From assembly GCA_009829735.1 (NCBI GenBank), contig CM020620.1, positions 19,442,020 through 19,506,019 on the forward strand: a DNA stretch of 64,000 nt. Direction: 5' to 3'. Shown one piece after another: positions 1 to 64,000 of the stretch. The stretch is from Pyropia yezoensis (Eukaryota; Rhodophyta; Bangiophyceae; Bangiales; Bangiaceae). Position 1 is the stretch's first letter. Each line of letters starts with the position of its first letter. The translations under genes and the position numbers were made by a program. The notes beneath the pieces are model-generated. The model did no database searches. It saw nothing but the letters and a program-made list of their open reading frames with translations, and was not told the origin of the DNA.

Positions 1-1812
1 CCCGTCCTGCTCAGCATTGGTGCGCGCTGGCGGCAGAGTGCTTGAAACGCGGCGGTCTCGGCCGACGTGGCCGCCGCATCGCCCTTGTCGTCAAAGCCCC
101 GGTCGTACCGGGTGAGGTGGAAGTGACCACGGGAGGAAGAGAGGGGCACAGGGTGGGGAGGGGGGGGACGCGACCACGTCGTCGCTGCTGGCGCCTACCG
201 CGAGGGTACCGCGTCGCAGAACCCGACGCATAAGCGCCGCTACGCCGCAGCCCGATGCTTGGGCGCCGCTACAGCAGCCGCCCGACGCTCGGGCGCTGCT
301 ACTGCCGCGCTGCGGCGCTCTGCAGCGCAGCCAGTAACACTGGCTGGCGCTGGCCTCGAGCACGATCGTCACCGTGCACCCGCCAGCCATCCGGTGGGCA
401 AACAATACCAGCAATAGCGGCACCTACCCAGACCTACGGGGCTTCGTGTACATACTACAGGGCGTCTACCGGAAAGGCCGCCATGGCTTTGCCAGAGCGT
501 GCGCCGCACAGCCATACATTGCATGCTGGAGGGCTACTTAACGGCTTCATGGCCATCGTCTTAAGGACGCGACAATGGGGAACAAGGACACCATGACAAC
601 TGTAGAAGTATGCATGGATAGAGCCGGTAACTATTGCAAGTTCGGGTCAGCATGGTGCGAGCCATCCGCGAGGAGACGTACTGGTCTGCGGGTCCGCTGC
701 TCCCTTAACTAGGGCACAGCTACGCGCATACGCCTGCTGCATCCGTATATCAATCCATGCTCTCCTGTGGGTCACAGCTAGGACGCGTTTCTTGAAGTTG
801 GACGCTGTCTGAGAGGGTGCGAGAAGATCTCCCACCAAGCTGCTCCTCAGGCGGGACAATGCGCAAGAAAATCGTCGCTTGCCGTCCAGTCACCCATCCC
901 TTTTTCAGGTTCGGTGGTCAAACCGTCTCTGGAGGACAGAGAGATGGGCGCTGCCCTGCAAAGAAGAGTGCAGTGTGATCAGAGTAGGTACGATCCGACA
1001 CCCATCCCCACATGGACAGACATTCGGTGAGCTCGCGCATTCCCATTCCTACATATGTGACGGAGACCAGGTGACCGTGGGTGACACGGTGTGCACCCCA
1101 CCTCCCTGAGCCAGCTGCAGTGGGCCCCTCCGCCACATGGCGTACTCTTAATCCATGCATCCCAGAATCGTCGCCCTCAGCATCTGCCCCCGTTGACTGA
1201 GCACCAGTTGTTCATCTGTCCGCCAACCGTATGCGGCAAGAGGAACTTACGCAGCGCCAAGCCCCTGCGCGCGAACCTGTTCGCTGCGCAACCGTACAAA
1301 ACCCTCGCTTCCTGGGTACATATGTGCCCTCTGTCAGTTCTGCTCATAGACGAGAGTAGGGGACTGAGTGAGAACTGAGTGTCAGCCGGGGCGTAGCAGG
1401 TGAAGCGCGTCCCATCGGTGTGATGGCGCCCGACATGGTCGTCTTCGGCTGGTGCTGCAGGAGACTATGTGCAGATGGTCAGGTCCGGAAGCGGACAAAC
1501 GCCCCATGCTGCGCGCAGCAGTGTGAGAGAGCACGCATGTCCATGTCCGATGTGGGGGATAGGTCTCCTCTGCTCCGGGCGCACGGGTACGCCGTGTGGC
1601 ACAGTGCAAGCAGGTCGCACTTGGGCGACACGGCCGTCCATTTTAAAGTTCAAATGACATTGTATCCCGGATCCATTCGTATTTTCAAACAGATCGGTGC
1701 AATTTTTGATGCGGACCCCCTCGGACGGCCGCGTGGCACCTTCGTGCAGCCGCCGCTTGGCAGCCCGTTACAGAAATACTGCGCGCGCGCGCGTGCCTGC
1801 GGACGGGTACGC
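1..1812. other. Gene-free stretch, no recognisable feature
   Basis: I see no reading frame with recognisable domains, no RNA gene and no clear repeat here. Short open frames on both strands overlap each other and look like chance frames in GC-rich DNA. A GC dinucleotide run lies near 1785-1795. Confidence 0.5.
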
Positions 1813-1888
1813 TGAACGGCCTTGTCGGGGGGGTGAACGGCCATGTGTTAGGGATGAACGGCCGCGGCGGTGAACGGCCGTGTGCTTG
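1813..1888. repeat. Short direct repeats of TGAACGGCC
   Basis: The 9-mer TGAACGGCC occurs at about 1813, 1834, 1854 and 1871, spaced 17-21 bp apart with G-rich spacers. It is a small imperfect tandem array just upstream of the minisatellite. No function is apparent. Confidence 0.6.
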
Positions 1889-2054
1889 GCGCCTTTCTCT
1901 TGCGCCCTCCTTGAGACCCCGCCAACGAGGCGGCGACGGTCATGTCCTTCCCCCCGCCTGGCGGCTGGCAAAGCTCCCCCCAGCAGCCGCCCCCACCGTT
2001 TGCCGACGATGGCGGTCACGTGGGGACCCTGACCCCTGCCGCCTACATACGGGC

Positions 2055-2519
2055 ACGGACACCGCCGGCGCGACGGCCACCGCGGCCACCTCCTCGGCGG
2101 CCCGCCACGACTGCCGCGGTGGGCGCGGTGGTGGCCGCGGGGCGTGCACACCGCCGGCGCAGCGGCCACCGCGGCGACCTCCTTGGCCGCCGAACGTAAC
2201 AGCCACGGCTGGCGCGGCGGTGACGGCGGAGCTTGCACACCGCTGGCGCGGCGGTCACGGTGGCACCCTGCTCGGCGGCCGTACGCGATGGCCGCGGCGG
2301 GCGCAGCGGTGGAGCGTGCACACGTCCGGCGCGGCGTTCACCGCGGAGACCTGCCGCGGCGGTAGCGGCGGGGCGTGGACACTGCCGGAGCGGCCGCCAC
2401 CGTGGCGGCCTCTTCGGTGGCCCAACGCGAGGGCCGCGGCGGGCGCAGCGAGGCGCGGAGACTGCCGGCGCGGCCGCCACCGCGGCGGCCCCCTTGCTGG
2501 TCACAACTCAACGGCCGCG
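2055..2519. repeat. GC-rich minisatellite, left part
   Basis: About five imperfect units, mostly 82-90 bp with one short unit of about 58 bp, each begin with a GTGCACACCGCCGGCG-like box near 2056, 2143, 2233, 2316, 2374 and 2456. The array stops at the LTR and resumes directly after the other outer LTR at 20122, so the retroelement complex split one array. The last five bases before the LTR (CCGCG, 2515-2519) are one copy of the target-site duplication. Long open frames across it are a by-product of the GC-rich repeat, not evidence of a gene. Confidence 0.8.
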
Positions 2520-2882
2520 TGTAGCACAATAGGTATCCGCTGCACGTCCACTCTCAGGGAACACTCGCCAGGGGGGATCGGCACCAACGTCACCGGGAGG
2601 CCAAGGTTGCTGTCCTTGGAGCGCAAGCCACGGGACCAAGATGAGAGCCCAAATGGGAGGGGTTTGTTGTTCTACCTTGGCCGGCGGTGGATTCGCCGCC
2701 GGCCCCCTCGCTATAAACCCTCGGAGACACTACTAACTACCCCCCGCCCCAAGATGCAAGTCCCTCTGGTCATACGTAACTTATAGATACCGTGACCAGT
2801 ACGGACTATCAAATTGAAAGCCAAGGATTAGAAGTAGCCCCCCTAATACTAGGGTCACAATACGGCCGACCATATTGCTACA
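2520..2882 (-). repeat. Outer LTR (3' LTR of minus-strand element)
   Basis: This 363-bp copy begins TGTAGCACAAT and ends CATATTGCTACA on the + strand, so it has TG...CA ends and in element sense reads on the minus strand. It lies next to the C-rich tract whose complement is the polypurine tract, marking it as the 3' LTR. It contains the conserved hairpin GGCCGGCGG/CCGCCGGCC near 2680-2706 and a TATAAA at 2712-2717 on the + strand. Confidence 0.92.
2712..2717 (+). promoter_or_regulatory. TATA box in antisense orientation within the LTR
   Basis: TATAAA is read on the + strand, the direction of the antisense frame that begins at 3469. A TTATAA core is kept in all four LTRs and reads as TATA-like on both strands. 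A bidirectional LTR promoter is an inference only. Confidence 0.3.
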
Positions 2883-3175
2883 TATCCCCCCCTTAGATTC
2901 GGCCCGTCCTCGGGTCGAGTTGCATTCGGCTTTCCGAATGTAAGTGGGTCGCGTGACCGTTTACCAGTCGGGTGGGGCTTTGCGCCCGGTCGCGACAGAC
3001 ACCCCTTTTCGAGGCTGTCTGAGGGGGGTGCCCCCCTTTGTGTGATACACACACGATCCGTTTTCCGGACCGTTGAATTCCCGATGCGGGTTTCTGTTCA
3101 CGACCCCCCTTTCCGAGGGGTGGTGCAAGCGGATCCGCCACCAGGCGTCTGGTGGTAGGGGGGCCCCTCTCGTGA
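2883..3175 (-). other. Polypurine tract and 3' untranslated region
   Basis: On the minus strand the LTR is immediately preceded by an AAGGGGGGGGATA-type purine tract (about 2883-2896), the usual primer for plus-strand DNA synthesis in LTR elements. The rest matches 13200-13493 closely and ends where that copy enters the truncated pol. No reading frame is apparent. Confidence 0.8.
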
Positions 3176-3468
3176 GACGATTGAGTGGGTGGCGGGGGTT
3201 GCCCGCGTTGCGTGGGGGCGGTTGAGGGTGACCCTCCTGGTTACCCCGTGTGGGGGGGCGTGGCCCCGTTCCAGGTGCCTGGGTGGAGCGCCCTCGTAGC
3301 TCGGCTGGCGCGGGTCGTCCCGCGCTGCCGTATCGCTCGTGCCGAGCTGTGTGGTTATCAGCGCGGGTGCCCGCGCTTTCCAGGCTCGTCCGCGCGAGCG
3401 TTCCTTGTACCGGGTCGAGCCGGCTGCGGCTTTTCGGCACGGGTTGCCCCTGCAACCCCGGTTTCACC

Positions 3469-5177
3469 ATGTCGGACCCCCAGGTACCCGGGGGCGAGGA
3501 CGACCTGCTGCTTGGGGAGGAGGAAGAGGTGATGGTGGACGACGCCCCCGTCTCTGCCACAGCCACCGAGTGCTTCTTAGCGAGCTCGTCGGAGGACGAG
3601 GACGACCGGGTGACCGTTCGTGTGGCCCCGGAAGGTGCGCCGGGCGGATCGTCGTCCGTGTGCAGCGGCACGACGGCTCCGTCGGGTGTCGGGCAACCTC
3701 GCGCAGCGATGCCCTCTACCGCTAATCCTCCGGCGGTTCGGATGGCTTCTGTCGCCGGTGCTGGCGCGGCTCTACCTCAAGACGGCGTCGCCGGCGTGTC
3801 GGATGGTCGTGGCCGCACCCCGGCCGAGCCGGCGGGTCAAGACGGCGCGGGTGCCCGCCCGGTTGGTGTGTCCCCGGCAGCGGGTACCGGGTCTACTGCT
3901 GCTGCCCCCGTGGGGCCCGCGTCGGGCCCGGGTGGCGGCGGTGCTCTACCCGCGGTGCCGCGGACCCCTGGTGGTCAAGAAGTATCTACCCCGATGGCCG
4001 TGGACTCCGGGAGTTACTCCGGGAGGGCGCCCGCCCTTCTTCTTCCTCCTCGGCCCCGTGCTCGGCCGGGGCCGGCTCATCTGCCGGTGGGGCTTCCCCC
4101 GGCGCCCCCTATTCTTCCTGGTCCTGACCGGGTTGCCCCTTTGGGTGGCGGTGTCGCCTTGGCGGCAGGTCAACCCGCTATGTCGATGTCCGACTTGGTG
4201 GCTCGGGTTCGAGGCCTGACTGTGCAGGAGTCGATGGAGTCCGCTGGGCGGATGCGGGTGGAATTCCACCAGCCGCGTCTTCCTGGAGAGACCTCCCGGC
4301 GCGTCAAGGTGGACCCGAGTTGGGAGCGGGAGTTGGTGCGGCTGGTCAACCAGCCGAACGCGGTCCGGGTGGAGCATCATTGGATCCTGAGCCAGCCGGA
4401 TGACCGGCATGCGCAGCTCTGGCGCACCCGGATTGGGCGGGGTGAGGTCTACCTCGACTCCGCCTTCGGGATATGCGACTTGATTGCCCCCGCGTTGCCG
4501 CGGGAGGTTGACTACCCGGCTAGTGCTCGGGGGATTGCGGCGGCGGCGGAGCCAGTTGCGTTTGGGGAGACGGTGCGTGATACCGGCCGGTATCCCGGGT
4601 TCGAGTACTTCCCGGGGGTATCCCCGTACCTGACGTTGACGGCTTCGTACCCGCCTACGGCGGGGTTGAAGTCAGCGTCGAGCTGGCGACGCAACCATGG
4701 TGTCATGGCGGATGCGTTCCGCACCGATATAACGTGTGCGTTGCAGACCGGTAACGGTCGCGCGCCGGTATACACTGCCGTGCGCCCGCCTCTGTGGCAG
4801 GAGGGGTAGAAGCCCGCCCCTGCTTTCCGGTTTGACACCGGCTCCTGTCTCCGATACTTCGGGAGTGTGTTGGCCTCCCGGCCGGTCCACCCGTTGCAGG
4901 GTACCTTCACCCTTGAGGTTACCCTCGGGCAGGCTTCCTCCTTCTTGCTGTCCGTCCGCCGGCAGGGGCGCCTGTTTCATCTTCCGACGGGTGTCCGTCG
5001 GCACATTGCGCAGTTGGCCGTGGACATGATAGCCGCCAAGACCGGGTTGGCCCGGGAGTTCGAGGCCCTGCTGGCTGTTCATGATGCCGTGAACTGGGCT
5101 GGGGTGTTGGCCCTTCCCCCGTACCGGGACCCGCAGGCTGGGGCTTCCCCCTTGCCTCGTCACTCGTTGCGTACCCG
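3469..5177 (+). pseudogene. Antisense frame of the retrotransposon, N-terminal part
   Basis: The frame starts at the ATG at 3469 and runs antisense to the adjacent 3' LTR. The first ~45 residues are acidic (LLLGEEEEVMVDDAP; SSSEDEDD), followed by a Pro/Gly/Ala-rich region and then a more ordered, globular-looking part from about 4190. A single TAG at 4807-4809 interrupts it, and the same frame stays open to 5177, where the inner LTR begins. It is not gag, pol or a recognisable env: I see no zinc knuckle, catalytic motif or membrane span. The other half is at 12836-12171, and the codon phase of the two ends fits exactly once a 5-bp repeat is removed. Antisense ORFs between pol and the 3' LTR are known in plant Ty3/gypsy elements such as Grande, RIRE2 and Retand; their function is unknown. 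Confidence 0.7.
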
Positions 5178-5539
5178 TGTAGCAATATGGTCGGCCGTAT
5201 TGTGACCCTGGTATTAGGGGGGCTACTTCTAATCCTTGGCTTTCAATTTGATAGTCCGTACTGGTCACGGTATCTATAAGTTACGTATGACCAGAGGGAC
5301 TTGCATCTTGGGGTGGAGGGTAGTTAGTAGTGTCTCCGAGGGTTTATAACGAGGGGGCCGGCGGCGAATCCACCGCCGGCCAAGGTAGAACAACAAACCC
5401 CTCCCATTTGGGCTCCCATCTTGGTCCCGTGGTTGCGCTCCAAGGACAGCAACCTTGGCCTCCCGGTGACGTTGGTGCCGATCCCCCTTGGTGAGTGTTC
5501 CCTGAGAGTGGACGTGCGACGGATTCCTATTGTGCTACA
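5178..5539 (+). repeat. Inner LTR on the plus strand
   Basis: This 362-bp copy begins TGTAGCAATATGG and ends TTGTGCTACA, in the opposite orientation to the other three LTRs. It is followed by a primer binding site and gag, so it now acts as 5' LTR of the plus-strand gag-pol. The preceding bases are ACCCG (5173-5177). Reading away from the other inner LTR on the minus strand, the first five bases are GCCCG (12836-12832), a near match expected of a diverged target-site duplication. Confidence 0.9.
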
Positions 5540-5540
5540 T

Positions 5541-5558
5541 TGGTGGAGCAGCAGGGGA
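5541..5558 (+). promoter_or_regulatory. Primer binding site of the plus-strand copy
   Basis: One base after the LTR end lies TGGTGGAGCAGCAGG. The initial TGG pairs with a tRNA CCA end, as expected for a minus-strand primer binding site. The same sequence lies in the same place in the minus-strand copy (19740-19757). I could not identify the primer tRNA; it should end ...CTGCTCCACCA. Confidence 0.75.
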
Positions 5559-5764
5559 CGGGTTTCCGTCACCCTTGTGGTGACGCCGTCTTCGGCCCTG
5601 GCACACGGATAGGGATCCGGTCCTTTTCTTGTACTCGTGGTGTTGCGACCTGATCGATTGTGTTGAGCTTTTACCTGTGACTGTGACATACTGTTACTCT
5701 CCCCAATCTACCCCCTCGCTCTCTTATTCGTGGTGATTGTTACGTCGGTTGACTGAGTGTGACT

Positions 5765-7948
5765 ATGTCTACCCAAGAGACGGGGAACGTTCAAGATGAC
5801 GGATCTGCGTCGACGCCGACTCCGGAGGTGACTACGGGAACCGGGATCGGGAACCCGATCGACAACATTGAGACGCCAATGCTTTCCGGTGCCGGATCGA
5901 CGTTTGGCACGGCTCGGACGGCAGGAGGCGACGGCCCGCCTGAACTGTCATCGACCGACCTCACTCCGTCGCCTCCTTCACCAGGGGATTCCCTGATGGC
6001 ATCATTGGCCCGCATCGAGGCCCGGTTTTCCGGACTCGACGCTCGTCAAGAGCGGACGGAGGACGCAATGGCAGTGTTGATGTCAACACGCCACACGACG
6101 GGACCCCGTCGTGTTCCTCCCACACCGGTACGGTTTGAACCGGCCGGACTACTTTCGGAGTCCACCGGGGTCGACCCCGGCGCAGCAACTCCCGGACAAC
6201 CCCCGGACACAATGGGGTATGGATCCGACTCGTCGGCAGAGTTGGAACGGAGTCACACGGAGCGATACGCTCGGAGCACCCGAAGCGGACTCCGCGGACA
6301 CGACCCGGCGGATACTTACGCCGGTGGAGAGTCGGTTATTGGGGGAGGGGGTACCCTCTCACAGTATCCCCACGACGAAGGAGGCCAGGCAACTCGGGTT
6401 CCCGAGGTGCCGACGCCTGAAGTACCATCTTCAGTGGTGGAAGCTATGACCGCGCAGGTAACTGCGAGCCTACTGAAGCGGATGGAGTCCGATGAGTTTG
6501 CTCATCAACTGGCTAAGCGACTGGATATCCAGGACGCTGACACGGAGATCGTCAACGAGGTCTTCCGGTCGGTTCTTACTCCGGAACGTTATCGTTTGGA
6601 GGACCGCTCTACCACCGTATCGGAATCGATGCGTACGACCTCGCACCGAGCGATCCGCTCTATGCAGACCCTTATGAAGGGAGTCCCTATGTTCGGGGGG
6701 CCGAACGGACGCCCGATGGCAGTCATCGGCTTCTTGACTAGCTTCAAGGCAGCCGCGGACAAGGCCCTCGTTAACGAGGGGCTGGCCCTGGAGATCCTCC
6801 CGTTCTTTGTTGATGAACGGGTGCGAGGCATCCTTCGCCAGGCATCCCCGATGCCGGGAATGCGGGTTGCGGCCACCCCCATGGATTACCGTGGGATTCT
6901 CAAGGAGCTGCTGAGCAGTTACCTCAGTGAGGACAAGTGCGAGGACCACTACCGGGCCCTGCGCACTGCCACCGCCCAGAGCTGGGAGGATGAGGAGATG
7001 TTCGGACGACGGATTCAAGAGCTCGACTACGAGCTGGGGAAGCTCCTCAGAGAAGGGGAGCTACGGGCCATCCTGTTCGCAGGAGTACCCAACTACGTGC
7101 GGATATCCGCACGGGGCGCCAACACGGCACGGACGAACTTCAGTCGACTGATGCATATGTGCAAGTCCCTAGGGGATGCCTACCGGGTGCTTCACCCGGA
7201 GTGTGCTCTTGCCTCAAAGCCCAAGGGTGAGGGGAGCAAGCTCAATCTCACCCCGGTACCGAGGCAAGACAAGATGGAACGGAAGGCCGCACCGGTACTG
7301 GTGGCTACCGATTACGCCCCCACGGGCGAGGAGGAACCACTTGTTGACCAGCAGGGCCACCTGCTGTTACCGGCTACGCCGGTGATTGATGAGCAAGGTA
7401 CGGTAGTGTACATCGCTCCGGCGGGGACCCAGTTCCAGGTCAGCGAGGGCACGGGACGTCGCGTCCCGTACGTACGGACTACGGGGTACTCCCCGGTGAC
7501 GGGTAACCCTCACCAACCCTTGCCAACATGGGCGGTGCGCACGGAGGCACCTCCGCAGATTGCGGGCCGACCCAACCGGTTGGGGGAGTCCATGTTCCGG
7601 TTGACCCAAGGACCCAAGGCCTACCAGGGAGCAGGCACTCGGGAGCCCGAGGGAGGAAACTGCAGCTACGGGGCTACCCCGATGCGAACTCAAGGGGGGA
7701 CCGGCACGTCCGGATGTATGTTGTGTGGGGATCCCCAGCACTGGGTGTCTTCCTGCCCACTCATCCCCGAGAAGTCTCGGCGGGCAGCGGCGCAACGCAA
7801 GGCATCCACCGGGGGGTATCCCGCCAGAGCACCCGGACCCGCACCGGGTAGGCAGCCAGCTCCAGGTGGAGTACTGGCCGTCGAGGAGGCACCTCCTCAG
7901 CCGGATGTCCCGGCGGACAGCACCCTACCAAGGGCGGGAAACGAGTAA
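5765..7948 (+). CDS. gag: Gag polyprotein of Ty3/gypsy element (plus-strand copy)
   Basis: About 727 residues from the ATG at 5765 to TAA at 7946-7948. The N-terminal ~200 residues are low complexity (Ser/Thr/Pro/Gly), the middle (about residues 220-500) is a helical capsid-like region, and near the C-terminus is one CCHC zinc knuckle, CMLCGDPQHWVSSC (CX2CX4HX4C), typical of nucleocapsid. The frame is intact and matches the minus-strand copy over its whole length. The slippery heptamer GGGAAAC overlaps its last codons, so pol is probably made by -1 frameshifting. A GTG two codons upstream is in frame, but the ATG is preferred. It should package element RNA in cytoplasmic virus-like particles. 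Confidence 0.9.
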   Translation: MSTQETGNVQDDGSASTPTPEVTTGTGIGNPIDNIETPMLSGAGSTFGTARTAGGDGPPELSSTDLTPSPPSPGDSLMASLARIEARFSGLDARQERTEDAMAVLMSTRHTTGPRRVPPTPVRFEPAGLLSESTGVDPGAATPGQPPDTMGYGSDSSAELERSHTERYARSTRSGLRGHDPADTYAGGESVIGGGGTLSQYPHDEGGQATRVPEVPTPEVPSSVVEAMTAQVTASLLKRMESDEFAHQLAKRLDIQDADTEIVNEVFRSVLTPERYRLEDRSTTVSESMRTTSHRAIRSMQTLMKGVPMFGGPNGRPMAVIGFLTSFKAAADKALVNEGLALEILPFFVDERVRGILRQASPMPGMRVAATPMDYRGILKELLSSYLSEDKCEDHYRALRTATAQSWEDEEMFGRRIQELDYELGKLLREGELRAILFAGVPNYVRISARGANTARTNFSRLMHMCKSLGDAYRVLHPECALASKPKGEGSKLNLTPVPRQDKMERKAAPVLVATDYAPTGEEEPLVDQQGHLLLPATPVIDEQGTVVYIAPAGTQFQVSEGTGRRVPYVRTTGYSPVTGNPHQPLPTWAVRTEAPPQIAGRPNRLGESMFRLTQGPKAYQGAGTREPEGGNCSYGATPMRTQGGTGTSGCMLCGDPQHWVSSCPLIPEKSRRAAAQRKASTGGYPARAPGPAPGRQPAPGGVLAVEEAPPQPDVPADSTLPRAGNE
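7936..7942 (+). promoter_or_regulatory. Predicted -1 ribosomal frameshift site GGGAAAC
   Basis: In gag phase the heptamer reads G GGA AAC and is followed by GAG and the TAA stop. It fits the canonical X XXY YYZ rule, and slipping back one base enters exactly the frame that encodes pol. GC-rich DNA just downstream could fold as the stimulator. The same heptamer is kept in the other copy at 17362-17368. Confidence 0.72.
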
Positions 7949-10900
7949 GAGGAAGGATGAGGGGGGGGCGCTGGGGTAACCCAAGCAAGCCACCCCGGAG
8001 TACCGCGGGGAAAGCCCCACGGCGAGCGCGTTTGAGCCGGCGCCGCATCAATCCCCGGGTACACCTTCCAACCCCGACGACACGGAGTCAGGGGAATGAT
8101 GAGAATCCCCCGATAACGGGAGGCGAGGACGGGATGCCCCGTCACGTTGAACCAGCCAAGGGCCCTGTCCAGGATGCCCGAGGAACACCGGATATCGGTG
8201 TAGGCCATGTGCTGTTTACCTTGGAGAACTTCAAGGTATCAGCCACACTGGGGGTTGACCCCCAGTCGACACGATCGTACTACCCTGTACTGGATACAGA
8301 AGCTGGACCCAACCTTATCCGGAAGGATACCCTCCCGGACAAGTGGCTTCCGCGAGTCAGAGCGACTCGGGACCCACCATTAAGGACGCGAATGGTCGCC
8401 TCATTCGTACGACCGCAGCGATGTCGCTGCGGGTTACCATCGGGGAACTCACCACGGAAGTCGACTTCTTGGTGTGTGAGACCCTATCGGTGCCCTGCAT
8501 ACTGGGGTGCACCTTCATCAACGTTCACGTGGATGCAATCCGGCCAGGCCGGAGGACCGTTGAGCTTCAAGAAGCCGACGGGACGAAGCGAGGACATACG
8601 GCTATCGTCAGGGACCTGACGCTACAAGGGAGCCACGTTAACGTGGCTGAGGTGTACGCAAGCGTCGAGCCGAAGACACTTCGGTTGGCCAAGCGAACTC
8701 GCTTTGAGCCGTTGTCGGAGACAGTCCTCCCGGTTAACTGTGACCTCGCAGGTATCTGCAGAGTCCGGTCCAACCTGCGGACGTACAAGTGCCATGGGTT
8801 GACCATGGCCAACGGTCTCATAGACCTCCCAGCAGGAGGGTCGTCCCTCCTAGTGATGGCGAACTATCGCCGTAAGGCAGTCACCCTCCCGAAGGGAACT
8901 ATCCTCGGGATTGCCGAGCTCTACGAAGGAGATATCCTTACCCCTGAAAAGGAAGGTCAAGTGGAACCACTTGAAGTGCTTGCGGTCGCCGAGACCGCCG
9001 AGCGACAGCAACCCGATGACGGGAAGCCTAACCCATCGGCGGCTCCGGCGGACATGCCGCCAAAGGACCAAGAAGCACTGAAGGCCCTGGCCGAGGCTGA
9101 CCTCGACCGCCTACCCCTTCGGTAGCCGAAGGGGTACGACGGATGCTAAGAAGGTATGACGTCATGTGGACCGGTGGGGCGCTGGGTACCATTGGGGCAA
9201 CCCAACATCGTATAGACCTGGTACCAGGCGCACGACCCGCCCGGTCACAACCGCACCGAGCGGGACCTATGCAACGAGAGATCGTTGATGGAGAAGTGAA
9301 GAGGATGAGCGAAGCGAAGGTGATACGACCTTCGATGTCGGAGTGGGGTGCCCCAGTCGTTATCGTACCGAAGAAGGATCAAACCCCTCGGTTTTGCATC
9401 GATTATCGACGCCTCAACTTGGTTACCAAGAAAGACTCATACCCTTTACGAAGGATGGATGAATGCATCGACTCCCTGGGGGAAGCTACGGTGTTTACCA
9501 CCATCGACTGCAATGCCGGATACTGGCAGATCCCAGTGGCGGACGAGGATATCCCCAAGACGGCGTTCGTCTGTCACAGTGGAGTGTACGAGTTCCTAAG
9601 GATGCCCTTCGGATTGTCCAACGCCCCCGCTACATTCCAGCGGGCTATCGACATTATACTGTCGGGGGTGAAGTGGCGTAACTGCCTAGTGTACCTCGAT
9701 GACGTCATCGTCTTCTCGCGCAACATGGATGACCATGTGCAACATGTTGACGAGGTACTCACCCTCTTGAGGGACGCCGGGGTAACCCTGCGTCTGAAGA
9801 AGTGCGCCTTCTTCCAACAGACGGTCGAGTATCTGGGCCACCAGATAACCCCTGGTAAACTAGGGGTACTCGAAGCCAATACCCGGGCACTCCGGGATGC
9901 CCGCTTCCCTAACACCCAGACGCAGCTCAAGAGCTTCCTGGGAATGTGCAACGTATACCGACGGTTCTTCAAGGACTTCGCTCGGATAGCTAAACCGTTA
10001 ACGGTTCTTACGAGCAGTACCTTGCGCAAGGTACTCCAACCCCCTTCGCCTAGCGAAGAGGAGGCATTCGAGTCGCTGAAGCGAGCCCTACTATCCCCAC
10101 CCGTCCTTGCGTTACCGCACAGACGGGGTGCCTTCGTCATCGACGTCGATGCCTGCGACACCCAAGTGGGATGCACCCTGCTACAGGGAGAGACGTTGAT
10201 CGGTTCCGATAACGTTATCCCGGAGCTACGTCCGGTAGGGTACTTCAGCCGGACACTCAACCCGGCTGAGCGTAACTATAGTGCCACCGAGCGTGAGTGC
10301 CTCGGGGTTATATGGGCAGTGCAACTGCTCCGCCCATACCTGGAGGGCTCTATGTTCATCGTGAGGTCCGACCACGAACCTCTACGATGGCTCCTCAACC
10401 TTGGTGACAAGGATTCCGATAGCCATGGGAGGCTAGCCCGATGGAGGCTGAAGATGGCCGAGCACGACTACCGTACCGTGTATAAGGCTGGGTCAACCCA
10501 CCACCTCGGAGACGCGTTGTCTCGGCTCGACACCCCGAGCGGAGATACCCGCCCGGTGGACGAGGACATCCCGGTGGTACCCGTCTGCATGGTGGGTAAC
10601 GCCACCCAAGGTATGGTTGACCATACCATGGCACACCGAGCATGCCCACTGACTCTCGCGGACTTCCGCGAGGCACAAGCCAATGACGACGACTGTAGAC
10701 GCCATCGCGCTAACCTCCTGGCCGGTACGGCCGGCATCTTCTCCGAGAATGAAGACGGACTCATATACCGGCGGGCACCCGCCGATGGACGACATCAAGT
10801 CGTGGTTCCCGTGTCCTTACGGCAGGCCGTCATGGAACGAGAACACGAGAACCCCACAGCCGGACACCCGGGGGGTTCGCGCATGTTCGCAGCAATGCGA

Positions 10901-12130
10901 AGGTTCTTCTACTGGCCAGCAATGGCCGTCGACGTGGTCGACCACGTAAGGGGATGCCACCCCTGTGCACGTAACCGCATGAGTCTACATAGGCGGGCAT
11001 CCGCGATGAAACTGCTCCCCCCAGACGGGCCCAACGAGCAAGTCGCTATCGACATACTCGGACCGCTTCCGGTAACGGAAGAAGGGAACAGGTACATCCT
11101 GGTCATGTCAGACCGATTCACTAAGCTGTCACGAGCGGCAGCCATCCCGATTGATACGGCTTATACCATCATGAACGCAGTGGTTGACCACTGGATCAGT
11201 GCATACGGAGTCATGAAGCATCTCCTCTCCGACAACGGAGCAAACCTGACGTCAGCATTCTGCACTAAGGTCATGGGCATGTTCGGGATCGAACCACGTC
11301 GGGCATCCGACTACCACCCGCAGACCAACGGACAGGTGGAGCGGTTCAACCGCACCATCGTCAAGATGCTCCAATGCTATGTGGCGGAGCACACGAAGAC
11401 GTGGGACAGGCTTCTGTCCGTCTTGACCCTGGCATACAATGCCAGGCCCCACCGAAGTACCAGTATTGCACCACTGGAATGGGTCATGCCAATGGGCGTC
11501 GGGAACCTGACGCTGCCACCGGGCAGGTGCACTCGGTATGACATACCGAAGGGCCGACCGGCCGAACGGATCCACTTAGCTTGGTTGGCCAAGCTATCGT
11601 GGATGATACCAAAACTCAAGGGCGCCCTTGACCGTACACAACTTCGATACAAGAAGAACTTCGACGCCCGGCTACGGGTGCGCAACGCTACCCTGATGAC
11701 AGGTGAGTGGGTTTACATCAGACACCAGAAGTTCCGGGGGAACAAGCTCATGCAACCGGTCAAGGGACCGTACCAGATTCTCCACAGAGATGACCACTCT
11801 GTCATCCTGCACTCCGATACGGAGATCCAACGCATCAGTGTGAATGATGTCACACCTGCTCCGAAGCCGGAACAGCCTCAGCCGGTACCGGCTGGGTTGC
11901 TACACGAAGCTCTTACAACCCACCGGTCAGATGACCCGGTGGGACCGGATGGGATTCCATACCAAGTAGAGGGCGTGGTCGGACACACCGACCCGGTTGG
12001 GGGGCGCGAGAAAGAACTGAGGCAGGCCACGGCTAAGTCAGACGGGGTACTCCTCAAAGGCAGGCATTGGTATCATGCAAACGCCCCAGCGGGGGATGAG
12101 TTTATACTCACTACTACCCGGCCACCATAA
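7936..12130 (+). pseudogene. pol: Pol polyprotein (PR-RT-RH-IN), plus-strand copy, frameshifted
   Basis: Domains in order: aspartic protease near 8270-8330; reverse transcriptase about 9200-9900 with YLDD at 9692-9703; RNase H about 10100-10450 with DVDAC, ERE and RSDHEP motifs; integrase about 10800-11700 with an HH-CC zinc region (CHPC) and a D-D-35-E triad (AIDILGP, SDNGAN, QVERF); then a GPY module (GPYQIL). The C-terminal ~100 residues might hold a degenerate chromodomain. Damage compared with the minus-strand copy: the protease motif DTGA is DTEA, one base is missing near 8375, and another near 9110-9120. RT to integrase (9143-12130) is one open frame. It ends 40 bp before the convergent stop of the antisense frame. 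Confidence 0.9.
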
Positions 12131-12170
12131 GGGTCACCGGGTCCCTCTCCCTCACAAACAATAGCACTCC

Positions 12171-12836
12171 TCAGTGGGTAGACCCACTGCCCGAGGGAGG
12201 CCACTGACGCGTAAGCGCGTACACCTCCATGCTCCACCGGTCGGCAATCTCACGACGGTCAATCACCCGAGTTACCTCGGTGCATAGCTGAACGAGGGTG
12301 CTGCGGCCGGCCTCCACGTCCGCCAGAGCGGACTGGAGACTGTCCAGCACGCCGCCGAAGCAACGCGCGGACCCAACCAGCGCAGCACCTGGCGGGATGT
12401 CCCCCCAGCTAACAGAGAGAACCTCCCGCATCGCGCGGGCAACAAGGGCGTCAACGCCCTCATACCAGAGACGGGGACCCCCGTCAGGCATGACAGGGGC
12501 GGGAGGTGACACGGGCGCAGCCAGAGGAGCCACAGGAGCCGACACGGCTACCACCGGAGCCGGTGGCACCTGATACGAGGCCCGGTAGGACCCTACTGAA
12601 GGAGCTCCACCGTAAACCCGGCGGGGCTCGGCCCGACGACGGGACACCTCACGCTCCCCACCCGCAGAGCCCCACTCTCGGGGACGACTGCCAACCGCCA
12701 CCGGTATCGGGATACAGAACCACGGGGCGAGGACTTGAAGAGGGTCATGGATAACCATGGGAATACCCAGGTCAGCAACAGCCTCGGTGGACGCCCACCC
12801 GTGGCAATTGGGCTCACCCGGCTGAGTACGCCGGGC
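12171..12836 (-). pseudogene. Antisense frame of the retrotransposon, C-terminal part
   Basis: An open frame of about 221 codons runs from the LTR edge at 12836 to TGA at 12171-12173, convergent with pol. It has no start of its own: the first in-frame codons upstream lie in the LTR. The protein has a Pro/Ala/Val-rich stretch and then a helical part (CFGGVLDSLQSALADVEAGR). Its codon phase at 12836 continues the frame that stops at 5177 once the 5-bp near-repeat is taken as a target-site duplication. I therefore read the two as one ~790-codon frame split by an LTR and moved apart by inversion. Function unknown. Confidence 0.65.
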
Positions 12837-13199
12837 TGTAGCACAATAGGAATCCGTCGCACGTCCACTCTCAGGGAACACTCACCAAGGGGGATCGGCA
12901 CCAACGTCACCGGGAGGCCAAGGTTGCTGTCCTTGGAGCGCAAGCCACGGGACCAAGATGGGAGCCCAAATGGGAGGGGTTTGTTGTTCTACCTTGGCCG
13001 GCGGTGGATTCGCCGCCGGCCCCCTCGTTATAAACCCTCGGAGACACTACTAACTACCCTCCGCCCCAAGATGCAAGTCCCTCTAGTCATACGTAACTTA
13101 TAGATACCGTGACCAGTACGGACTATCAAATTGAAAGCCAAGGATTAGAAGTAGCCCCCCTAATACTAGGGTCACAATACGGCCGACCATATTGCTACA
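12837..13199 (-). repeat. Inner LTR on the minus strand
   Basis: This 363-bp copy has the same TG...CA ends as the others. It shares AGGAATCCGTCG and CTCACCAAGG with the + strand LTR at 5178 and differs there from the two outer LTRs. It carries the 3' LTR position for the truncated minus-strand gag-pol. The inner LTR pair in inverted orientation is the likely substrate of the inversion. Confidence 0.9.
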
Positions 13200-13493
13200 T
13201 ATCCCCCCCTTAGATTCGGCCCGTCCTCGGGTCGAGTTGCATTCGGGTTACCGAATGTAAGTGGGTCGCGTGACCGTTTACCTGTCGGGTGGGGCTTTGC
13301 GCCCGGTCGCGACAGACACCCCTTTTCGAGGTTGTCTGAGGGGGGTGCCCCCCTTTGTGTGGTACACACACGATCCGTTTTCCGGACCGTTAAATTCCCG
13401 ATGCGGGTTTCTGTTCACGACCCCCCTTTCCGAGGGGTGGTGCAAGCGGATCCGCCACCAGGCGTCTGGTGGTAGCGGAGCCCCTCTCGTGTT
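13200..13493 (-). other. Polypurine tract and 3' untranslated region, second copy
   Basis: A CTAAGGGGGGGATA tract on the minus strand abuts the LTR (13200-13213). The following ~280 bp match 2883-3175 with few differences. At about 13493-13507 the sequence switches to the middle of the pol C-terminus, marking a deletion that removed the end of pol and the whole antisense frame from this copy. Confidence 0.8.
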
Positions 13494-16400
13494 AGAAATA
13501 CAGAGTGATCATCTCTGTGTAAGATCTGGTACGTTCCCTTGACCGGTTGCATAAGCTTGTTCCCGCGGAACTTCTGGTGTCTGATATAGACCAAGTCACC
13601 TGTTACCAGGGTTGCATTGCGTACCCGTAGCCGGGCGTCAAAGTTCTTCTTGTATCGAAGTTGTGTACGGTCAAGGGCGCCCTTGAGTTTCGGTATCATC
13701 CACGATAGCTTGGCCAACCAAGCTAAGTGGATCCGTTCGGCCGGTCGGCCCTTCGGTATGTCATACCGAGTGCACCTGCCCGGTGGCAGCGTCAGGTTCC
13801 CGACGCCCATTGGCATGACCCATTCCAGTGGTGCAATACTGGTACTTCGGTGGGGCCTGGCATTGTATGCCAGGGTCAAGACGGACAGAAGCCTGTCCCA
13901 CGTCTTCGTGTGCTCCGCCACATAGCATTGGAGCATCTTGACGATGGTGCGGTTGAACCGCTCCACCTGTCCGTTGGTCTGCGGGTGGTAGTCGGATGCC
14001 CGACGTGGTTCGATCCCGAACATGCCCATGACCTTAGTGCAGAATGCTGACGTCAGGTTTGCTCCGTTGTCGGAGAGGAGATGCTTCATGACTCCGTATG
14101 CACTGATCCAGTGGTCAACCACTGCGTTCGTGATCGTGTAGGCTGTATCGTTCGGGATTGCTACTGCCCGTGACAGCTTAGTAAAGCGGTCCGACATGAC
14201 CAGGATGTACCTGTTCCCTTCTTCCGTTACCGGAAGCGGTCCGAGTATGTCGGTAGCGACTTGTTCGTTGGGCCCGTCTGGGGGGAACAGTTTCATCGCG
14301 GATGCCCGCCTATGTAGACTCATGCAGTTACGTGCACAGGGGTGGCATCCCCGCACGTGGTCGATTACGTCGACGGCCATAGCTGGCCAGTAGAAGAACC
14401 TTCGCATTGCTGCGAACATGCGCGAACCCCCCGGGTGTCCGGCTGTGGGGTTCTCGTGTTCTCGTTCCATGACGGCCTGCCGTAAGGACACGGGAACCAC
14501 GACCTGATGCCGTCCATCGGCGGGTGCCCGCCGATATATGAGTCCGTCCTCGTTCTCGGAGAAGATGCCGGCCGTGCCGGCCAGGAGGTTAGCACGATGG
14601 CGTTTACAGTCATCGTCATTGGAATGTGCCTCGCGGAAGTCCGCGAGGGTTAATGGGCACGCAAGGTATGCCATGGTATGGTCACCCATACCTCGGGTAG
14701 CATTACCCACCATGCACACCGGGACCACCGGGATGTCTTCGTCCACCTGTCGGGTATCCCCGCTTGGGGTATCGAGTCGCGACAGCGCGTCCCCCAGATG
14801 ATGGGTGGAGCCGGCCTTATATATGGTCCGGTAGTCGTGCTCGGCCATCTTCAGCCTCCACCGGGCTAGCCGACCGTGGCTGTCGGAATCCTTGTCACCA
14901 AGGTTGAGAAGCCATCGTAAAGGTTCGTGGTCGGACCTTACGATGAACCTGGAACCTTCCAGGTATGGCCGGAGCAGTTGCACTGCCCATATGACTCCGA
15001 GGCACTCGCGCTCGGTGGCACTATAGTTACGCTCAGCCGGGTTGAGTGTCCGGCTGAAGTACCCTACCGGATGTAGGTCCGGGATAGCATTATCGGTACC
15101 GATGATGATCTCTCCCTGTAGCAGAGTGCATCCCACTTGGGTGTCGCAGGCATCGACGTCGATGACGAAGGTCCCGCGTCTATGCGGCAACGCAAGCACG
15201 GGTGGGGCTAGCAGAGCTTGCTTGAGCAGCTCGAATGCCTCTCCCTCGCTGGGCGAGGGAGGTTGGAGTATCTTTGGTAAGGCACTGCTCGTCAGAACCG
15301 TTAACAGTTTGGCTATACGAGCGATGTCCTTGACGAACCGTCGGTATACGTTGCACATCCCCAGGAAGCTTTTCAGCTGTGTCTGGGTGGTTGGGTATTG
15401 CGCATCCCGGAGTGCCAGGGTATTAGCTTCGAGCACTCCCAGTTTACCTGGTGTGATCTGGTGACCCAGATACTCGACTGTCTGCTGGAAGAAGGCGCAC
15501 TTCTTGAGGCGCAGGGTTACCCCGGCGTTCCGCAAGAGGGTGAGTACCTCGTCGACATGTTGCACATGGTCATCCATGTTACGCGAGAAGACGATGACGT
15601 CGTCCAAGTACACCAGGCAGTTCCGCCACTTGACTCCCGACAGTATAATGTCGATGGCCCGTTGGAATGTGGCGGGGGCGTTGGACAATCCGAAGGGCAT
15701 CCTTAGGAGCTCTTACACGCCATTGTGAAAGACGAACGCCGTCTTGGGGATATCCTCCTCCGCAACTGGGATCTGCCAGTACCCGGCATTGCAGTCGATG
15801 GTGGTAAACACCGTAGCTTCCCCCAGGGAGTCGATGCATTCATCCATCCTTCGTAAAGGGTATGAGTCTTTCTTGGTAACCAAGTTGAGGCGTCGATAAT
15901 CGATGCAAAACCGAGGGGTCTGATCCTTCTTCGGTACGATAACGACTGGGGCGCCCCACTCCGACATCGAAGGTCGGATCACCTTAGCTTCGCTCATCCT
16001 CTTCACTTCTCCATCAACGATCTCTCGTTGCATAGGTCCCGCACGATACTGTTGAGACCGCGCTGGTCGAGCACCTGGTACCAGGTCTATACGGTGTTGG
16101 GTTGCCCCAATGGTACCCAGCGCCCCACCGGTCCACATGACGTCATACCTTCTTAGCATCCGTCGTACCCCTTCACCTACCGAAGGGGGGAGGTGGTCGA
16201 GGTCAGCCTCGGCCGGTGCCTTCAAGGCTTCTTGGTCCTTTGGCGGCATGTCTGCCGGAGCCGCCGATGGGTTAGGTTTCCCGTCATCGGGTTGCTGCCG
16301 CTCGGTGGTCTCGGCGACCGCAAGCACCTCAAGTGGTTCCACTTGACCTTCCTTGTCAGGGGTAAGGATATCTCCTTCGTAGAGCTCGGAAACCCCAAGG

Positions 16401-17368
16401 ATAATTCCCTTCGGGAGGGTGACTGCCTTACGGCGATAGTTTGCCATCACCAGCAGTGATGACCCTCCCGCTGGGAGGCCGACGATACCACTGGCCATGG
16501 TCAACCCATGGCGCTTGTAGGTTCGTAGGTTGGACTGGACTCTGCAGATGCCTGCAAGGTCACAGTTAACCGGGAGGACAGTCTCCGATAGCGGCTCAAA
16601 GCGAGTCCGCTTGGCCAGCCGAAGTGTCTTCGGTTCTACGTTGGCGTATACCTCAGCCACGCTAACGTGGCTCCCTTGTAACTTCAGGTCTCTGACGATA
16701 GCTGTCTGTCCTCTCTTCGTCCCGTCGGCCTCTTGGAGCTCGACGGTCCTCCGGCCCGGCCGGATTGCATCCACGTGAGCGTTGATGAAGGTGCACCCCA
16801 GTATGCAGGGCACAGATAGAGTCTCACACACCAGAAAGTCAACTTCCGTAGTGAGCTCCCCGATGGTGACCTGCAGCGACATCGCTGCGGTCGTACGAAT
16901 GAGACGACCATTCGCATCCTTGATCGTGGGTCCCCGAGCAACTCTGACTCGCGGGAGCCACTTGTCCGGGAGGGTATCTTTCCGGATCAAGTTAGGTCCA
17001 GCCCCTGTATCCAGTACGGGGTAATACGACCGGGTCGACTGGGGGTCAACCCCCAGTGTGGCTGATACCTTGAAGTTCTCCAAGGTGAACAGTACGTGGC
17101 CTACACCGATATCCGGTGTGGCTCGGGCATCCTGAACAGGGCCCTCGTCTGGTTCCATGTGACGGGGCTTCCCGTCCTCTCCTCCCAGCCTTGGAGGTTG
17201 GGCATCAATCCCCTGACGCCGTGTCGTCGGGGCCGGAAGGTGTACCCGGGGGTTGATGCGCCGTCGGCTCAACCGCGCTCTCCGTGGGGCTTTCCCCGCG
17301 GCCGTCCGGGGTGGCTTGCTTGGGTTACCCCAGCGACCCCGTGTCGTCCTTCCTCTTACTCGTTTCCC
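13494..17368 (-). pseudogene. pol: Pol polyprotein, minus-strand copy, 3'-truncated with nonsense codon
   Basis: From the slippery site at 17362-17368 the -1 frame encodes an intact protease motif (LDTGAGPN), then RT (YLDD near 15599-15610), RNase H and integrase with the D-D-E residues (SDNGAN, QVERF). One in-frame TAA (about 15710) replaces a Tyr codon just before MPFGLSNAP in RT; the frame is otherwise continuous. After the GTYQIL module (GPYQIL in the other copy) the protein diverges at about 13505 into 3' UTR sequence, so the last ~100 residues are lost. The copy complements the lesions of the plus-strand one: good protease here, unbroken RT frame there. Confidence 0.9.
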
Positions 17369-19533
17369 GTGCTCGGCCGGGTACTGTCCTCCGGGACATC
17401 CGAGAGAGGGGGTGCCTCCTCGACTGCCAGTACTCCTCCTGGAGCTTGCTGCCTACCCGGTGCCGGGCCTCGGGCGGGATACCCACCCATGGATGCCTTG
17501 CGTTGCGCCGCTGCCCGTCGAGACTCCTCCGGGATGAGTGGGCATGCGGAAACCCAGTGTTGGGGGTCTCCGCACAACATACATCCGGACGTGCCGGCCG
17601 TCCCGGGCGTCCGCGTCGGGTTGGCTCCATAGGTCCGGTTGCCTGCCTCGGGCGCCCGAGTGCCCGCCCCTTGGTAGGCCTTGGGTCCCGGTGCCAACCG
17701 GAACATGGACTCCCCCAACCGGTTGGGTCTACCCGCGATGTGCGGAGGTGCCTCCGTACGTACTGCCCAGGTCGGCAGGGGTTGGTGGGGGTTACCCGTA
17801 ACCGGGGCATAACCCGTAGTCCGCACATACGGGACGCGCCGTCCCGCTCCCTCGTTAACCTGGAACTGGGTCCCAGCCGGGGCGATGTACGCTACCGTAC
17901 CATGCTCATCAATCACCGGCGTCGCCGGTAGCAGCAGGTGGCCCTGTTGGTCGACTAGAGGTTCATCCTCACCCGTAGGGGTATGCTCGGCCGCCACCAG
18001 TACTGGTGCGGCCGTAAGTTCCCCCTTCTCTTGCCTCGATACCGGGGTAAGACTGGGCTTGCCCCCCTCACCCTTGGACTTCGGGGCCAAGGCGCATTCC
18101 GGGTGTAGCACCCGGTAGGCGTCCCCTAGGGACTTGCACATATGCATCAGTCGACTGAAGTTCGTCCGAGCCGTATTGGCTCCCCGTGCGGATATCCGCA
18201 CATAGTTGGGTACTCCTGCGAACAGGATGGCCCGTAGTTCCCCTTCACCGAGGAGATTCCCCAGCTCGTAGTCGAGCTCTTGGATCCGGCGTCCAAACAT
18301 CTCTTCATCCTCCCAGGACTGGGCGGTGGCAGTGCGAAGGGCCCGATAGTGGTCTTCGCACTTGTCCTCACTGAGGTCGCTGCTAAGCAGCTCCTTCAAT
18401 ATCCCACGGTAATCCATGGGGGTGGCTGCGACCCTCATTCCCGGCATCGGGGATGCCTGGCGGAGGATGCCTCGGACCCGTTCGTCAACAAAGAACGGGA
18501 GGATCTCCAGCGCCAGCCCCTCGTTGACGAGCGCCTTGTCCGCGGCTGCCTTGGAGCTAGTCAAGAAGCCAATGACTGCCAACGGGCGTCCGTTAGGGCC
18601 CCCGAACATAGGGACTCCCTTCATAAGGGTCTGCATAGAGCGGATCGCTCGGTGCGAGGTCGTACGCATCGATTCCGATACGGTAGTGGATCGGTCCTCC
18701 AAACGATAACGTTCCGGAGTCAGTACCGACCTGAAGACTTCGTTGACAATCTCCGTGTCCGCGTCCTGGATATCCAGTCGCTTGGCCAGTTGATGAGTAA
18801 ACTCATCGGACTCCATCCGCTTCAGTAAGCTCGCAGTAACCTGCGCTGTCATCGCTTGCACCAGTGACGCTGGAACTTCCGGCGTCGGTGCGTCGGGTAC
18901 CCGAGTTGCATGGCTCCCTTCGTCGATGGGGTAATGTGAGACGGTACCGCCTCCCCCCATTGCCGACTCTGTTCCGGCGTAGATATCCGCCGGGTCATGT
19001 CCGCGGAGCCCGCTCTGGGTGCTCCGAGCGTAGCGCTCCGTATGGCTACGTTCCAACTCAGCCGACGAGTCGGATCCATAACCCGCCGTATCCGGGGGTT
19101 GTCCAGGAGTAGCAACACCGGGGTTGACCCTGGTGGACTCCGAAAGTAGTCTGGACGGTTCGAACCGTACCGGTGTGGGAGGGACACGACGGGGCACCGT
19201 CGTATGGCGTGCTGACATCAGCACAGCCATTGCGTCCTCCGTACGCTCTTGACGGGCGTCGAGCCCGGTGAACCGGGCCTCGATGCGAGCCAATGATGCC
19301 ATCAGGGAGTCCCCTGGTGAAGGTGGCGGCGGCGTGAGGTCGGCAGAGGACAGTTGCGGAGGTCCGCCGCCCCCGACCGTCCGTGCCGTACCAAACGTCG
19401 ATCCGGCACCGGAGAGCATCGGCGTCTCAATGTTGTCGATCGGGTTCCCGATCCCGGTTCCCGGGTTCAGCTCCGGGGTCGGCGTCGACGCCGATCCGTC
19501 ACCTTGAGCGTTCCCCGTCTCTTGGGTAGACAT
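17356..19533 (-). CDS. gag: Gag polyprotein of Ty3/gypsy element (minus-strand copy)
   Basis: About 725 residues from the ATG at 19533-19531 to the TAA at 17358-17356, without interruption. It is collinear with the plus-strand gag, with scattered substitutions concentrated in the low-complexity N- and C-terminal parts. The capsid-like middle is nearly identical. The CCHC knuckle CMLCGDPQHWVSAC is intact. Because this gag is undamaged it could still supply particles in trans if transcribed. Confidence 0.9.
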   Translation of the reverse strand: MSTQETGNAQGDGSASTPTPELNPGTGIGNPIDNIETPMLSGAGSTFGTARTVGGGGPPQLSSADLTPPPPSPGDSLMASLARIEARFTGLDARQERTEDAMAVLMSARHTTVPRRVPPTPVRFEPSRLLSESTRVNPGVATPGQPPDTAGYGSDSSAELERSHTERYARSTQSGLRGHDPADIYAGTESAMGGGGTVSHYPIDEGSHATRVPDAPTPEVPASLVQAMTAQVTASLLKRMESDEFTHQLAKRLDIQDADTEIVNEVFRSVLTPERYRLEDRSTTVSESMRTTSHRAIRSMQTLMKGVPMFGGPNGRPLAVIGFLTSSKAAADKALVNEGLALEILPFFVDERVRGILRQASPMPGMRVAATPMDYRGILKELLSSDLSEDKCEDHYRALRTATAQSWEDEEMFGRRIQELDYELGNLLGEGELRAILFAGVPNYVRISARGANTARTNFSRLMHMCKSLGDAYRVLHPECALAPKSKGEGGKPSLTPVSRQEKGELTAAPVLVAAEHTPTGEDEPLVDQQGHLLLPATPVIDEHGTVAYIAPAGTQFQVNEGAGRRVPYVRTTGYAPVTGNPHQPLPTWAVRTEAPPHIAGRPNRLGESMFRLAPGPKAYQGAGTRAPEAGNRTYGANPTRTPGTAGTSGCMLCGDPQHWVSACPLIPEESRRAAAQRKASMGGYPARGPAPGRQQAPGGVLAVEEAPPLSDVPEDSTRPSTGNE
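17362..17368 (-). promoter_or_regulatory. Predicted -1 ribosomal frameshift site GGGAAAC, second copy
   Basis: The complement reads GGGAAAC followed by GAG TAA, the same arrangement and phase as in the plus-strand copy. Conservation of both the heptamer and its position relative to the stop supports function. Confidence 0.7.
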
Positions 19534-19739
19534 AGTCACAATCAGTCAACCGACGTAACAGTCACCACGAATAAAAGAGCGAGGGGGTAGTTGGGGGAGA
19601 GTAACCGTAGATCGCAGTCAAGCGCAACCACTCAACCCAATCGAACAGATCGCAGCACCACGAGTACAAGAAAATGACTGGATCCCTATCCGTGTGCCAG
19701 GGCCGAAGACGGCGTCACCACAAGGGTGACGGAAACCCG

Positions 19740-19757
19740 TCCCCTGCTGCTCCACCA
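19740..19757 (-). promoter_or_regulatory. Primer binding site of the minus-strand copy
   Basis: The complement starts TGGTGGAGCAGCAGG one base inside the LTR, identical to the plus-strand copy. It orients the element on the minus strand. Confidence 0.75.
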
Positions 19758-19758
19758 A

Positions 19759-20121
19759 TGTAGCACAATAGGTATCCGCTGCACGTCCACTCTCAGGGAA
19801 CACTCGCCAGGGGGGATCGGCACCAACGTCACCGGGAGGCCAAGGTTGCTGTCCTTGGAGCGCAAGCCACGGGACCAAGATGAGAGCCCAAATGGGAGGG
19901 GTTTGTTGTTCTACCTTGGCCGGCGGTGGATTCGCCGCCGGCCCCCTCGTTATAAACCCTCGGAGACACTACTAACTACCCTCCGCCCCAAGATGCAAGT
20001 CCCTCTAGTCATACGTAACTTATAGATACCGTGACCAGTACGGACTCTCAAATTGAAAGTCAAGGATTAGAAGTAGCCCCCCTAATATTAGGGTCACAAT
20101 GCGGCCGACCATATTGCTACA
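19759..20121 (-). repeat. Outer LTR (5' LTR of minus-strand element)
   Basis: This 363-bp copy is followed by CCGCG (20122-20126), the second copy of the target-site duplication. It shares the variants AGGTATCCGCTG and CTCGCCAGGG with the LTR at 2520, so these two are the pair of the founding insertion. Confidence 0.92.
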
Positions 20122-20330
20122 CCGCGGCGGGCGCGGCGGTGGTGGGGGCGCGTGCACACCGCCGGCGCGGCGGTTACCATGGCGACCGGCTGGGTGGTCC
20201 TACGGGACGGCCACGGCGGGCGCGGCGGTGGCGGCGGCGCGTGCACACCGCCGGCGCCGCGGTCACCGCGGCGACCTGTTCGGCGGCACTGCGCGACGGC
20301 AGCTATGCTGCTGCTGGCGGTGGTTGCGGC
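20122..20330. repeat. GC-rich minisatellite, right part
   Basis: GTGCACACCGCCGGCG boxes recur at about 20152 and 20241 (89 bp apart), the same unit as at 2055-2519. The array then decays into GCT/GGC trinucleotide-rich sequence. Confidence 0.75.
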
Positions 20331-20953
20331 GGCGGCGGCAATGGTGGCGGCGGCCCCGACGGCCACGGCAACGGCCGTGCGTGTTTGCCGCCGCGCCGCT
20401 GAAGTGCGCCACCCCAATGGCGAATGACACGCCGACGCAAGTTCTCACTTTGCGGGCCTACGCGGGAAGCAACGAGAGGGCGGGGAGCCGCCTTACGTCG
20501 CAGAAGCGGGACAGCCCGGGTAACTGAATGGCCGACGCGGGCTCCGACGGCGATCTTCCCACGCACCGGGAGTGGCGCCACGGTGGGCAGCACGGTCAGG
20601 CGCAATTGGCGGTCCTTATGGGGGGACGCGGGGACGCGGTGCGCCCTCGCGAGAGACCGCCTGGCTATACCGCGATGGGGGGCAAGGGCGTGGCTGGAGG
20701 AGGGTGGACACGCCTTGGCGGCCAAGAAACGAACAACACCTGCCATCTGCGAGACCGCCACGCGCGGTGGGGTGGGCAGTGGGATGGACTTCGGGTTTCT
20801 TGGGTGCTCGATGAGGCGAGGAACAGGTTGCCGGCACAAGCATGTAGGGTGAGGGTCTAGTGGCGTGGTTGGAATGATTGTCGCATCCGAACAATACTCG
20901 GCGCTCGTTTATCGGCTTGCCGTACCATCCGGTGCTCGTCCTGGAGCTGCTCT
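20331..20953. other. Intergenic stretch without recognisable gene
   Basis: Several overlapping open frames of 100-180 codons exist on both strands, but none has a recognisable domain and they contradict each other. The stretch lies downstream of the C48 protease gene and may include its 3' UTR. Confidence 0.45.
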
Positions 20954-23900
20954 CTAGATACAGGCTCCGTCATCTTGCTCAGACCCGTCCCTCACAACTG
21001 CAGCCAACATTGCCACGCGCACAGCAAACGCGTCACACGACAAGACCTTCGCTTCTACCCCTCGCGCCTCATGCCACAAAAAAGAAAATGCGAACGGCCC
21101 ACAGCTCGTGCTGTCCGTTTGAGACGGCGCTTTGACCCGCCGTGTCGTCCACGCTTTCTTCTTGACAGGCGGAACAACCCCGACAATGCTTGTTGAAGCA
21201 GGCCCTTTGGCCGTGCTGCCTTCCGCTGCTCGGTTGTCTGGGTTGTCTTCGCCTGCACCGGCGATCTCGCCGACGTCCTTGGGCTTGTTTAAGTCTGCTG
21301 CCGTATCCGCGTGGGCACGCTGCGTGGCGCCGGCCGGCACGTCCTTGTCGCCCGGCTGCTCACCAGCGGTGGGCTTTCCGACAGCACCCGGCTCGTCCAC
21401 GTCGGCGATCTTCACGGCACCGCCCTCTAGGTCATCGTTGGCAGGCACAATGGCAGTGTCGCCATCGCCAACGGCAGGTGCCTCGTCTGCATCGGCGCCG
21501 CTGATGGCGCCGGTCACCGTGTCTCCCTCAGCAGTGTTGGCAGGCGCTGTGGACCCCTTGCCAGCTTCGGGTGCCCCGGCCGCTTCAGCGCCATTGGCCT
21601 CGCTGGCAGCCACTGGCACACCACCGCCCGAAATGTTGGCGACCACCGCCGACACGTCCTTGGCAGAATCTGCCGGGGCGTCCACCAGCGCGTCACTTTT
21701 GGCCGTCTCAACTGCGTCCGCAGCAATGGCCTCACTGACAGTTGGTACAGACGCAACGGCCGCATCAGGCAACACGGCTTCGCCCGCCAGCTCATCTTCT
21801 TCCGCCAGCTCGTGGAGACTCTTTCCAAACAGCTGCATCTGCTTGCATGCGGCCTGCACCTTCTTCTTCAACTGCGAGAAGTGCGAACCCGAGTCATACA
21901 GCCAAACGGTTTTACTGGGTACGTGCACGCCCAGCGTAACCCAGTGCGCGTTGTCCACATTGCAAACGCCCATCATCGTCGTGGCCCTACCGGCCGCCTT
22001 GTACTCCTTCTCCGACATAGCCACGATCCCAACGTCGTTCACGGTAGAGACCAACTCAGAAAAGAAGCTGCAGTGCAACACGCAGAAGTCCTTCGGCCGG
22101 TTGGCCACACACCAGCGTGCCAAGATGACGGAGTTGACCGTGATGATGTCATCCGTCATGCACACGTCTTGGCAGTTGCTCACGAGCAGGTGAGCAGGCA
22201 GGACCACCCCTTGGTCAGCGCCCAAAGCAGTTGGTGAAGTCAAGCGCCAGAGCGTACTGGTAGGGTGGCTGCCCAGCAGCGCCGTCACAATCTCGCTTGC
22301 AAGGGCCGCATTGGTCGAGTGTCCGCCTCCAGAGAAGTCAGGAACACGCACGCTAGCATACCCGGCCACGTCTCTCAGCCACTCAACGGACGCACGGAAC
22401 ACCTGCACGCGCATGGAAGCCGTGTGCAAGTCGACCATGCATTGAAGGGCGGACGATGTGAGGTTGACTTCCCCGACGTTGCCGCCCGCCGCTATCTTGA
22501 CGTACAAACAAGGCTGCTGCTGAAGATCGACGTTCACAGAGCCACGAACTGCGTCCATCTTGGCCATCAAAGCCTTGCGCGCCCGTCGCACAACACCCTC
22601 ACCAAACACCGTTGTGACGTCCTTCTGCTTCTCGAGGATGACGTCCCACTCCGCATTGGATGCAGTGAGCACCTCAAACTCTGGTTCTCGCGAGTCCAGT
22701 TCCAGTGGCGGCCAGTTGGTTGCCAGCGTGCCGTAGGTGTGGCTGGCTAGCATCTCTGCTTCTACAAACACGGAACAGCTCGTGCCCTCAGACCGAGGCT
22801 CCATGTTGGGTGCCCTGAACTCAGCCGCCAGCACATCGCTGCGGGTCGTCAGCGCCGTTCGAGCACGCTTCTTCGGAGTGTCCGCCGTCCCTGCAGCTCC
22901 GCTGCGCTTGAGGTTGCGAGTGACCGCTCTCAGCGCCTTCTTTGCCGCCTCAGCCGCCTGATGAGCTGCCGCAGCACGCTGACTGGAGACGCCGGAGGCG
23001 CGGCGAGCTGCCAGCCTTGCCGCTACGGCGGCACTGACACCTTCGTTGCTCTTCGCGCCGATAGCTCTCGGCGAGGCAGCCGCGGACAGATCGGACGGAG
23101 TCTCAGACGGTGGTTGGTCCTGGCCCTTTCCCCGCTCCCCCGAGAACCCTTCTCGCGCGAGCACATCTGTGACAGTCAATGACTTGGGCGCGCTCTCATC
23201 AAGCGGTGCGTGCAGCTCCGTACGCGCGACGCCGTGCTCAGCGAGCTTCTTGTCGACGACAGTCTCCACGATCGCCTTCTCCTTGTTGAACAACAGCAAC
23301 AAGGCGGCAACGACCTCACAGATGTCCGTCTGATGCGCCCTGCCGGGGGTGACCTCATTGAGGATGATGTAGTCACAGTCGACCTTGTTGCCCGCATCTC
23401 GTCGCCTTTCGCTGGGCGGGTTGTGGCGCCGCTGCACCTCAACAGGATATGGCTGCGGCAGCAGCCTATCGCCGGACCTGCCGCGTCGCCCTTTCTTGAC
23501 TGCCGCCGATTGTTCATCACCGTTGGCGTTGCGACTGTCCCGGACGAGGGGCCACCACACAAGAACGCCCTGGAGGGCAGCCTTACTCGGCAAGCCGTTG
23601 AAAGCAACAAGCGCAAGAAGCACCGCCGCCAGCGTCGACCGCAGGATGCCCACCCAGCCGCCCTTGACCGCCTTAAACAGGTCCTCTACAGCTTCATTCG
23701 CCTCCTCGGATGGTACATGCACGTCCGGAGGCGCAAAGCCAACACCGGCAGCATCAAACGCGTCAGCGCCTGCCGCGGTTGACGCCGACGGAGAGCGTGG
23801 CGGACTGCCGGTCTCATTGGATCCGTTTCCGGCGACCGGATCCTCTGCCTCCACGACCTTCTTCTCGTTGGGCCCATGCGGCACTTCCGCATTCTTCTCG

Positions 23901-24679
23901 GAGGGAGAGTCGCCCACGCCGGGACCGTCTGCCGCCGCATGAGCGGAGACGACATTGGGCGGAGGGAGCCCTCGGGGGAGATCGCCGGGTACGACAGGCT
24001 TGGCGACAGTCTCAATGCCGTCCGATGCGGGTGGTGGCGCGGCTTGCACCGCCAGATTCGCTGGGCCACCGACGGGTGCACGCAGCGACCGCACCAACGA
24101 GTTGCGAAACAGCGCCGACGTCATGACCATTGATGCCTCGCTGTGCAGGTGCGTGTACACCGTCTTGATCACGCGCTTGGCCTCGGCGCTTGCCATAAGG
24201 GCCGCGTCGTACACCACCACAAAAAAAGACTCCCCGGTGCGCTGCGACACGCCCGACACATGGAAGTGGCAGCTCAGCTGCGGGCACCGGGCCTCAAGCT
24301 GGTGCAGGAGTTTGAACAGGTCAGATACGATGTCGGCCACGTCCTCCTTGACAGCCGCAATGCCCAATAGAACCTTGATGAGCTCTCTCAGCTGCTCCAT
24401 CTGCTCCAGGTCATCCGCTGCTTGCCCCATGATGACGGCGGCGGCTGGTACAGCCCCCCCACACGGCCCACCTCCACTGATGAAAAATTGTGGCTGGCAA
24501 CACCCCAGAGATCGTCCCAGCCACGAGCGCGGCCGCCGCCCCGCCGCCCCCCCAACAAGGTCAACCAGTCCCACGCGACGTGCCGCGAGCGTCGCTGCAG
24601 CCGTCGGGTCCCGCCCTTCCGCAACAGCAAAGCCGTTCGCCGATGAAGAGAATGCGACCGAAGCAGCTATGGGCGCCAC
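20954..24679 (-). CDS. Ulp1/SENP-like C48 cysteine protease with large internal insertion
   Basis: An uninterrupted 1241-codon frame. The C-terminal third carries the Ulp1-type catalytic set: His912 in NVDNAHW, Asp929 in WLYDSG, a Gln in APSQTD for the oxyanion hole, and Cys1193 in TSCGPF. Known members remove SUMO or related modifiers. Here Asp and Cys are 264 residues apart, about 200 more than usual, because of an Ala/Glu/Asp/Pro-rich low-complexity insertion. The N-terminal region has a helical segment (about residues 85-130), then long disordered linkers, and a hydrophobic segment near residue 340-370. The start is uncertain: Met84 (24430) is an equally good candidate and begins the better-structured part. 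C48 domains also occur in Mutator-type transposons, but I see no transposase or terminal inverted repeats. SUMO-specificity is not shown. Confidence 0.75.
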   Translation of the reverse strand: MAPIAASVAFSSSANGFAVAEGRDPTAAATLAARRVGLVDLVGGAAGRRPRSWLGRSLGCCQPQFFISGGGPCGGAVPAAAVIMGQAADDLEQMEQLRELIKVLLGIAAVKEDVADIVSDLFKLLHQLEARCPQLSCHFHVSGVSQRTGESFFVVVYDAALMASAEAKRVIKTVYTHLHSEASMVMTSALFRNSLVRSLRAPVGGPANLAVQAAPPPASDGIETVAKPVVPGDLPRGLPPPNVVSAHAAADGPGVGDSPSEKNAEVPHGPNEKKVVEAEDPVAGNGSNETGSPPRSPSASTAAGADAFDAAGVGFAPPDVHVPSEEANEAVEDLFKAVKGGWVGILRSTLAAVLLALVAFNGLPSKAALQGVLVWWPLVRDSRNANGDEQSAAVKKGRRGRSGDRLLPQPYPVEVQRRHNPPSERRRDAGNKVDCDYIILNEVTPGRAHQTDICEVVAALLLLFNKEKAIVETVVDKKLAEHGVARTELHAPLDESAPKSLTVTDVLAREGFSGERGKGQDQPPSETPSDLSAAASPRAIGAKSNEGVSAAVAARLAARRASGVSSQRAAAAHQAAEAAKKALRAVTRNLKRSGAAGTADTPKKRARTALTTRSDVLAAEFRAPNMEPRSEGTSCSVFVEAEMLASHTYGTLATNWPPLELDSREPEFEVLTASNAEWDVILEKQKDVTTVFGEGVVRRARKALMAKMDAVRGSVNVDLQQQPCLYVKIAAGGNVGEVNLTSSALQCMVDLHTASMRVQVFRASVEWLRDVAGYASVRVPDFSGGGHSTNAALASEIVTALLGSHPTSTLWRLTSPTALGADQGVVLPAHLLVSNCQDVCMTDDIITVNSVILARWCVANRPKDFCVLHCSFFSELVSTVNDVGIVAMSEKEYKAAGRATTMMGVCNVDNAHWVTLGVHVPSKTVWLYDSGSHFSQLKKKVQAACKQMQLFGKSLHELAEEDELAGEAVLPDAAVASVPTVSEAIAADAVETAKSDALVDAPADSAKDVSAVVANISGGGVPVAASEANGAEAAGAPEAGKGSTAPANTAEGDTVTGAISGADADEAPAVGDGDTAIVPANDDLEGGAVKIADVDEPGAVGKPTAGEQPGDKDVPAGATQRAHADTAADLNKPKDVGEIAGAGEDNPDNRAAEGSTAKGPASTSIVGVVPPVKKKAWTTRRVKAPSQTDSTSCGPFAFSFLWHEARGVEAKVLSCDAFAVRVAMLAAVVRDGSEQDDGACI

Positions 24680-25734
24680 TGCTCCACCCTCCGCCCCAGC
24701 CAGGAGCGGTTCGCCCCGTCGTCACCTGCCCGCCTCCGTCGTGGCGGCAAGTGGGGTACCGCAGTGCGGCGCGACGGTGCGAGTCGGCGTCAATGGCGCC
24801 ACCTCCAGCAGTAGCAATAGAGGGACACCCCCGGCAGCCGCGTCGCGCACCGATCACCCTGCCCCTTGACCATGATGGTGGTGGCGGAAGCGCCGCTCAC
24901 CACGATCCGTAGCGTGCCGCACAATCACGAGCCGCGCGCGCACTGTCGCGGCGGGGACGCGATCTGCCCAGCAAGGAAACCCCAGGAGCGGTCCAGGGTA
25001 TACCCTGGTCCCGACCCCAGAGGCGGGAAACCCCGCTCCAAAGCAGAATGCCGGACCAAATTATTTCCTAAAAGGGGTCGGCCCGGCCGGAGGCCGGGCC
25101 GTGGCCGGACCGCGGCTGCCTGGCGCACCGTGTGGCTGAGTCCTGCGTTGACGGATTCGGGGCGTCTCTTCCTGCATGCACAAACGAGCCCCCCCCCCAT
25201 CGTCTTCCTCCCCTGGACTCAAGGTCCGCCGTGGGTGCACTCCCCAGTCCCACTCTCCCATTCAGCCGCTGCATACCACTCGCACCACCCGCGGTAGTCC
25301 ACCCCCCAGCCACATCACCCTCCGCATTCTGCGCCCTTCCCTACAAGAGCAGATGACGGCAATGCAGTCCGGGTGCGGTACTGACCGTGGACGAGTCGGT
25401 GCGGGGGTGGCTGGTCAGGCAGCCGCAGCAGGGCCCCGACTGTTTCTCAGCGGCAGCAGGGACGCCCTCTGCATCCCATTGGCCTCACGGGTCCAGCGCA
25501 CAGAACTGTGAGGGCAGTCCCCGCTGGAGCACTTACCCTCCAGAGGAGCTGCTCCCCCTCCCCTGCTGATGGCTGTCCACCCTGCCCATAACACGCACGC
25601 CCAGAGCAAACGTGGTCGACCCCAACACCAGCCAGCGTTGACAAAGGCAGGAAAGGACAAGAACAATTACAAGGCGACCCGCAAAAGACAAGTGAACAAC
25701 CAAGAAACAAAACGCAACAAGCGTGGCGGCCGGC
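24680..25734. other. Intergenic stretch
   Basis: This lies between the start of the C48 protease gene and the stop of the WLM protease gene, both on the minus strand, so it should hold the promoter of the former and the 3' UTR of the latter. I see no convincing gene. Confidence 0.45.
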
Positions 25735-27830
25735 TCAGCCCCGCGCCAGCGCCGCCGCCTCCACCTCCACCTTGCCCATCCAGAGCAGCGCCGCGTCGGG
25801 CCGCCCACACACCCACCACCCCCCCTCCTCGCGAAAGCCCACCGCCGCCAGCACCGCCGCCGCGCCCGCCCAACGGCCGGCGCGCTCCCAAAACGCGCCC
25901 GCCGCGCCCGCCCGCACCCGCCGGTGGCGCTCCCCCACGGGGCCCGCCGGCGACCGCAGCGCGTTGGTCACCACAGCGTGGAGGGTGTCCAGCGCAACGT
26001 CCGCGGCCGACGGGGGAGGGTCCGCGTCGGCCGCACCCGCGGGGGCCGTCTCGCGACCTGCCGCCGGCGCGCCGCCGCCGACAGGCCTCGCCGCCGACGC
26101 GGCCGCGACGAGTTGTGACAGCCCCGAGCGCAGGGCGGGTAGCTCAGCGAGCGGCGCTCCCCCTGTCGGCCCATCACTCCCACCTTTGACACTGCCAATG
26201 GGTCCACCCCCGCCGCTTCCACGACCCGGTGCGTTCAGCAGCCACGTGACGGCAGCAGACGGAGTGGCGGGCGGGTTGACTGCCCGCAGCGCCAGGCGTG
26301 CCAAGCGCGCGGGGAAGCCCATTGCCACAACCGTTGCCACGTCGGGGGGAAGAGCAGGGGTCGCAGGCACAAGGGGGGGGGGTGCGAGGGCGGGAGAGGC
26401 AGCGCCGCTCCCCACCTCGGGGCGTACACCCAACGGTGAAGAAGCCTTAGCAGAGTCTTCTACAGGTGAAGTCGGCACGGGTGTATGGGCGACGACGGGA
26501 AGGGAACCACGCGCCACTGGTGGATCATGCGACGACGACGGAGCCTCATTGGCCGGCTCGCCAACACTGGGGGGGCCGTCGTGGCAATGCTCGCAGGCGC
26601 CCGCCCGTGCTCCCACCGCCGCCACGCCCCCCGGGTCAATCACCATGTCTGCCACTGGCAAAAGAGGTGGCTCACGCTCCTGTTGCACTTCGGGGGACAC
26701 GCTCAGGTTGGCCACCGCCGCCGTTGTCGCCGCGGCCGCCGACGCTGCCGCTGACGTCGCTGATGCCGCTGCTGCCGCTGCTGCCGCTGCCGCTGCCTCG
26801 GCCCGAGCGGCGGCCGCCGCGGCCACCCCCCCCCCCCCCCACCAAGCCGCCGCGGGGCCTCGCCCCCCCCCGCAGCCACCAACGGGGCAGGCGCGTACTC
26901 CCCCCCCCCGTCGAGGCGGCGCCCCCCCCTCCTGGCCGCGTTCACCGCGCCGCCCTCGCGTGAAATTTCCGACATGAGCGCGTAGAAGCGGGCGTCATGG
27001 TCAGACCACACGTTGTGTGTGAGTTCGTGCCAGAGCACTTCGAGGACCTTCCACCGCGACCGCAGGCCGGCGCCATCGTCAGTGCGGAGGCGGAGGCGAA
27101 TCTCCTGCCCCGCGTTCACGTTGAAGCCCAGCACACACACGGGGTCGATGCCCACCTTGCCCGACGCGGGCATCTCGCAGAGGCGGCCGACGCGCCACGA
27201 CCGGGCGCGCATGACGGCCAGGACGCCCGCGTCGGTGGCGAGGGAGGTGAGGAGCGCCCTCGCCGCGTCGGCGCCCGGCAGAGGCAGCACCTCGACGGCG
27301 CCAAAGCCATAGGCCGACGGCGACAGGCCGCTGCCCGTGCGTGCGGGGGTCGCAGCGGGGATACGCGGCCGCCCCCCGCGTGTGAGTGGCGAGCGGTCAT
27401 GGCCGACGCCGTCGCCCAGCGGTCGCAGCCGCCGGTCAGGGGCGGCCGCCACCGCCGCGGTCAACGCCGACAGGTCGGCCGACGGGGGAGCCAGCACAAG
27501 CACCACCGCAGGGGGGGTGGCGTCAGTTGGGACTCCCGAGGCCTTGAGGGTGGCCATCCGTGTCGCCCCGTTGGGGCGGCCGTCGCCCCCCTCCACATCG
27601 CCGCCATTGCCACCACCGACGGCGCAGTTGCCACCACCACCGCCACCACCGCAGTCTCCGTCGCCGCCCGGCAGCTGTCGTCCCGCGTGCAGCAGGCGCA
27701 TGGCCGACGGGGTGATGGCGTGGCCGGTCAGTGCTGCGACGCGCAGCCGAAGGTCCGCCAGCGTGGTCGCCCCGTCCACGCCATCGAGCGGGTAGGCGCC
27801 GCCGCGCCAGTGTATCTCCAAAGCGCCCAT
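25735..27830 (-). CDS. UBL-WLM-UBA-PUB zinc metalloprotease, frame broken at a C15 tract
   Basis: Starting at the ATG 27830-27828 the protein has a ubiquitin-like domain (residues ~1-115, with a Gly-rich loop inserted at ~54-85), then a WLM domain (about 188-295) with the zinc site HELTH (268-272) and third ligand His278. After a Gly-rich linker the frame meets 15 C in a row (26826-26840). The continuation lies in another frame (26826-25735) and encodes an Ala-rich linker, a UBA domain (VVAMGFPARLARLALRAV) and a C-terminal PUB domain (HRRVRAGAAGAFWER, GFREEGG). WLM proteins (Wss1/SPRTN relatives) cleave DNA-protein crosslinks or SUMO/ubiquitin conjugates; PUB domains bind Cdc48/p97. The frame break sits exactly in the homopolymer, so I favour one gene with a length error or slippery tract over two genes. 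Confidence 0.82.
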
Positions 27831-29620
27831 GGTCGCTGGGAAGGATAGGGCAAGAGACCAACACAGGGACCCACGGCTTGGGTGGCGAGGAAGACAGGGG
27901 AAGGAAGTGGGGGGGAGGGGAGAAAGACAGAGGGGTGAGCCACAGCGCTGCTCTGGGTCAAGGTCTTGAGGAGACCATTGGCCGCCCGTGTGTGCAGAAA
28001 CGAAACAGGCAGAGGGAACGGCCACGGGGAGGCGGCTGGGTGTGCTAAGGCGCTGTGGAGGTTACCGTGCTGGCCTGGGGATGGAGGGCGCAGTATGTAG
28101 GTACTGAAGGCATGATACGATGGAAAGACGGACAGCAATGACCAGTAGTAGCCCCCCTCACGTCTCTGCTCCTCAGTCCCATGCAGAGGGCAACCCCCTC
28201 TCGTATCACCACTCCTGCACATGGATATGTACATACGTACATTTGTATACATACGCTACTCTTGACCCTTTTGTTCGCCGCGCCACAACTGCAGTGTCCC
28301 GCTCCTGCTCATGGCCGTCGTACCCAGGTATACCCCACCGTCCTCGTCGGCCTCAGCCTCTGGACAGGATCCCAGACAAAGGAGGCCTGTATCGGAGAAT
28401 GGCTACCGCAGGGGCTGGTGGCTGGGCTGGGAGCGGGGAGGAGCGGGGGGGGATAACGAGGAGGGGAGAACGCGAAGGCGCGTCGTTAGAGTGGTTTCCA
28501 ACTCGCCCAAAGACGCGGGTGAGTGTCCGTGGCGTAGGGGATGGTCGGAATCTTATGTACACATATGTATGGAGGTCATCGAGAAACGCGACGCGGTGTG
28601 GAAAGTGCCAATGGGCCACCACCCTCTGCGCAAAGCGAGGCGTGGGGCACGCGGCGGCCGCTCTCCGCCGCGCCGGCTACTGGCCCAGGGGGGAGCTGGT
28701 GCAACTCCATGGAAGGAGGCGGACCCGGGACGCCACACCAGCTGGCCTGGGGATGGCTGGCCGTTGTCAGCAACCGGCCCGTCTGGACGGCGTGCCCCCC
28801 CCCCCCCCCTCCACTGCACTGCATGTAAATTGGAACCACGCTTGCCCGATCTCCCCCACCTTTCGTGCCGTCGGCAAAGCGCTGTTCCAGGCCAGCCCAT
28901 GCGGGGAGCTCGCACCGGGGACATCGACCACCCTCCGCTGCCACCGTCGCCGCCCTCGCCGCCGCCGCCGTTGGCCATGCCGTCGAGTGGCCTCCAACTC
29001 CCCTCTGCACCGCCGCCGTCGCTGCGAGGCGCAGTAGTGCGGTCGCACGGGTGACCCCATCAGCGGCGGGCGACCGCAACGCGGCGGCGGCTCGGTGGGC
29101 TGGCGGGGCCGTGGCTCGTCGCGAGCGGTGGCGGGTCCTTGAGGCGCGCTGCAGTCTCGGTGGGCGTGGCGGTCGGGGTGGGTAGGAGGGGGGTGCTGAT
29201 GGGGGACGTGGCAGGACCGCCGCCGCCGCACATCGTGGGACTGGACCCACGTCCGTGACAAGGTTGCCATGCCGCGCGGAGGGCGGGGGGGGGGGGGGGG
29301 GGGGGGGGGGAAGGGGAGGGCGCGAGGAAAGGGAGCCGCGCCACGGCGCTGTGGACGGCCATGGCCGCCCGGTGTGGGCGAGAGCGCGTCGCGCGACGGG
29401 AGTGGTGGCGCCTTGGGGTCCGCGGCATGTCCGCCGTTGGAAGGGGTGGCTGGCGCGCCCGTCTGTGCGCCCAGTGGCCGCACCACCTTGACGGGGGAAG
29501 CGGACGATGGTGCCCCCCCCCCGTCGTGGCGGCGGGTTGTCGCGAAGGACGCGGGGACGGCATTGCCAGCCAGAGGGGTGGCGCTCGTCACGCCCGTTGA
29601 AGCCTGGTGCTGTCGCCGCC
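27831..29620. other. Intergenic stretch, no gene supported
   Basis: This is the probable promoter region of the WLM protease gene, followed by sequence with only overlapping low-complexity frames. A pure G run of about 25 bases lies near 29285-29310. No domain is recognisable in any frame. Confidence 0.45.
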
Positions 29621-29790
29621 GCGGCCCTTGTTGACGGCCGTCGTCATCGCGGCCCTTGTTGACGGACGTCGTCATCGCGGCCCTTGTTGACGGCTGTCGC
29701 CACCGCGGCCCTTGACTTGTTGACGGCTGTCGCCAGCGCGGCCTCTTTGTTGACGGCTGTCGCGGCCACGGCCCTCCTTAACAGCCTGTC
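29621..29790. repeat. 28-bp tandem repeat array
   Basis: GCGGCCCTTGTTGACGG recurs at 29621, 29649, 29677 and 29705 (28-bp period), then in degenerate form near 29737 and 29765. The unit is not a multiple of three. Confidence 0.75.
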
Positions 29791-29944
29791 AAGGTGAGAG
29801 GGAAAGTCGCGCTCTTTGGGGAGGCGCTTGCTCCACCGCTTGGTGGACGTTCTTGTCGAGTTTGGGCAATTCAATATTCAAATAAAACATTCGCAGCTGT
29901 TGTGACGAATGGACGTATATAACGAGCGCCGAGGTGGCGCCGCT

Positions 29945-30030
29945 AGCCACAGCAGCGGCAGCGGCGGCGGCGGCGGCAGCAGCAGCAGCAGCAGTAGCAG
30001 CAGCAGCAACGGCGGCGGTGGTGGCGGGTG
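29945..30030. repeat. GCA/GCG trinucleotide repeat tract
   Basis: An imperfect run of GCG, GCA and GTA triplets that would encode poly-Ala in one frame. It lies outside any gene I can support. Confidence 0.7.
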
Positions 30031-30247
30031 CGGCAGGCGGCTGTGGTGGCATTGAGGCGTGTCATCCATGTCTGCAGTAGCAACGCTCACATCACCCATC
30101 AACTGCATTCCCGAGACCTTTGCGCCACCCTCCTCGCTGCTACACTAAAGTTTTCAGACCGCCATGTCGGCCGCTCTATGCCTATGCCGGGGCGGGTGCA
30201 CCCCAGCTCGAAACCCCAGCTGCCGCCTCCGTGACGGCTCTTTGGGA

Positions 30248-30850
30248 CTACTCCTCCCCAGGCGGCTGCCGATGATTGTCCACCATCCTCAGCGCTACGG
30301 CCAGGCCAAAGTACATCAAGAAGGCCACCCCGCCCAGAACCATCGGTGCGCTACCGAGGATGAATGCAAGGGACATCAGCCGAAGCTGTAGGCAACCCCC
30401 CCTCCGGTGGCAGCCACACCTGCGGGGCTAAGGACACCCCAAACGCGCCCAGAGACAGTAGGAAAGAGCCCCCCAGAAGCGTCCCCCACGCCGGCCGGCG
30501 ACTCACACCCGCCCACCAGACAGGAACTGCCGCTCCCGCCTCCACGGCTACCGCGTGGGGGCCCAGCGCGTGCCACCGACGCGCCACCGCCCCCCCCGAC
30601 ACGCAGGCAGAGCGGAGTGCGTGCATACCGACAACGACCATGTTCCCCCCGAACCACAAGGGCAAGCAACCCCGAGACGCTGGTCAGGGCGCGATCGACG
30701 GGGTGAACCCCCTGGTCAAACGACTGACGGAGGATGGGCACGCTCATCCGGGTGAGAGCAGCGTCAAGCGTAAAGAGGATGGTTGCCAAGTAGAGGAGGG
30801 CCAGGGCAGTGACCACGGACTCTGGAGAGACGTCACCAAAACGTGGATCA
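30248..30850 (-). pseudogene. Candidate multi-pass membrane protein, frame broken or spliced
   Basis: Three minus-strand segments in different frames read as one hydrophobic protein. The first runs from about 30850 (VTALALLYLATILFTLDAAL), the second from about 30675 (LPLWFGGNMVVVGMHALRSA ... LLGGSFLLSLGAFGVSLAPQ), the third from about 30391 to the TAG at 30250-30248 (SLAFILGSAPMVLGGVAFLM). The second and third could be joined by a 34-nt GT-AG intron (GTGTGG...CTACAG), which is very short, or the C-rich tract there has an indel. The first-to-second shift has no obvious splice sites. No family is recognised and no start codon is certain. It could be a decayed gene, a gene with sequence errors, or chance hydrophobic frames. 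Confidence 0.3.
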
Positions 30851-32462
30851 GGAACTGAACATCGTCAACTGCTGTTCGCCCGCTATCGCCATAGGAGAAA
30901 TAGCACGCGGCGGCGGCGGCGGCGGGGGCGGCGGGGACCACAACGGCAGCGGAGGTGGCACCAGGGGGGACGGCGGCGTAGCTACCCAATAGGGAGGACC
31001 TCTCGGGTCCGCGAGGAAGGCGGCAGCTCGGGCGGCGGCGACGACAATTGTCGCGCGACATGCAGCGGTAGGGACATGGCGGTGCGGCGGCGGCAGCCGC
31101 GGCCGCGGCGGCGGCGGCGGCGGCGGGCGTGACTGACGACGACGCGGACGGCCGGCCGACGTGGCGGACAGAACGGCGGTACCTGCCGCCTGGGGTGGCC
31201 TACGACGCTGGACATGGTGCTTGTCAAAGGCGCAGGCGCAGGTGCGCACCCGCCGCGTCAGGCTGCGGGCAGGCGGCCTGGCCGCCGCTGTGGGGGGGCG
31301 CGCGACTGGGACGGGGGGTGGTGGGGGAGGGGGGTACGCGCACCTGTCCCGCTCTGTACGCAGGCTCGTGACTGCACTCGGAGTAACGGCTGCCGCGCCC
31401 GACAAGGCGTGTGTCTCCAGTGCGAAAGTGGGGCGCAGAACCGGTGCGGGGTCCGAAAAGCGCTGTTTCGAGCAACGATCAGAATCAGAGCAAGCAAAAG
31501 GTCAAGCCGCTTGGATTGGGCACACTCGCCCTGTCAGGTGGGTCTTCCAGTGGCGGGGTGGGACTGCTCTGTCCGATCGGGACCGCGTCACCGGCGACGC
31601 GCACCCTTCTCTGGGCAGCCCGTCCCGCACGTCGCGCGAGGCCGGGGGGCGGGGCGGTCTAGCCCGCAGTGGCCCAGCGGCTGGGGCGGCGCGCGCCCGG
31701 GGTGCCCGCAACCCAGCGCAGCGCCGTCCAACCCGGAAAACGTGCTGGCATAGGATTTGGGCAGTACACGGCGTGTGCGAACCGCTGCAGCTCGTGTAAA
31801 ACCCTCTCGCAGGGCCCATTCACTGCGGTTTCTTCGTAGCGCCTCGCACTCCACGTGCAAGCCCCGTTCGCAGCACTTTTAAGGAGGTGTCTTCTCGTAG
31901 TCATCAGGGCTATGAGGTCAGGCACCTGTTCATTGTCTTAGATGTCACTAGAGGCAATGCGAGCGGGGCTTGCACGCGGAGTGAGAGGCGCTATGTAGAC
32001 GGCGCTGCGCAGCCTTGGCAGCCCGGGGATGTGTCCCGGCTCCCCCCAGCGACAACACGGGGAGAAGGCGCCGCAGCCTATCGAAGGCGAGACGCTTGCG
32101 CGGCAGCGACACGCGGCCGTGCCCGCGGGGGCTCCTCCGTGGGGATTGCACCTCGCGGCGGTGCTGCAGCGGCGGCAGACGCTGCCCTGCCGCCGCCACG
32201 GCGTGCACCAGCAACGACGCGGCGGGGGTGCTGGGGGGCGTCGGTTCCGCCTACGCCATGGCCGTGGGGCGGCTCCTGATAGAGATGGTAACCAGCGCAG
32301 ACGGGGGCCGTCTTCATCCCCCACGCAGAGGGGCTGGTGGCCCAGGTGGAGGGGCTGGCGTCGGCGCGTCGGGGGGCCAAAAGCTCAGGCGCACGCGCAG
32401 AAAACAGTTGGTATGTGGCCAACTCAACCAGTTGTCCCTCACAGCAACTCATCGCGCACCCC
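30851..32462. other. Intergenic stretch, no gene supported
   Basis: GCGGCG-rich runs occur near 30907-30960 and 31085-31130. Open frames up to about 210 codons occur on both strands but overlap and lack recognisable domains. An upstream exon of the candidate membrane protein could lie at the low-coordinate end. Confidence 0.4.
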
Positions 32463-35237
32463 TCAGTCTGGTGTCGCAGCACCGCCACCTGTGCCACTCC
32501 CGCCGCCCGCCGACGACGACGCAGCGTCGGTGCCCGCTGACGCTTGGCGCTCGGCCTCCTTGGCGGCCTTGGCAGCTAGTCGCGCCACCCGCCGCCGCTC
32601 GTTGCTCCGCCGCGCGCTCTCCCGGTTGCGCAGCATCCGGGCGTACCGGACGGGGTTGGCCACTACCTCTGGCGACAGGGGCCCCCGCCGTCGGGAACCC
32701 CCTGGGGCCCCAGCGGCAGAGGGTGCGCCGCCTGCTGTAGGAGCGCCCGCGACAGTGGCGCCGGCGGCGGTTGAAGCGGCCACTGCAGCAGCCGCAGCGT
32801 AGAGGACGGCGGCCGCATCAGAGCTGGCGGGGGCAATGGGGACGGCCCTGTCCCGGGGGGGCGTAGTTGCCGTCGTCCTGGCGCGAGCGGCGGCGACAGG
32901 GGCGGCCCCGCCGGTGGCTGCGGAGGACAGCCCGCCGCTGGCCACAGCAGAGACGGCCCACTGGGAGAAGGCAACGCAGGTAGCACCACCAGAATTGGAG
33001 GTGGGCAAGCTGCCATCCGCCGCGGCGGGGACGGCCCACTCGGCGGTGGCAGCGGCGGCGGCGGCTGCCAGGTCGTTGTTGCCGTCGTCCCCGCTCACGG
33101 ATACCCCCGCCATCCAGTCCATAGGCAAGGCAGGGAGCGCTCCTTCCACCGCATTTTGCACGGGAAAAGGTACCGGAGGGGGGTCGGGCACAAGCTGTGA
33201 CCACTCGTCTAGGAGTGGGGCCGTCTTGTCTGATGGAAACGGCGGGCTCGCGGCGGGAGACGCACACACCGCCAGCCGCCGGTGGGGTGCCTGCTGCCCA
33301 CCGTTGCACCCCCCAAGCGGTCGCCACGCAGGCACGCACGGCTTTGCTGCGCCCAGTGCTGCCGCCCGCAGCCGCAACCGCGTCACGTACCCGGGGGTGT
33401 CCACGTGCAGCTCAAATCGGGTGGCCGGAGAAAGCGCCGGGTCGGGGGCGTCCGACATCATCGAAGGTGCCAAAAGGAGGCGGTCGGTCAGCGAGGACGC
33501 CCACCCTGACGGCCCCCAAAGCTGCACATCCGGTGGCAGGGGGGGAGGGGCCGCTGACCCGCCGTCGTCCGTCAGGCGCAGCCCAGCGAGCGAGTTGATG
33601 AGCCCGCCAAAGTAGTGGCCCGTGGAGAGGGGGCCAAGCATGCCGCCATCCTCGCCGAGCGGGAGGAACGGCACCTGAAGAGAAGTGTCAGCTGGCTCGG
33701 TAACTTCCGCACTTTGCTCCATGTGCGACACTGTTGCGTGGATGATGCGAGCACGGCTCCCACCCTCTCCACCTCCGCTGCCGCGCCGCACAATGTACTG
33801 CTCCTTATTCACCCCTCCGCCGTTCGGGACGGCCTCGACCACATCAAACTGCACGTGGGAGCCGTCTTCAAAGTAGGCGGCCAAGGCAACCGTGGATTTC
33901 GAGCCATCCAACGCCACCCTTGTCACTGGTGCAGTACACGGTGGTACGTCCACCTCAAGCGACGCGGTGTCGTTTTCGGTCCACTCTGCAAACACCCATC
34001 CCAGGAGCCAGCCGGCAGCAGTGGTGTGGGACGGAACGACAAGCATGGCCATTGAGTTAAGCACCTGGCGGGTACGGTATGAGATGACGGTCTTCTCTCG
34101 GTACAGGCCGGCAGAGATGGCGTCCGAGGTGACGTGGACCGGCTGGAGGGACAGAGGGTCCACCCCCACAGCGGCAGGGGACAGGCCGTCCCCGCCACTA
34201 CCGCCAACCCCGCCGCTACGGCCGCCGCTGCCAGTCGTCCACGGCGCACACGACAGGCCGTCTGGAAACAGCCACTCACGGGCATCCGCGTCAAGGGATG
34301 CGATGCGGACGTCGAAATTGGTCACCTTGTCCGTGTCGACCCCCCACCCAGAGCTCTTGAGGGAGCCCCAACGACCATACAGGGGCCCCAAAGTCTCTGG
34401 CTGTGGCTCCGGCGTGATTGCAGGATGACGGGCACCAGTGACATCGTCGCTGGTGCCCCTAGCAACAGCAGGCCTAGCAGCAGGAACACTGGGAAAGAGG
34501 GGGGAGAAGGGGGACGTCGCCTCTGTCGGAGGCCACAACGGCGGCGTCAGGGGGCTCGTGGACCATGGAGACGTGGCCATGAGTTGTGGCCTGGCCTCAT
34601 CTCCGCCACCAACCTCGACCCAGGCCGGGTCCACCACGCTTTCGGGACTACGAGGCAACCACGGGGACACCCCCCCGTCCTCCCCGAGCAGCGCAGAAAG
34701 GGGAAATCCAGGGTCGCTGTCGCCCCCACCGCCGCCACCTCCGCAGCCGTCGCCGCTGGGCGGTCTGTCGCCGAGCTCGGCCGGCAGTGGCCAGGACTGC
34801 ACCACGCCGTCGTCGTCCGGCCGCAGCGGTGACAGCGGTGGGAGAAAGTCGCCAACGTCGTCGTCGCCGCCGCCGCCGCCGCCGCTGCCGTGTCTGTCGG
34901 CCCCACAGACCGCGTCGGTCAGGGGAGGCCGCCTCGTGTTGGCGACGGAGCGCCACATGATGGGGGTACCACAGCCCGTGCAAGAACAAGAAGACCGCGA
35001 CCGTGCCGCAGCGGCTTTGCAATGGAGGGAGCCAAGCGGAGAGACGACAGCGTTGGGCAGGGAGCAGGTGCGCAGCGTCCCCTGCCACAGAGCGCTGTTG
35101 GGACAGGAGAGAGGATGACCGGGGCCACCCAGGACAGCAGGTGCCAGACCTGCACCAACCGCCGCCTTCGACGGTTGGGAGCGCACGAGGCCGTTACACT
35201 TGCTCACGCGAGTGAGCACCGGATCTGTGCTTTTCAC
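32463..35237 (-). CDS. bZIP-like basic-region protein without leucine zipper
   Basis: A 924-codon frame. Near the C-terminus (about 870-905) it has a bZIP-type basic region, RNRESARRSNERRRVARLAA: invariant Asn871 and the A-R-R-S core are present, but the Arg expected eight residues after Asn871 is Asn879. No heptad leucines follow; the tail is short and Gly/Ser-rich. Upstream is an acidic Pro/Gly/Asp-rich region (about 110-300) and a globular-looking centre (about 300-660, GLYREKTVISYRTRQVLNSM). A nuclear DNA-binding role is inferred from the basic region only. The start is uncertain: Met94 (34958) begins just before the low-complexity part and is an alternative. The gene at 61763-63661 has the same kind of basic region. 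Confidence 0.65.
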   Translation of the reverse strand: MKSTDPVLTRVSKCNGLVRSQPSKAAVGAGLAPAVLGGPGHPLSCPNSALWQGTLRTCSLPNAVVSPLGSLHCKAAAARSRSSCSCTGCGTPIMWRSVANTRRPPLTDAVCGADRHGSGGGGGGDDDVGDFLPPLSPLRPDDDGVVQSWPLPAELGDRPPSGDGCGGGGGGGDSDPGFPLSALLGEDGGVSPWLPRSPESVVDPAWVEVGGGDEARPQLMATSPWSTSPLTPPLWPPTEATSPFSPLFPSVPAARPAVARGTSDDVTGARHPAITPEPQPETLGPLYGRWGSLKSSGWGVDTDKVTNFDVRIASLDADAREWLFPDGLSCAPWTTGSGGRSGGVGGSGGDGLSPAAVGVDPLSLQPVHVTSDAISAGLYREKTVISYRTRQVLNSMAMLVVPSHTTAAGWLLGWVFAEWTENDTASLEVDVPPCTAPVTRVALDGSKSTVALAAYFEDGSHVQFDVVEAVPNGGGVNKEQYIVRRGSGGGEGGSRARIIHATVSHMEQSAEVTEPADTSLQVPFLPLGEDGGMLGPLSTGHYFGGLINSLAGLRLTDDGGSAAPPPLPPDVQLWGPSGWASSLTDRLLLAPSMMSDAPDPALSPATRFELHVDTPGYVTRLRLRAAALGAAKPCVPAWRPLGGCNGGQQAPHRRLAVCASPAASPPFPSDKTAPLLDEWSQLVPDPPPVPFPVQNAVEGALPALPMDWMAGVSVSGDDGNNDLAAAAAAATAEWAVPAAADGSLPTSNSGGATCVAFSQWAVSAVASGGLSSAATGGAAPVAAARARTTATTPPRDRAVPIAPASSDAAAVLYAAAAAVAASTAAGATVAGAPTAGGAPSAAGAPGGSRRRGPLSPEVVANPVRYARMLRNRESARRSNERRRVARLAAKAAKEAERQASAGTDAASSSAGGGSGTGGGAATPD

Positions 35238-35360
35238 TACGAACGAAACATTTGTGATTAGCTGTTAATTTTCACTACAAATATTTGTGGGTAGCTTACC
35301 AGACGTGTTGATTCGTTCAACCTTGCCGCTGTTCAGTTCCGCTGACAGCTGGCCATCCAG

Positions 35361-35490
35361 CTAAACAGTGAGACATCGTTGCTAAACAGTGAGACATCGT
35401 TGCTAAACAGTGAGACATCGTTGCTAAACAGTGAGACATCGTTGCTAGATAAACAGTGAGACATCGTTGCTAAACAGTGAGACATCGTTG
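35361..35490. repeat. 21-bp tandem repeat, six copies
   Basis: The unit CTAAACAGTGAGACATCGTTG is repeated exactly four times (35361-35444), then one copy carries a 4-bp insertion (CTAGATAAACAG), then one more exact copy. There are no unique spacers. It lies in the upstream region of the basic-region gene at 35237. The near-perfect identity suggests recent expansion. Confidence 0.9.
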
Positions 35491-35658
35491 CTATATTGGA
35501 TTCCGTCTTGACCAGGCTGCGGATGCCATGGAGTGTGCGCGGACACTTCCGGCCAGCACCGCGTCCTGATGCGGCGGCCTCCCTCAACGTCCCCCACGTC
35601 ATCCCTGCGGGAAACATTGTGTACAGCATAACGCATCTCCCGCCCCCTCATCCCCGTC

Positions 35659-35879
35659 ATGGTGGCCGTTCTTCCCACGCTCGCGTCGTACACTCTAGGT
35701 GGTGCCGTCATTGTTGGCGGCATTCTCGTCCCACTCTTCCTGATGGTAGGTGCCATGCTGTGCGAGAGGGAGCACCTTGGTGCCCTTTCTTTTGTTTTTT
35801 CCTTTTTTTCTTCTCTGCTGCCGTCCTTTCTGCCATCTGCTGCCTTGCCTGTGGGAACACGCGTCATGTGCAGACATAG
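35659..35879 (+). CDS. Possible small single-span membrane protein with one intron
   Basis: From the ATG at 35659 the frame encodes one strongly hydrophobic span (YTLGGAVIVGGILVPLFLM, ending at 35745). It then meets a good 5' splice site (ATG|GTAGGT), a T/C-rich tract, and a 3' site GTGCAG at 35871-35873, defining a 128-nt intron. Splicing gives a 30-residue protein (next codons ACA TAG). Using the donor one codon later gives a longer hydrophilic tail. No family recognised. It could also be exon 1 of a longer gene or a chance frame. Confidence 0.28.
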
Positions 35880-36162
35880 CTAACCACCAAAAACTCCCCC
35901 GCACCGAACTGTTCGCTCTGCCCCTTTGCGCTGGTTGCCTGGCCTGGCCTCGGTCCGATGGACCGCCGGGTGGATAGGTTGGCAAGAACCGCAAGATGTT
36001 TGTGCGACAGGAGTAGGGGGTGGGTGCGCTCCTCTATCAATGGGGGGGAAGGCCCCTCGGCAGACCCTTTTCCCCCTGCCTGGCCGCACGCCCCTATTTC
36101 GCCTGACCTGTATGGCGCTAGGCGAGGCAGGGCCGTGTGAGGGAGAGGATTGAGGGGGTCGG

Positions 36163-36290
36163 GGCGGCGAGATGGGGCGAGGGTCGGGGCGTCGAGATGG
36201 GCCGAGGGTCGGGGCGGCGAAATGGGCCGAGGGCCGGGGCGGCAAGATGGGCCGAGGGCCGGGGCGGCAAGATGGGCCGAGGGTCGGGGG
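36163..36290. repeat. 24-bp tandem repeat
   Basis: About five imperfect copies of a GGCGGCAAGATGGGCCGAGGGCCG-like 24-mer, varying at two or three positions. The period is a multiple of three, so frames stay open on both strands, but no gene is evident. Confidence 0.8.
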
Positions 36291-36866
36291 GCGGTCCTGC
36301 ACCGCCATCCCGCATCCGCCGCGGAGCCCCGGCAGAGAACCGCGCGGTGGGGGGGCGCTGACCTGCCCACGCGAGGCGCGGCAAGTGGCCACCCATGGGG
36401 TGGGGGTGCGGGCGGAGGGGGGATGGGCATGCCGGAAGGGGCGGTGGGCGTGCCGTGGGGGCGGGCGGGCTGCTTGGCTGGAGCGGGAAAGCTGCTTGGC
36501 GGGAGCGGAAGAGCTGCTTGGAGGGAGCGGGCGGGCTGATTGGCAAGAGCGTATTGTTGCGTGTATGGTGGCCTTGCTGAGCGTGAGGGGGGGCGATGGG
36601 AGCGAGCTGCTCGCCTGATGGCATGTGGTGCTGCATTGCGAAAGATGGGGTGCAGCATCATGAGGGGTGGTTTGGGATCGTCTTGGGGAGTGCTTCTCCT
36701 GTGGTGAGGTTTCTCCTTTCCTGCGACGCCAGCCTGTGTGCCCTTTGAGGATAGATCGTCCGAGGCACGGCTGTCCAGCCTGTGTCTCTAGCGCGCGCCC
36801 ACGACGCGCCCGTTGTGGTGGACCTTCGGTGCGGAGTGGCGCGCCAAAATCCACCGCTGAGCGCGC

Positions 36867-37020
36867 GTCAACTTCGGCTCCCCCTCCCCCCAATCGCCAT
36901 CGAGCCCGCCGCCTGCCGCTCCTATACCTGGGGGAAGAACACGGGGGAAGAACACCCAGGTACAGGAGCGGCAGGCGGCGGGCTCGATGGCGATTGGGGG
37001 GAGGGGGAGCCGAAGTTGAC
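36867..37020. repeat. Foldback: 66-bp inverted repeat with 22-nt loop
   Basis: The arms 36867-36932 and 36955-37020 are reverse complements over 66 bp with a single difference (A/G, which would pair as a wobble in one RNA strand). The loop is GGGGAAGAACA-type sequence. It sits just beyond the stop codon of the minus-strand gene at 37089. It could form a very stable RNA hairpin on either strand, arise from template switching, or be a palindromic assembly artefact. Confidence 0.88.
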
Positions 37021-37088
37021 CCTTCTCTCCCACCTGCAACAACAAACAGCTGCGCCAACTTTGTAGGAGAGGCCACCTACCCGGACGG

Positions 37089-38032
37089 TCATCCCTCCCT
37101 CCCCTCTCCCTCCACCTCCCCCTCCTTCCCGGCGGCAGGGGCCTCCCGGCTCGCAAGCCACGCAAATACCGCCGCGACGGAAGCGTCAATGGCGCCGTTG
37201 CGGAGCTCTTCGCCTCCCCCCCCCCCCCCCCCCTGGCGGCCGCCACCCCCGACACTGCGTACGCAACTGCCGCGGCGGCGAGCGCGGCAGCGGCGGCGCG
37301 AAAGAGGCCCCGCTTGCGGCTCGCCCGCGTCGCGTCCGCGTCGGCCGCGGCGTCGGCGGCCGCGGCACCGCGGCCGTCGGCAAGCTCCCGGAGCCGCTCC
37401 ACCTCCTCGGCAATCGCCGCGCGGTCAGCGGCGACAGAGGACAGGAGCTCCGCCTTGCGGGCGTCAAAGCGGGCCAGCAGCGCCGCCAGGTCCGCCGCCG
37501 CCGACGCGGAGAGCGCCGACGAGGAGGCCGCCGCCTCGCGGATGACCGCGTCGGGGTCGAGCGCATCGATGGTGGAGGCGTCGGGAGAGACCGCCCCGGA
37601 CGCGACCGCCTCGTCGAGCGCCGCGAGAGAGGACTGGAGGGTGGAGGAGAGGCGGTTGAGCTCGGCGAGGCCCAGAGACTCGATAGCATCGACCGACGCC
37701 ACCTCCTCGGGTGTCAGGGGGGGGGAACCGCCCGCCGCCGAAGAGAGGGGGGCGCCCGCGCCAGCACCCGCGCGGGCGACGAGCGCGGCAAACTCTGCCG
37801 CCAGTGCGTCGCCACCGGCGCTGTCGTCCCCAGAGGACGACGGCGGCCCCGACGATGCGGGGGGGGGGGGGGAAGCGGCCATAACTGTGGCCGCCCCCCG
37901 CCGCACCGGCCGCGATAGTGTCCGCCGCACCACCGCCGGGCCACCCCCGACGGCCACCCGCGCGCGATGGCAGTGGGGCCGCCCGGCTGGCTGCGGCGGC
38001 GGCGGCAGTGGGAGGAACGCCGGCGACCTCAT
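37089..38032 (-). CDS. Putative plastid-targeted coiled-coil protein with C-terminal membrane span
   Basis: From the ATG at 38032 the first ~50 residues are rich in Pro, Arg and Ala without acidic residues, like a transit peptide. An Ala/Asp-rich helical region with coiled-coil character follows (DARKAELLSSVAADRAAIAE, about residues 180-225), then a hydrophobic Ala-rich span (about 235-260) after a KRG motif. The frame enters a run of 18 C at 37216-37233. In the original frame it drifts into the foldback, but one frame over it continues as ELRNGAIDASVAAVFAWLAS and stops neatly at TGA 37091-37089, before the foldback. I take the second as the true C-terminus with a homopolymer length problem. 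Family not recognised; plastid targeting is inferred from composition alone. Confidence 0.6.
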
Positions 38033-38958
38033 GGCAAGCGCAACAGAAGAAGCACCACTCTGCTTTCACCGGGGAGAGCAGTGTCGCCGGAGGGGGGGGG
38101 AGGGGGAGAATAGAACCGTTGTGCGTCCGTCGTCAACGGAGGGGAGAGCCGAGCGCCGGGCGGAAGGACGAGTCGTAGGCGCAGGACTGCAGGGACTGCA
38201 TTCCGCGTGGCTTCTCACCGCGCACCGCAGGGAGTCTCGAAGCTGGCGTCGCCCCTCATTTTCCACTCTTTTTTTACAGCTCGAGTCAGCCTGCCACGTG
38301 GCTGACATCGGGCATCACCTGCAAGAATGTGCAGAACTTCGATTTTTGGTGAGATGACCAATTTCCACCCATCTGGCCGCCGTGTGCTGTGTGTTCATCC
38401 ACAGTGTGGGTGGATTCCACAGTGGCAACTGTCAGCCCGCCTGTGTGGATGAGCTGCTCCTTGTTGCCGCCCGGCACACAGTTTGAGCACAGCAGATACG
38501 TATGCGCTTTTCGTCGCTGATGGATGCACTCGAGCCACACGGCACATGGACGAGGCCTTCTGTGGATACGGTACTGTATCCTATATGGTCCATGACAAGG
38601 ATTTTTGTGTCCCACGGTTCATGACACGCTTTCGGGCGCGCGCGCTATTGCGCGTCAGAGCACAGCTCTCCACGCCCACGCACGCTGTGCTCATGGTCAG
38701 CCGCCCCCGCCGCGTCCACCTCGTTGACTCACGCACGAAGCTCTGCGGCTGCATAACGGTGCCGAGGACAGAGCGCGAGGTAGGCTTATAGCCGATCGCC
38801 ACTCCGTACTGGGTGCTCCCCCCGCGGCCCGTCTGCATTTCTCCTGTGCGTTGATCGACCCCCCCCCTCCTCCTACCCGGCCCCGCGCCCGCTGGTACCA
38901 CTGGTGCGTCGCCCCCCTGTTGCCCTCTTCACCCTCCCGGTGGCCAACCTACGTTTCG
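38033..38958. promoter_or_regulatory. Divergent intergenic region (shared promoter candidate)
   Basis: About 0.9 kb lies between the minus-strand start at 38032 and the copine start at 38959. It is less GC-rich than its surroundings. I see no defined promoter motif and no gene. Confidence 0.35.
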
Positions 38959-41583
38959 ATGAGCTATCCTGGCGGAAGGGCGCCCGACTCGTGGGGCGCG
39001 CCCCCCGCGCCTCCACTCCCGGGCGGTGACGCCACCCGCAGCGGCAGCTACGGCGGCGGTGGCCCTGGCGGCGGCGGCTACTACCCTCCGGCGGATCCAT
39101 ATGGTAGTGGTGGCGGCGGTGGCCCGCCGCCACACGGCGGACCGCCGCCCTACGGCGGTCCACCGTCGTATGGCGGTCCGCCGTCGTACGGCGGTCCGCC
39201 GCCGTACAGCGGGCCGCCGCCGTACAGCGGACCGCCGCCGTACAGCGGGCCGCCGCATGGTGGGGGTGCCCCTCCGGCACATGGACCTTCTCCCCCAGCC
39301 CCCGCGGGCGGGTATGGACAATGGGGGCCGCCTCCTTCGGGTCCGTATGGGGATCATCCGACGCCGGGACACGGACCCGGCGTTGGGCCGGCTGCGCATG
39401 CGCCTCCACCGTATGCGGGTGGGCATGGGCAGGCTTCCCCGCCGCCGCAGCAGCAGCCACCTTCTGGCCACGCGTCCCCGGGTTTTACTAGCCGTAGTTT
39501 CTCTGGGGGAGTTGCTGTTGCCCCGTACGGTGCTCCGTCGGTGGGCTACCCCCCCCCTCCAGCAGGGGGTGCGCCCCCTTATAACGCCGAGCCATCTGGC
39601 TACCCGCCGTCGTCGGTCGCGTCCGGCTATGGTCATCCTCCGTACGGGGGACCCCCTGGCGCGGCCTACCCTCCACCTGCCGGCTATGGAGCGCCCGCCA
39701 CGGCGGGCGGCGCGTGGTCGGGCGCCCACGGCCCTTATCCACCTGGCGGGGGCGGGAGCGGCGGCGGGGCCCTTACCATGGAGATAAGTGCTGTGGGCTT
39801 GCGCGACCGCGACGCCTTCTCCAAGAGCGACCCGATGGCCGTTGTGTATGTGGGCGGCGCTTTCGGTGCACCGCCTGTTCATCTGCCGCCTGGGGCCCCC
39901 CCACAGGTGGGACTCGCGGAAGGCGCTCCCGCCGAGGTAGGCCGCACCGAAATGGTGCGCAACACACAGGCGCCTCGGTTCACCACCCGCATTGCCCTTC
40001 CGTATGTGTTTGAATCGGTACAGCCGCTGATTGTCAAGCTCGTGGACGTGGACGATGCAAAGAGCGCGCGGCTGGCGGACCAGGACGACCTTGGCGAAGC
40101 GAGAACTACGGTGGCCTCGTTGCTGTCGGGCCGCGTCCTTACTCTGCCACTTCACCCGTCGGGGAATGTAGGCGGTCGTCTAGGGGGGATAGGCCGCAAC
40201 TGGGGGTCCGTCACGCTCGTCGCCCACCTGGCGTCCCAGGAAGGTGGGGGGGCCGTGCGGCTGTCGTTTTCACCCGCGGCCACCAACCTGGCTCGCATGG
40301 ACGGGCCGTTCAGCAAGAGCGATCCGTATCTCAAAGTCATCCAGGTCATTCGCGGCTCGGGGCCGGTTGCCGCTGCAGCTGGCCGCGGACGCGGTGGTGG
40401 CGTTCTCGGCCGCAACCGGCGGCGCCCCCTGCCCGTCGCAGCGGGCGTTGCTCATTCACTGCTCCACACCTCGATCGTTATCCACAACAATCTCAACCCT
40501 GTGTGGCCTGGGGTATCGTTGTCGCTGGACTCTTCGGTGGGGGAGGAGCTCCGATTTGAGGTTTGGGACCACGACAGCACCGGGCGTGACGACATTATCG
40601 GGTCCGCTACAGCAGCGATGCCGTCGCTTGTGACGGGAACTGGGGCCCCTACCTCCCTGCCGCTGCTCAAACCGGGGCAAGAGGCGGCGGGCTCGGGTGG
40701 CGGCGGCGGCCGCTTCTCACGGACCCCTAAATCGCCTGGCATCCTGCACCTGTCGCACGTGTCTTCAACGACGGTACCGAACTTCACAGCCTACCTCCAC
40801 GGCGGTCTACAGCTGAACTTTGCTGTTGCCATCGATTTTACTGCGTCAAACGGCGCACCCGCCGACCCGGCGTCGCTGCACCATGACACGGACTGGACGC
40901 CATCTCCCTATGTGGCAGCTTTGCGCGCCGTTGGCGCCGTCCTCGAGCCCTACAGCCGGTCGCGCCGGTTCGCGGCGCTGGGCTTTGGGGCTGTCCTCCC
41001 CGGAGGGGGCGGGGGGAGGGTGAGCCACAATTTTGTGCTGGCGGGTGGGTCTGACCCGCACGTAACGGGCGTTGACGGCATTGTCGCTGCCTACCGCACC
41101 GCTTTAGGTGGGGTCACGTTATCAGGTCCTACCCACTTTTCCGAATCGATTGAACATGCGACGCGCCTGGCAGGGGCGGTGCCATTCTCCGCCGCCCACC
41201 AAGAGTACCATGTGCTTCTGCTCGTTACTGATGGGGAGGTCATGGATATGGCTGCGTCACAGAGGGCAATTGTGGCCGCCGCGGGGGTTCCGCTGAGCAT
41301 CATCATCGTTGGGGTGGGGCGCGGGCCGTTTGGCCGCATGGAGGACCTGGACGGGGACGCGCCCGTGGGGGGGGTGGCGGGTGGTGCGCCCGCGCCAGCC
41401 TATGGCGGCGGCATGAGCGGCGGTGGGGTTCCTGGTGGGGCGCCGCGGCGAGACCTGGTGCAGTTTGTTCCATTTGAACAATTCCGTGGCTCCCCGCCGG
41501 CTCTCGCCGCCGCCGTCCTCGCTGAGCTGCCGTCTCAGGTGACAGACTTTTGTGCCGCCCGGGGGGTATTTCCAAGGAGGTAG
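38959..41583 (+). CDS. Copine-family protein (C2-C2-vWA)
   Basis: A protein of 874 residues from MSYPGG. The first ~270 residues are Gly/Pro/Tyr-rich with repeated GGPPSY/SGPPPY units (about residues 57-98). Next come C2A (~272-420, FSKSDP acidic loop), C2B (~432-600, MDGPFSKSDPYLKV) and the copine vWA domain (~616-874) with the metal site DFTASN, plus TPYVAALRAVG-like and LLLVTDGEVMD motifs. Copines are cytosolic proteins that bind membrane phospholipids in response to Ca2+ and act in signalling and trafficking; plant BON1 is an example. The order C2-C2-vWA is the family standard. The YGGPP-rich head is longer than in typical members. The upstream in-frame Met (38851) gives a proline-rich extension and is less likely. 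Confidence 0.93.
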   Translation: MSYPGGRAPDSWGAPPAPPLPGGDATRSGSYGGGGPGGGGYYPPADPYGSGGGGGPPPHGGPPPYGGPPSYGGPPSYGGPPPYSGPPPYSGPPPYSGPPHGGGAPPAHGPSPPAPAGGYGQWGPPPSGPYGDHPTPGHGPGVGPAAHAPPPYAGGHGQASPPPQQQPPSGHASPGFTSRSFSGGVAVAPYGAPSVGYPPPPAGGAPPYNAEPSGYPPSSVASGYGHPPYGGPPGAAYPPPAGYGAPATAGGAWSGAHGPYPPGGGGSGGGALTMEISAVGLRDRDAFSKSDPMAVVYVGGAFGAPPVHLPPGAPPQVGLAEGAPAEVGRTEMVRNTQAPRFTTRIALPYVFESVQPLIVKLVDVDDAKSARLADQDDLGEARTTVASLLSGRVLTLPLHPSGNVGGRLGGIGRNWGSVTLVAHLASQEGGGAVRLSFSPAATNLARMDGPFSKSDPYLKVIQVIRGSGPVAAAAGRGRGGGVLGRNRRRPLPVAAGVAHSLLHTSIVIHNNLNPVWPGVSLSLDSSVGEELRFEVWDHDSTGRDDIIGSATAAMPSLVTGTGAPTSLPLLKPGQEAAGSGGGGGRFSRTPKSPGILHLSHVSSTTVPNFTAYLHGGLQLNFAVAIDFTASNGAPADPASLHHDTDWTPSPYVAALRAVGAVLEPYSRSRRFAALGFGAVLPGGGGGRVSHNFVLAGGSDPHVTGVDGIVAAYRTALGGVTLSGPTHFSESIEHATRLAGAVPFSAAHQEYHVLLLVTDGEVMDMAASQRAIVAAAGVPLSIIIVGVGRGPFGRMEDLDGDAPVGGVAGGAPAPAYGGGMSGGGVPGGAPRRDLVQFVPFEQFRGSPPALAAAVLAELPSQVTDFCAARGVFPRR

Positions 41584-42326
41584 CGGCGACGGTAGCGGGG
41601 TCGCGTCGATGCCTGCGCGGCTCACATCTGTTGCGCTACCCTACCTGTGTTTGGGCTCTGTTTGTCCTTGTACGTGTGCACCGCGGAGGCCCGCACTCGG
41701 CGTTACCGGCAGCGGCGCAGCTTTCCTGCTCGCTGCCTTCCCGTGCTTGGTTCGTTGCGCCACGGACGCACACTTGACGTTGTGTGCGGTTTTCTCAACC
41801 CTCTATGGCGGAGCAGTTGTAGGCGGGGCGGCGCACACCTCCCACGCATGCGGTTAGTTCTGTGTCGCTGCCATGCGGCGCTGTGGCCACGACGCCTTTG
41901 GCCCCGCGTGTCACGACACTGTGCGGGTATGGCCGACGCGACGACGGCGTGAAAGCCCACCCGCTCCAACGGCGCTTGTGATGTAGACGTTGGGAGCATG
42001 CCTGTGCGGCCGCTGACGCGGCGGGCATGGGGGAGAGGAAACCGAAGCAGTTGCGCGGGAGGGGGAAACTGCAGCCGGAGAGGAAAGGCGGGTAGTGCTC
42101 AGGGCAGCGCCGTGGGGTGAGGGTGGGCGAGGCACGGTGTCTTCGGAGTTGAGCGCTGTCGTGGGGGGTCGTCAGAGTGTTTGAATGTTGGGGCCTCGTG
42201 TTTGTGGGCGGGTCTCCGCACCTGGATGAGGTGCCCCTTATTCACTTGTGCGCACTGCACGGGTATGTACTGTATGATGCATCGTGGACCCGCAGAACAG
42301 TTCCAGCGAATGTAAATGAGGGATTT
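41584..42326. other. Intergenic stretch downstream of copine
   Basis: No reading frame with recognisable content. It should include the copine 3' UTR. Confidence 0.45.
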
Positions 42327-42474
42327 CTTGTAACGATCGTCGCGCTCCCAGACGTGCGAAAGTGCCGTAGTTGCCCTTGGCACGGGGACCTCCTGCGCCG
42401 CTTGTAACGATCGTCGCGCTCCCAGACGTGCGAAAGTGCCGTAGTTGCCCTTGGCACGGGGACCTCCTGCGCCG
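42327..42474. repeat. 74-bp tandem duplication
   Basis: Two essentially identical 74-bp units beginning CTTGTAACGATCGTCGCGCT lie head to tail (42327 and 42401). They end in GGGGACCTCCTGCGCCG and are followed by GCAGCGG. Function unknown. Confidence 0.9.
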
Positions 42475-42651
42475 CAGCGGCGGGGCAGCGATGGGCCTGC
42501 CGCACGACAGTCTGGTGCCGGGTGTGCTGGCTGGTGGTTTGCGCGGCAACGGACGAAGAGGCAGAGCGTTGCTTATGATGTGTACAGTATATACTGCGCG
42601 GGGGGGTGCATGCCCCAGGCCCATCAGTTTTACATATCCAAATTGGATCGG

Positions 42652-42659
42652 AAAAAAAA
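42652..42659 (-). terminator. RNA polymerase III terminator (T8)
   Basis: Eight T on the minus strand, four bases after the tRNA discriminator base. This is the expected Pol III stop signal and fixes the 3' end of the tRNA gene. Confidence 0.8.
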
Positions 42660-42663
42660 TGGT

Positions 42664-42763
42664 TGGATCAGCGGGGGGGCTCATTGTTGCAATCGATCCC
42701 CGGACCTCTCGCAGGCTTGCACTGGTATGCTAAGCGAGCACTCTACCACTGAGCTACAAACCC
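42664..42763 (-). tRNA. tRNA-Ala (AGC) with two 14-nt introns, one in the T loop
   Basis: Read on the minus strand: acceptor GGGTTTG, TA, D arm GCTC-AGTGGTA-GAGT, anticodon stem CTCGC/GCGAG, loop TTAGCA...T with anticodon AGC. A 14-nt insert (TACCAGTGCAAGCC) lies at the canonical 37/38 site. The T stem is CGGGG/CCCCG, but its loop is 21 nt: a normal ATCGATT plus 14 extra nt (GCAACAATGAGCCC). The 3' acceptor strand CTGATCC gives G1-C72, G2-C71 and the G3-U70 wobble that specifies alanine, with one T-T mismatch at 6-67 and discriminator A73. With both inserts removed the RNA is 72 nt. Without the T-loop intron the T stem cannot form. Ectopic tRNA introns are known from Cyanidioschyzon merolae. 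Confidence 0.82.
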
Positions 42764-43788
42764 AACTCACTGTCTTGACGTTCACGTCAACAGAAAGATA
42801 TTAAATTTAATGTTGTCATTGCAACAGACGAACGAAGGAAGACCCTCCGCCCACACGATCGTGCACTTCCTCTCCGTCGCTATCTACTTGACTTGTCGGT
42901 GCCACTCTTCACCTCCGCGCTGTCCAGGCAAGTCATTCCAGGTAGGTGCATCGACGAGGTGACGCCAGCTGTGAGGTGTATGTATCTTGGTACAGATTCC
43001 CACGCACTGCTCCCCTGCCGTCACACCGGCATGGGCCTCCACCCCGAAAGGCCTCTTGCCACCGACGGGTTCCCTAAGGACGACGCCCCCTGAAAGAAAA
43101 AGAGCCTCTCAAGGAAACTGGCGCCTCCTTGACTAAACTGTAGAGTGGGCGGCGACGAACAGCGACATCTCATCCGCGGGGCGGCGTGCGCGGCGCCATC
43201 CACCTCAGGCGGCCCCAGCCGCACCGCCCGCCCATCCGGTCCGTACTGCCGTGGCGCCAAGCAGCCCGAGACCTGGGCAGGGCATGACCAACGTCCGTCC
43301 ACAGTTGTTCCCACCCACGGATCGGCGGTCTCCCGGTGGCCAAATTTTCTATTATCTATCTCCACTTTTCGGTCAGAAAATGGATGCGCTCGAAGATCCT
43401 CGCTCCTCGCTCCCCATCCGCCCCCTTTGCGCGTCGCTCGCGCGGGGCCCGCCAGAGCCCCCGCTCTGCGCCGCCAGGCCGCGGCACCTTCCCCGCGACG
43501 CGCCCACCACGGTGGCCCGCGCGCGCGGCGAGCTCTCCCCTACATACAGCCAACGCCTCCCCCCCCCTCGACCAGCGCGCTGGCCGCGGTGGGGACGGCG
43601 CGCGGCGCGGCCTGGTGGGTCCGCCCCCCTCCCCCACCCCCCCCTGCCTGCCCCCCCTCCCGCACCTCCACGGCCCGTCCCCCTTTGTTCACCCGCCCCC
43701 CCCCCCTTCCCTCTGCTCCTTAGCCCCGCCCTGCCGGGTGGTTGGATCTCCGCTCCCGCTGCCGCCCGCCCGTCGCCCCCCTGCCACG
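42764..43788. other. Intergenic stretch
   Basis: An AT-rich patch lies near 42795-42830, just upstream of the tRNA start on its strand. The rest is GC-rich and Pro-coding in all frames, with no recognisable gene. The end next to 43789 should hold the promoter and 5' UTR of the TPR gene. Confidence 0.4.
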
Positions 43789-46700
43789 ATGCGGCGGCCA
43801 CCTGCGCGGCGGCGGCCGCCCGCGTGCCCCCCGCCCCCGCGACGGTCGACGGCGGTGGCCACTTTTTTCCTCCCGCCCCGACCGCCGGCGGCAGGCCACC
43901 CGCGGCTGTGGTTCGGGCGGGGGCTGCCCGCCGCCGCCGCCGTCGGCCGCTGCCGGCCGCCTCGACCGCCCGGCACGGCGGCCGCCCGCCCCCGCGGCTG
44001 GCCGTTGTTTCGCACCGGCGACGGCGGCAGTGGCGGCGGCGGTGGCGGCGGCGGTGGCGGTGGCGGTGGTGGTGGCGGTGGCGGCGGTGGTCGCGGCACC
44101 ATGGTCGCGTCGGTGGCCAACGGGGCGGCGGCGGCGTCACCCCCCCCAGCCGCGCCCTCCACCGCCACCACAGCCGGCGGCGGCGGCGGCTGGTTCGCCA
44201 CCCTCCCCGCCGCGGCCATTGCCGCGGCGGCCGCGGTGGTAGCCGCCGCCACCGCCGCGGCAGCGGCGGCAGCGGGCCTCCCCGTCGCCGCCGCGGCGTT
44301 GGCGGCTGCTGTTCAGGCGGTCGGGTTCGGGGTGCTCCTCACCGCCCTGCGGTCGGCGGGGCGTCGCGGCAACGACGCGGCGTCGGCCACGGCGGCGGCC
44401 GCCACCGCCGCCACCGCCGCCACCGCCGCCGCGTCGGCGGCAACCGCCGCGGCGGGGGCGGTGGCGGCCGCAACGGCGGCCGCCACCGCCGCGACGGCGG
44501 CGGCGGCCAAGGCAACGGCGACGGCGACGGCGGCGGCGACGTCGGCGGCGGCGGCGCGGCCGGCGGTGGCCGCGGCGGCGGCGGTGCGGGCGCTGCCGCC
44601 CGCGCCAGCGTCGCGGGTGGAGCGGCTGCGCCGGCGGCTGGCGGCGGCCACCGCCGCGCGGGACGAGGCGGACCGCCGCGCCGCGGCGGCGGCGGCGGAA
44701 GCCGCATCCGTTGGCGCCGCGGTGGCGCGGGCCGAGGCGACGCTGGTCAGCCGCCTGGCTGGACCCCCCCCGCGGGGGGGGAGGGCGGGGGGGGCGCCGC
44801 AGCCGCCGCGGCGGTGGCGGCAACGGCGCGCGCCACCGCCGTCGCCCCTCGCTGTGGATGACGACTTGGAGGGGGACGGGGAGGATGGGTGGGGGGCTGG
44901 CGAGGCGGGGGGGGGGGGGGGGGGGGGCGCCCGCCGCCGGCCCGCGGCGGCAAGCAGCGCGGGCCCCGGCGGGCCGCTGTAGATGACGCGGCCGACGGCT
45001 GGGGCGGGTCGGGGGATCGGGCGGGCCAGTGGGGGTGGCGGTCCCCGCCGCCCGACGGGTGGCCGCCGCCGCCGTCGCCGTCGCGGGAGGAGGGGCCTGC
45101 CCGGTGGGGCGCGCCGTCGGGGCGGGGCGGCCCCACGCGTGGGCGCCCGCCGGCCGACCGCGCCGGCCGGGACGGCGCGGCCGCCGCCGGATGGCCCGCG
45201 CCGCCGCCGCCGCCGCCGTCGCGGCGCGACGCCCCGGCGGCGGCGGCCGACGGCCGGCCGGCGTGGCCGGCCGCTGCGCCCGGCGCCATTGCCGGGGACC
45301 CTGGCGGGGATGTAAATGTGGTGTTTCGGCGGCGGCGGCGGCAGCAGCAGCAGCCGCCGCCGCCACGCCCCCCCCCCCGCGCGCCACCGCGGGCAGACGG
45401 TAGCAGCAGCCGCCGGCTGCGTCCCGCCGCCGCCGCTGCGGCGGCACGCAGCCCCTACCGCTTCTCCCGCGCCTCTTTTGGGGACGACCCGGACGACGCG
45501 GCCGGCGGTGCCGTCGACGAAAACAGCGCCCCCCCCCCCACCAACGCCCGCACCGACGCGGCCGCTGCGCCCGCGGGCGGCGGCGGCAGTGAGTGGGAGA
45601 CCCCGTCGTGGGCGGCCGCCGCGCCCGCTGCGGCGGCGGCGGGCGCGGCCGCCGCCGCCGCGGCGGGCACTGCCGCGGGCGCGCCGCCGCTGTGGCCGCC
45701 CGTGCCGCCGCCGCCGCCGCAGTCCGGGGGGGCGCCGACCGCGGCGGTGGCGGGCGCGCCGGCAGGCACGGCGGCCCCGCCCGCTGCGGCTGGGGAGGTG
45801 GGGGGGGCGGCTGGCGTGCCTGCAGCGGCGGCGGCGGCGACGGCGGCAGAACCGCCGACAGAGGCTGCACCGCGTCTGGTTGGCGAGGCGGCGGCGGCGG
45901 CAACGGCTCCGCCGCCCCCGCGGCCTGTTGCCATGCCCGACGGGGTGGGGCCCGGTGGCGCCGACGTTGTGCCCGTCACCCTTGCGGCCACGACGCTGGC
46001 GGCCGGCGGGGACGGCCGGGACGGGGCCGCCGCGACGCTGGCGGCCGGCGGGGACGGCCGGGACGGGGCCGCCGCGCCCGTCGCCGTGGCCGCGGCGGTG
46101 GCTGAGCTGGGAGCGGCCGCGGGGGGTCCCGCGGCCACGTCCACCCAGGGACGCACAACGGACGTGGTGGCAGCCGCCGAGGTCCCCGGGCCTCCCCTGT
46201 CTGACGCCGCCGCAGACCCAGACGACCCGCCGTTGACCGCCGCGTCGCCCCCCGCCGCTGTCGGCGGGGTCGACGCGCCGGCTCTGGCCGACACGTCGAA
46301 TGCCGCGGCAGTGTTGCCACCTACGGCGGTGGCGCCCGCTGCAGTTGACGCGGCCAGTGCCTCGGCCCCCGTACTCCATGACGCGGTCTCGCCCCCCTCC
46401 GACGCTGCCTCGGCCGTGGACGCCGTCGGTGCTTCCCCCCCCGCTGCCGTTTCGCCTGCGCCTGCTGTCGATGGCCTCGGCACGGCCGCCACGGACGGCG
46501 GGGCGGCGGGGACGGCGGCAGCAGCGGCTGCTGCGGATGAGTTTTCCTTTGAGAGCACGGGCGCAGCCCCGGGCGCAGGTGGTGCCTCCGCGCCAGCGGC
46601 GACGCAGGCGACACCCGCAGACGCGCCGCCGAGCGGCACCGTCGCGGCCGTCACCGCCCGTGTGATTACCGTCACAAGCGCGCCCCCCCCGGGTCCCGCC

Positions 46701-47360
46701 GCGGCCGCCGCCGCGACCACCCTCCCCACTGTCGCCGCCGCTGTGGGCGGTGGCACAGCGGGCGACGACGCCTCCGACGGCGATCGGTGGGGCGGCGAGA
46801 CCGCCGCCTCCCTCCTTGCCTATGGCCGTGCGCGCGCCGACGCGGGGCGGGCGGCGACCGCCGCGGCGGGCGGGCGCCTGACGCCCGCCGCCGAGGCGGC
46901 GTTTGCCGCCGCGGTGCGCCTCTTCACCGCCGCCCTCGACCGGTGCCCCCCGCGGGCTGCCGCGGGCGCCCCCTCCGCCCCTGCCGCTGAGGGTGGGGAG
47001 GGGGCGGAAGGTGGTGGCGCTGCCGCCACCGCGGAGGCGGCGCCGCCCGCCACGTCTGCCACCCCGCCCGCCCCCGTGGACGCAGGCGGGGGTGACCCGC
47101 CGGCGGGGGACGTGGCGCTACGCGCCGACGTGGCGGCCGCCCGTGGGGCGTGCCTCCTCTCGTGGGCCAAGGCGGACGTGACCGCCGCGGGCGCGGCGGG
47201 GCGGCTGTCGGCGGCCAACGGGGACCTGTACGCCGCGCTCGTTGACCGCCCCGACGATGCGTACGCGCTGTTCAACCGGGGCCTTGCGCTGTGCCTGCTG
47301 GCGGGCCTGGCGGGGGGCCACGTCGACGCCGGCTCCACCGGCGGGGGTGGCGGCAGCACC

Positions 47361-47392
<32 letters not shown>

Positions 47393-47891
47393 TACCGACA
47401 TTCCGGCGTCGACAGTAGCCGACGACCTCTACCTCGCCGCGTGCGCGCACTATGACAAGCTCCTGGGCATTGCGCCCGGCTCGCCGACGGCGTGGCTCAA
47501 TGGCGGCCTCGCCTACATCTCCCGCGCGCGGCTGGTGCACGCCCGCGTCCGCGGGCGGCTGCGGGAGCGGGCGGTCGCCGCGGCGGCGGCGGCGGAAGAG
47601 GCGGTCGCCGCGGCGGTCGCCGCGGGTGGCCGCATGAGCGGCGGCCGCGGCGCCGAGGCGGCGGCGGCCGCCGCCGCCGCGACCGCCGCTGCCGCCGCTG
47701 GTGGCGACGACGCCGACCCGGCGGGGGCGGCGGCGCTCGACGGGGACGCGGAGATTGCGGCGCTCTACTATGCCGACGCCCGTGACCGGTTTGGGCGGGC
47801 GGCCGCGCTGGCGCCCGCCGACGGGCGGGCGGCGCGCTATCTCGCCGCGTGTGATGACGCGCTGTACGAGCTGGGCTTTGAGGTGGAGTGA
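43789..47891 (+). CDS. Large Ala/Gly-rich membrane protein with C-terminal TPR domain, frame broken at G21
   Basis: The first part (43789 to about 44907) begins MRRPPARRRPPACPPPPRR, a basic transit-peptide-like start. It continues through a long poly-Gly run (about 44033-44095) to two or three Ala-rich hydrophobic spans (44205-44360) and an Arg/Ala/Glu helical coiled-coil stretch (44605-44755). The frame then meets 21 G in a row (44907-44927). The continuation lies in another frame and stays open to TGA at 47889-47891. It is low complexity up to about 46780, then forms helices like tetratricopeptide repeats (DDAYALFNRGLALCLLA; SPTAWLNGGLAYISRARLV; YYADARDRFGRAAALAPADG). I read it as one gene of about 1365 codons. 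TPRs bind partner proteins; a plastid membrane location is a guess from the N-terminus. Two genes with the first ending at 44982 is the alternative. Confidence 0.6.
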
Positions 47892-48621
47892 AAGAGGGGG
47901 TGGGGGGGAGGGGAGCGTTGACAGCCTGGCGGGTGATGGGTGAGTCTGGCAGGTGGGGGGTGGGAGGTGTGGGGGAGTGGGTGGCGGGGGATCGCGCCTG
48001 TAGAGTGGGTAGGGGTAGATTTCTGGGGCGTCGCGCGTGTGGGAAGGCGGGCCGTGGTGGGTTGCCGCTCGGGGGAGCAAACAGGCTTGGGCGCCACATA
48101 ACTGCGGAGCGACCGAGCGCGGAGCCTCTTCTCTTTGAGTCACGGTGATAAATTCTGAGGATCTGTGATAAAGTCTGACCTGTGGGACCCCTGTTGAAAG
48201 GCCATTGGGGAGGGCAATCCGCCTCGTTGGGGGTGCAGACGCAGATTGCACAGGCGGCACTTCTGCACATGGTGCTCATGATACATAGAAGCAAAAAACG
48301 GAGCGGATGATACGAGAGGAAAGAAGAGCTCATCAGCATGCCGCCCATACCACTCAAGGTTGTATTAAGCGTCGTGGTCGGGGCTTTATAGGCTGTTGAC
48401 GCGAACAAGAACGAGAGCCAGAGTGCTGCCGCTCCCGGTCCATCTAAGAGAGGTCGATATGAGTTGCAGGAAACGAGCTAAGTATGGTGCTTTCGAACGC
48501 CTGTGACTTGAGCTACACGGCGAGGGTACGAACGTCTTCCACAGGCACTCCACGGCAAAGCTACGACGGGCCGAGGTTGCGTGCGTCGCTCACGGGTATA
48601 AACACAATAGAGGACTTTAGT
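47892..48621. other. Convergent intergenic region
   Basis: It separates the 3' ends of the TPR gene (+) and the FAD enzyme gene (-). It contains a short repeated GTGATAAA(A/G)TCTGA-like motif near 48147 and 48164. No gene seen. Confidence 0.45.
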
Positions 48622-50607
48622 TTAGGGCATGGGCAGCGGCAGCACCCCCCCCAGGACCCCCCGCACAGCCCCCCGCACGGCCCGAGCAGCGGCCGCCACC
48701 CCCCCCGCGGCGGCCACGTGCGGCTCGGCGGGCGCCACGGGGATCACTGGCGTGGCGCGGGCGGCGGCGGCACGCCGGGCGGCCCGCGGCAGGCCCAGTG
48801 CCTCCCCCCGCACCGCCGCGGCGGCGGCGGCCAGCCCCGTCACGCACGCCTTTTCCTGTGACCACGACGGGTGGCCGGCGCGGTCCACCCAGTCTCCCGC
48901 GAGGTACACGCCGGGGAGGCCCGCGGCGGTGACGCCGGCGGGGAGGGCGCCAAAGGAGCCGGGGGTAAAGAGGCTGACAGCCGCGGGCAGCCGCGTGATG
49001 GCCACGGCGGTGACCGACCCGGCGGGCACCCGCGGGCCGTCGGTGAGGGCGGCCATTGCAGCAAGGACCAAGTCCACGAGGTCGCCGTCGGGCATGCACA
49101 AAAGCGGGGCGGCGTGATAAAAATCAGCCTCGACCACCCCGCCGGGGCTGTGCGCGTACTCGTCCTGCAGGCGGGTGAGGTCGTACAGTGTCCAGCCCAC
49201 TGTCTCGAGGCCCGCCACCGCCCCACCCCCACACACATGGGAAGGGCCACCGGGGAGGGCCACCGGCACGGAGAACCACAGCCGGACGGCCACCACCGAC
49301 ACGGAATGGAGGGAGGAGAAGCCCCGGAACTGGGCGTCCCCGCCAAGCCACGGGGACGCCCGCACCAGCGCCTGCATGCCGGCAATGCCGACTGCAAAAA
49401 TGACCGCATCGGCTTGAACGGTCGTCGTTGGCGGCGGCGGCGGCGCGCCTGCTGCCGCCACTGCCGCCACTGCCGACGCCGCCGTCCCGCCAGCGGGCCC
49501 GTCGGTGAGTGTGACGGCAATGCCACCGGCGGGGTGGGGCGCCACTTCCACCACCCGGCCGCGGTCGCCAAAGCGGGTGTCGACGCGCAGTCGGCGGAGC
49601 CGGCGGAGCCACGGCCCAAACAGAAGCGCCCCCGAGCCGCCCCGGAGCCACCGCACGTCAAAGTCCCCCTGCTGGCGCAGCGCAAAGTAGGAGAAGCACG
49701 ACAGCGCGGCGGCGGCGCTGACGCGCTCGCCCGGCCCCATGGGCAGTACTAGCAAGAGCGGCAGCAAAAAGTGCGTGTACAGGTCGTCGGCAACGCCCGC
49801 ATTGGCGCAAAGGGAGCGGGCAGACAGGCAATCCCAGCGGGCCCAGCCGCTGGCCGACGCGGGCGCGCCCGCCGGGGCGGCGCCGTCCCCAAAGTCCGCC
49901 CACGCCGGGAGGAGCCCCGCCGCCGACGCGCGGGCGGCGGGCCCCAGCTTGGCTCGCGTGTAGGTCGCGGCCATGGCGGTGGCGAGCGGCGTGGGTAGCC
50001 GCGGGAGGTCCCCAAAGACGGGTGACGTGACCGTCACAGAGGGGGCGCCCGGCGGGTTGCCCCCCGCCGCCCACGTGTGCAGCAACGACGGGGTGTAGGG
50101 GGTGAAGAGGGCGTCGTCGGGGATGGCCAGCCGGTCGCGGATGAGCGCAAGCGCGTTCTTGTACGCCCGCCAGTAGCCGTGGATGCCCGCCTCGACGGTG
50201 CGCCGTGCAGGCGGTGCGCCCGGCGGTCGCGGCTCGGCGCCGCCATTGCCGCCGCCACCGCCTCCGCCGCCGCCGCCGCCGCCACCCTCCTCGGTCCAGC
50301 TAGCGGCGAGGCCGCCCGGCGCGTCGGCAGCGTCGACGAGCAGCACGTCCACCCCATGGGTGGGGTCGACCGCCACGCCAGCGATGGAGGCCACCTCGTC
50401 GGCGGCGGTGAAGCCCGCCCAACCGCCGCCAATCACCACCACCCGCTTGCGGCGGGGGGGGGGGGGAGACGCTGGCCCAGTGGGGGAGGAGGGCGCCCCC
50501 GCAGACGCGCGCGGGCTGCTGGGCGGCCGCCGCGATGGGAGGCGTCGGGTGTGGCCGCGGCCAGGGAGGGGGGGGTGAGTGGAGAGGGCCCACGCGATGA
50601 GGGTCAT
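48622..50607 (-). CDS. FAD-dependent amine oxidase / phytoene-desaturase-like oxidoreductase
   Basis: From the ATG at 50607 the protein has 661 residues. A Pro/Arg/Ser-rich leader with a short hydrophobic start (MTLIAWALS) precedes the Rossmann motif VVVIGGGWAGFTAADEV (about 57-73), where the FAD ADP binds. A Gly run (~104-117) interrupts the start of the domain. The C-terminal FAD signature GVYLAGDWVDRAGHPSWSQ (566 onward) is intact, as in the amine oxidase/carotenoid desaturase superfamily. The leader suggests organelle, perhaps plastid, targeting. The substrate cannot be told. The overall layout resembles plant and algal plastid FAD desaturase-like proteins more than polyamine oxidases. 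An upstream in-frame Met at 50805 would add 66 residues and is less likely. Confidence 0.82.
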   Translation of the reverse strand: MTLIAWALSTHPPLPGRGHTRRLPSRRPPSSPRASAGAPSSPTGPASPPPPRRKRVVVIGGGWAGFTAADEVASIAGVAVDPTHGVDVLLVDAADAPGGLAASWTEEGGGGGGGGGGGGGNGGAEPRPPGAPPARRTVEAGIHGYWRAYKNALALIRDRLAIPDDALFTPYTPSLLHTWAAGGNPPGAPSVTVTSPVFGDLPRLPTPLATAMAATYTRAKLGPAARASAAGLLPAWADFGDGAAPAGAPASASGWARWDCLSARSLCANAGVADDLYTHFLLPLLLVLPMGPGERVSAAAALSCFSYFALRQQGDFDVRWLRGGSGALLFGPWLRRLRRLRVDTRFGDRGRVVEVAPHPAGGIAVTLTDGPAGGTAASAVAAVAAAGAPPPPPTTTVQADAVIFAVGIAGMQALVRASPWLGGDAQFRGFSSLHSVSVVAVRLWFSVPVALPGGPSHVCGGGAVAGLETVGWTLYDLTRLQDEYAHSPGGVVEADFYHAAPLLCMPDGDLVDLVLAAMAALTDGPRVPAGSVTAVAITRLPAAVSLFTPGSFGALPAGVTAAGLPGVYLAGDWVDRAGHPSWSQEKACVTGLAAAAAAVRGEALGLPRAARRAAAARATPVIPVAPAEPHVAAAGGVAAAARAVRGAVRGVLGGVLPLPMP

Positions 50608-51056
50608 TGTGCAGAGCAGCCAGCCGTGTCCAGGATGTCGAACAGTAGTGGGCGTAGTGATGGGAGCTGCGGCAGTCGTCGTTGGAGCTCTGCGGTGGAG
50701 GCTGACGAGACAGGCCTTGGCCCACTTTTCACGGCGACTAGCATGAAAAGTGTACCACAGACGTGGAAGATGCCCACACATCAAAAAAACAACGGCGAAG
50801 AGCAAATTAGTCTCGATGTAAGCTCGTGGGATATGGATTTACGGCATGATTGGGATGGACACGGTGACGATGAGCAGAGAGCCGTGCGCCAGCCCGATCC
50901 CGACCACCCTCGCTCCGGCGCCCGCCGCTGCTTGGCGCTACGGCCGTCCCACTCGGGTCATGCGCTGGGCCGTCCAGTCCCTCGTCGTCTTCGGCGCCTT
51001 TTCCATTCTGGTGCTTCCTACACGCTGCTGCTACCTAGACGCTGCTCGCAGCGGCC
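50608..51056. promoter_or_regulatory. Divergent intergenic region (shared promoter candidate)
   Basis: A 449-bp gap between the start of the FAD enzyme gene (-) and the start of the AP-3 mu gene (+). It is locally AT-richer around 50780-50850. No specific motif can be named. Confidence 0.35.
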
Positions 51057-51559
51057 ATGATCCAGTCCCTGTTTATCATCAACTCGACAGGGTGCGTACG
51101 ACTGCTGTGTGCTCCCCAGCCTGACGACGCGGTGTGCACCCGCCTCGTGACGTTCCTGTCGCCCTCTGTTGTTGCATTCAGTCTGGCATGAGCGACGTGC
51201 GTAGGGAGGGCTGAGGGCCCAAGGCATGGCGGGGTGTTCAGCTGCCCTTGAGTTCCTCATTTTTTTTTTTTTTTTTTCTGCTCCCTTGCTGACGCCACGA
51301 CGCTGCTGTTTGGGGCTCAACCCCTCTTTATCTTCTGGGATGTTCCTTTCGTGTGGCTGCCGCCCGTGACTGCCGCCCCGCACAGAGAAGTCATCATTGA
51401 GAAGCACTGGCGAGGTAACGTCAGCCGCGCCGTGTGTGACGTCTTTTGGGCTGAAGTCGTCCGCTACGGTTCACGGGTGGAAGATGTGCCGCCCGTGCTG
51501 GCCGCCTCCACTGGTCCACCAGGTGCAGCAGGGAGCGGCGGAGGCAAGGACGACGGTGT

Positions 51560-51593
<34 letters not shown>

Positions 51594-53252
51594 CTGAAGG
51601 AGCGCCCGCCACCTACGACCACCGTCTCTACCACTGCCGCAGCGGCAGGCGCTCTCATCCACCTTTACCGCCATGGGCTCTACCTGCTAGCAGCGGTGGG
51701 CCTAGACACCCCCCCTCTGGAGACGGTCTCCTTCCTGGAGTCCCTCTCTTCGGTTCTTGAGTCATACCTCGGGGAGCTCTCGGAGCACGCTATCAAGGAC
51801 CACTTCATCACCGTCTATGAGCTGCTTGACGAGATGGTGGACAACGGGCGGCCACACACCACGGAGGTATGTGTCTTGCAGGAGCTGGTGGAGACGCCAT
51901 CGGTGGTGGGGCGGGTACTCGAAACGGTTGCGGCTGCCGCGGGCGGCGGTGTGGGCGGGGGGGGCACGCCGATGGGCGCCCCTGGGAGGCCACCAGGAGT
52001 CGGTAGTCGAATGGGTGGCGGCATGGGCGGGGGACCCGGGATGGGCGCACCTGGCCTGGGTGGCGTACCATCGGCAAGCGCGGTGGTGTCCGCCGCCACG
52101 TCGGCGGTGACGTCTGCTGTGTCCTCAGCGGCCGCGTCGGCTGCACAGGGCACGGCGGCGTTTGCCCAGAACAGGTTTGCATCAGCCGGCCCGCAAGGCG
52201 GCTTGGCCGGTGTGTATGCTGGGTATGCCGGCGGTGGTGGTGGCATTGCCGGCAGCGGTGGCGGCGGTGGCGGTATGGGTGGCGGCCACCGGTCGATAGG
52301 GCACCCCCCCTCCGGTTGGGGCAGCGGCGGTGGGGGCGGGGCCGCCCCTCTACTGCTGCCGTGGCGGCGCACGGGTGTTGTGCACCCCCAAAACGAGATC
52401 TTTGTCGACATTGTGGAGGAGGTGGACGCGTTGCTGCTCGGCCGGTCCGCTACTCCCCTGCACACGCTGGTCGCTGGCCGCATTAACGTTCGCGCCGCCT
52501 TGTCGGGGATGCCACACGTGACAATGACCTTGTCGGGCGGCGACGCCATGGACGACGCCGCCCCCCACCGGTGCGTCAAGGCCCGCGATGAAGGGGTCCG
52601 ACATGGGCCCCCCGGTGGGGGAGTGATCTCGTTTGTGCCTCCTGACGGGGCCTTCACCCTCCTCGAGTACGTGGTGCGGGGCGTCGACGAGGTGCTGCTG
52701 CCGTTGCGAGTCGAGGCGGACCTGTCGTTTGTGCCCGCCCACGACGGCCGTGGCGTCGTTGGGGGCCCCTCCGTCGCCGCCGTCGGGTGCGCCACCGGCA
52801 CCCTCTCGCTGGACCTGACCCCGTTTTCTCCGTCGCGCAATTGGGGCGGCGGCCCTGCCCCCTTTCACCAGTCCATCGTTTCGGACGCGGGGGGGGTGGT
52901 GCTCGAAGGCGTGACTGCCATCATACACTTGCCCGCGGGGGTTGCGGCGGTCACGCCCTCCCCGGCGGCGCACACATCTGCGTCTTATGACCCGCTCTCC
53001 CGGTCCCTCACATGGACCGTCGGACAGGTGGCGTCGGGGTTGTCGCCCCGCCTACATGCCACCCTGGTTGGCCGGCCAGGGGAGCGTACGCCTGTCGCGG
53101 CGGGCACGGCGGTGGTGGTAGAATGGCGCTTGCCGTCCACGGCCGTCACGGGGCTGCACGTGGACAGTTTGACCGTCACGGGCGAGAGCTATAAGCCATA
53201 CAAGGGGCTCCGGTGCGTCACCAAGTCGGGACGCTATGAGCTGCGGTTATAG
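51057..53252 (+). CDS. AP-3 adaptor complex mu subunit, two exons
   Basis: Exon 1 is 51057-51091 and encodes MIQSLFIINST plus two bases. A 294-nt GT-AG intron (51092-51385) with a T18 run and a pyrimidine-rich end follows, and exon 2 (51386-53252) continues GEVIIEKHWRGNVSRAVCDVF. The splice restores the conserved mu N-terminus. The product is 633 residues against about 420 for typical AP-3 mu. The excess is an Asp/Gly repeat (GACGGC hexanucleotides, 51565-51596) in the longin domain and an Ala/Gly linker (51930-52350). The mu homology domain starts at NEIFVDIVEEVDALL, an AP-3 hallmark, and ends YKPYKGLRCVTKSGRYELRL. AP-3 mu selects tyrosine-motif cargo for vesicles from the trans-Golgi/endosome to vacuole or lysosome-like organelles. 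Confidence 0.92.
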
Positions 53253-53914
53253 GTACTGGGTGGGGAGGGAGAGGCGTGGGGTGTGGTCGGGGACGGTGGG
53301 GCAGTCGCGGCGGGGACACGAGTCAACGAGCCTTGCTGCATCATGTGGGCGCGTATGGACGGCACCGGCCGTGCGGTGGCCGCACGGCAGAGCGCGCCCA
53401 TGCGAGCGTCAAGCGGGCACCGAGCGTCTTGGAGTCTTTGGTGAGAACAAGAGCAACCTTGGCGCTTTCTGCACGCATTCACTGGTGGTCGCTGTGATGG
53501 CCAGGCGAAGAGGAGGAAAGGCAGGACCGGCGTACCGGGCTGTGTCTCTGGGCGTTCTTGAGGTCTGTAAATCTCCTCTGGTACTGTACTGTACCGCTGC
53601 CACCGCTGTCGAACTTTGTTCGCACCACACCGTCGCAACCATTGCCGCCATATCGATACGCCCTCCCTCCACCCAGAACCATCGCCGTGACCACTGTCCC
53701 CCCCTTGCCTTTCCACAGCTGCCTTCTCAGCCGCTGTCCCGCCTCTCTCCATCCAATCGACGGCGTGGCGAGAGGAAGAGGTAAATACGTACAGTACAGA
53801 CATACATTCAATCTGCCAGAAGTGTAATTTCGAACGAAGCGAATCAAGACAATTGTTACGTAGCCCTGTCAGCAGACCAGGTACATATTCAGTAGGACTG
53901 GTCAAGAGCTCACG
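53253..53914. other. Convergent intergenic region
   Basis: It lies between the 3' ends of the AP-3 mu and GH5 genes. No gene seen. Sequence from about 53560 is AT-richer and probably contains both 3' UTRs. Confidence 0.45.
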
Positions 53915-55133
53915 TTACACGCACCCACGGGTGATGCGGACGTCGCTGACGCTCAGTCGCCGGTACACCTCCGCCTTAACCTTGTCTGCAGTCTTCCAGT
54001 CGTCGGCAAGAACCCCCTTGGTATCCCCCGAGTTTGGATTGAGAGCCCACACGAAGCCGCCCACCCCGCGGGCCTGCATCCAGCCGACCAGCCGGCGCTG
54101 GAAGGCCAAGTCGTCGGCGCGGGCGGCGTCCCCCCCAAATTCGCCAACCACCACCGCGCCGTCGGCGCAAGAGAGGGTGTGGCCAAAGTGGGCCTCCCAT
54201 ATATCCTCGAGGTTGGTCGGGTAGGCTGCGTCCTCGAAATAGTCCATCGCAGCCACTGACGGGCCGTAGACATGCGGGGAGAGGACGAGCCGGTCGGGCT
54301 GGTTGAGGCGCACTGGGTGGGTGCACGCCGCCGCGAGGTTCCCCCCCCAAAACGCCCAGTTGGGTCCGACAATGGGCGTGACGGGCGGGTTCCCAACCCC
54401 CTCAACAAAGATGAGCAGCCGCGGGCAGGTGGCGAGGACGGCGTCGCCCAGCCGTTCCGCCGCCAGCCGCCAGTCATCCCCATACACGCCACTGCCCCAG
54501 TTGGCGCCGTGCGGCTCGTTGAGCAGGTCCGCGCCTACCACGTTCCAGGCACCACAGTAGCGCCGTGCCAGCATCGTCCACGCGGCAATGAGGTCTCCTT
54601 CGCAATGCGCCTCATTATACCACAAGCCCATTGCATCGGGCCAGACCGCCGCGTCCAGGCGGTGCATGTCAAGGAGCACCAACAGCGACCGGTCGGCCGC
54701 CTTTTGGACGAGCAGGTCGAGCGCGTCGAGCATGCGCGCGCCGTCCAGCTCCTTATTGGCAGCCACGCCGCCGTTGAAGGCGGTCACCAGGGGGTTGGCT
54801 TCCACGTGGTCCAGCGCCAGCGGCACCCGCAGGGAGTTGTAGCCGAGTCGGACGACTGAGTCCAGGAGCGAGTCCATCGACTGGTCCGTCCACAAGCCGT
54901 GCACGAGGGCGGTCTCAGTCTCAAAGCCAAACCAGTTGACGCCGCGAAACGCAAAAGGCCGCCCGTTTGCCAGGAGCCCCCCCCGGATGGAGCGAAAGTC
55001 AATCGCGTCCGCGTCCCCGTCGGCACATTTCCGGCTGGGGGGCAGCCGATACGCAGTCCGCCCCGTCACTGAAGACTCCACAGGCGGGGAAGACGATAAA
55101 AAGGGCGCCTGCCTGGGCACGGAGGGGGGTGGG

Positions 55134-55166
<33 letters not shown>

Positions 55167-55288
55167 TGCCGCTGCAGTCCGAGGGAGGGGAGGGCCGCCG
55201 CCGCGGCCGGGCAACCAGATGTGCACAATCCCGCCAGAAGCACGCTCGCAATGAGAGGCGTCCTGCGGGCAAGGGCAGAGGCGCCCAT
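53915..55288 (-). CDS. Secreted GH5-family glycoside hydrolase (endoglucanase-like)
   Basis: From the ATG at 55288 the product has 457 residues. It has a signal peptide (about 1-30: ALARR then PLIASVLLAGLCTSGC), an Ala-rich linker (~40-55), and a GH5 beta/alpha barrel (~95-445). The family motifs are FRGVNWFGFET, YNSLRVPL, LLNEPHG with acid/base Glu258, and VVVGEFGG with nucleophile Glu383. GH5 enzymes cut beta-1,4-glucans or mannans by a retaining mechanism outside the cell. Exact substrate and subfamily cannot be read by eye; the NWFGFET and DDWRLAAE features recall endoglucanases. In an alga a cell-wall remodelling role is likely. There are no introns, and the Ala-linker is the only host-like low-complexity part. 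Confidence 0.9.
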
Positions 55289-56499
55289 GGTCGACGGCCG
55301 CGACGCGCAAGGGGGAAGGACTGACGGCACGGCGCGGGCGCGGCCGGTACGTCGATGCCAACCTGAGCCGGCTTCTTCTCTCCAGTCAACGGTGGTGGCT
55401 GCCCCCTACCGGCGCCGCCATTCAGCCCGTCAACGGTCATGGCGGCCGCCTAAGAAGGAACCCACACGGACAGGCAGGGAGCGTCTACCGGGTGTACAGG
55501 GTCGTCCATGGCGCCTGGCATCCTCCCCCTTCCCCGGCTCTCCAGCCCGCACGCCCGCCCGCCCGCCTTCCCGCCCGTCCGCCCACCCATGGGATGAATG
55601 TGACGGTGGCAAGCAAATTGCGGATGCGAGGGCGGACTCCCCCAGCACAGAATGCATGATAGCCGCTGGTCGAGGGGGATGCGGCACGGGAACCGACGCG
55701 GCGCGTCGCCGCCTGCCACAGCGGTAGCCCATAATGCAGACCTACCCACCAGCCATAAGAGGCCCCCATGAGCCGGGTACTCCATGAGGGGACGTCACCA
55801 GCGCAAAGGCGGGTGCAGCGATGGGGACGCCACGGTGCCCCACCCTGTGGAATGAACACCTGCCTGCGACACGCGGCACCAGCTAACGTGACCTGTTGAC
55901 CCGACAAAGGGCAATTGAAGGTGACCTTGCGTTGTGCCGAGGGGAGGACTCCACCAAGACTGAGTCACTCTCCCTCGCCATGCACCACCAGCACGAGGAT
56001 GGTACCTGGACGTCGCGTACGAGGTGGACTGTGGTGGAGCAGCGTTGTAGGCTCTCACCCCGCTGAGCAAGACACGTGTCAATCTTCCTGAAACACGAAA
56101 TATGTACATCGTATGAATATTTGTCGGCGTCATACCAAAGTGGACCAAATATTTTGGGCCACAGGCCGTCCTATTGGTGTCCACAGTTCTCTTCCTATAC
56201 CTACACAGTAAGGTCGAAAGGCCATGTACTGTACAGTAAGTCTATACATGCACGTACAGTACACGTCCGTCGTCCGGATGCTCCATTCAACTGTTGCTCT
56301 TCTACACACTACATATGATTCGTTCTTGTTCGTCATGTCCAGTTTCGGTCTCTACTTCACGTAACACGCAACCAGAGAGTAAAGCCCTCCATCCTCCCCC
56401 CACACATGGACCAGAAGGTCGGCGCCGCACAAGCTGCGACACTAAAAGCAGGCCTGCGTCGCCTCGCCACATGCAGTGCGCACCAACATGTGAATGGCA
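55289..56499. other. Intergenic stretch
   Basis: It holds the upstream region of the GH5 gene and the 3' side of the zinc-finger gene. From about 56050 to 56400 the DNA is distinctly AT-richer, with several GTACAGTA-like motifs (56225-56265). No gene seen. Confidence 0.45.
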
Positions 56500-57650
56500 T
56501 CAATACGGCTGCAACGGGGAGAACGGCTGCAGCGGGGAGATGGGCATGGGGCTGAACGCCCCAATCGGGCTGACTAGCCCCACGTCCAGCCCACACATCA
56601 CCGGCGCGTCCTCCGCCTCCATCCCATCCAGGTCCAGCTCGTTGGGCGGTGGCTTGCTTCCCGGTGGTAGCGTCGCTGGCAGCCCGCCAGTCGGCCCAGG
56701 GCCCGAGCCAGTTCCCATGCCCGCAGCGCCCACCCCCCCCGATGTGAGAAGCAACGAGCGCTGGATGGCAAGCCCCGACGCGCCCGCACGTACCCGCCCC
56801 ATCCGCCTCGCAAATGCCGAGTTGGGGCCCGACGGTGGCAGAGGCCGGCCTTCGGTCATCTCAATTACGGGCGGCAGAGGGGGCAGACTCGCCAGCGCCG
56901 ACGCTGGTTGTGGAGATGCCAGTCGCATGCACGCACGGGAGTAGCTGGCTGACGGATTGCCCCCGCTGCCGGCACCATCAGGGACGGCGCCCCAATCGCC
57001 GGTGGCTCCGCTCCCCACTTGCATCACGCTCATATTTTGGAGACCTGGCATCGGGGAAGCCCACGCCGTGCCGTCCCGCGCGGACGGAGAGTGTAACGAC
57101 GACCGCCAAGTGGACGCGAAGGGAGATGGAAGCGACGGGAAGTTCGGCGTGCCCACCTGTTCAACCGCCGCCGCCCATGCATTCACCGACAGGGGAGCGG
57201 GCGAAGGCAGTGAAAAGTCTCGTGTCGACATGGTGGGGCGGGAAAGTAGCAGTGACGCCTGGCTCGACACGGCAGGCGCAACCGCAGTGGAGGAGGTCGG
57301 CGATGATCGCACACCACCGCCACCACCGCTGACGCCGCCACCCATGCGATCGTCAACGGTGCGAGCCTGCTGGGGTGGGGGGCGGGCCGTCGACGCTTCT
57401 CCTCTGAAAGGCAGCGGTTGGTCCGAGAGCCGCGCCCGCGACAGCTGCTGGTGAACGGACTGCATACTGCGGCCATCGGGCGGCAGGCTGTCCGAGGGAG
57501 GGCCGACGCCGGACTCAAACGGTCGCTGCTCTGGTGGCAAGAGGGGCGCCTGCGCCTCCACCTGCGCCTGCGCCTGCACATGCGCTTGCACACGTGCCTG
57601 ATCCTGCTGCAGCTGCTGTCGTTGCTGCTGCTGCTGCTGCTGCTGCTGTC

Positions 57651-57682
<32 letters not shown>

Positions 57683-59268
57683 AGCTGCTGCTGCTGGCGT
57701 TGTGCGGTTTCCTGCTGCTGCCGTAGGGCTGCCTGCTGTTGCACAAGCCCCAGATCATGCTGCTGCTGGGCCTCCGATGGTCTTAATGGCAAGGACAGCT
57801 GACGCAATGGCGGCTGCTGAACAAGCGGCTGCGACGTGACCGCACCAAGACTCCCACCCAGCGACTGAGACAGCGAACGAATTTGCTGCTCTTGCAATGG
57901 CGTAGACAAATGCTGAGCAGTGTAGTACTGCTCCTGCTGCGGTTGCCCTTGCAGCTGTTGGTCGTGTGGGAGGTGCTGAGGTGGCACGCGCAGGCCATAC
58001 GCGTCAGCCGGTGGCGGTCTCTGCTCCGCCACAGACGCTGCCACTGCAGCCTCTTGCGCACGCCGCCCCTGCTCATACTGTTGTTGTTGCTGCTGCTGCT
58101 GCTGCTGTTGCCGATGCTGCTGCTGCTGTTCCTGCTGACGCTGCCAGGCTGCCGCCTGCACGTCCCGCCCAGGCGGCAACCCTGCTGCGTCTGCGTCACC
58201 CAGGAAGGCACCGTCCATGGTGTGGGCCAGCCCACCCCCGCCAGCAGCCCCCGCACCTGACAGCAGAGGCTCTTGCTTGTGAGCCCCCTGCTGCTCGCTG
58301 CTAGACAAGAACTGTTGGAAGTGTGCCTGCGCTTGCTGCTGCTGCCGCAGCTGCCGATTGTACGCCTGTCCTGGCTGAGGTCGGACGCCCTCTGGCCCAG
58401 GGGCCTTCCACCCCGTCTGCCCCCCAGGCATGTACGGATCCTTTCGCTCAACGGGACCTGGCGGGTAGCTGGCGCCCGCAGCACCGCCCGTCCCGCCCGT
58501 CACCGAAAGCATCGACTGATGGTAAAGCTGCTCCTCCCGCCGGCGCACGTACAGCGAATGCTGCTCGGCTGCCGCCGCTTCGGCCGCTGCCTCCTGAGCT
58601 CGGTGCTGATGAGCCAGCTGCTGCTGTCGCAACTGCATCTGCCGCACAGCCGCGTTGGCGCCCACAAACCCCCGCTGAGAGGCGGCCACCGCCGCCGCAG
58701 CAGCCTCGGCGGGCGACACCCCCGCCGCTGCACTCGCCGCCGCAAATTCCTGCATCTCTGAGCGGCGGGCGTGGCCCAGCTCATGGGAGGAGAGCGAAGA
58801 CTTCCACATGAACCGCCGTCCACAGTGCGAGCACACAAATGGGCGATCGCCCGTGTGCTTCCGGAGGTGTGCCTTGAGGTTGAAGCGCTTGGAGAAGAGC
58901 TTGCCGCAACCATCAAAGGGGCACGAATACACAGGTTCTGCCGAACCGTCGGTGGTGCAGGTGCGCATGGCGATATCGTAGGCGGTGTTGAGGTCCATAG
59001 CGGGCGCCGCGGCCCCCTCTGCATCCCCTGCCGCCGCAGGGGTCGCCGCAGGGGTCGCCGCAGGGGTCGCCACAGTGCTGCCCGTAGCCCCCGCAGGCAC
59101 CGCCGGCGTAGCACCGCCACTAGGCCTCCTGCCACTCGCTCCCAATCCACTCCCAGTGGCCCCCGTCGACATCACTGCCGCGGAAGCCATGTCGTCAGCC
59201 CCCCCCGTACCACCTACGCCAGCGGAAGCCAAGTCGCCGTGGTCAGCACCCCTCGACGAAAGCCGCAT
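56500..59268 (-). CDS. Two-finger C2H2 zinc-finger protein with polyglutamine region
   Basis: From the ATG at 59268 the product has 922 residues. The N-terminus is Ala/Gly/Thr-rich with a repeated ATPA motif. Two adjacent C2H2 fingers follow at about 116-138 (CPFDGCGKLFSKRFNLKAH, C-x4-C-x12-H-x3-H) and 146-166 (CSHCGRRFMWKSSLSSHELGH without its last residues; C-x2-C-x12-H-x3-H), joined by a TGDRP linker close to the classical TGEKP. The middle is Gln-rich with long CAG/CTG-type runs (about 57600-57700 and 58078-58140), and the C-terminal part is Ser/Pro-rich. The layout is that of a sequence-specific transcription factor with Gln-rich activation regions. A Met 90 codons upstream is in frame but leads through unlikely sequence. 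Confidence 0.85.
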
Positions 59269-61762
59269 ACCGCGGCCACCGACCCGGGGGAGTGGAAGGG
59301 GCCAGGAAGCGGCCAAGGCAGCACGCACCACAGCCACGTCAGCCTCTATCCACTCTCGCCGCCCCAAACCAAACCCCAACGTTGACGCGCCCCAGCGGGC
59401 CGACACGCAGCGGTAGCACCAGCAGGCCGGCGACAAACTACCACGCCCGCAGTAACAAACCCCCCCCGTCCGCGCGGTGAGAAGAGATGGGTGAGGACAG
59501 AACGGCCAGTCGCACTCTGCTGCAACCCCGTTGCGCAAGCTACTGAGCCAACGTCACCCCCGCTAGAGCGGGAACGGAACGAACTGACGCTCAAGCCTAC
59601 GCGGCGCAGCTCTCTTCACCCCCCCGTCGGCACACCAAAGAGAAGGAAAAGAAGACTGACACAAAGCACGGCAGGTCGTGCTGCAGCGTCTCGTGCCAGG
59701 CGTGGCAGCAGTACAACGCCGCCTTCCCCCAGCCCCCCCTCGTGCACAGCGACTCCCACGAAGAATGGGACGCGCGCAGGCCGGCAGGGCCACGCCCGCC
59801 ACACGCGGCACGCAGAACGGAGGGCACGCAAATGCGCGGTGGGAGAGGGGGGAGGTGCGAAAGGTGTTGTGTGGACCGGCGCCAATGCCGGACGCGGTAA
59901 CGAAGGCACTGATGGCAGCGCAAGGGTCGTGGCGAGACCAGGCGCGCGGGGCGGACCGCAGCCGACTGCTGTGTTGGTGAAGCCCACAAGTCGTTGTCCC
60001 GGCCAACCCTGCGGCGCGCCAGCCGCCCGGAAACGTCCCGGGGGGCGCACAACCACAACACCCGTCGGTCGCTAATGCCAACGAGGGGAGCCACGCCAAT
60101 ACACAACGCCGGCCGCGGGCACTGCCGGTATCGTACGCTGCCCCCACAGCTGTCAGGCCTGCACCGGGCCGGCGGCCGATCCCACCACGACCAGCGCAGC
60201 GTGGGACGGCAGCGGTACTACACCACAGCGGCGGCCCGCGGGGGGGGGGGCTGCGTTGACCAACCGGCGGATGCACCCCGCCCACCGCAAGACCCGGCGC
60301 GCGTGCCCTTGGTGTGCACGCGCGGGCTGCGCGTGGGGAGCGAGCGAGACGGCCGGCTGGGAACCGGGGGCCGCAGTGCCACCCCGAGAGTGCGTGGAGG
60401 CGAGAGTGTGGGGGAGTGGGAGTAGTGGGGCGTGGGGTGGAGGCAAGGGCGGCCCGAGGAGGTGGTGGTGCGGCCCTATTTCATATAAGAAGATGGTGCG
60501 CGTGGGGCCCCCGTCTCGGGCGCGCAGCGTGGACGACTGCGGTGAGGACTGGGCGAGGGGGGAGGGGGCCCACCCGCCACGACGGGGCCACACGCGACGG
60601 CCCATCCTCGGCGGTGGCCGCTGTGGCCTGCCAGCACCGCACACGCGCGAGGACGCTGTTGAGAAGATGGCAGCAAGCCCTCCCACCATTCCCCACTATA
60701 TAGTGGTGCACTGGAGTGCCACGGCACGTTCTGTTCGTGGCCACAGTGTTGGAGAATGGGCGCCGTGGCGACAGGCTGGGGGGTATCGCCACAGCCACAC
60801 AATGACGGCGAGCGTCAATGGCACCCCCTTTGATCGAGAGGCGTGCGCGGTTGTCCGTCTTTTGTCGTGGGTAAACTGTGGGGAAAAGTCCTATCGGCCA
60901 ATGGGATGCCCCCTCAGGGTGACAGTGGTCGCACACTGAGAGTGCCTCTGGGGGGGCCACTTCCTCGAATGAGGGTGAGAGGGGTCTCCCGTCCAACTGG
61001 GTGGAGCCCACGAAAGGCCCATGCTCGGCTCCCCTCCGGTTCCCGCACACAACACAGCCGTGTGGGTCCGTGCGCAGGCGGCAGAGGCAGGCGCAACGCC
61101 TTCCTCAGAACCGCCTTTCCGACGGAACTGTGTAATTCATCTGCCCCGCACGAGAGCACCGCGGCAGGGCAGAAAGCCAGCCCGAAAGGACTATCGCGCG
61201 TATGTACAGCAGTGACAAGGGGCACCCTACCGACATGCACCTGTTACACTGCTGTACATTCACAAGATCTGAATCCCCCTGACCTGGGGTTCCATCTCCA
61301 CTTCAGAGGATTGGCTGCGAAGACGAGCCTCGATCAAGTACAAAGGAGTTGCCAATGGGTTTCGTGTAGAGCAGCTCAAAAGTGGTAGTCGATATCGGGA
61401 ACTGCGACAGCGTGATGTGCAGTGTCTGATTGGCTGTATCGCGAGCTCTTTGGCAGCCGGTTACCCTTCGTGGCTGGGCGACGGACACAGCGCTGGCGGA
61501 CCTATGACGGTTGCCCCCCGACACGCCCTTAGTCTCCCCTGTGCAACCTGCGCCCGCTGCCCCCCCCCGCGTTTGCTGCCACTTCGCCCGCCCGTCTCCA
61601 CCCTCCCGCGGCGCCGCGACGCTCCTGTCTGGGTTTTCCCCGTGTCCTTGTCCGACTCGCCACCAGTGACCGCCCCCAGCTAGCGACGCCGCTCGTGCCA
61701 CCTGTTCTCTCCCCCCCCCCTCATCCACCCCTTTTCCGGTGGTGCGGCTGACGCCCGGCGTC
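59269..61762. other. Intergenic stretch of 2.5 kb, no gene supported
   Basis: Divergent starts flank it (zinc-finger gene on -, basic-region gene on +). Overlapping frames of up to 240 codons occur but have no recognisable domain. TATA-like ATATAA and TATATAG occur near 60483 and 60697. A G run lies at about 60240-60250. Confidence 0.4.
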
Positions 61763-63661
61763 ATGGCCCTCCTCTCCCCCGTGACCGCGTGGGGGGCGGA
61801 CGGCGCTCCCCCCCGCGAACCGTCTATCCCCATAGCGGCCCGCATAGCGCCCCTGCCCCGCGTGCGGGGGTTGGCGGCGCAGCTCGCGGCCACACGGGCA
61901 GTCGTGGCGTCGTGGCAGCCGGTTCATTACGGGGCGGGAGGAGGCCTCCCGCCCGGACCACGCGCCGGGTCCCCCAGGGGGGGGGGCGGGGCGCCACCCG
62001 CCGGGAACCCCGCCGCGGATGAACGGGCGGGAGGTCTGGCGGGCGCTGGCAGCGGCGGCGGCGGCCACGCCAACGGCAGCGGCTGTAGCAGCGTTCGCAG
62101 TGCCGTCGGTTCTGCGGGTGTGGCTGCCTCTGCCCACGGCGGCGTGTCGGCTGGCACGCCCCTCACCGCCGCCATGGCGGCGGACATGCCCGAGTACGCC
62201 CTCCTCGGGCGCTGCCCACGGGCACGGGCGTGGCTGGCGGAGCTGTGGGACCCGCGGGCGGTGCCCCCCCCTTACAGCCCGCCGCTACACCCCGCCGCCC
62301 TGGCGGGGGCGGTGGCAGTGGAACGGGTGATGCGGTACCCGGCTGGGTTGCCTACAGGAGGGGGCGGGGCTGGGGGGAGGAGCGCGGGGGCTGCGCCCAA
62401 CGATGAGGGGGGGGAGGACCCCGCCTGGTACTTGCCTCCTGATGAGGCAGATGGCAGTGGTCTGGGGCCCGCCCTGGTAGTTATGACCGAGATGGCTGTG
62501 CCCGTCGAGGCGCCCCCGCTGCGCCGGGGGTGGACCGCGGCGCCGGGGGGCGGGGCGGCCCCTGGTTGGACGGGCAGTGAAGCAGATCGAGCGGCGGCAG
62601 CGGCCGAGGCGCTCTCAGCCACCGCCGGAGCGTACGATGAAGACGCCGAGGTCGTGACACTCTTGATGGTCATGGACATCCATCGGGATTTGTTGAACGA
62701 GGTCACTGGCGGCCTCGTCTGTCTCCGCCCCACCGCCCGGGGGGTCTATCACCGACGGACGGGGGAGATGGTGTCCCTCATTTCCACCGCCGCCCCCCCT
62801 GGTATGGGCGTGTCCCGTCTGCTGATGATGGAATATTACGCGCCCGTCAAGGGTGGGAGCGACACGCACACCATCACCACCTTGGGAGTTGGGGCGGGCG
62901 CCCTGCTGCTGCTCAACCGCATGGGTGCAGTTGTGGAGCCGTCCGAGCCCCGCGCCGCCCTCACCTTTCCTCCCACCGATGGGGTGACGGCGGTGGCTGC
63001 GCTGACCGCTGCGCTGTCTGGCAACTATGGCCTCGCCTACGCGCCGGCCTTGCCACCCGGCGTGGTCGCACGGGCGCCTGCCGACGGCGAGGGCGGTGGC
63101 GGGGGCCTGCCCCAGCTCATCCCGCTAGTACTCCACTGCACCATGGCTTCGGCGGTAACGACCTTTCGGATGCGCTCTCTGGCGCTGGCAGCGGTGCGGC
63201 CACCGCCTCCCCCCCCCCTACGGCGGCTGTGCGCAGGCAACCGCGAGCGGGCCCTCGCCGCCCCTACCGCCGCGCACACACACCCCCGGGAGAGGGGGGC
63301 CCGCCGCCCTCGACGGGCTCGGCTGGACCTCGCCACCATTTCAGACGCCGCGACGCGAGCGCGGATCGTTCGCAACCGGGCTGCGGCGGCGCGGTGCAAC
63401 GCGGCGCGGCGGGAGGCACGGCTGGCCGCCCACGGCCTCCCTACCAGGGGTGGGGTGGGGGGCGAAGAAGGGGGGGGGGGTTCGTCTGATGCCCCATGCG
63501 GCCGCGGGGGGTCCGCTGTCGCACCCCCTGCGCGTGCTCTTCCCACGCCGGGTGAGCAGGGGGTGCTAGTGGATGGACGTCCCGTGGGAGGCCCCGCGGG
63601 ATGCGCCGTCAGGGTATGCTTCCCCGGTGGGTCCCCCGGCGGCGCAGTCAGCCCATTGTAG
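61763..63661 (+). CDS. bZIP-like basic-region protein, second copy of the type
   Basis: From the ATG at 61763 the product has 632 residues. A Gly/Ala/Pro-rich N-terminal half is followed by a globular-looking middle (about 290-470; TLLMVMDIHRDLLNEVTGG, LISTAAPPGMGVSRLLMMEY). Near the C-terminus is a basic region, RNRAAAARCNAARREARLAA (about 537-556). The bZIP-invariant Asn538 is present, but the Arg expected eight residues later is Asn546, as in the gene at 32463-35237. No leucine zipper follows; the tail is Gly/Pro-rich. A nuclear DNA-binding role is inferred. The start could lie further upstream (in-frame GTG at 61739); this ATG is the first and lies a few codons into the open frame. Confidence 0.65.
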   Translation: MALLSPVTAWGADGAPPREPSIPIAARIAPLPRVRGLAAQLAATRAVVASWQPVHYGAGGGLPPGPRAGSPRGGGGAPPAGNPAADERAGGLAGAGSGGGGHANGSGCSSVRSAVGSAGVAASAHGGVSAGTPLTAAMAADMPEYALLGRCPRARAWLAELWDPRAVPPPYSPPLHPAALAGAVAVERVMRYPAGLPTGGGGAGGRSAGAAPNDEGGEDPAWYLPPDEADGSGLGPALVVMTEMAVPVEAPPLRRGWTAAPGGGAAPGWTGSEADRAAAAAEALSATAGAYDEDAEVVTLLMVMDIHRDLLNEVTGGLVCLRPTARGVYHRRTGEMVSLISTAAPPGMGVSRLLMMEYYAPVKGGSDTHTITTLGVGAGALLLLNRMGAVVEPSEPRAALTFPPTDGVTAVAALTAALSGNYGLAYAPALPPGVVARAPADGEGGGGGLPQLIPLVLHCTMASAVTTFRMRSLALAAVRPPPPPPLRRLCAGNRERALAAPTAAHTHPRERGARRPRRARLDLATISDAATRARIVRNRAAAARCNAARREARLAAHGLPTRGGVGGEEGGGGSSDAPCGRGGSAVAPPARALPTPGEQGVLVDGRPVGGPAGCAVRVCFPGGSPGGAVSPL

Positions 63662-64000
63662 CTGGGATCGGGGAGGGACGCCGGGCACGTCCGCATGCCA
63701 GGCATTGCATTGGATGGGGGCGCCCGCAGGGCGGCGAGCCCCATTTCGGCTGCCCCTCACGCCTCTTTTCTGGTGGGGGTCGCGGAATTGTCGTCGCTAC
63801 CAAGAGAGGGCGACGTGGAGCCGCCTGGCCCCTTGACCGAGAAGTCATAGACGCGGTTCAAAACACATCGACCCCAACCCTTACGTTTGGTGCACCAGAT
63901 CTTGGCGTTCCGATAGTCTTGGGCGTGCCCAGCTGTGCGGCTACCTGCATCTCCTCCGGCTGGCTTCGCGACCGCGGCTTGGTGGCCGTCGGTGGTCCCC
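63662..64000. other. Window end, no feature seen
   Basis: It probably includes the 3' UTR of the preceding gene. No reading frame with recognisable content. Confidence 0.4.

Follow-up and report, generated by a model that had tools for sequence, protein, structure and literature searches.

The question raised by this locus is whether a nuclear tRNA gene that is interrupted in its T loop, as well as in its anticodon loop, can still deliver a normal tRNA, and by what rule the second intron would be recognised. By the usual account, the splicing of eukaryotic tRNAs is tied to position 37/38, with the endonuclease measuring from the mature tRNA. The window (the whole stretch of 64,000 nucleotides that was analysed) is C3:19442020-19506019 of the Pyropia yezoensis genome, which comprises 107.5 Mb in 11 contigs, three of them large (43.6, 34.3, and 29.4 Mb). 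The gene lies at 42664-42763, exactly where an earlier note on this DNA had put it, and on the minus strand, which that note had left unstated; the note had also judged the lineage to be red-algal, and rightly so, the organism being the bangiophyte P. yezoensis and not Cyanidioschyzon.

The window gene and its Ala paralogues

Read on the minus strand from 42763 down to 42664, the gene runs GGGTTTGTAGCTCAGTGGTAGAGTGCTCGCTTAGCA (exon), TACCAGTGCAAGCC (intron), TGCGAGAGGTCCGGGGATCGAT (exon), TGCAACAATGAGCC (intron), and CCCCCGCTGATCCA (exon). Removing 14 nt at 37/38 and 14 nt from the T loop, the two introns that had been proposed from the letters, leaves 72 nt with the features of a tRNA-Ala(AGC): the anticodon AGC, G3:U70, A73, and a cloverleaf with 7-nt anticodon and T loops, the acceptor stem having a single mismatch, U6xU67. 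Once this 72-nt form is given, the placement of the T-loop intron is unique. The parts are listed below, with intron bases counted back from the 3' end (I-1, I-2, and so on) and with loci elsewhere in the genome given as L numbers:

42728..42763, minus strand: exon 1, tRNA positions 1-37; AGC anticodon at 42729-42731; identical in 9/10 AGC loci, with G3 -> T in L038
42746..42756, minus strand: TAGCTCAGTGG, which we take to be the A-box region, uninterrupted
42714..42727, minus strand: canonical 37/38 intron, 14 nt; 3/4 positions pair between I-6..I-3 and 35..32
42692..42713, minus strand: exon 2, tRNA positions 38-59; T stem CGGGG, T-loop ATCGAT; 54-57 at 42694-42697
42692..42699, minus strand: GGATCGAT, presumably the 5' part of the B box
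42678..42691, minus strand: T-loop intron at 59/60, 14 nt, TGCAACAATGAGCC; absent exactly in L037, L039, and L040
42680-42683, minus strand: TGAG, I-6..I-3 of the T-loop intron; 3/4 standard pairs with 57..54
42664..42677, minus strand: exon 3, tRNA positions 60-73; A73 at the end, CCA not encoded
42652..42659, minus strand: T8 run, likely RNA polymerase III terminator, starting 5 nt past A73; reads as A on the plus strand

The T8 stop had been noticed before, and the internal promoter boxes are present with it: the A box is intact, and the B box is split, its last bases being parted from the 5' portion by the T-loop intron.

Running a tRNA finder had been suggested as a check, and the answer depends on the T-loop insert: ARAGORN reports no tRNA on the whole unspliced window, but returns tRNA-Ala(agc) with a 14-nt anticodon-loop intron once the insert is taken out. 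An Rfam search of the window gave nothing at the gathering score, the best RF00005 match at the Ala gene reaching 24 bits against a cut-off of 29. Folding, also suggested, gives a similarly divided result: the window intron has three of four pairs in the bulge-helix-bulge register described below, but the bare 72-mer, folded for minimum energy, does not adopt a cloverleaf, and its stability is no better than that of shuffles (z = -0.07). With intron options, ARAGORN also gave a 275-nt "tRNA-Gly" at 49973-50247, away from the Ala gene, which we take as spurious.

A genome search with the window gene, in which every candidate was scored (as in the initiator, Asp, and human-tRNA searches below), found 17 places: 10 Ala(AGC) and 7 Ala(CGC). 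Comparison of the window gene with its 16 paralogues fits both proposed introns. The mature sequences are identical in 9/10 AGC loci (L038 being the exception) and in 7/7 CGC loci; all 17 carry a 37/38 intron of 12-26 nt, and 12 (7 AGC, 5 CGC) carry a T-loop insert at 59/60, which is exactly missing in the other five, i.e., the three AGC copies listed above plus L043 and L045. Intact tRNA-Ala(AGC) genes elsewhere, with the window copy never expressed, had been named as a finding that would speak against the window gene; such intact genes exist as far as the T loop is concerned (3/10), but all ten AGC loci carry the 37/38 intron. Three tandem copies (L034-L036) are identical in gene and near flanks, with a spacing of ~8.2 kb. 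Among the eight non-identical AGC loci, i.e., with two of these copies left out, ungapped identity is 0.35 for the T introns and 0.36 for the anticodon introns once their final 7 nt are excluded; the upstream flanks reach 0.31 and the downstream flanks 0.28. TTTT begins within 9 nt of the mature end in 17/17 Ala loci, compared with 2.3% of random 30-nt window stretches holding TTTT. With exons unchanged and the short introns between them diverged, selection on the spliced product is the best explanation, and the shared 72-nt mature sequence, together with the three AGC copies that lack exactly the T-loop insert, places the window gene well beyond chance. Paralogues with and without the same intron also provide a natural series for intron gain and loss.

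As for its surroundings, an exact 74-bp tandem duplication (window 42327-42474) lies ~190 bp from the tRNA 3' end. Farther out, the window holds a Copine/C2-domain gene (38851-41583, plus strand), an adaptor-complex medium-subunit gene (51351-53252, plus strand), and two LTR-type retroelement copies with reverse transcriptase, RNase H, and integrase domains (9143-12130, plus strand, and 13415-17272, minus strand, the latter split over two frames).

The pairing register of the T-loop introns

In canonical 37/38 introns, loop bases 32-35 pair with I-3..I-6, and I-2, I-1, and base 38 form a 3-nt bulge. Moving this register to the T loop predicts that bases 54-57 pair with I-3..I-6. The prediction was scored on 29 of the 38 listed introns, with relatives (at least 60% alike) and two introns found by a rule-based pattern (Gly L141 and Ile L150) removed. 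Between I-6..I-3 and 57..54, 94/116 positions pair in these non-redundant introns, which are still not fully independent since rows of one isoacceptor share ancestry; shuffled introns have a mean of 47.4 pairs and a maximum of 67, none of 20,000 sets reaching 94, and the same 29 introns give 31-53 pairs when the register is shifted by -2 to +5. Four pairs are found in 11 introns, three in 14, and two in 4. The same test on 15 Ala 37/38 introns gives 45/60 pairs against a shuffle mean of 26.9.

The most constant base is I-5, a G facing C56 in 29/29 introns, and in 38/38 when the redundant and pattern-found ones are included. I-4 is A in 25/29, and I-3 tracks base 54, being A in 11/17 introns with U54 and in 0/12 with A54 (Fisher p = 0.0004); base 57 and I-6 show no covariation in the 29 introns (Fisher p = 1). 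In the window intron, whose tail is TGAG-CC, U·G57, G:C56, and A:U55 pair, and A54 faces G. Energy folding of the T arms alone recovers 55:I-4 and 56:I-5 in 13/38 introns (shuffles: mean 0.91, maximum 4 in 100 sets), mostly as a helix closed by a loop, i.e., the relaxed form, and introns of 11-14 nt leave little room for a second bulge and inner helix. Judged from sequence, the 59/60 introns are relaxed bulge-helix-bulge introns, in which the 3' part of the intron pairs with the loop and three nucleotides bulge out at the splice site, and they are placed as at 37/38, ahead of the final loop base.

With this simple rule (I-5 a G, opposite C56), such genes can be found in other genomes, where standard finders miss them: on the 38 T-intron genes, ARAGORN reports 2 unspliced, 28 after T-splicing, and 2 after an equal deletion 6 nt upstream. 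The ten missed after T-splicing are seven Asp copies whose 5' side is damaged or cut, initiator L100, whose stretch starts inside the gene, and initiator L117 and Asn L139, in which a D-loop intron is present too. A genome search with the U54 version of the pattern gave 70 matches against 145 for a reversed control, so this pattern is not selective by itself. Four of the 70 were already known (L062, L070, L084, and L091); reading 13 of the other 66, chosen by eye (L141-L153), added the two new T-intron tRNAs left out above and 11 that are not.

The 59/60 class across the genome

T-loop introns had been described in the earlier note as a rare ectopic type known from Cyanidioschyzon merolae. The link to C. 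merolae stands, but in the P. yezoensis genome they are not rare: Rfam, BLAST-like, and pattern searches, together with reading of loci, give at least 59 loci, spread over at least 13 isoacceptors, in which an insert sits at 59/60, a lower bound because some searches cover the best 63 of 1453, 40 of 94, and 40 of 46 candidates. They comprise 12 Ala, 22 Asp, and 6 initiator Met loci, and at least 7 Leu(CAG), 4 Ser(CGA), and 2 Asn, with at least one locus each for Val(TAC), Gln(TTG), Glu(TTC), Lys(TTT), Gly(GCC), and Ile(AAT); all of the Leu(CAG) and Ser(CGA) loci read (at least 7 and 4) carry T introns. The site is fixed by uninterrupted T loops for Ala, Asn, Gly, Ile, Asp (L113), and initiator Met (L099), and is placed by assuming a 7-nt loop for the other isoacceptors, boundary slippage leaving an uncertainty of up to 2 nt at some sites, that of Ile among them. 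Inserts are 11-44 nt long, mostly 11-14 nt, and vary freely in sequence and length, the bases pairing with the loop excepted. Human tRNAs used as probes found a match for Leu alone; elongator Met, Phe, Glu, His, Gln, Tyr, Arg, and Gly gave nothing. The genome does hold genes for Gln, Glu, and Gly (L135, L136, and L030), so the probe is insensitive and its silence uninformative. A repeat containing GGTTCGACGTCGTCCGTTGACGAAACGCC was also seen, exact copies of it being numerous on each of the three large contigs.

A third loop is interrupted as well. D-loop introns, mostly 10-21 nt, are found in Lys (L024-L029), Arg TCG (L021), Arg (L137), Trp (L056), initiator Met (L099, L110, and L117), Asp (L113 and L114), Asn (L139), and Ser AGA (L103). 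A site just before A21, the last D-loop base, fits in 8/8 cases compared with an intron-free form, and this site parallels 37/38 and 59/60. The pairing rule, extended by eye to the D-loop introns, fails for some, so for these we claim position alone.

All eight initiator loci found carry an ectopic intron (5 in the T loop, 2 in the D loop, 1 in both), as do all 24 Asp loci found (22 in the T loop, 2 in the D loop). All of these 8 and 24 places were read, and none is an undisrupted gene; the 11 contigs searched may lack some of the unplaced sequence of the alga. With 8/8 and 24/24 loci interrupted in the D or T loop, ectopic splicing looks obligatory. Of the 22 Asp copies with a T intron, 7 retain a standard acceptor strand on the 5' side, another is truncated, and in 14 the match begins only at position 8, so many Asp copies are probably dead. 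In those position-8 copies that were read, a shared other 5' sequence, often CCGCCAATTAAACTAG, replaces the acceptor strand, and the copies look as if they had spread within a larger repeat (C1:32.05-32.37 Mb, C3:19.1 Mb, and C3:1.0 Mb).

These counts also bear on whether the window copy is itself alive. Ala(AGC) is multi-copy, so the window copy could be a pseudogene, its T arm broken by an insertion and its work done by other Ala(AGC) genes. We consider this unlikely: its mature sequence is identical to that of its paralogues though introns and flanks have diverged, the T8 stop is present, the window intron has kept its paired G at I-5, and T inserts occur in 7/10 AGC, 6/8 initiator, 22/24 Asp, and all Leu(CAG) loci read, despite the intact T loop in 3/10 AGC loci and the dead appearance of L038 (G3 lost, 2/4 pairs) and of many Asp copies. 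Excerpts of PMC4090602 (papers given by PMC number are cited from excerpts throughout) add the general point in its favour that, in eukaryotes, a D- or T-arm insertion confined to one gene among many synonymous ones is usually read as the mark of a pseudogene.

Splicing machinery and known systems

The PF01974 profile finds two genes in the genome, one resembling Sen2 (L133; PDB Sen2, E 5e-10) and one resembling Sen34 (L132; E 5.7e-15), and PF12928 finds Sen54 (50 bits; 42.6 bits in a second search). A Sen15 candidate lies at L154:551-1387 on the plus strand (PF09631, 25.7-26.4 bits, slightly over the cut-off of 22); comparison with PDB sequences gave it no support.

We believe it very probable that this nuclear tRNA-Ala(AGC) gene is functional, its Pol III transcript having both introns removed by protein-catalysed splicing and its exons ligated. 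Following transcription by Pol III, the T arm and the anticodon arm would each fold into a relaxed bulge-helix-bulge, with each intron ahead of the final base of a 7-nt loop (37/38 or 59/60), I-6..I-3 paired with the first four loop bases, and I-2, I-1, and the last loop base forming a 3-nt bulge at the 3' splice site; the SEN tRNA-splicing endonuclease would cut both introns, and a ligase would then join the exons. In C. merolae, T- and D-introns are believed to be excised before the others (PMC9602550); by analogy, the T intron may be the first to leave in P. yezoensis. In C. merolae, Pus4 made no pseudouridine 55 while the T-arm intron was present (PMC9602550), which suggests that T-loop modification in P. 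yezoensis may also await splicing. Counting against this explanation are the 3/4 pairs of the window intron, the 4/29 introns with only two pairs, and the appearance of the helix in 13/38 energy folds.

An enzyme other than SEN could be the one that removes the T inserts, an idea that gains from the splicing of very short nucleomorph T-arm introns being unexplained in excerpts of PMC4090602. The pairing geometry of the T introns nevertheless equals that of the canonical introns (45/60 pairs in the Ala 37/38 set against 26.9 in shuffles), and a second enzyme seems improbable to us. That the mature tRNA keeps the insert and simply has a larger T loop is hardly credible, given inserts of 11-44 nt that are free in sequence and length except for the loop-pairing bases, sister genes without exactly that insert, and the 7-nt T loop needed for the elbow with the D loop.

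The genome as a whole would, on balance, be one of obligatory splicing in three loops: D, anticodon, and T-loop introns would fall under one rule, each sitting before the last loop base (with pairing of the tail to the first loop bases claimed for the anticodon and T loops), they would probably be served by one endonuclease of normal four-subunit composition, and initiation and Asp decoding would depend on ectopic sites. If so, the at least 13 T-intron isoacceptors, and the failure to find an initiator or Asp gene free of interruption, would mean that recognition independent of position is a necessity for a plant-sized alga, and the phenomenon extends beyond the extremophile Cyanidiophyceae and reduced nucleomorphs.

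Ectopic bulge-helix-bulge tRNA introns are known; one fixed T-loop site, the pairing rule, the scale, and the apparent essentiality appear to be new within the open-licence literature searched, in which we found no report on nuclear tRNA introns of Pyropia/Porphyra; "tRNA" is absent from the main text of the P. yezoensis genome paper in the excerpt of PMC7423979. The 59/60 site resembles the canonical eukaryotic 37/38 site in lying before the last of 7 loop bases, with the same register and 3-nt bulge. It differs in being in another arm, in interrupting the B box, and in lying away from the position that the eukaryotic enzyme is believed to find by measuring from the mature domain.

Among the closest known systems is C. 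merolae, likewise a red alga with several introns per nuclear tRNA gene, outside 37/38 as well as at it, in D, anticodon, and T arms and with bulge-helix-bulge motifs. Its T-arm introns are removed in cells; those named in the excerpts lie at 53/54 (Ile UAU) and 55/56 (Gly CCC), the sites being described as scattered (Soma et al. 2013, via excerpts of PMC9602550 and PMC3978253), whereas those of P. yezoensis share 59/60 and a pairing register that is fixed. A search for Sen15 in C. merolae found none (excerpt of PMC3978253), unlike P. yezoensis with its candidate; if that candidate is real, the idea tying ectopic splicing to Sen15 loss needs re-examination. The Guillardia theta nucleomorph also has D- and T-arm introns, whose removal was confirmed by RT-PCR (Kawach et al. 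2005, via PMC4090602), in a set that includes the 3-nt T-arm introns of Cys, Val, and a Leu pseudogene (PMC4090602). Many Guillardia introns lack a defined bulge-helix-bulge (excerpt of PMC3978253), whereas those of P. yezoensis are 11-44 nt long, follow a clear pairing rule, and belong to a free-living nucleus. Finally, the type IV junction of permuted tRNA genes (C. merolae, Thermofilum) also lies at 59/60 (PMC3978253). Unlike such genes, in which the 3' half is upstream of the 5' half, the P. yezoensis genes with 59/60 introns have their halves in normal order, and so are the exons of the window gene.
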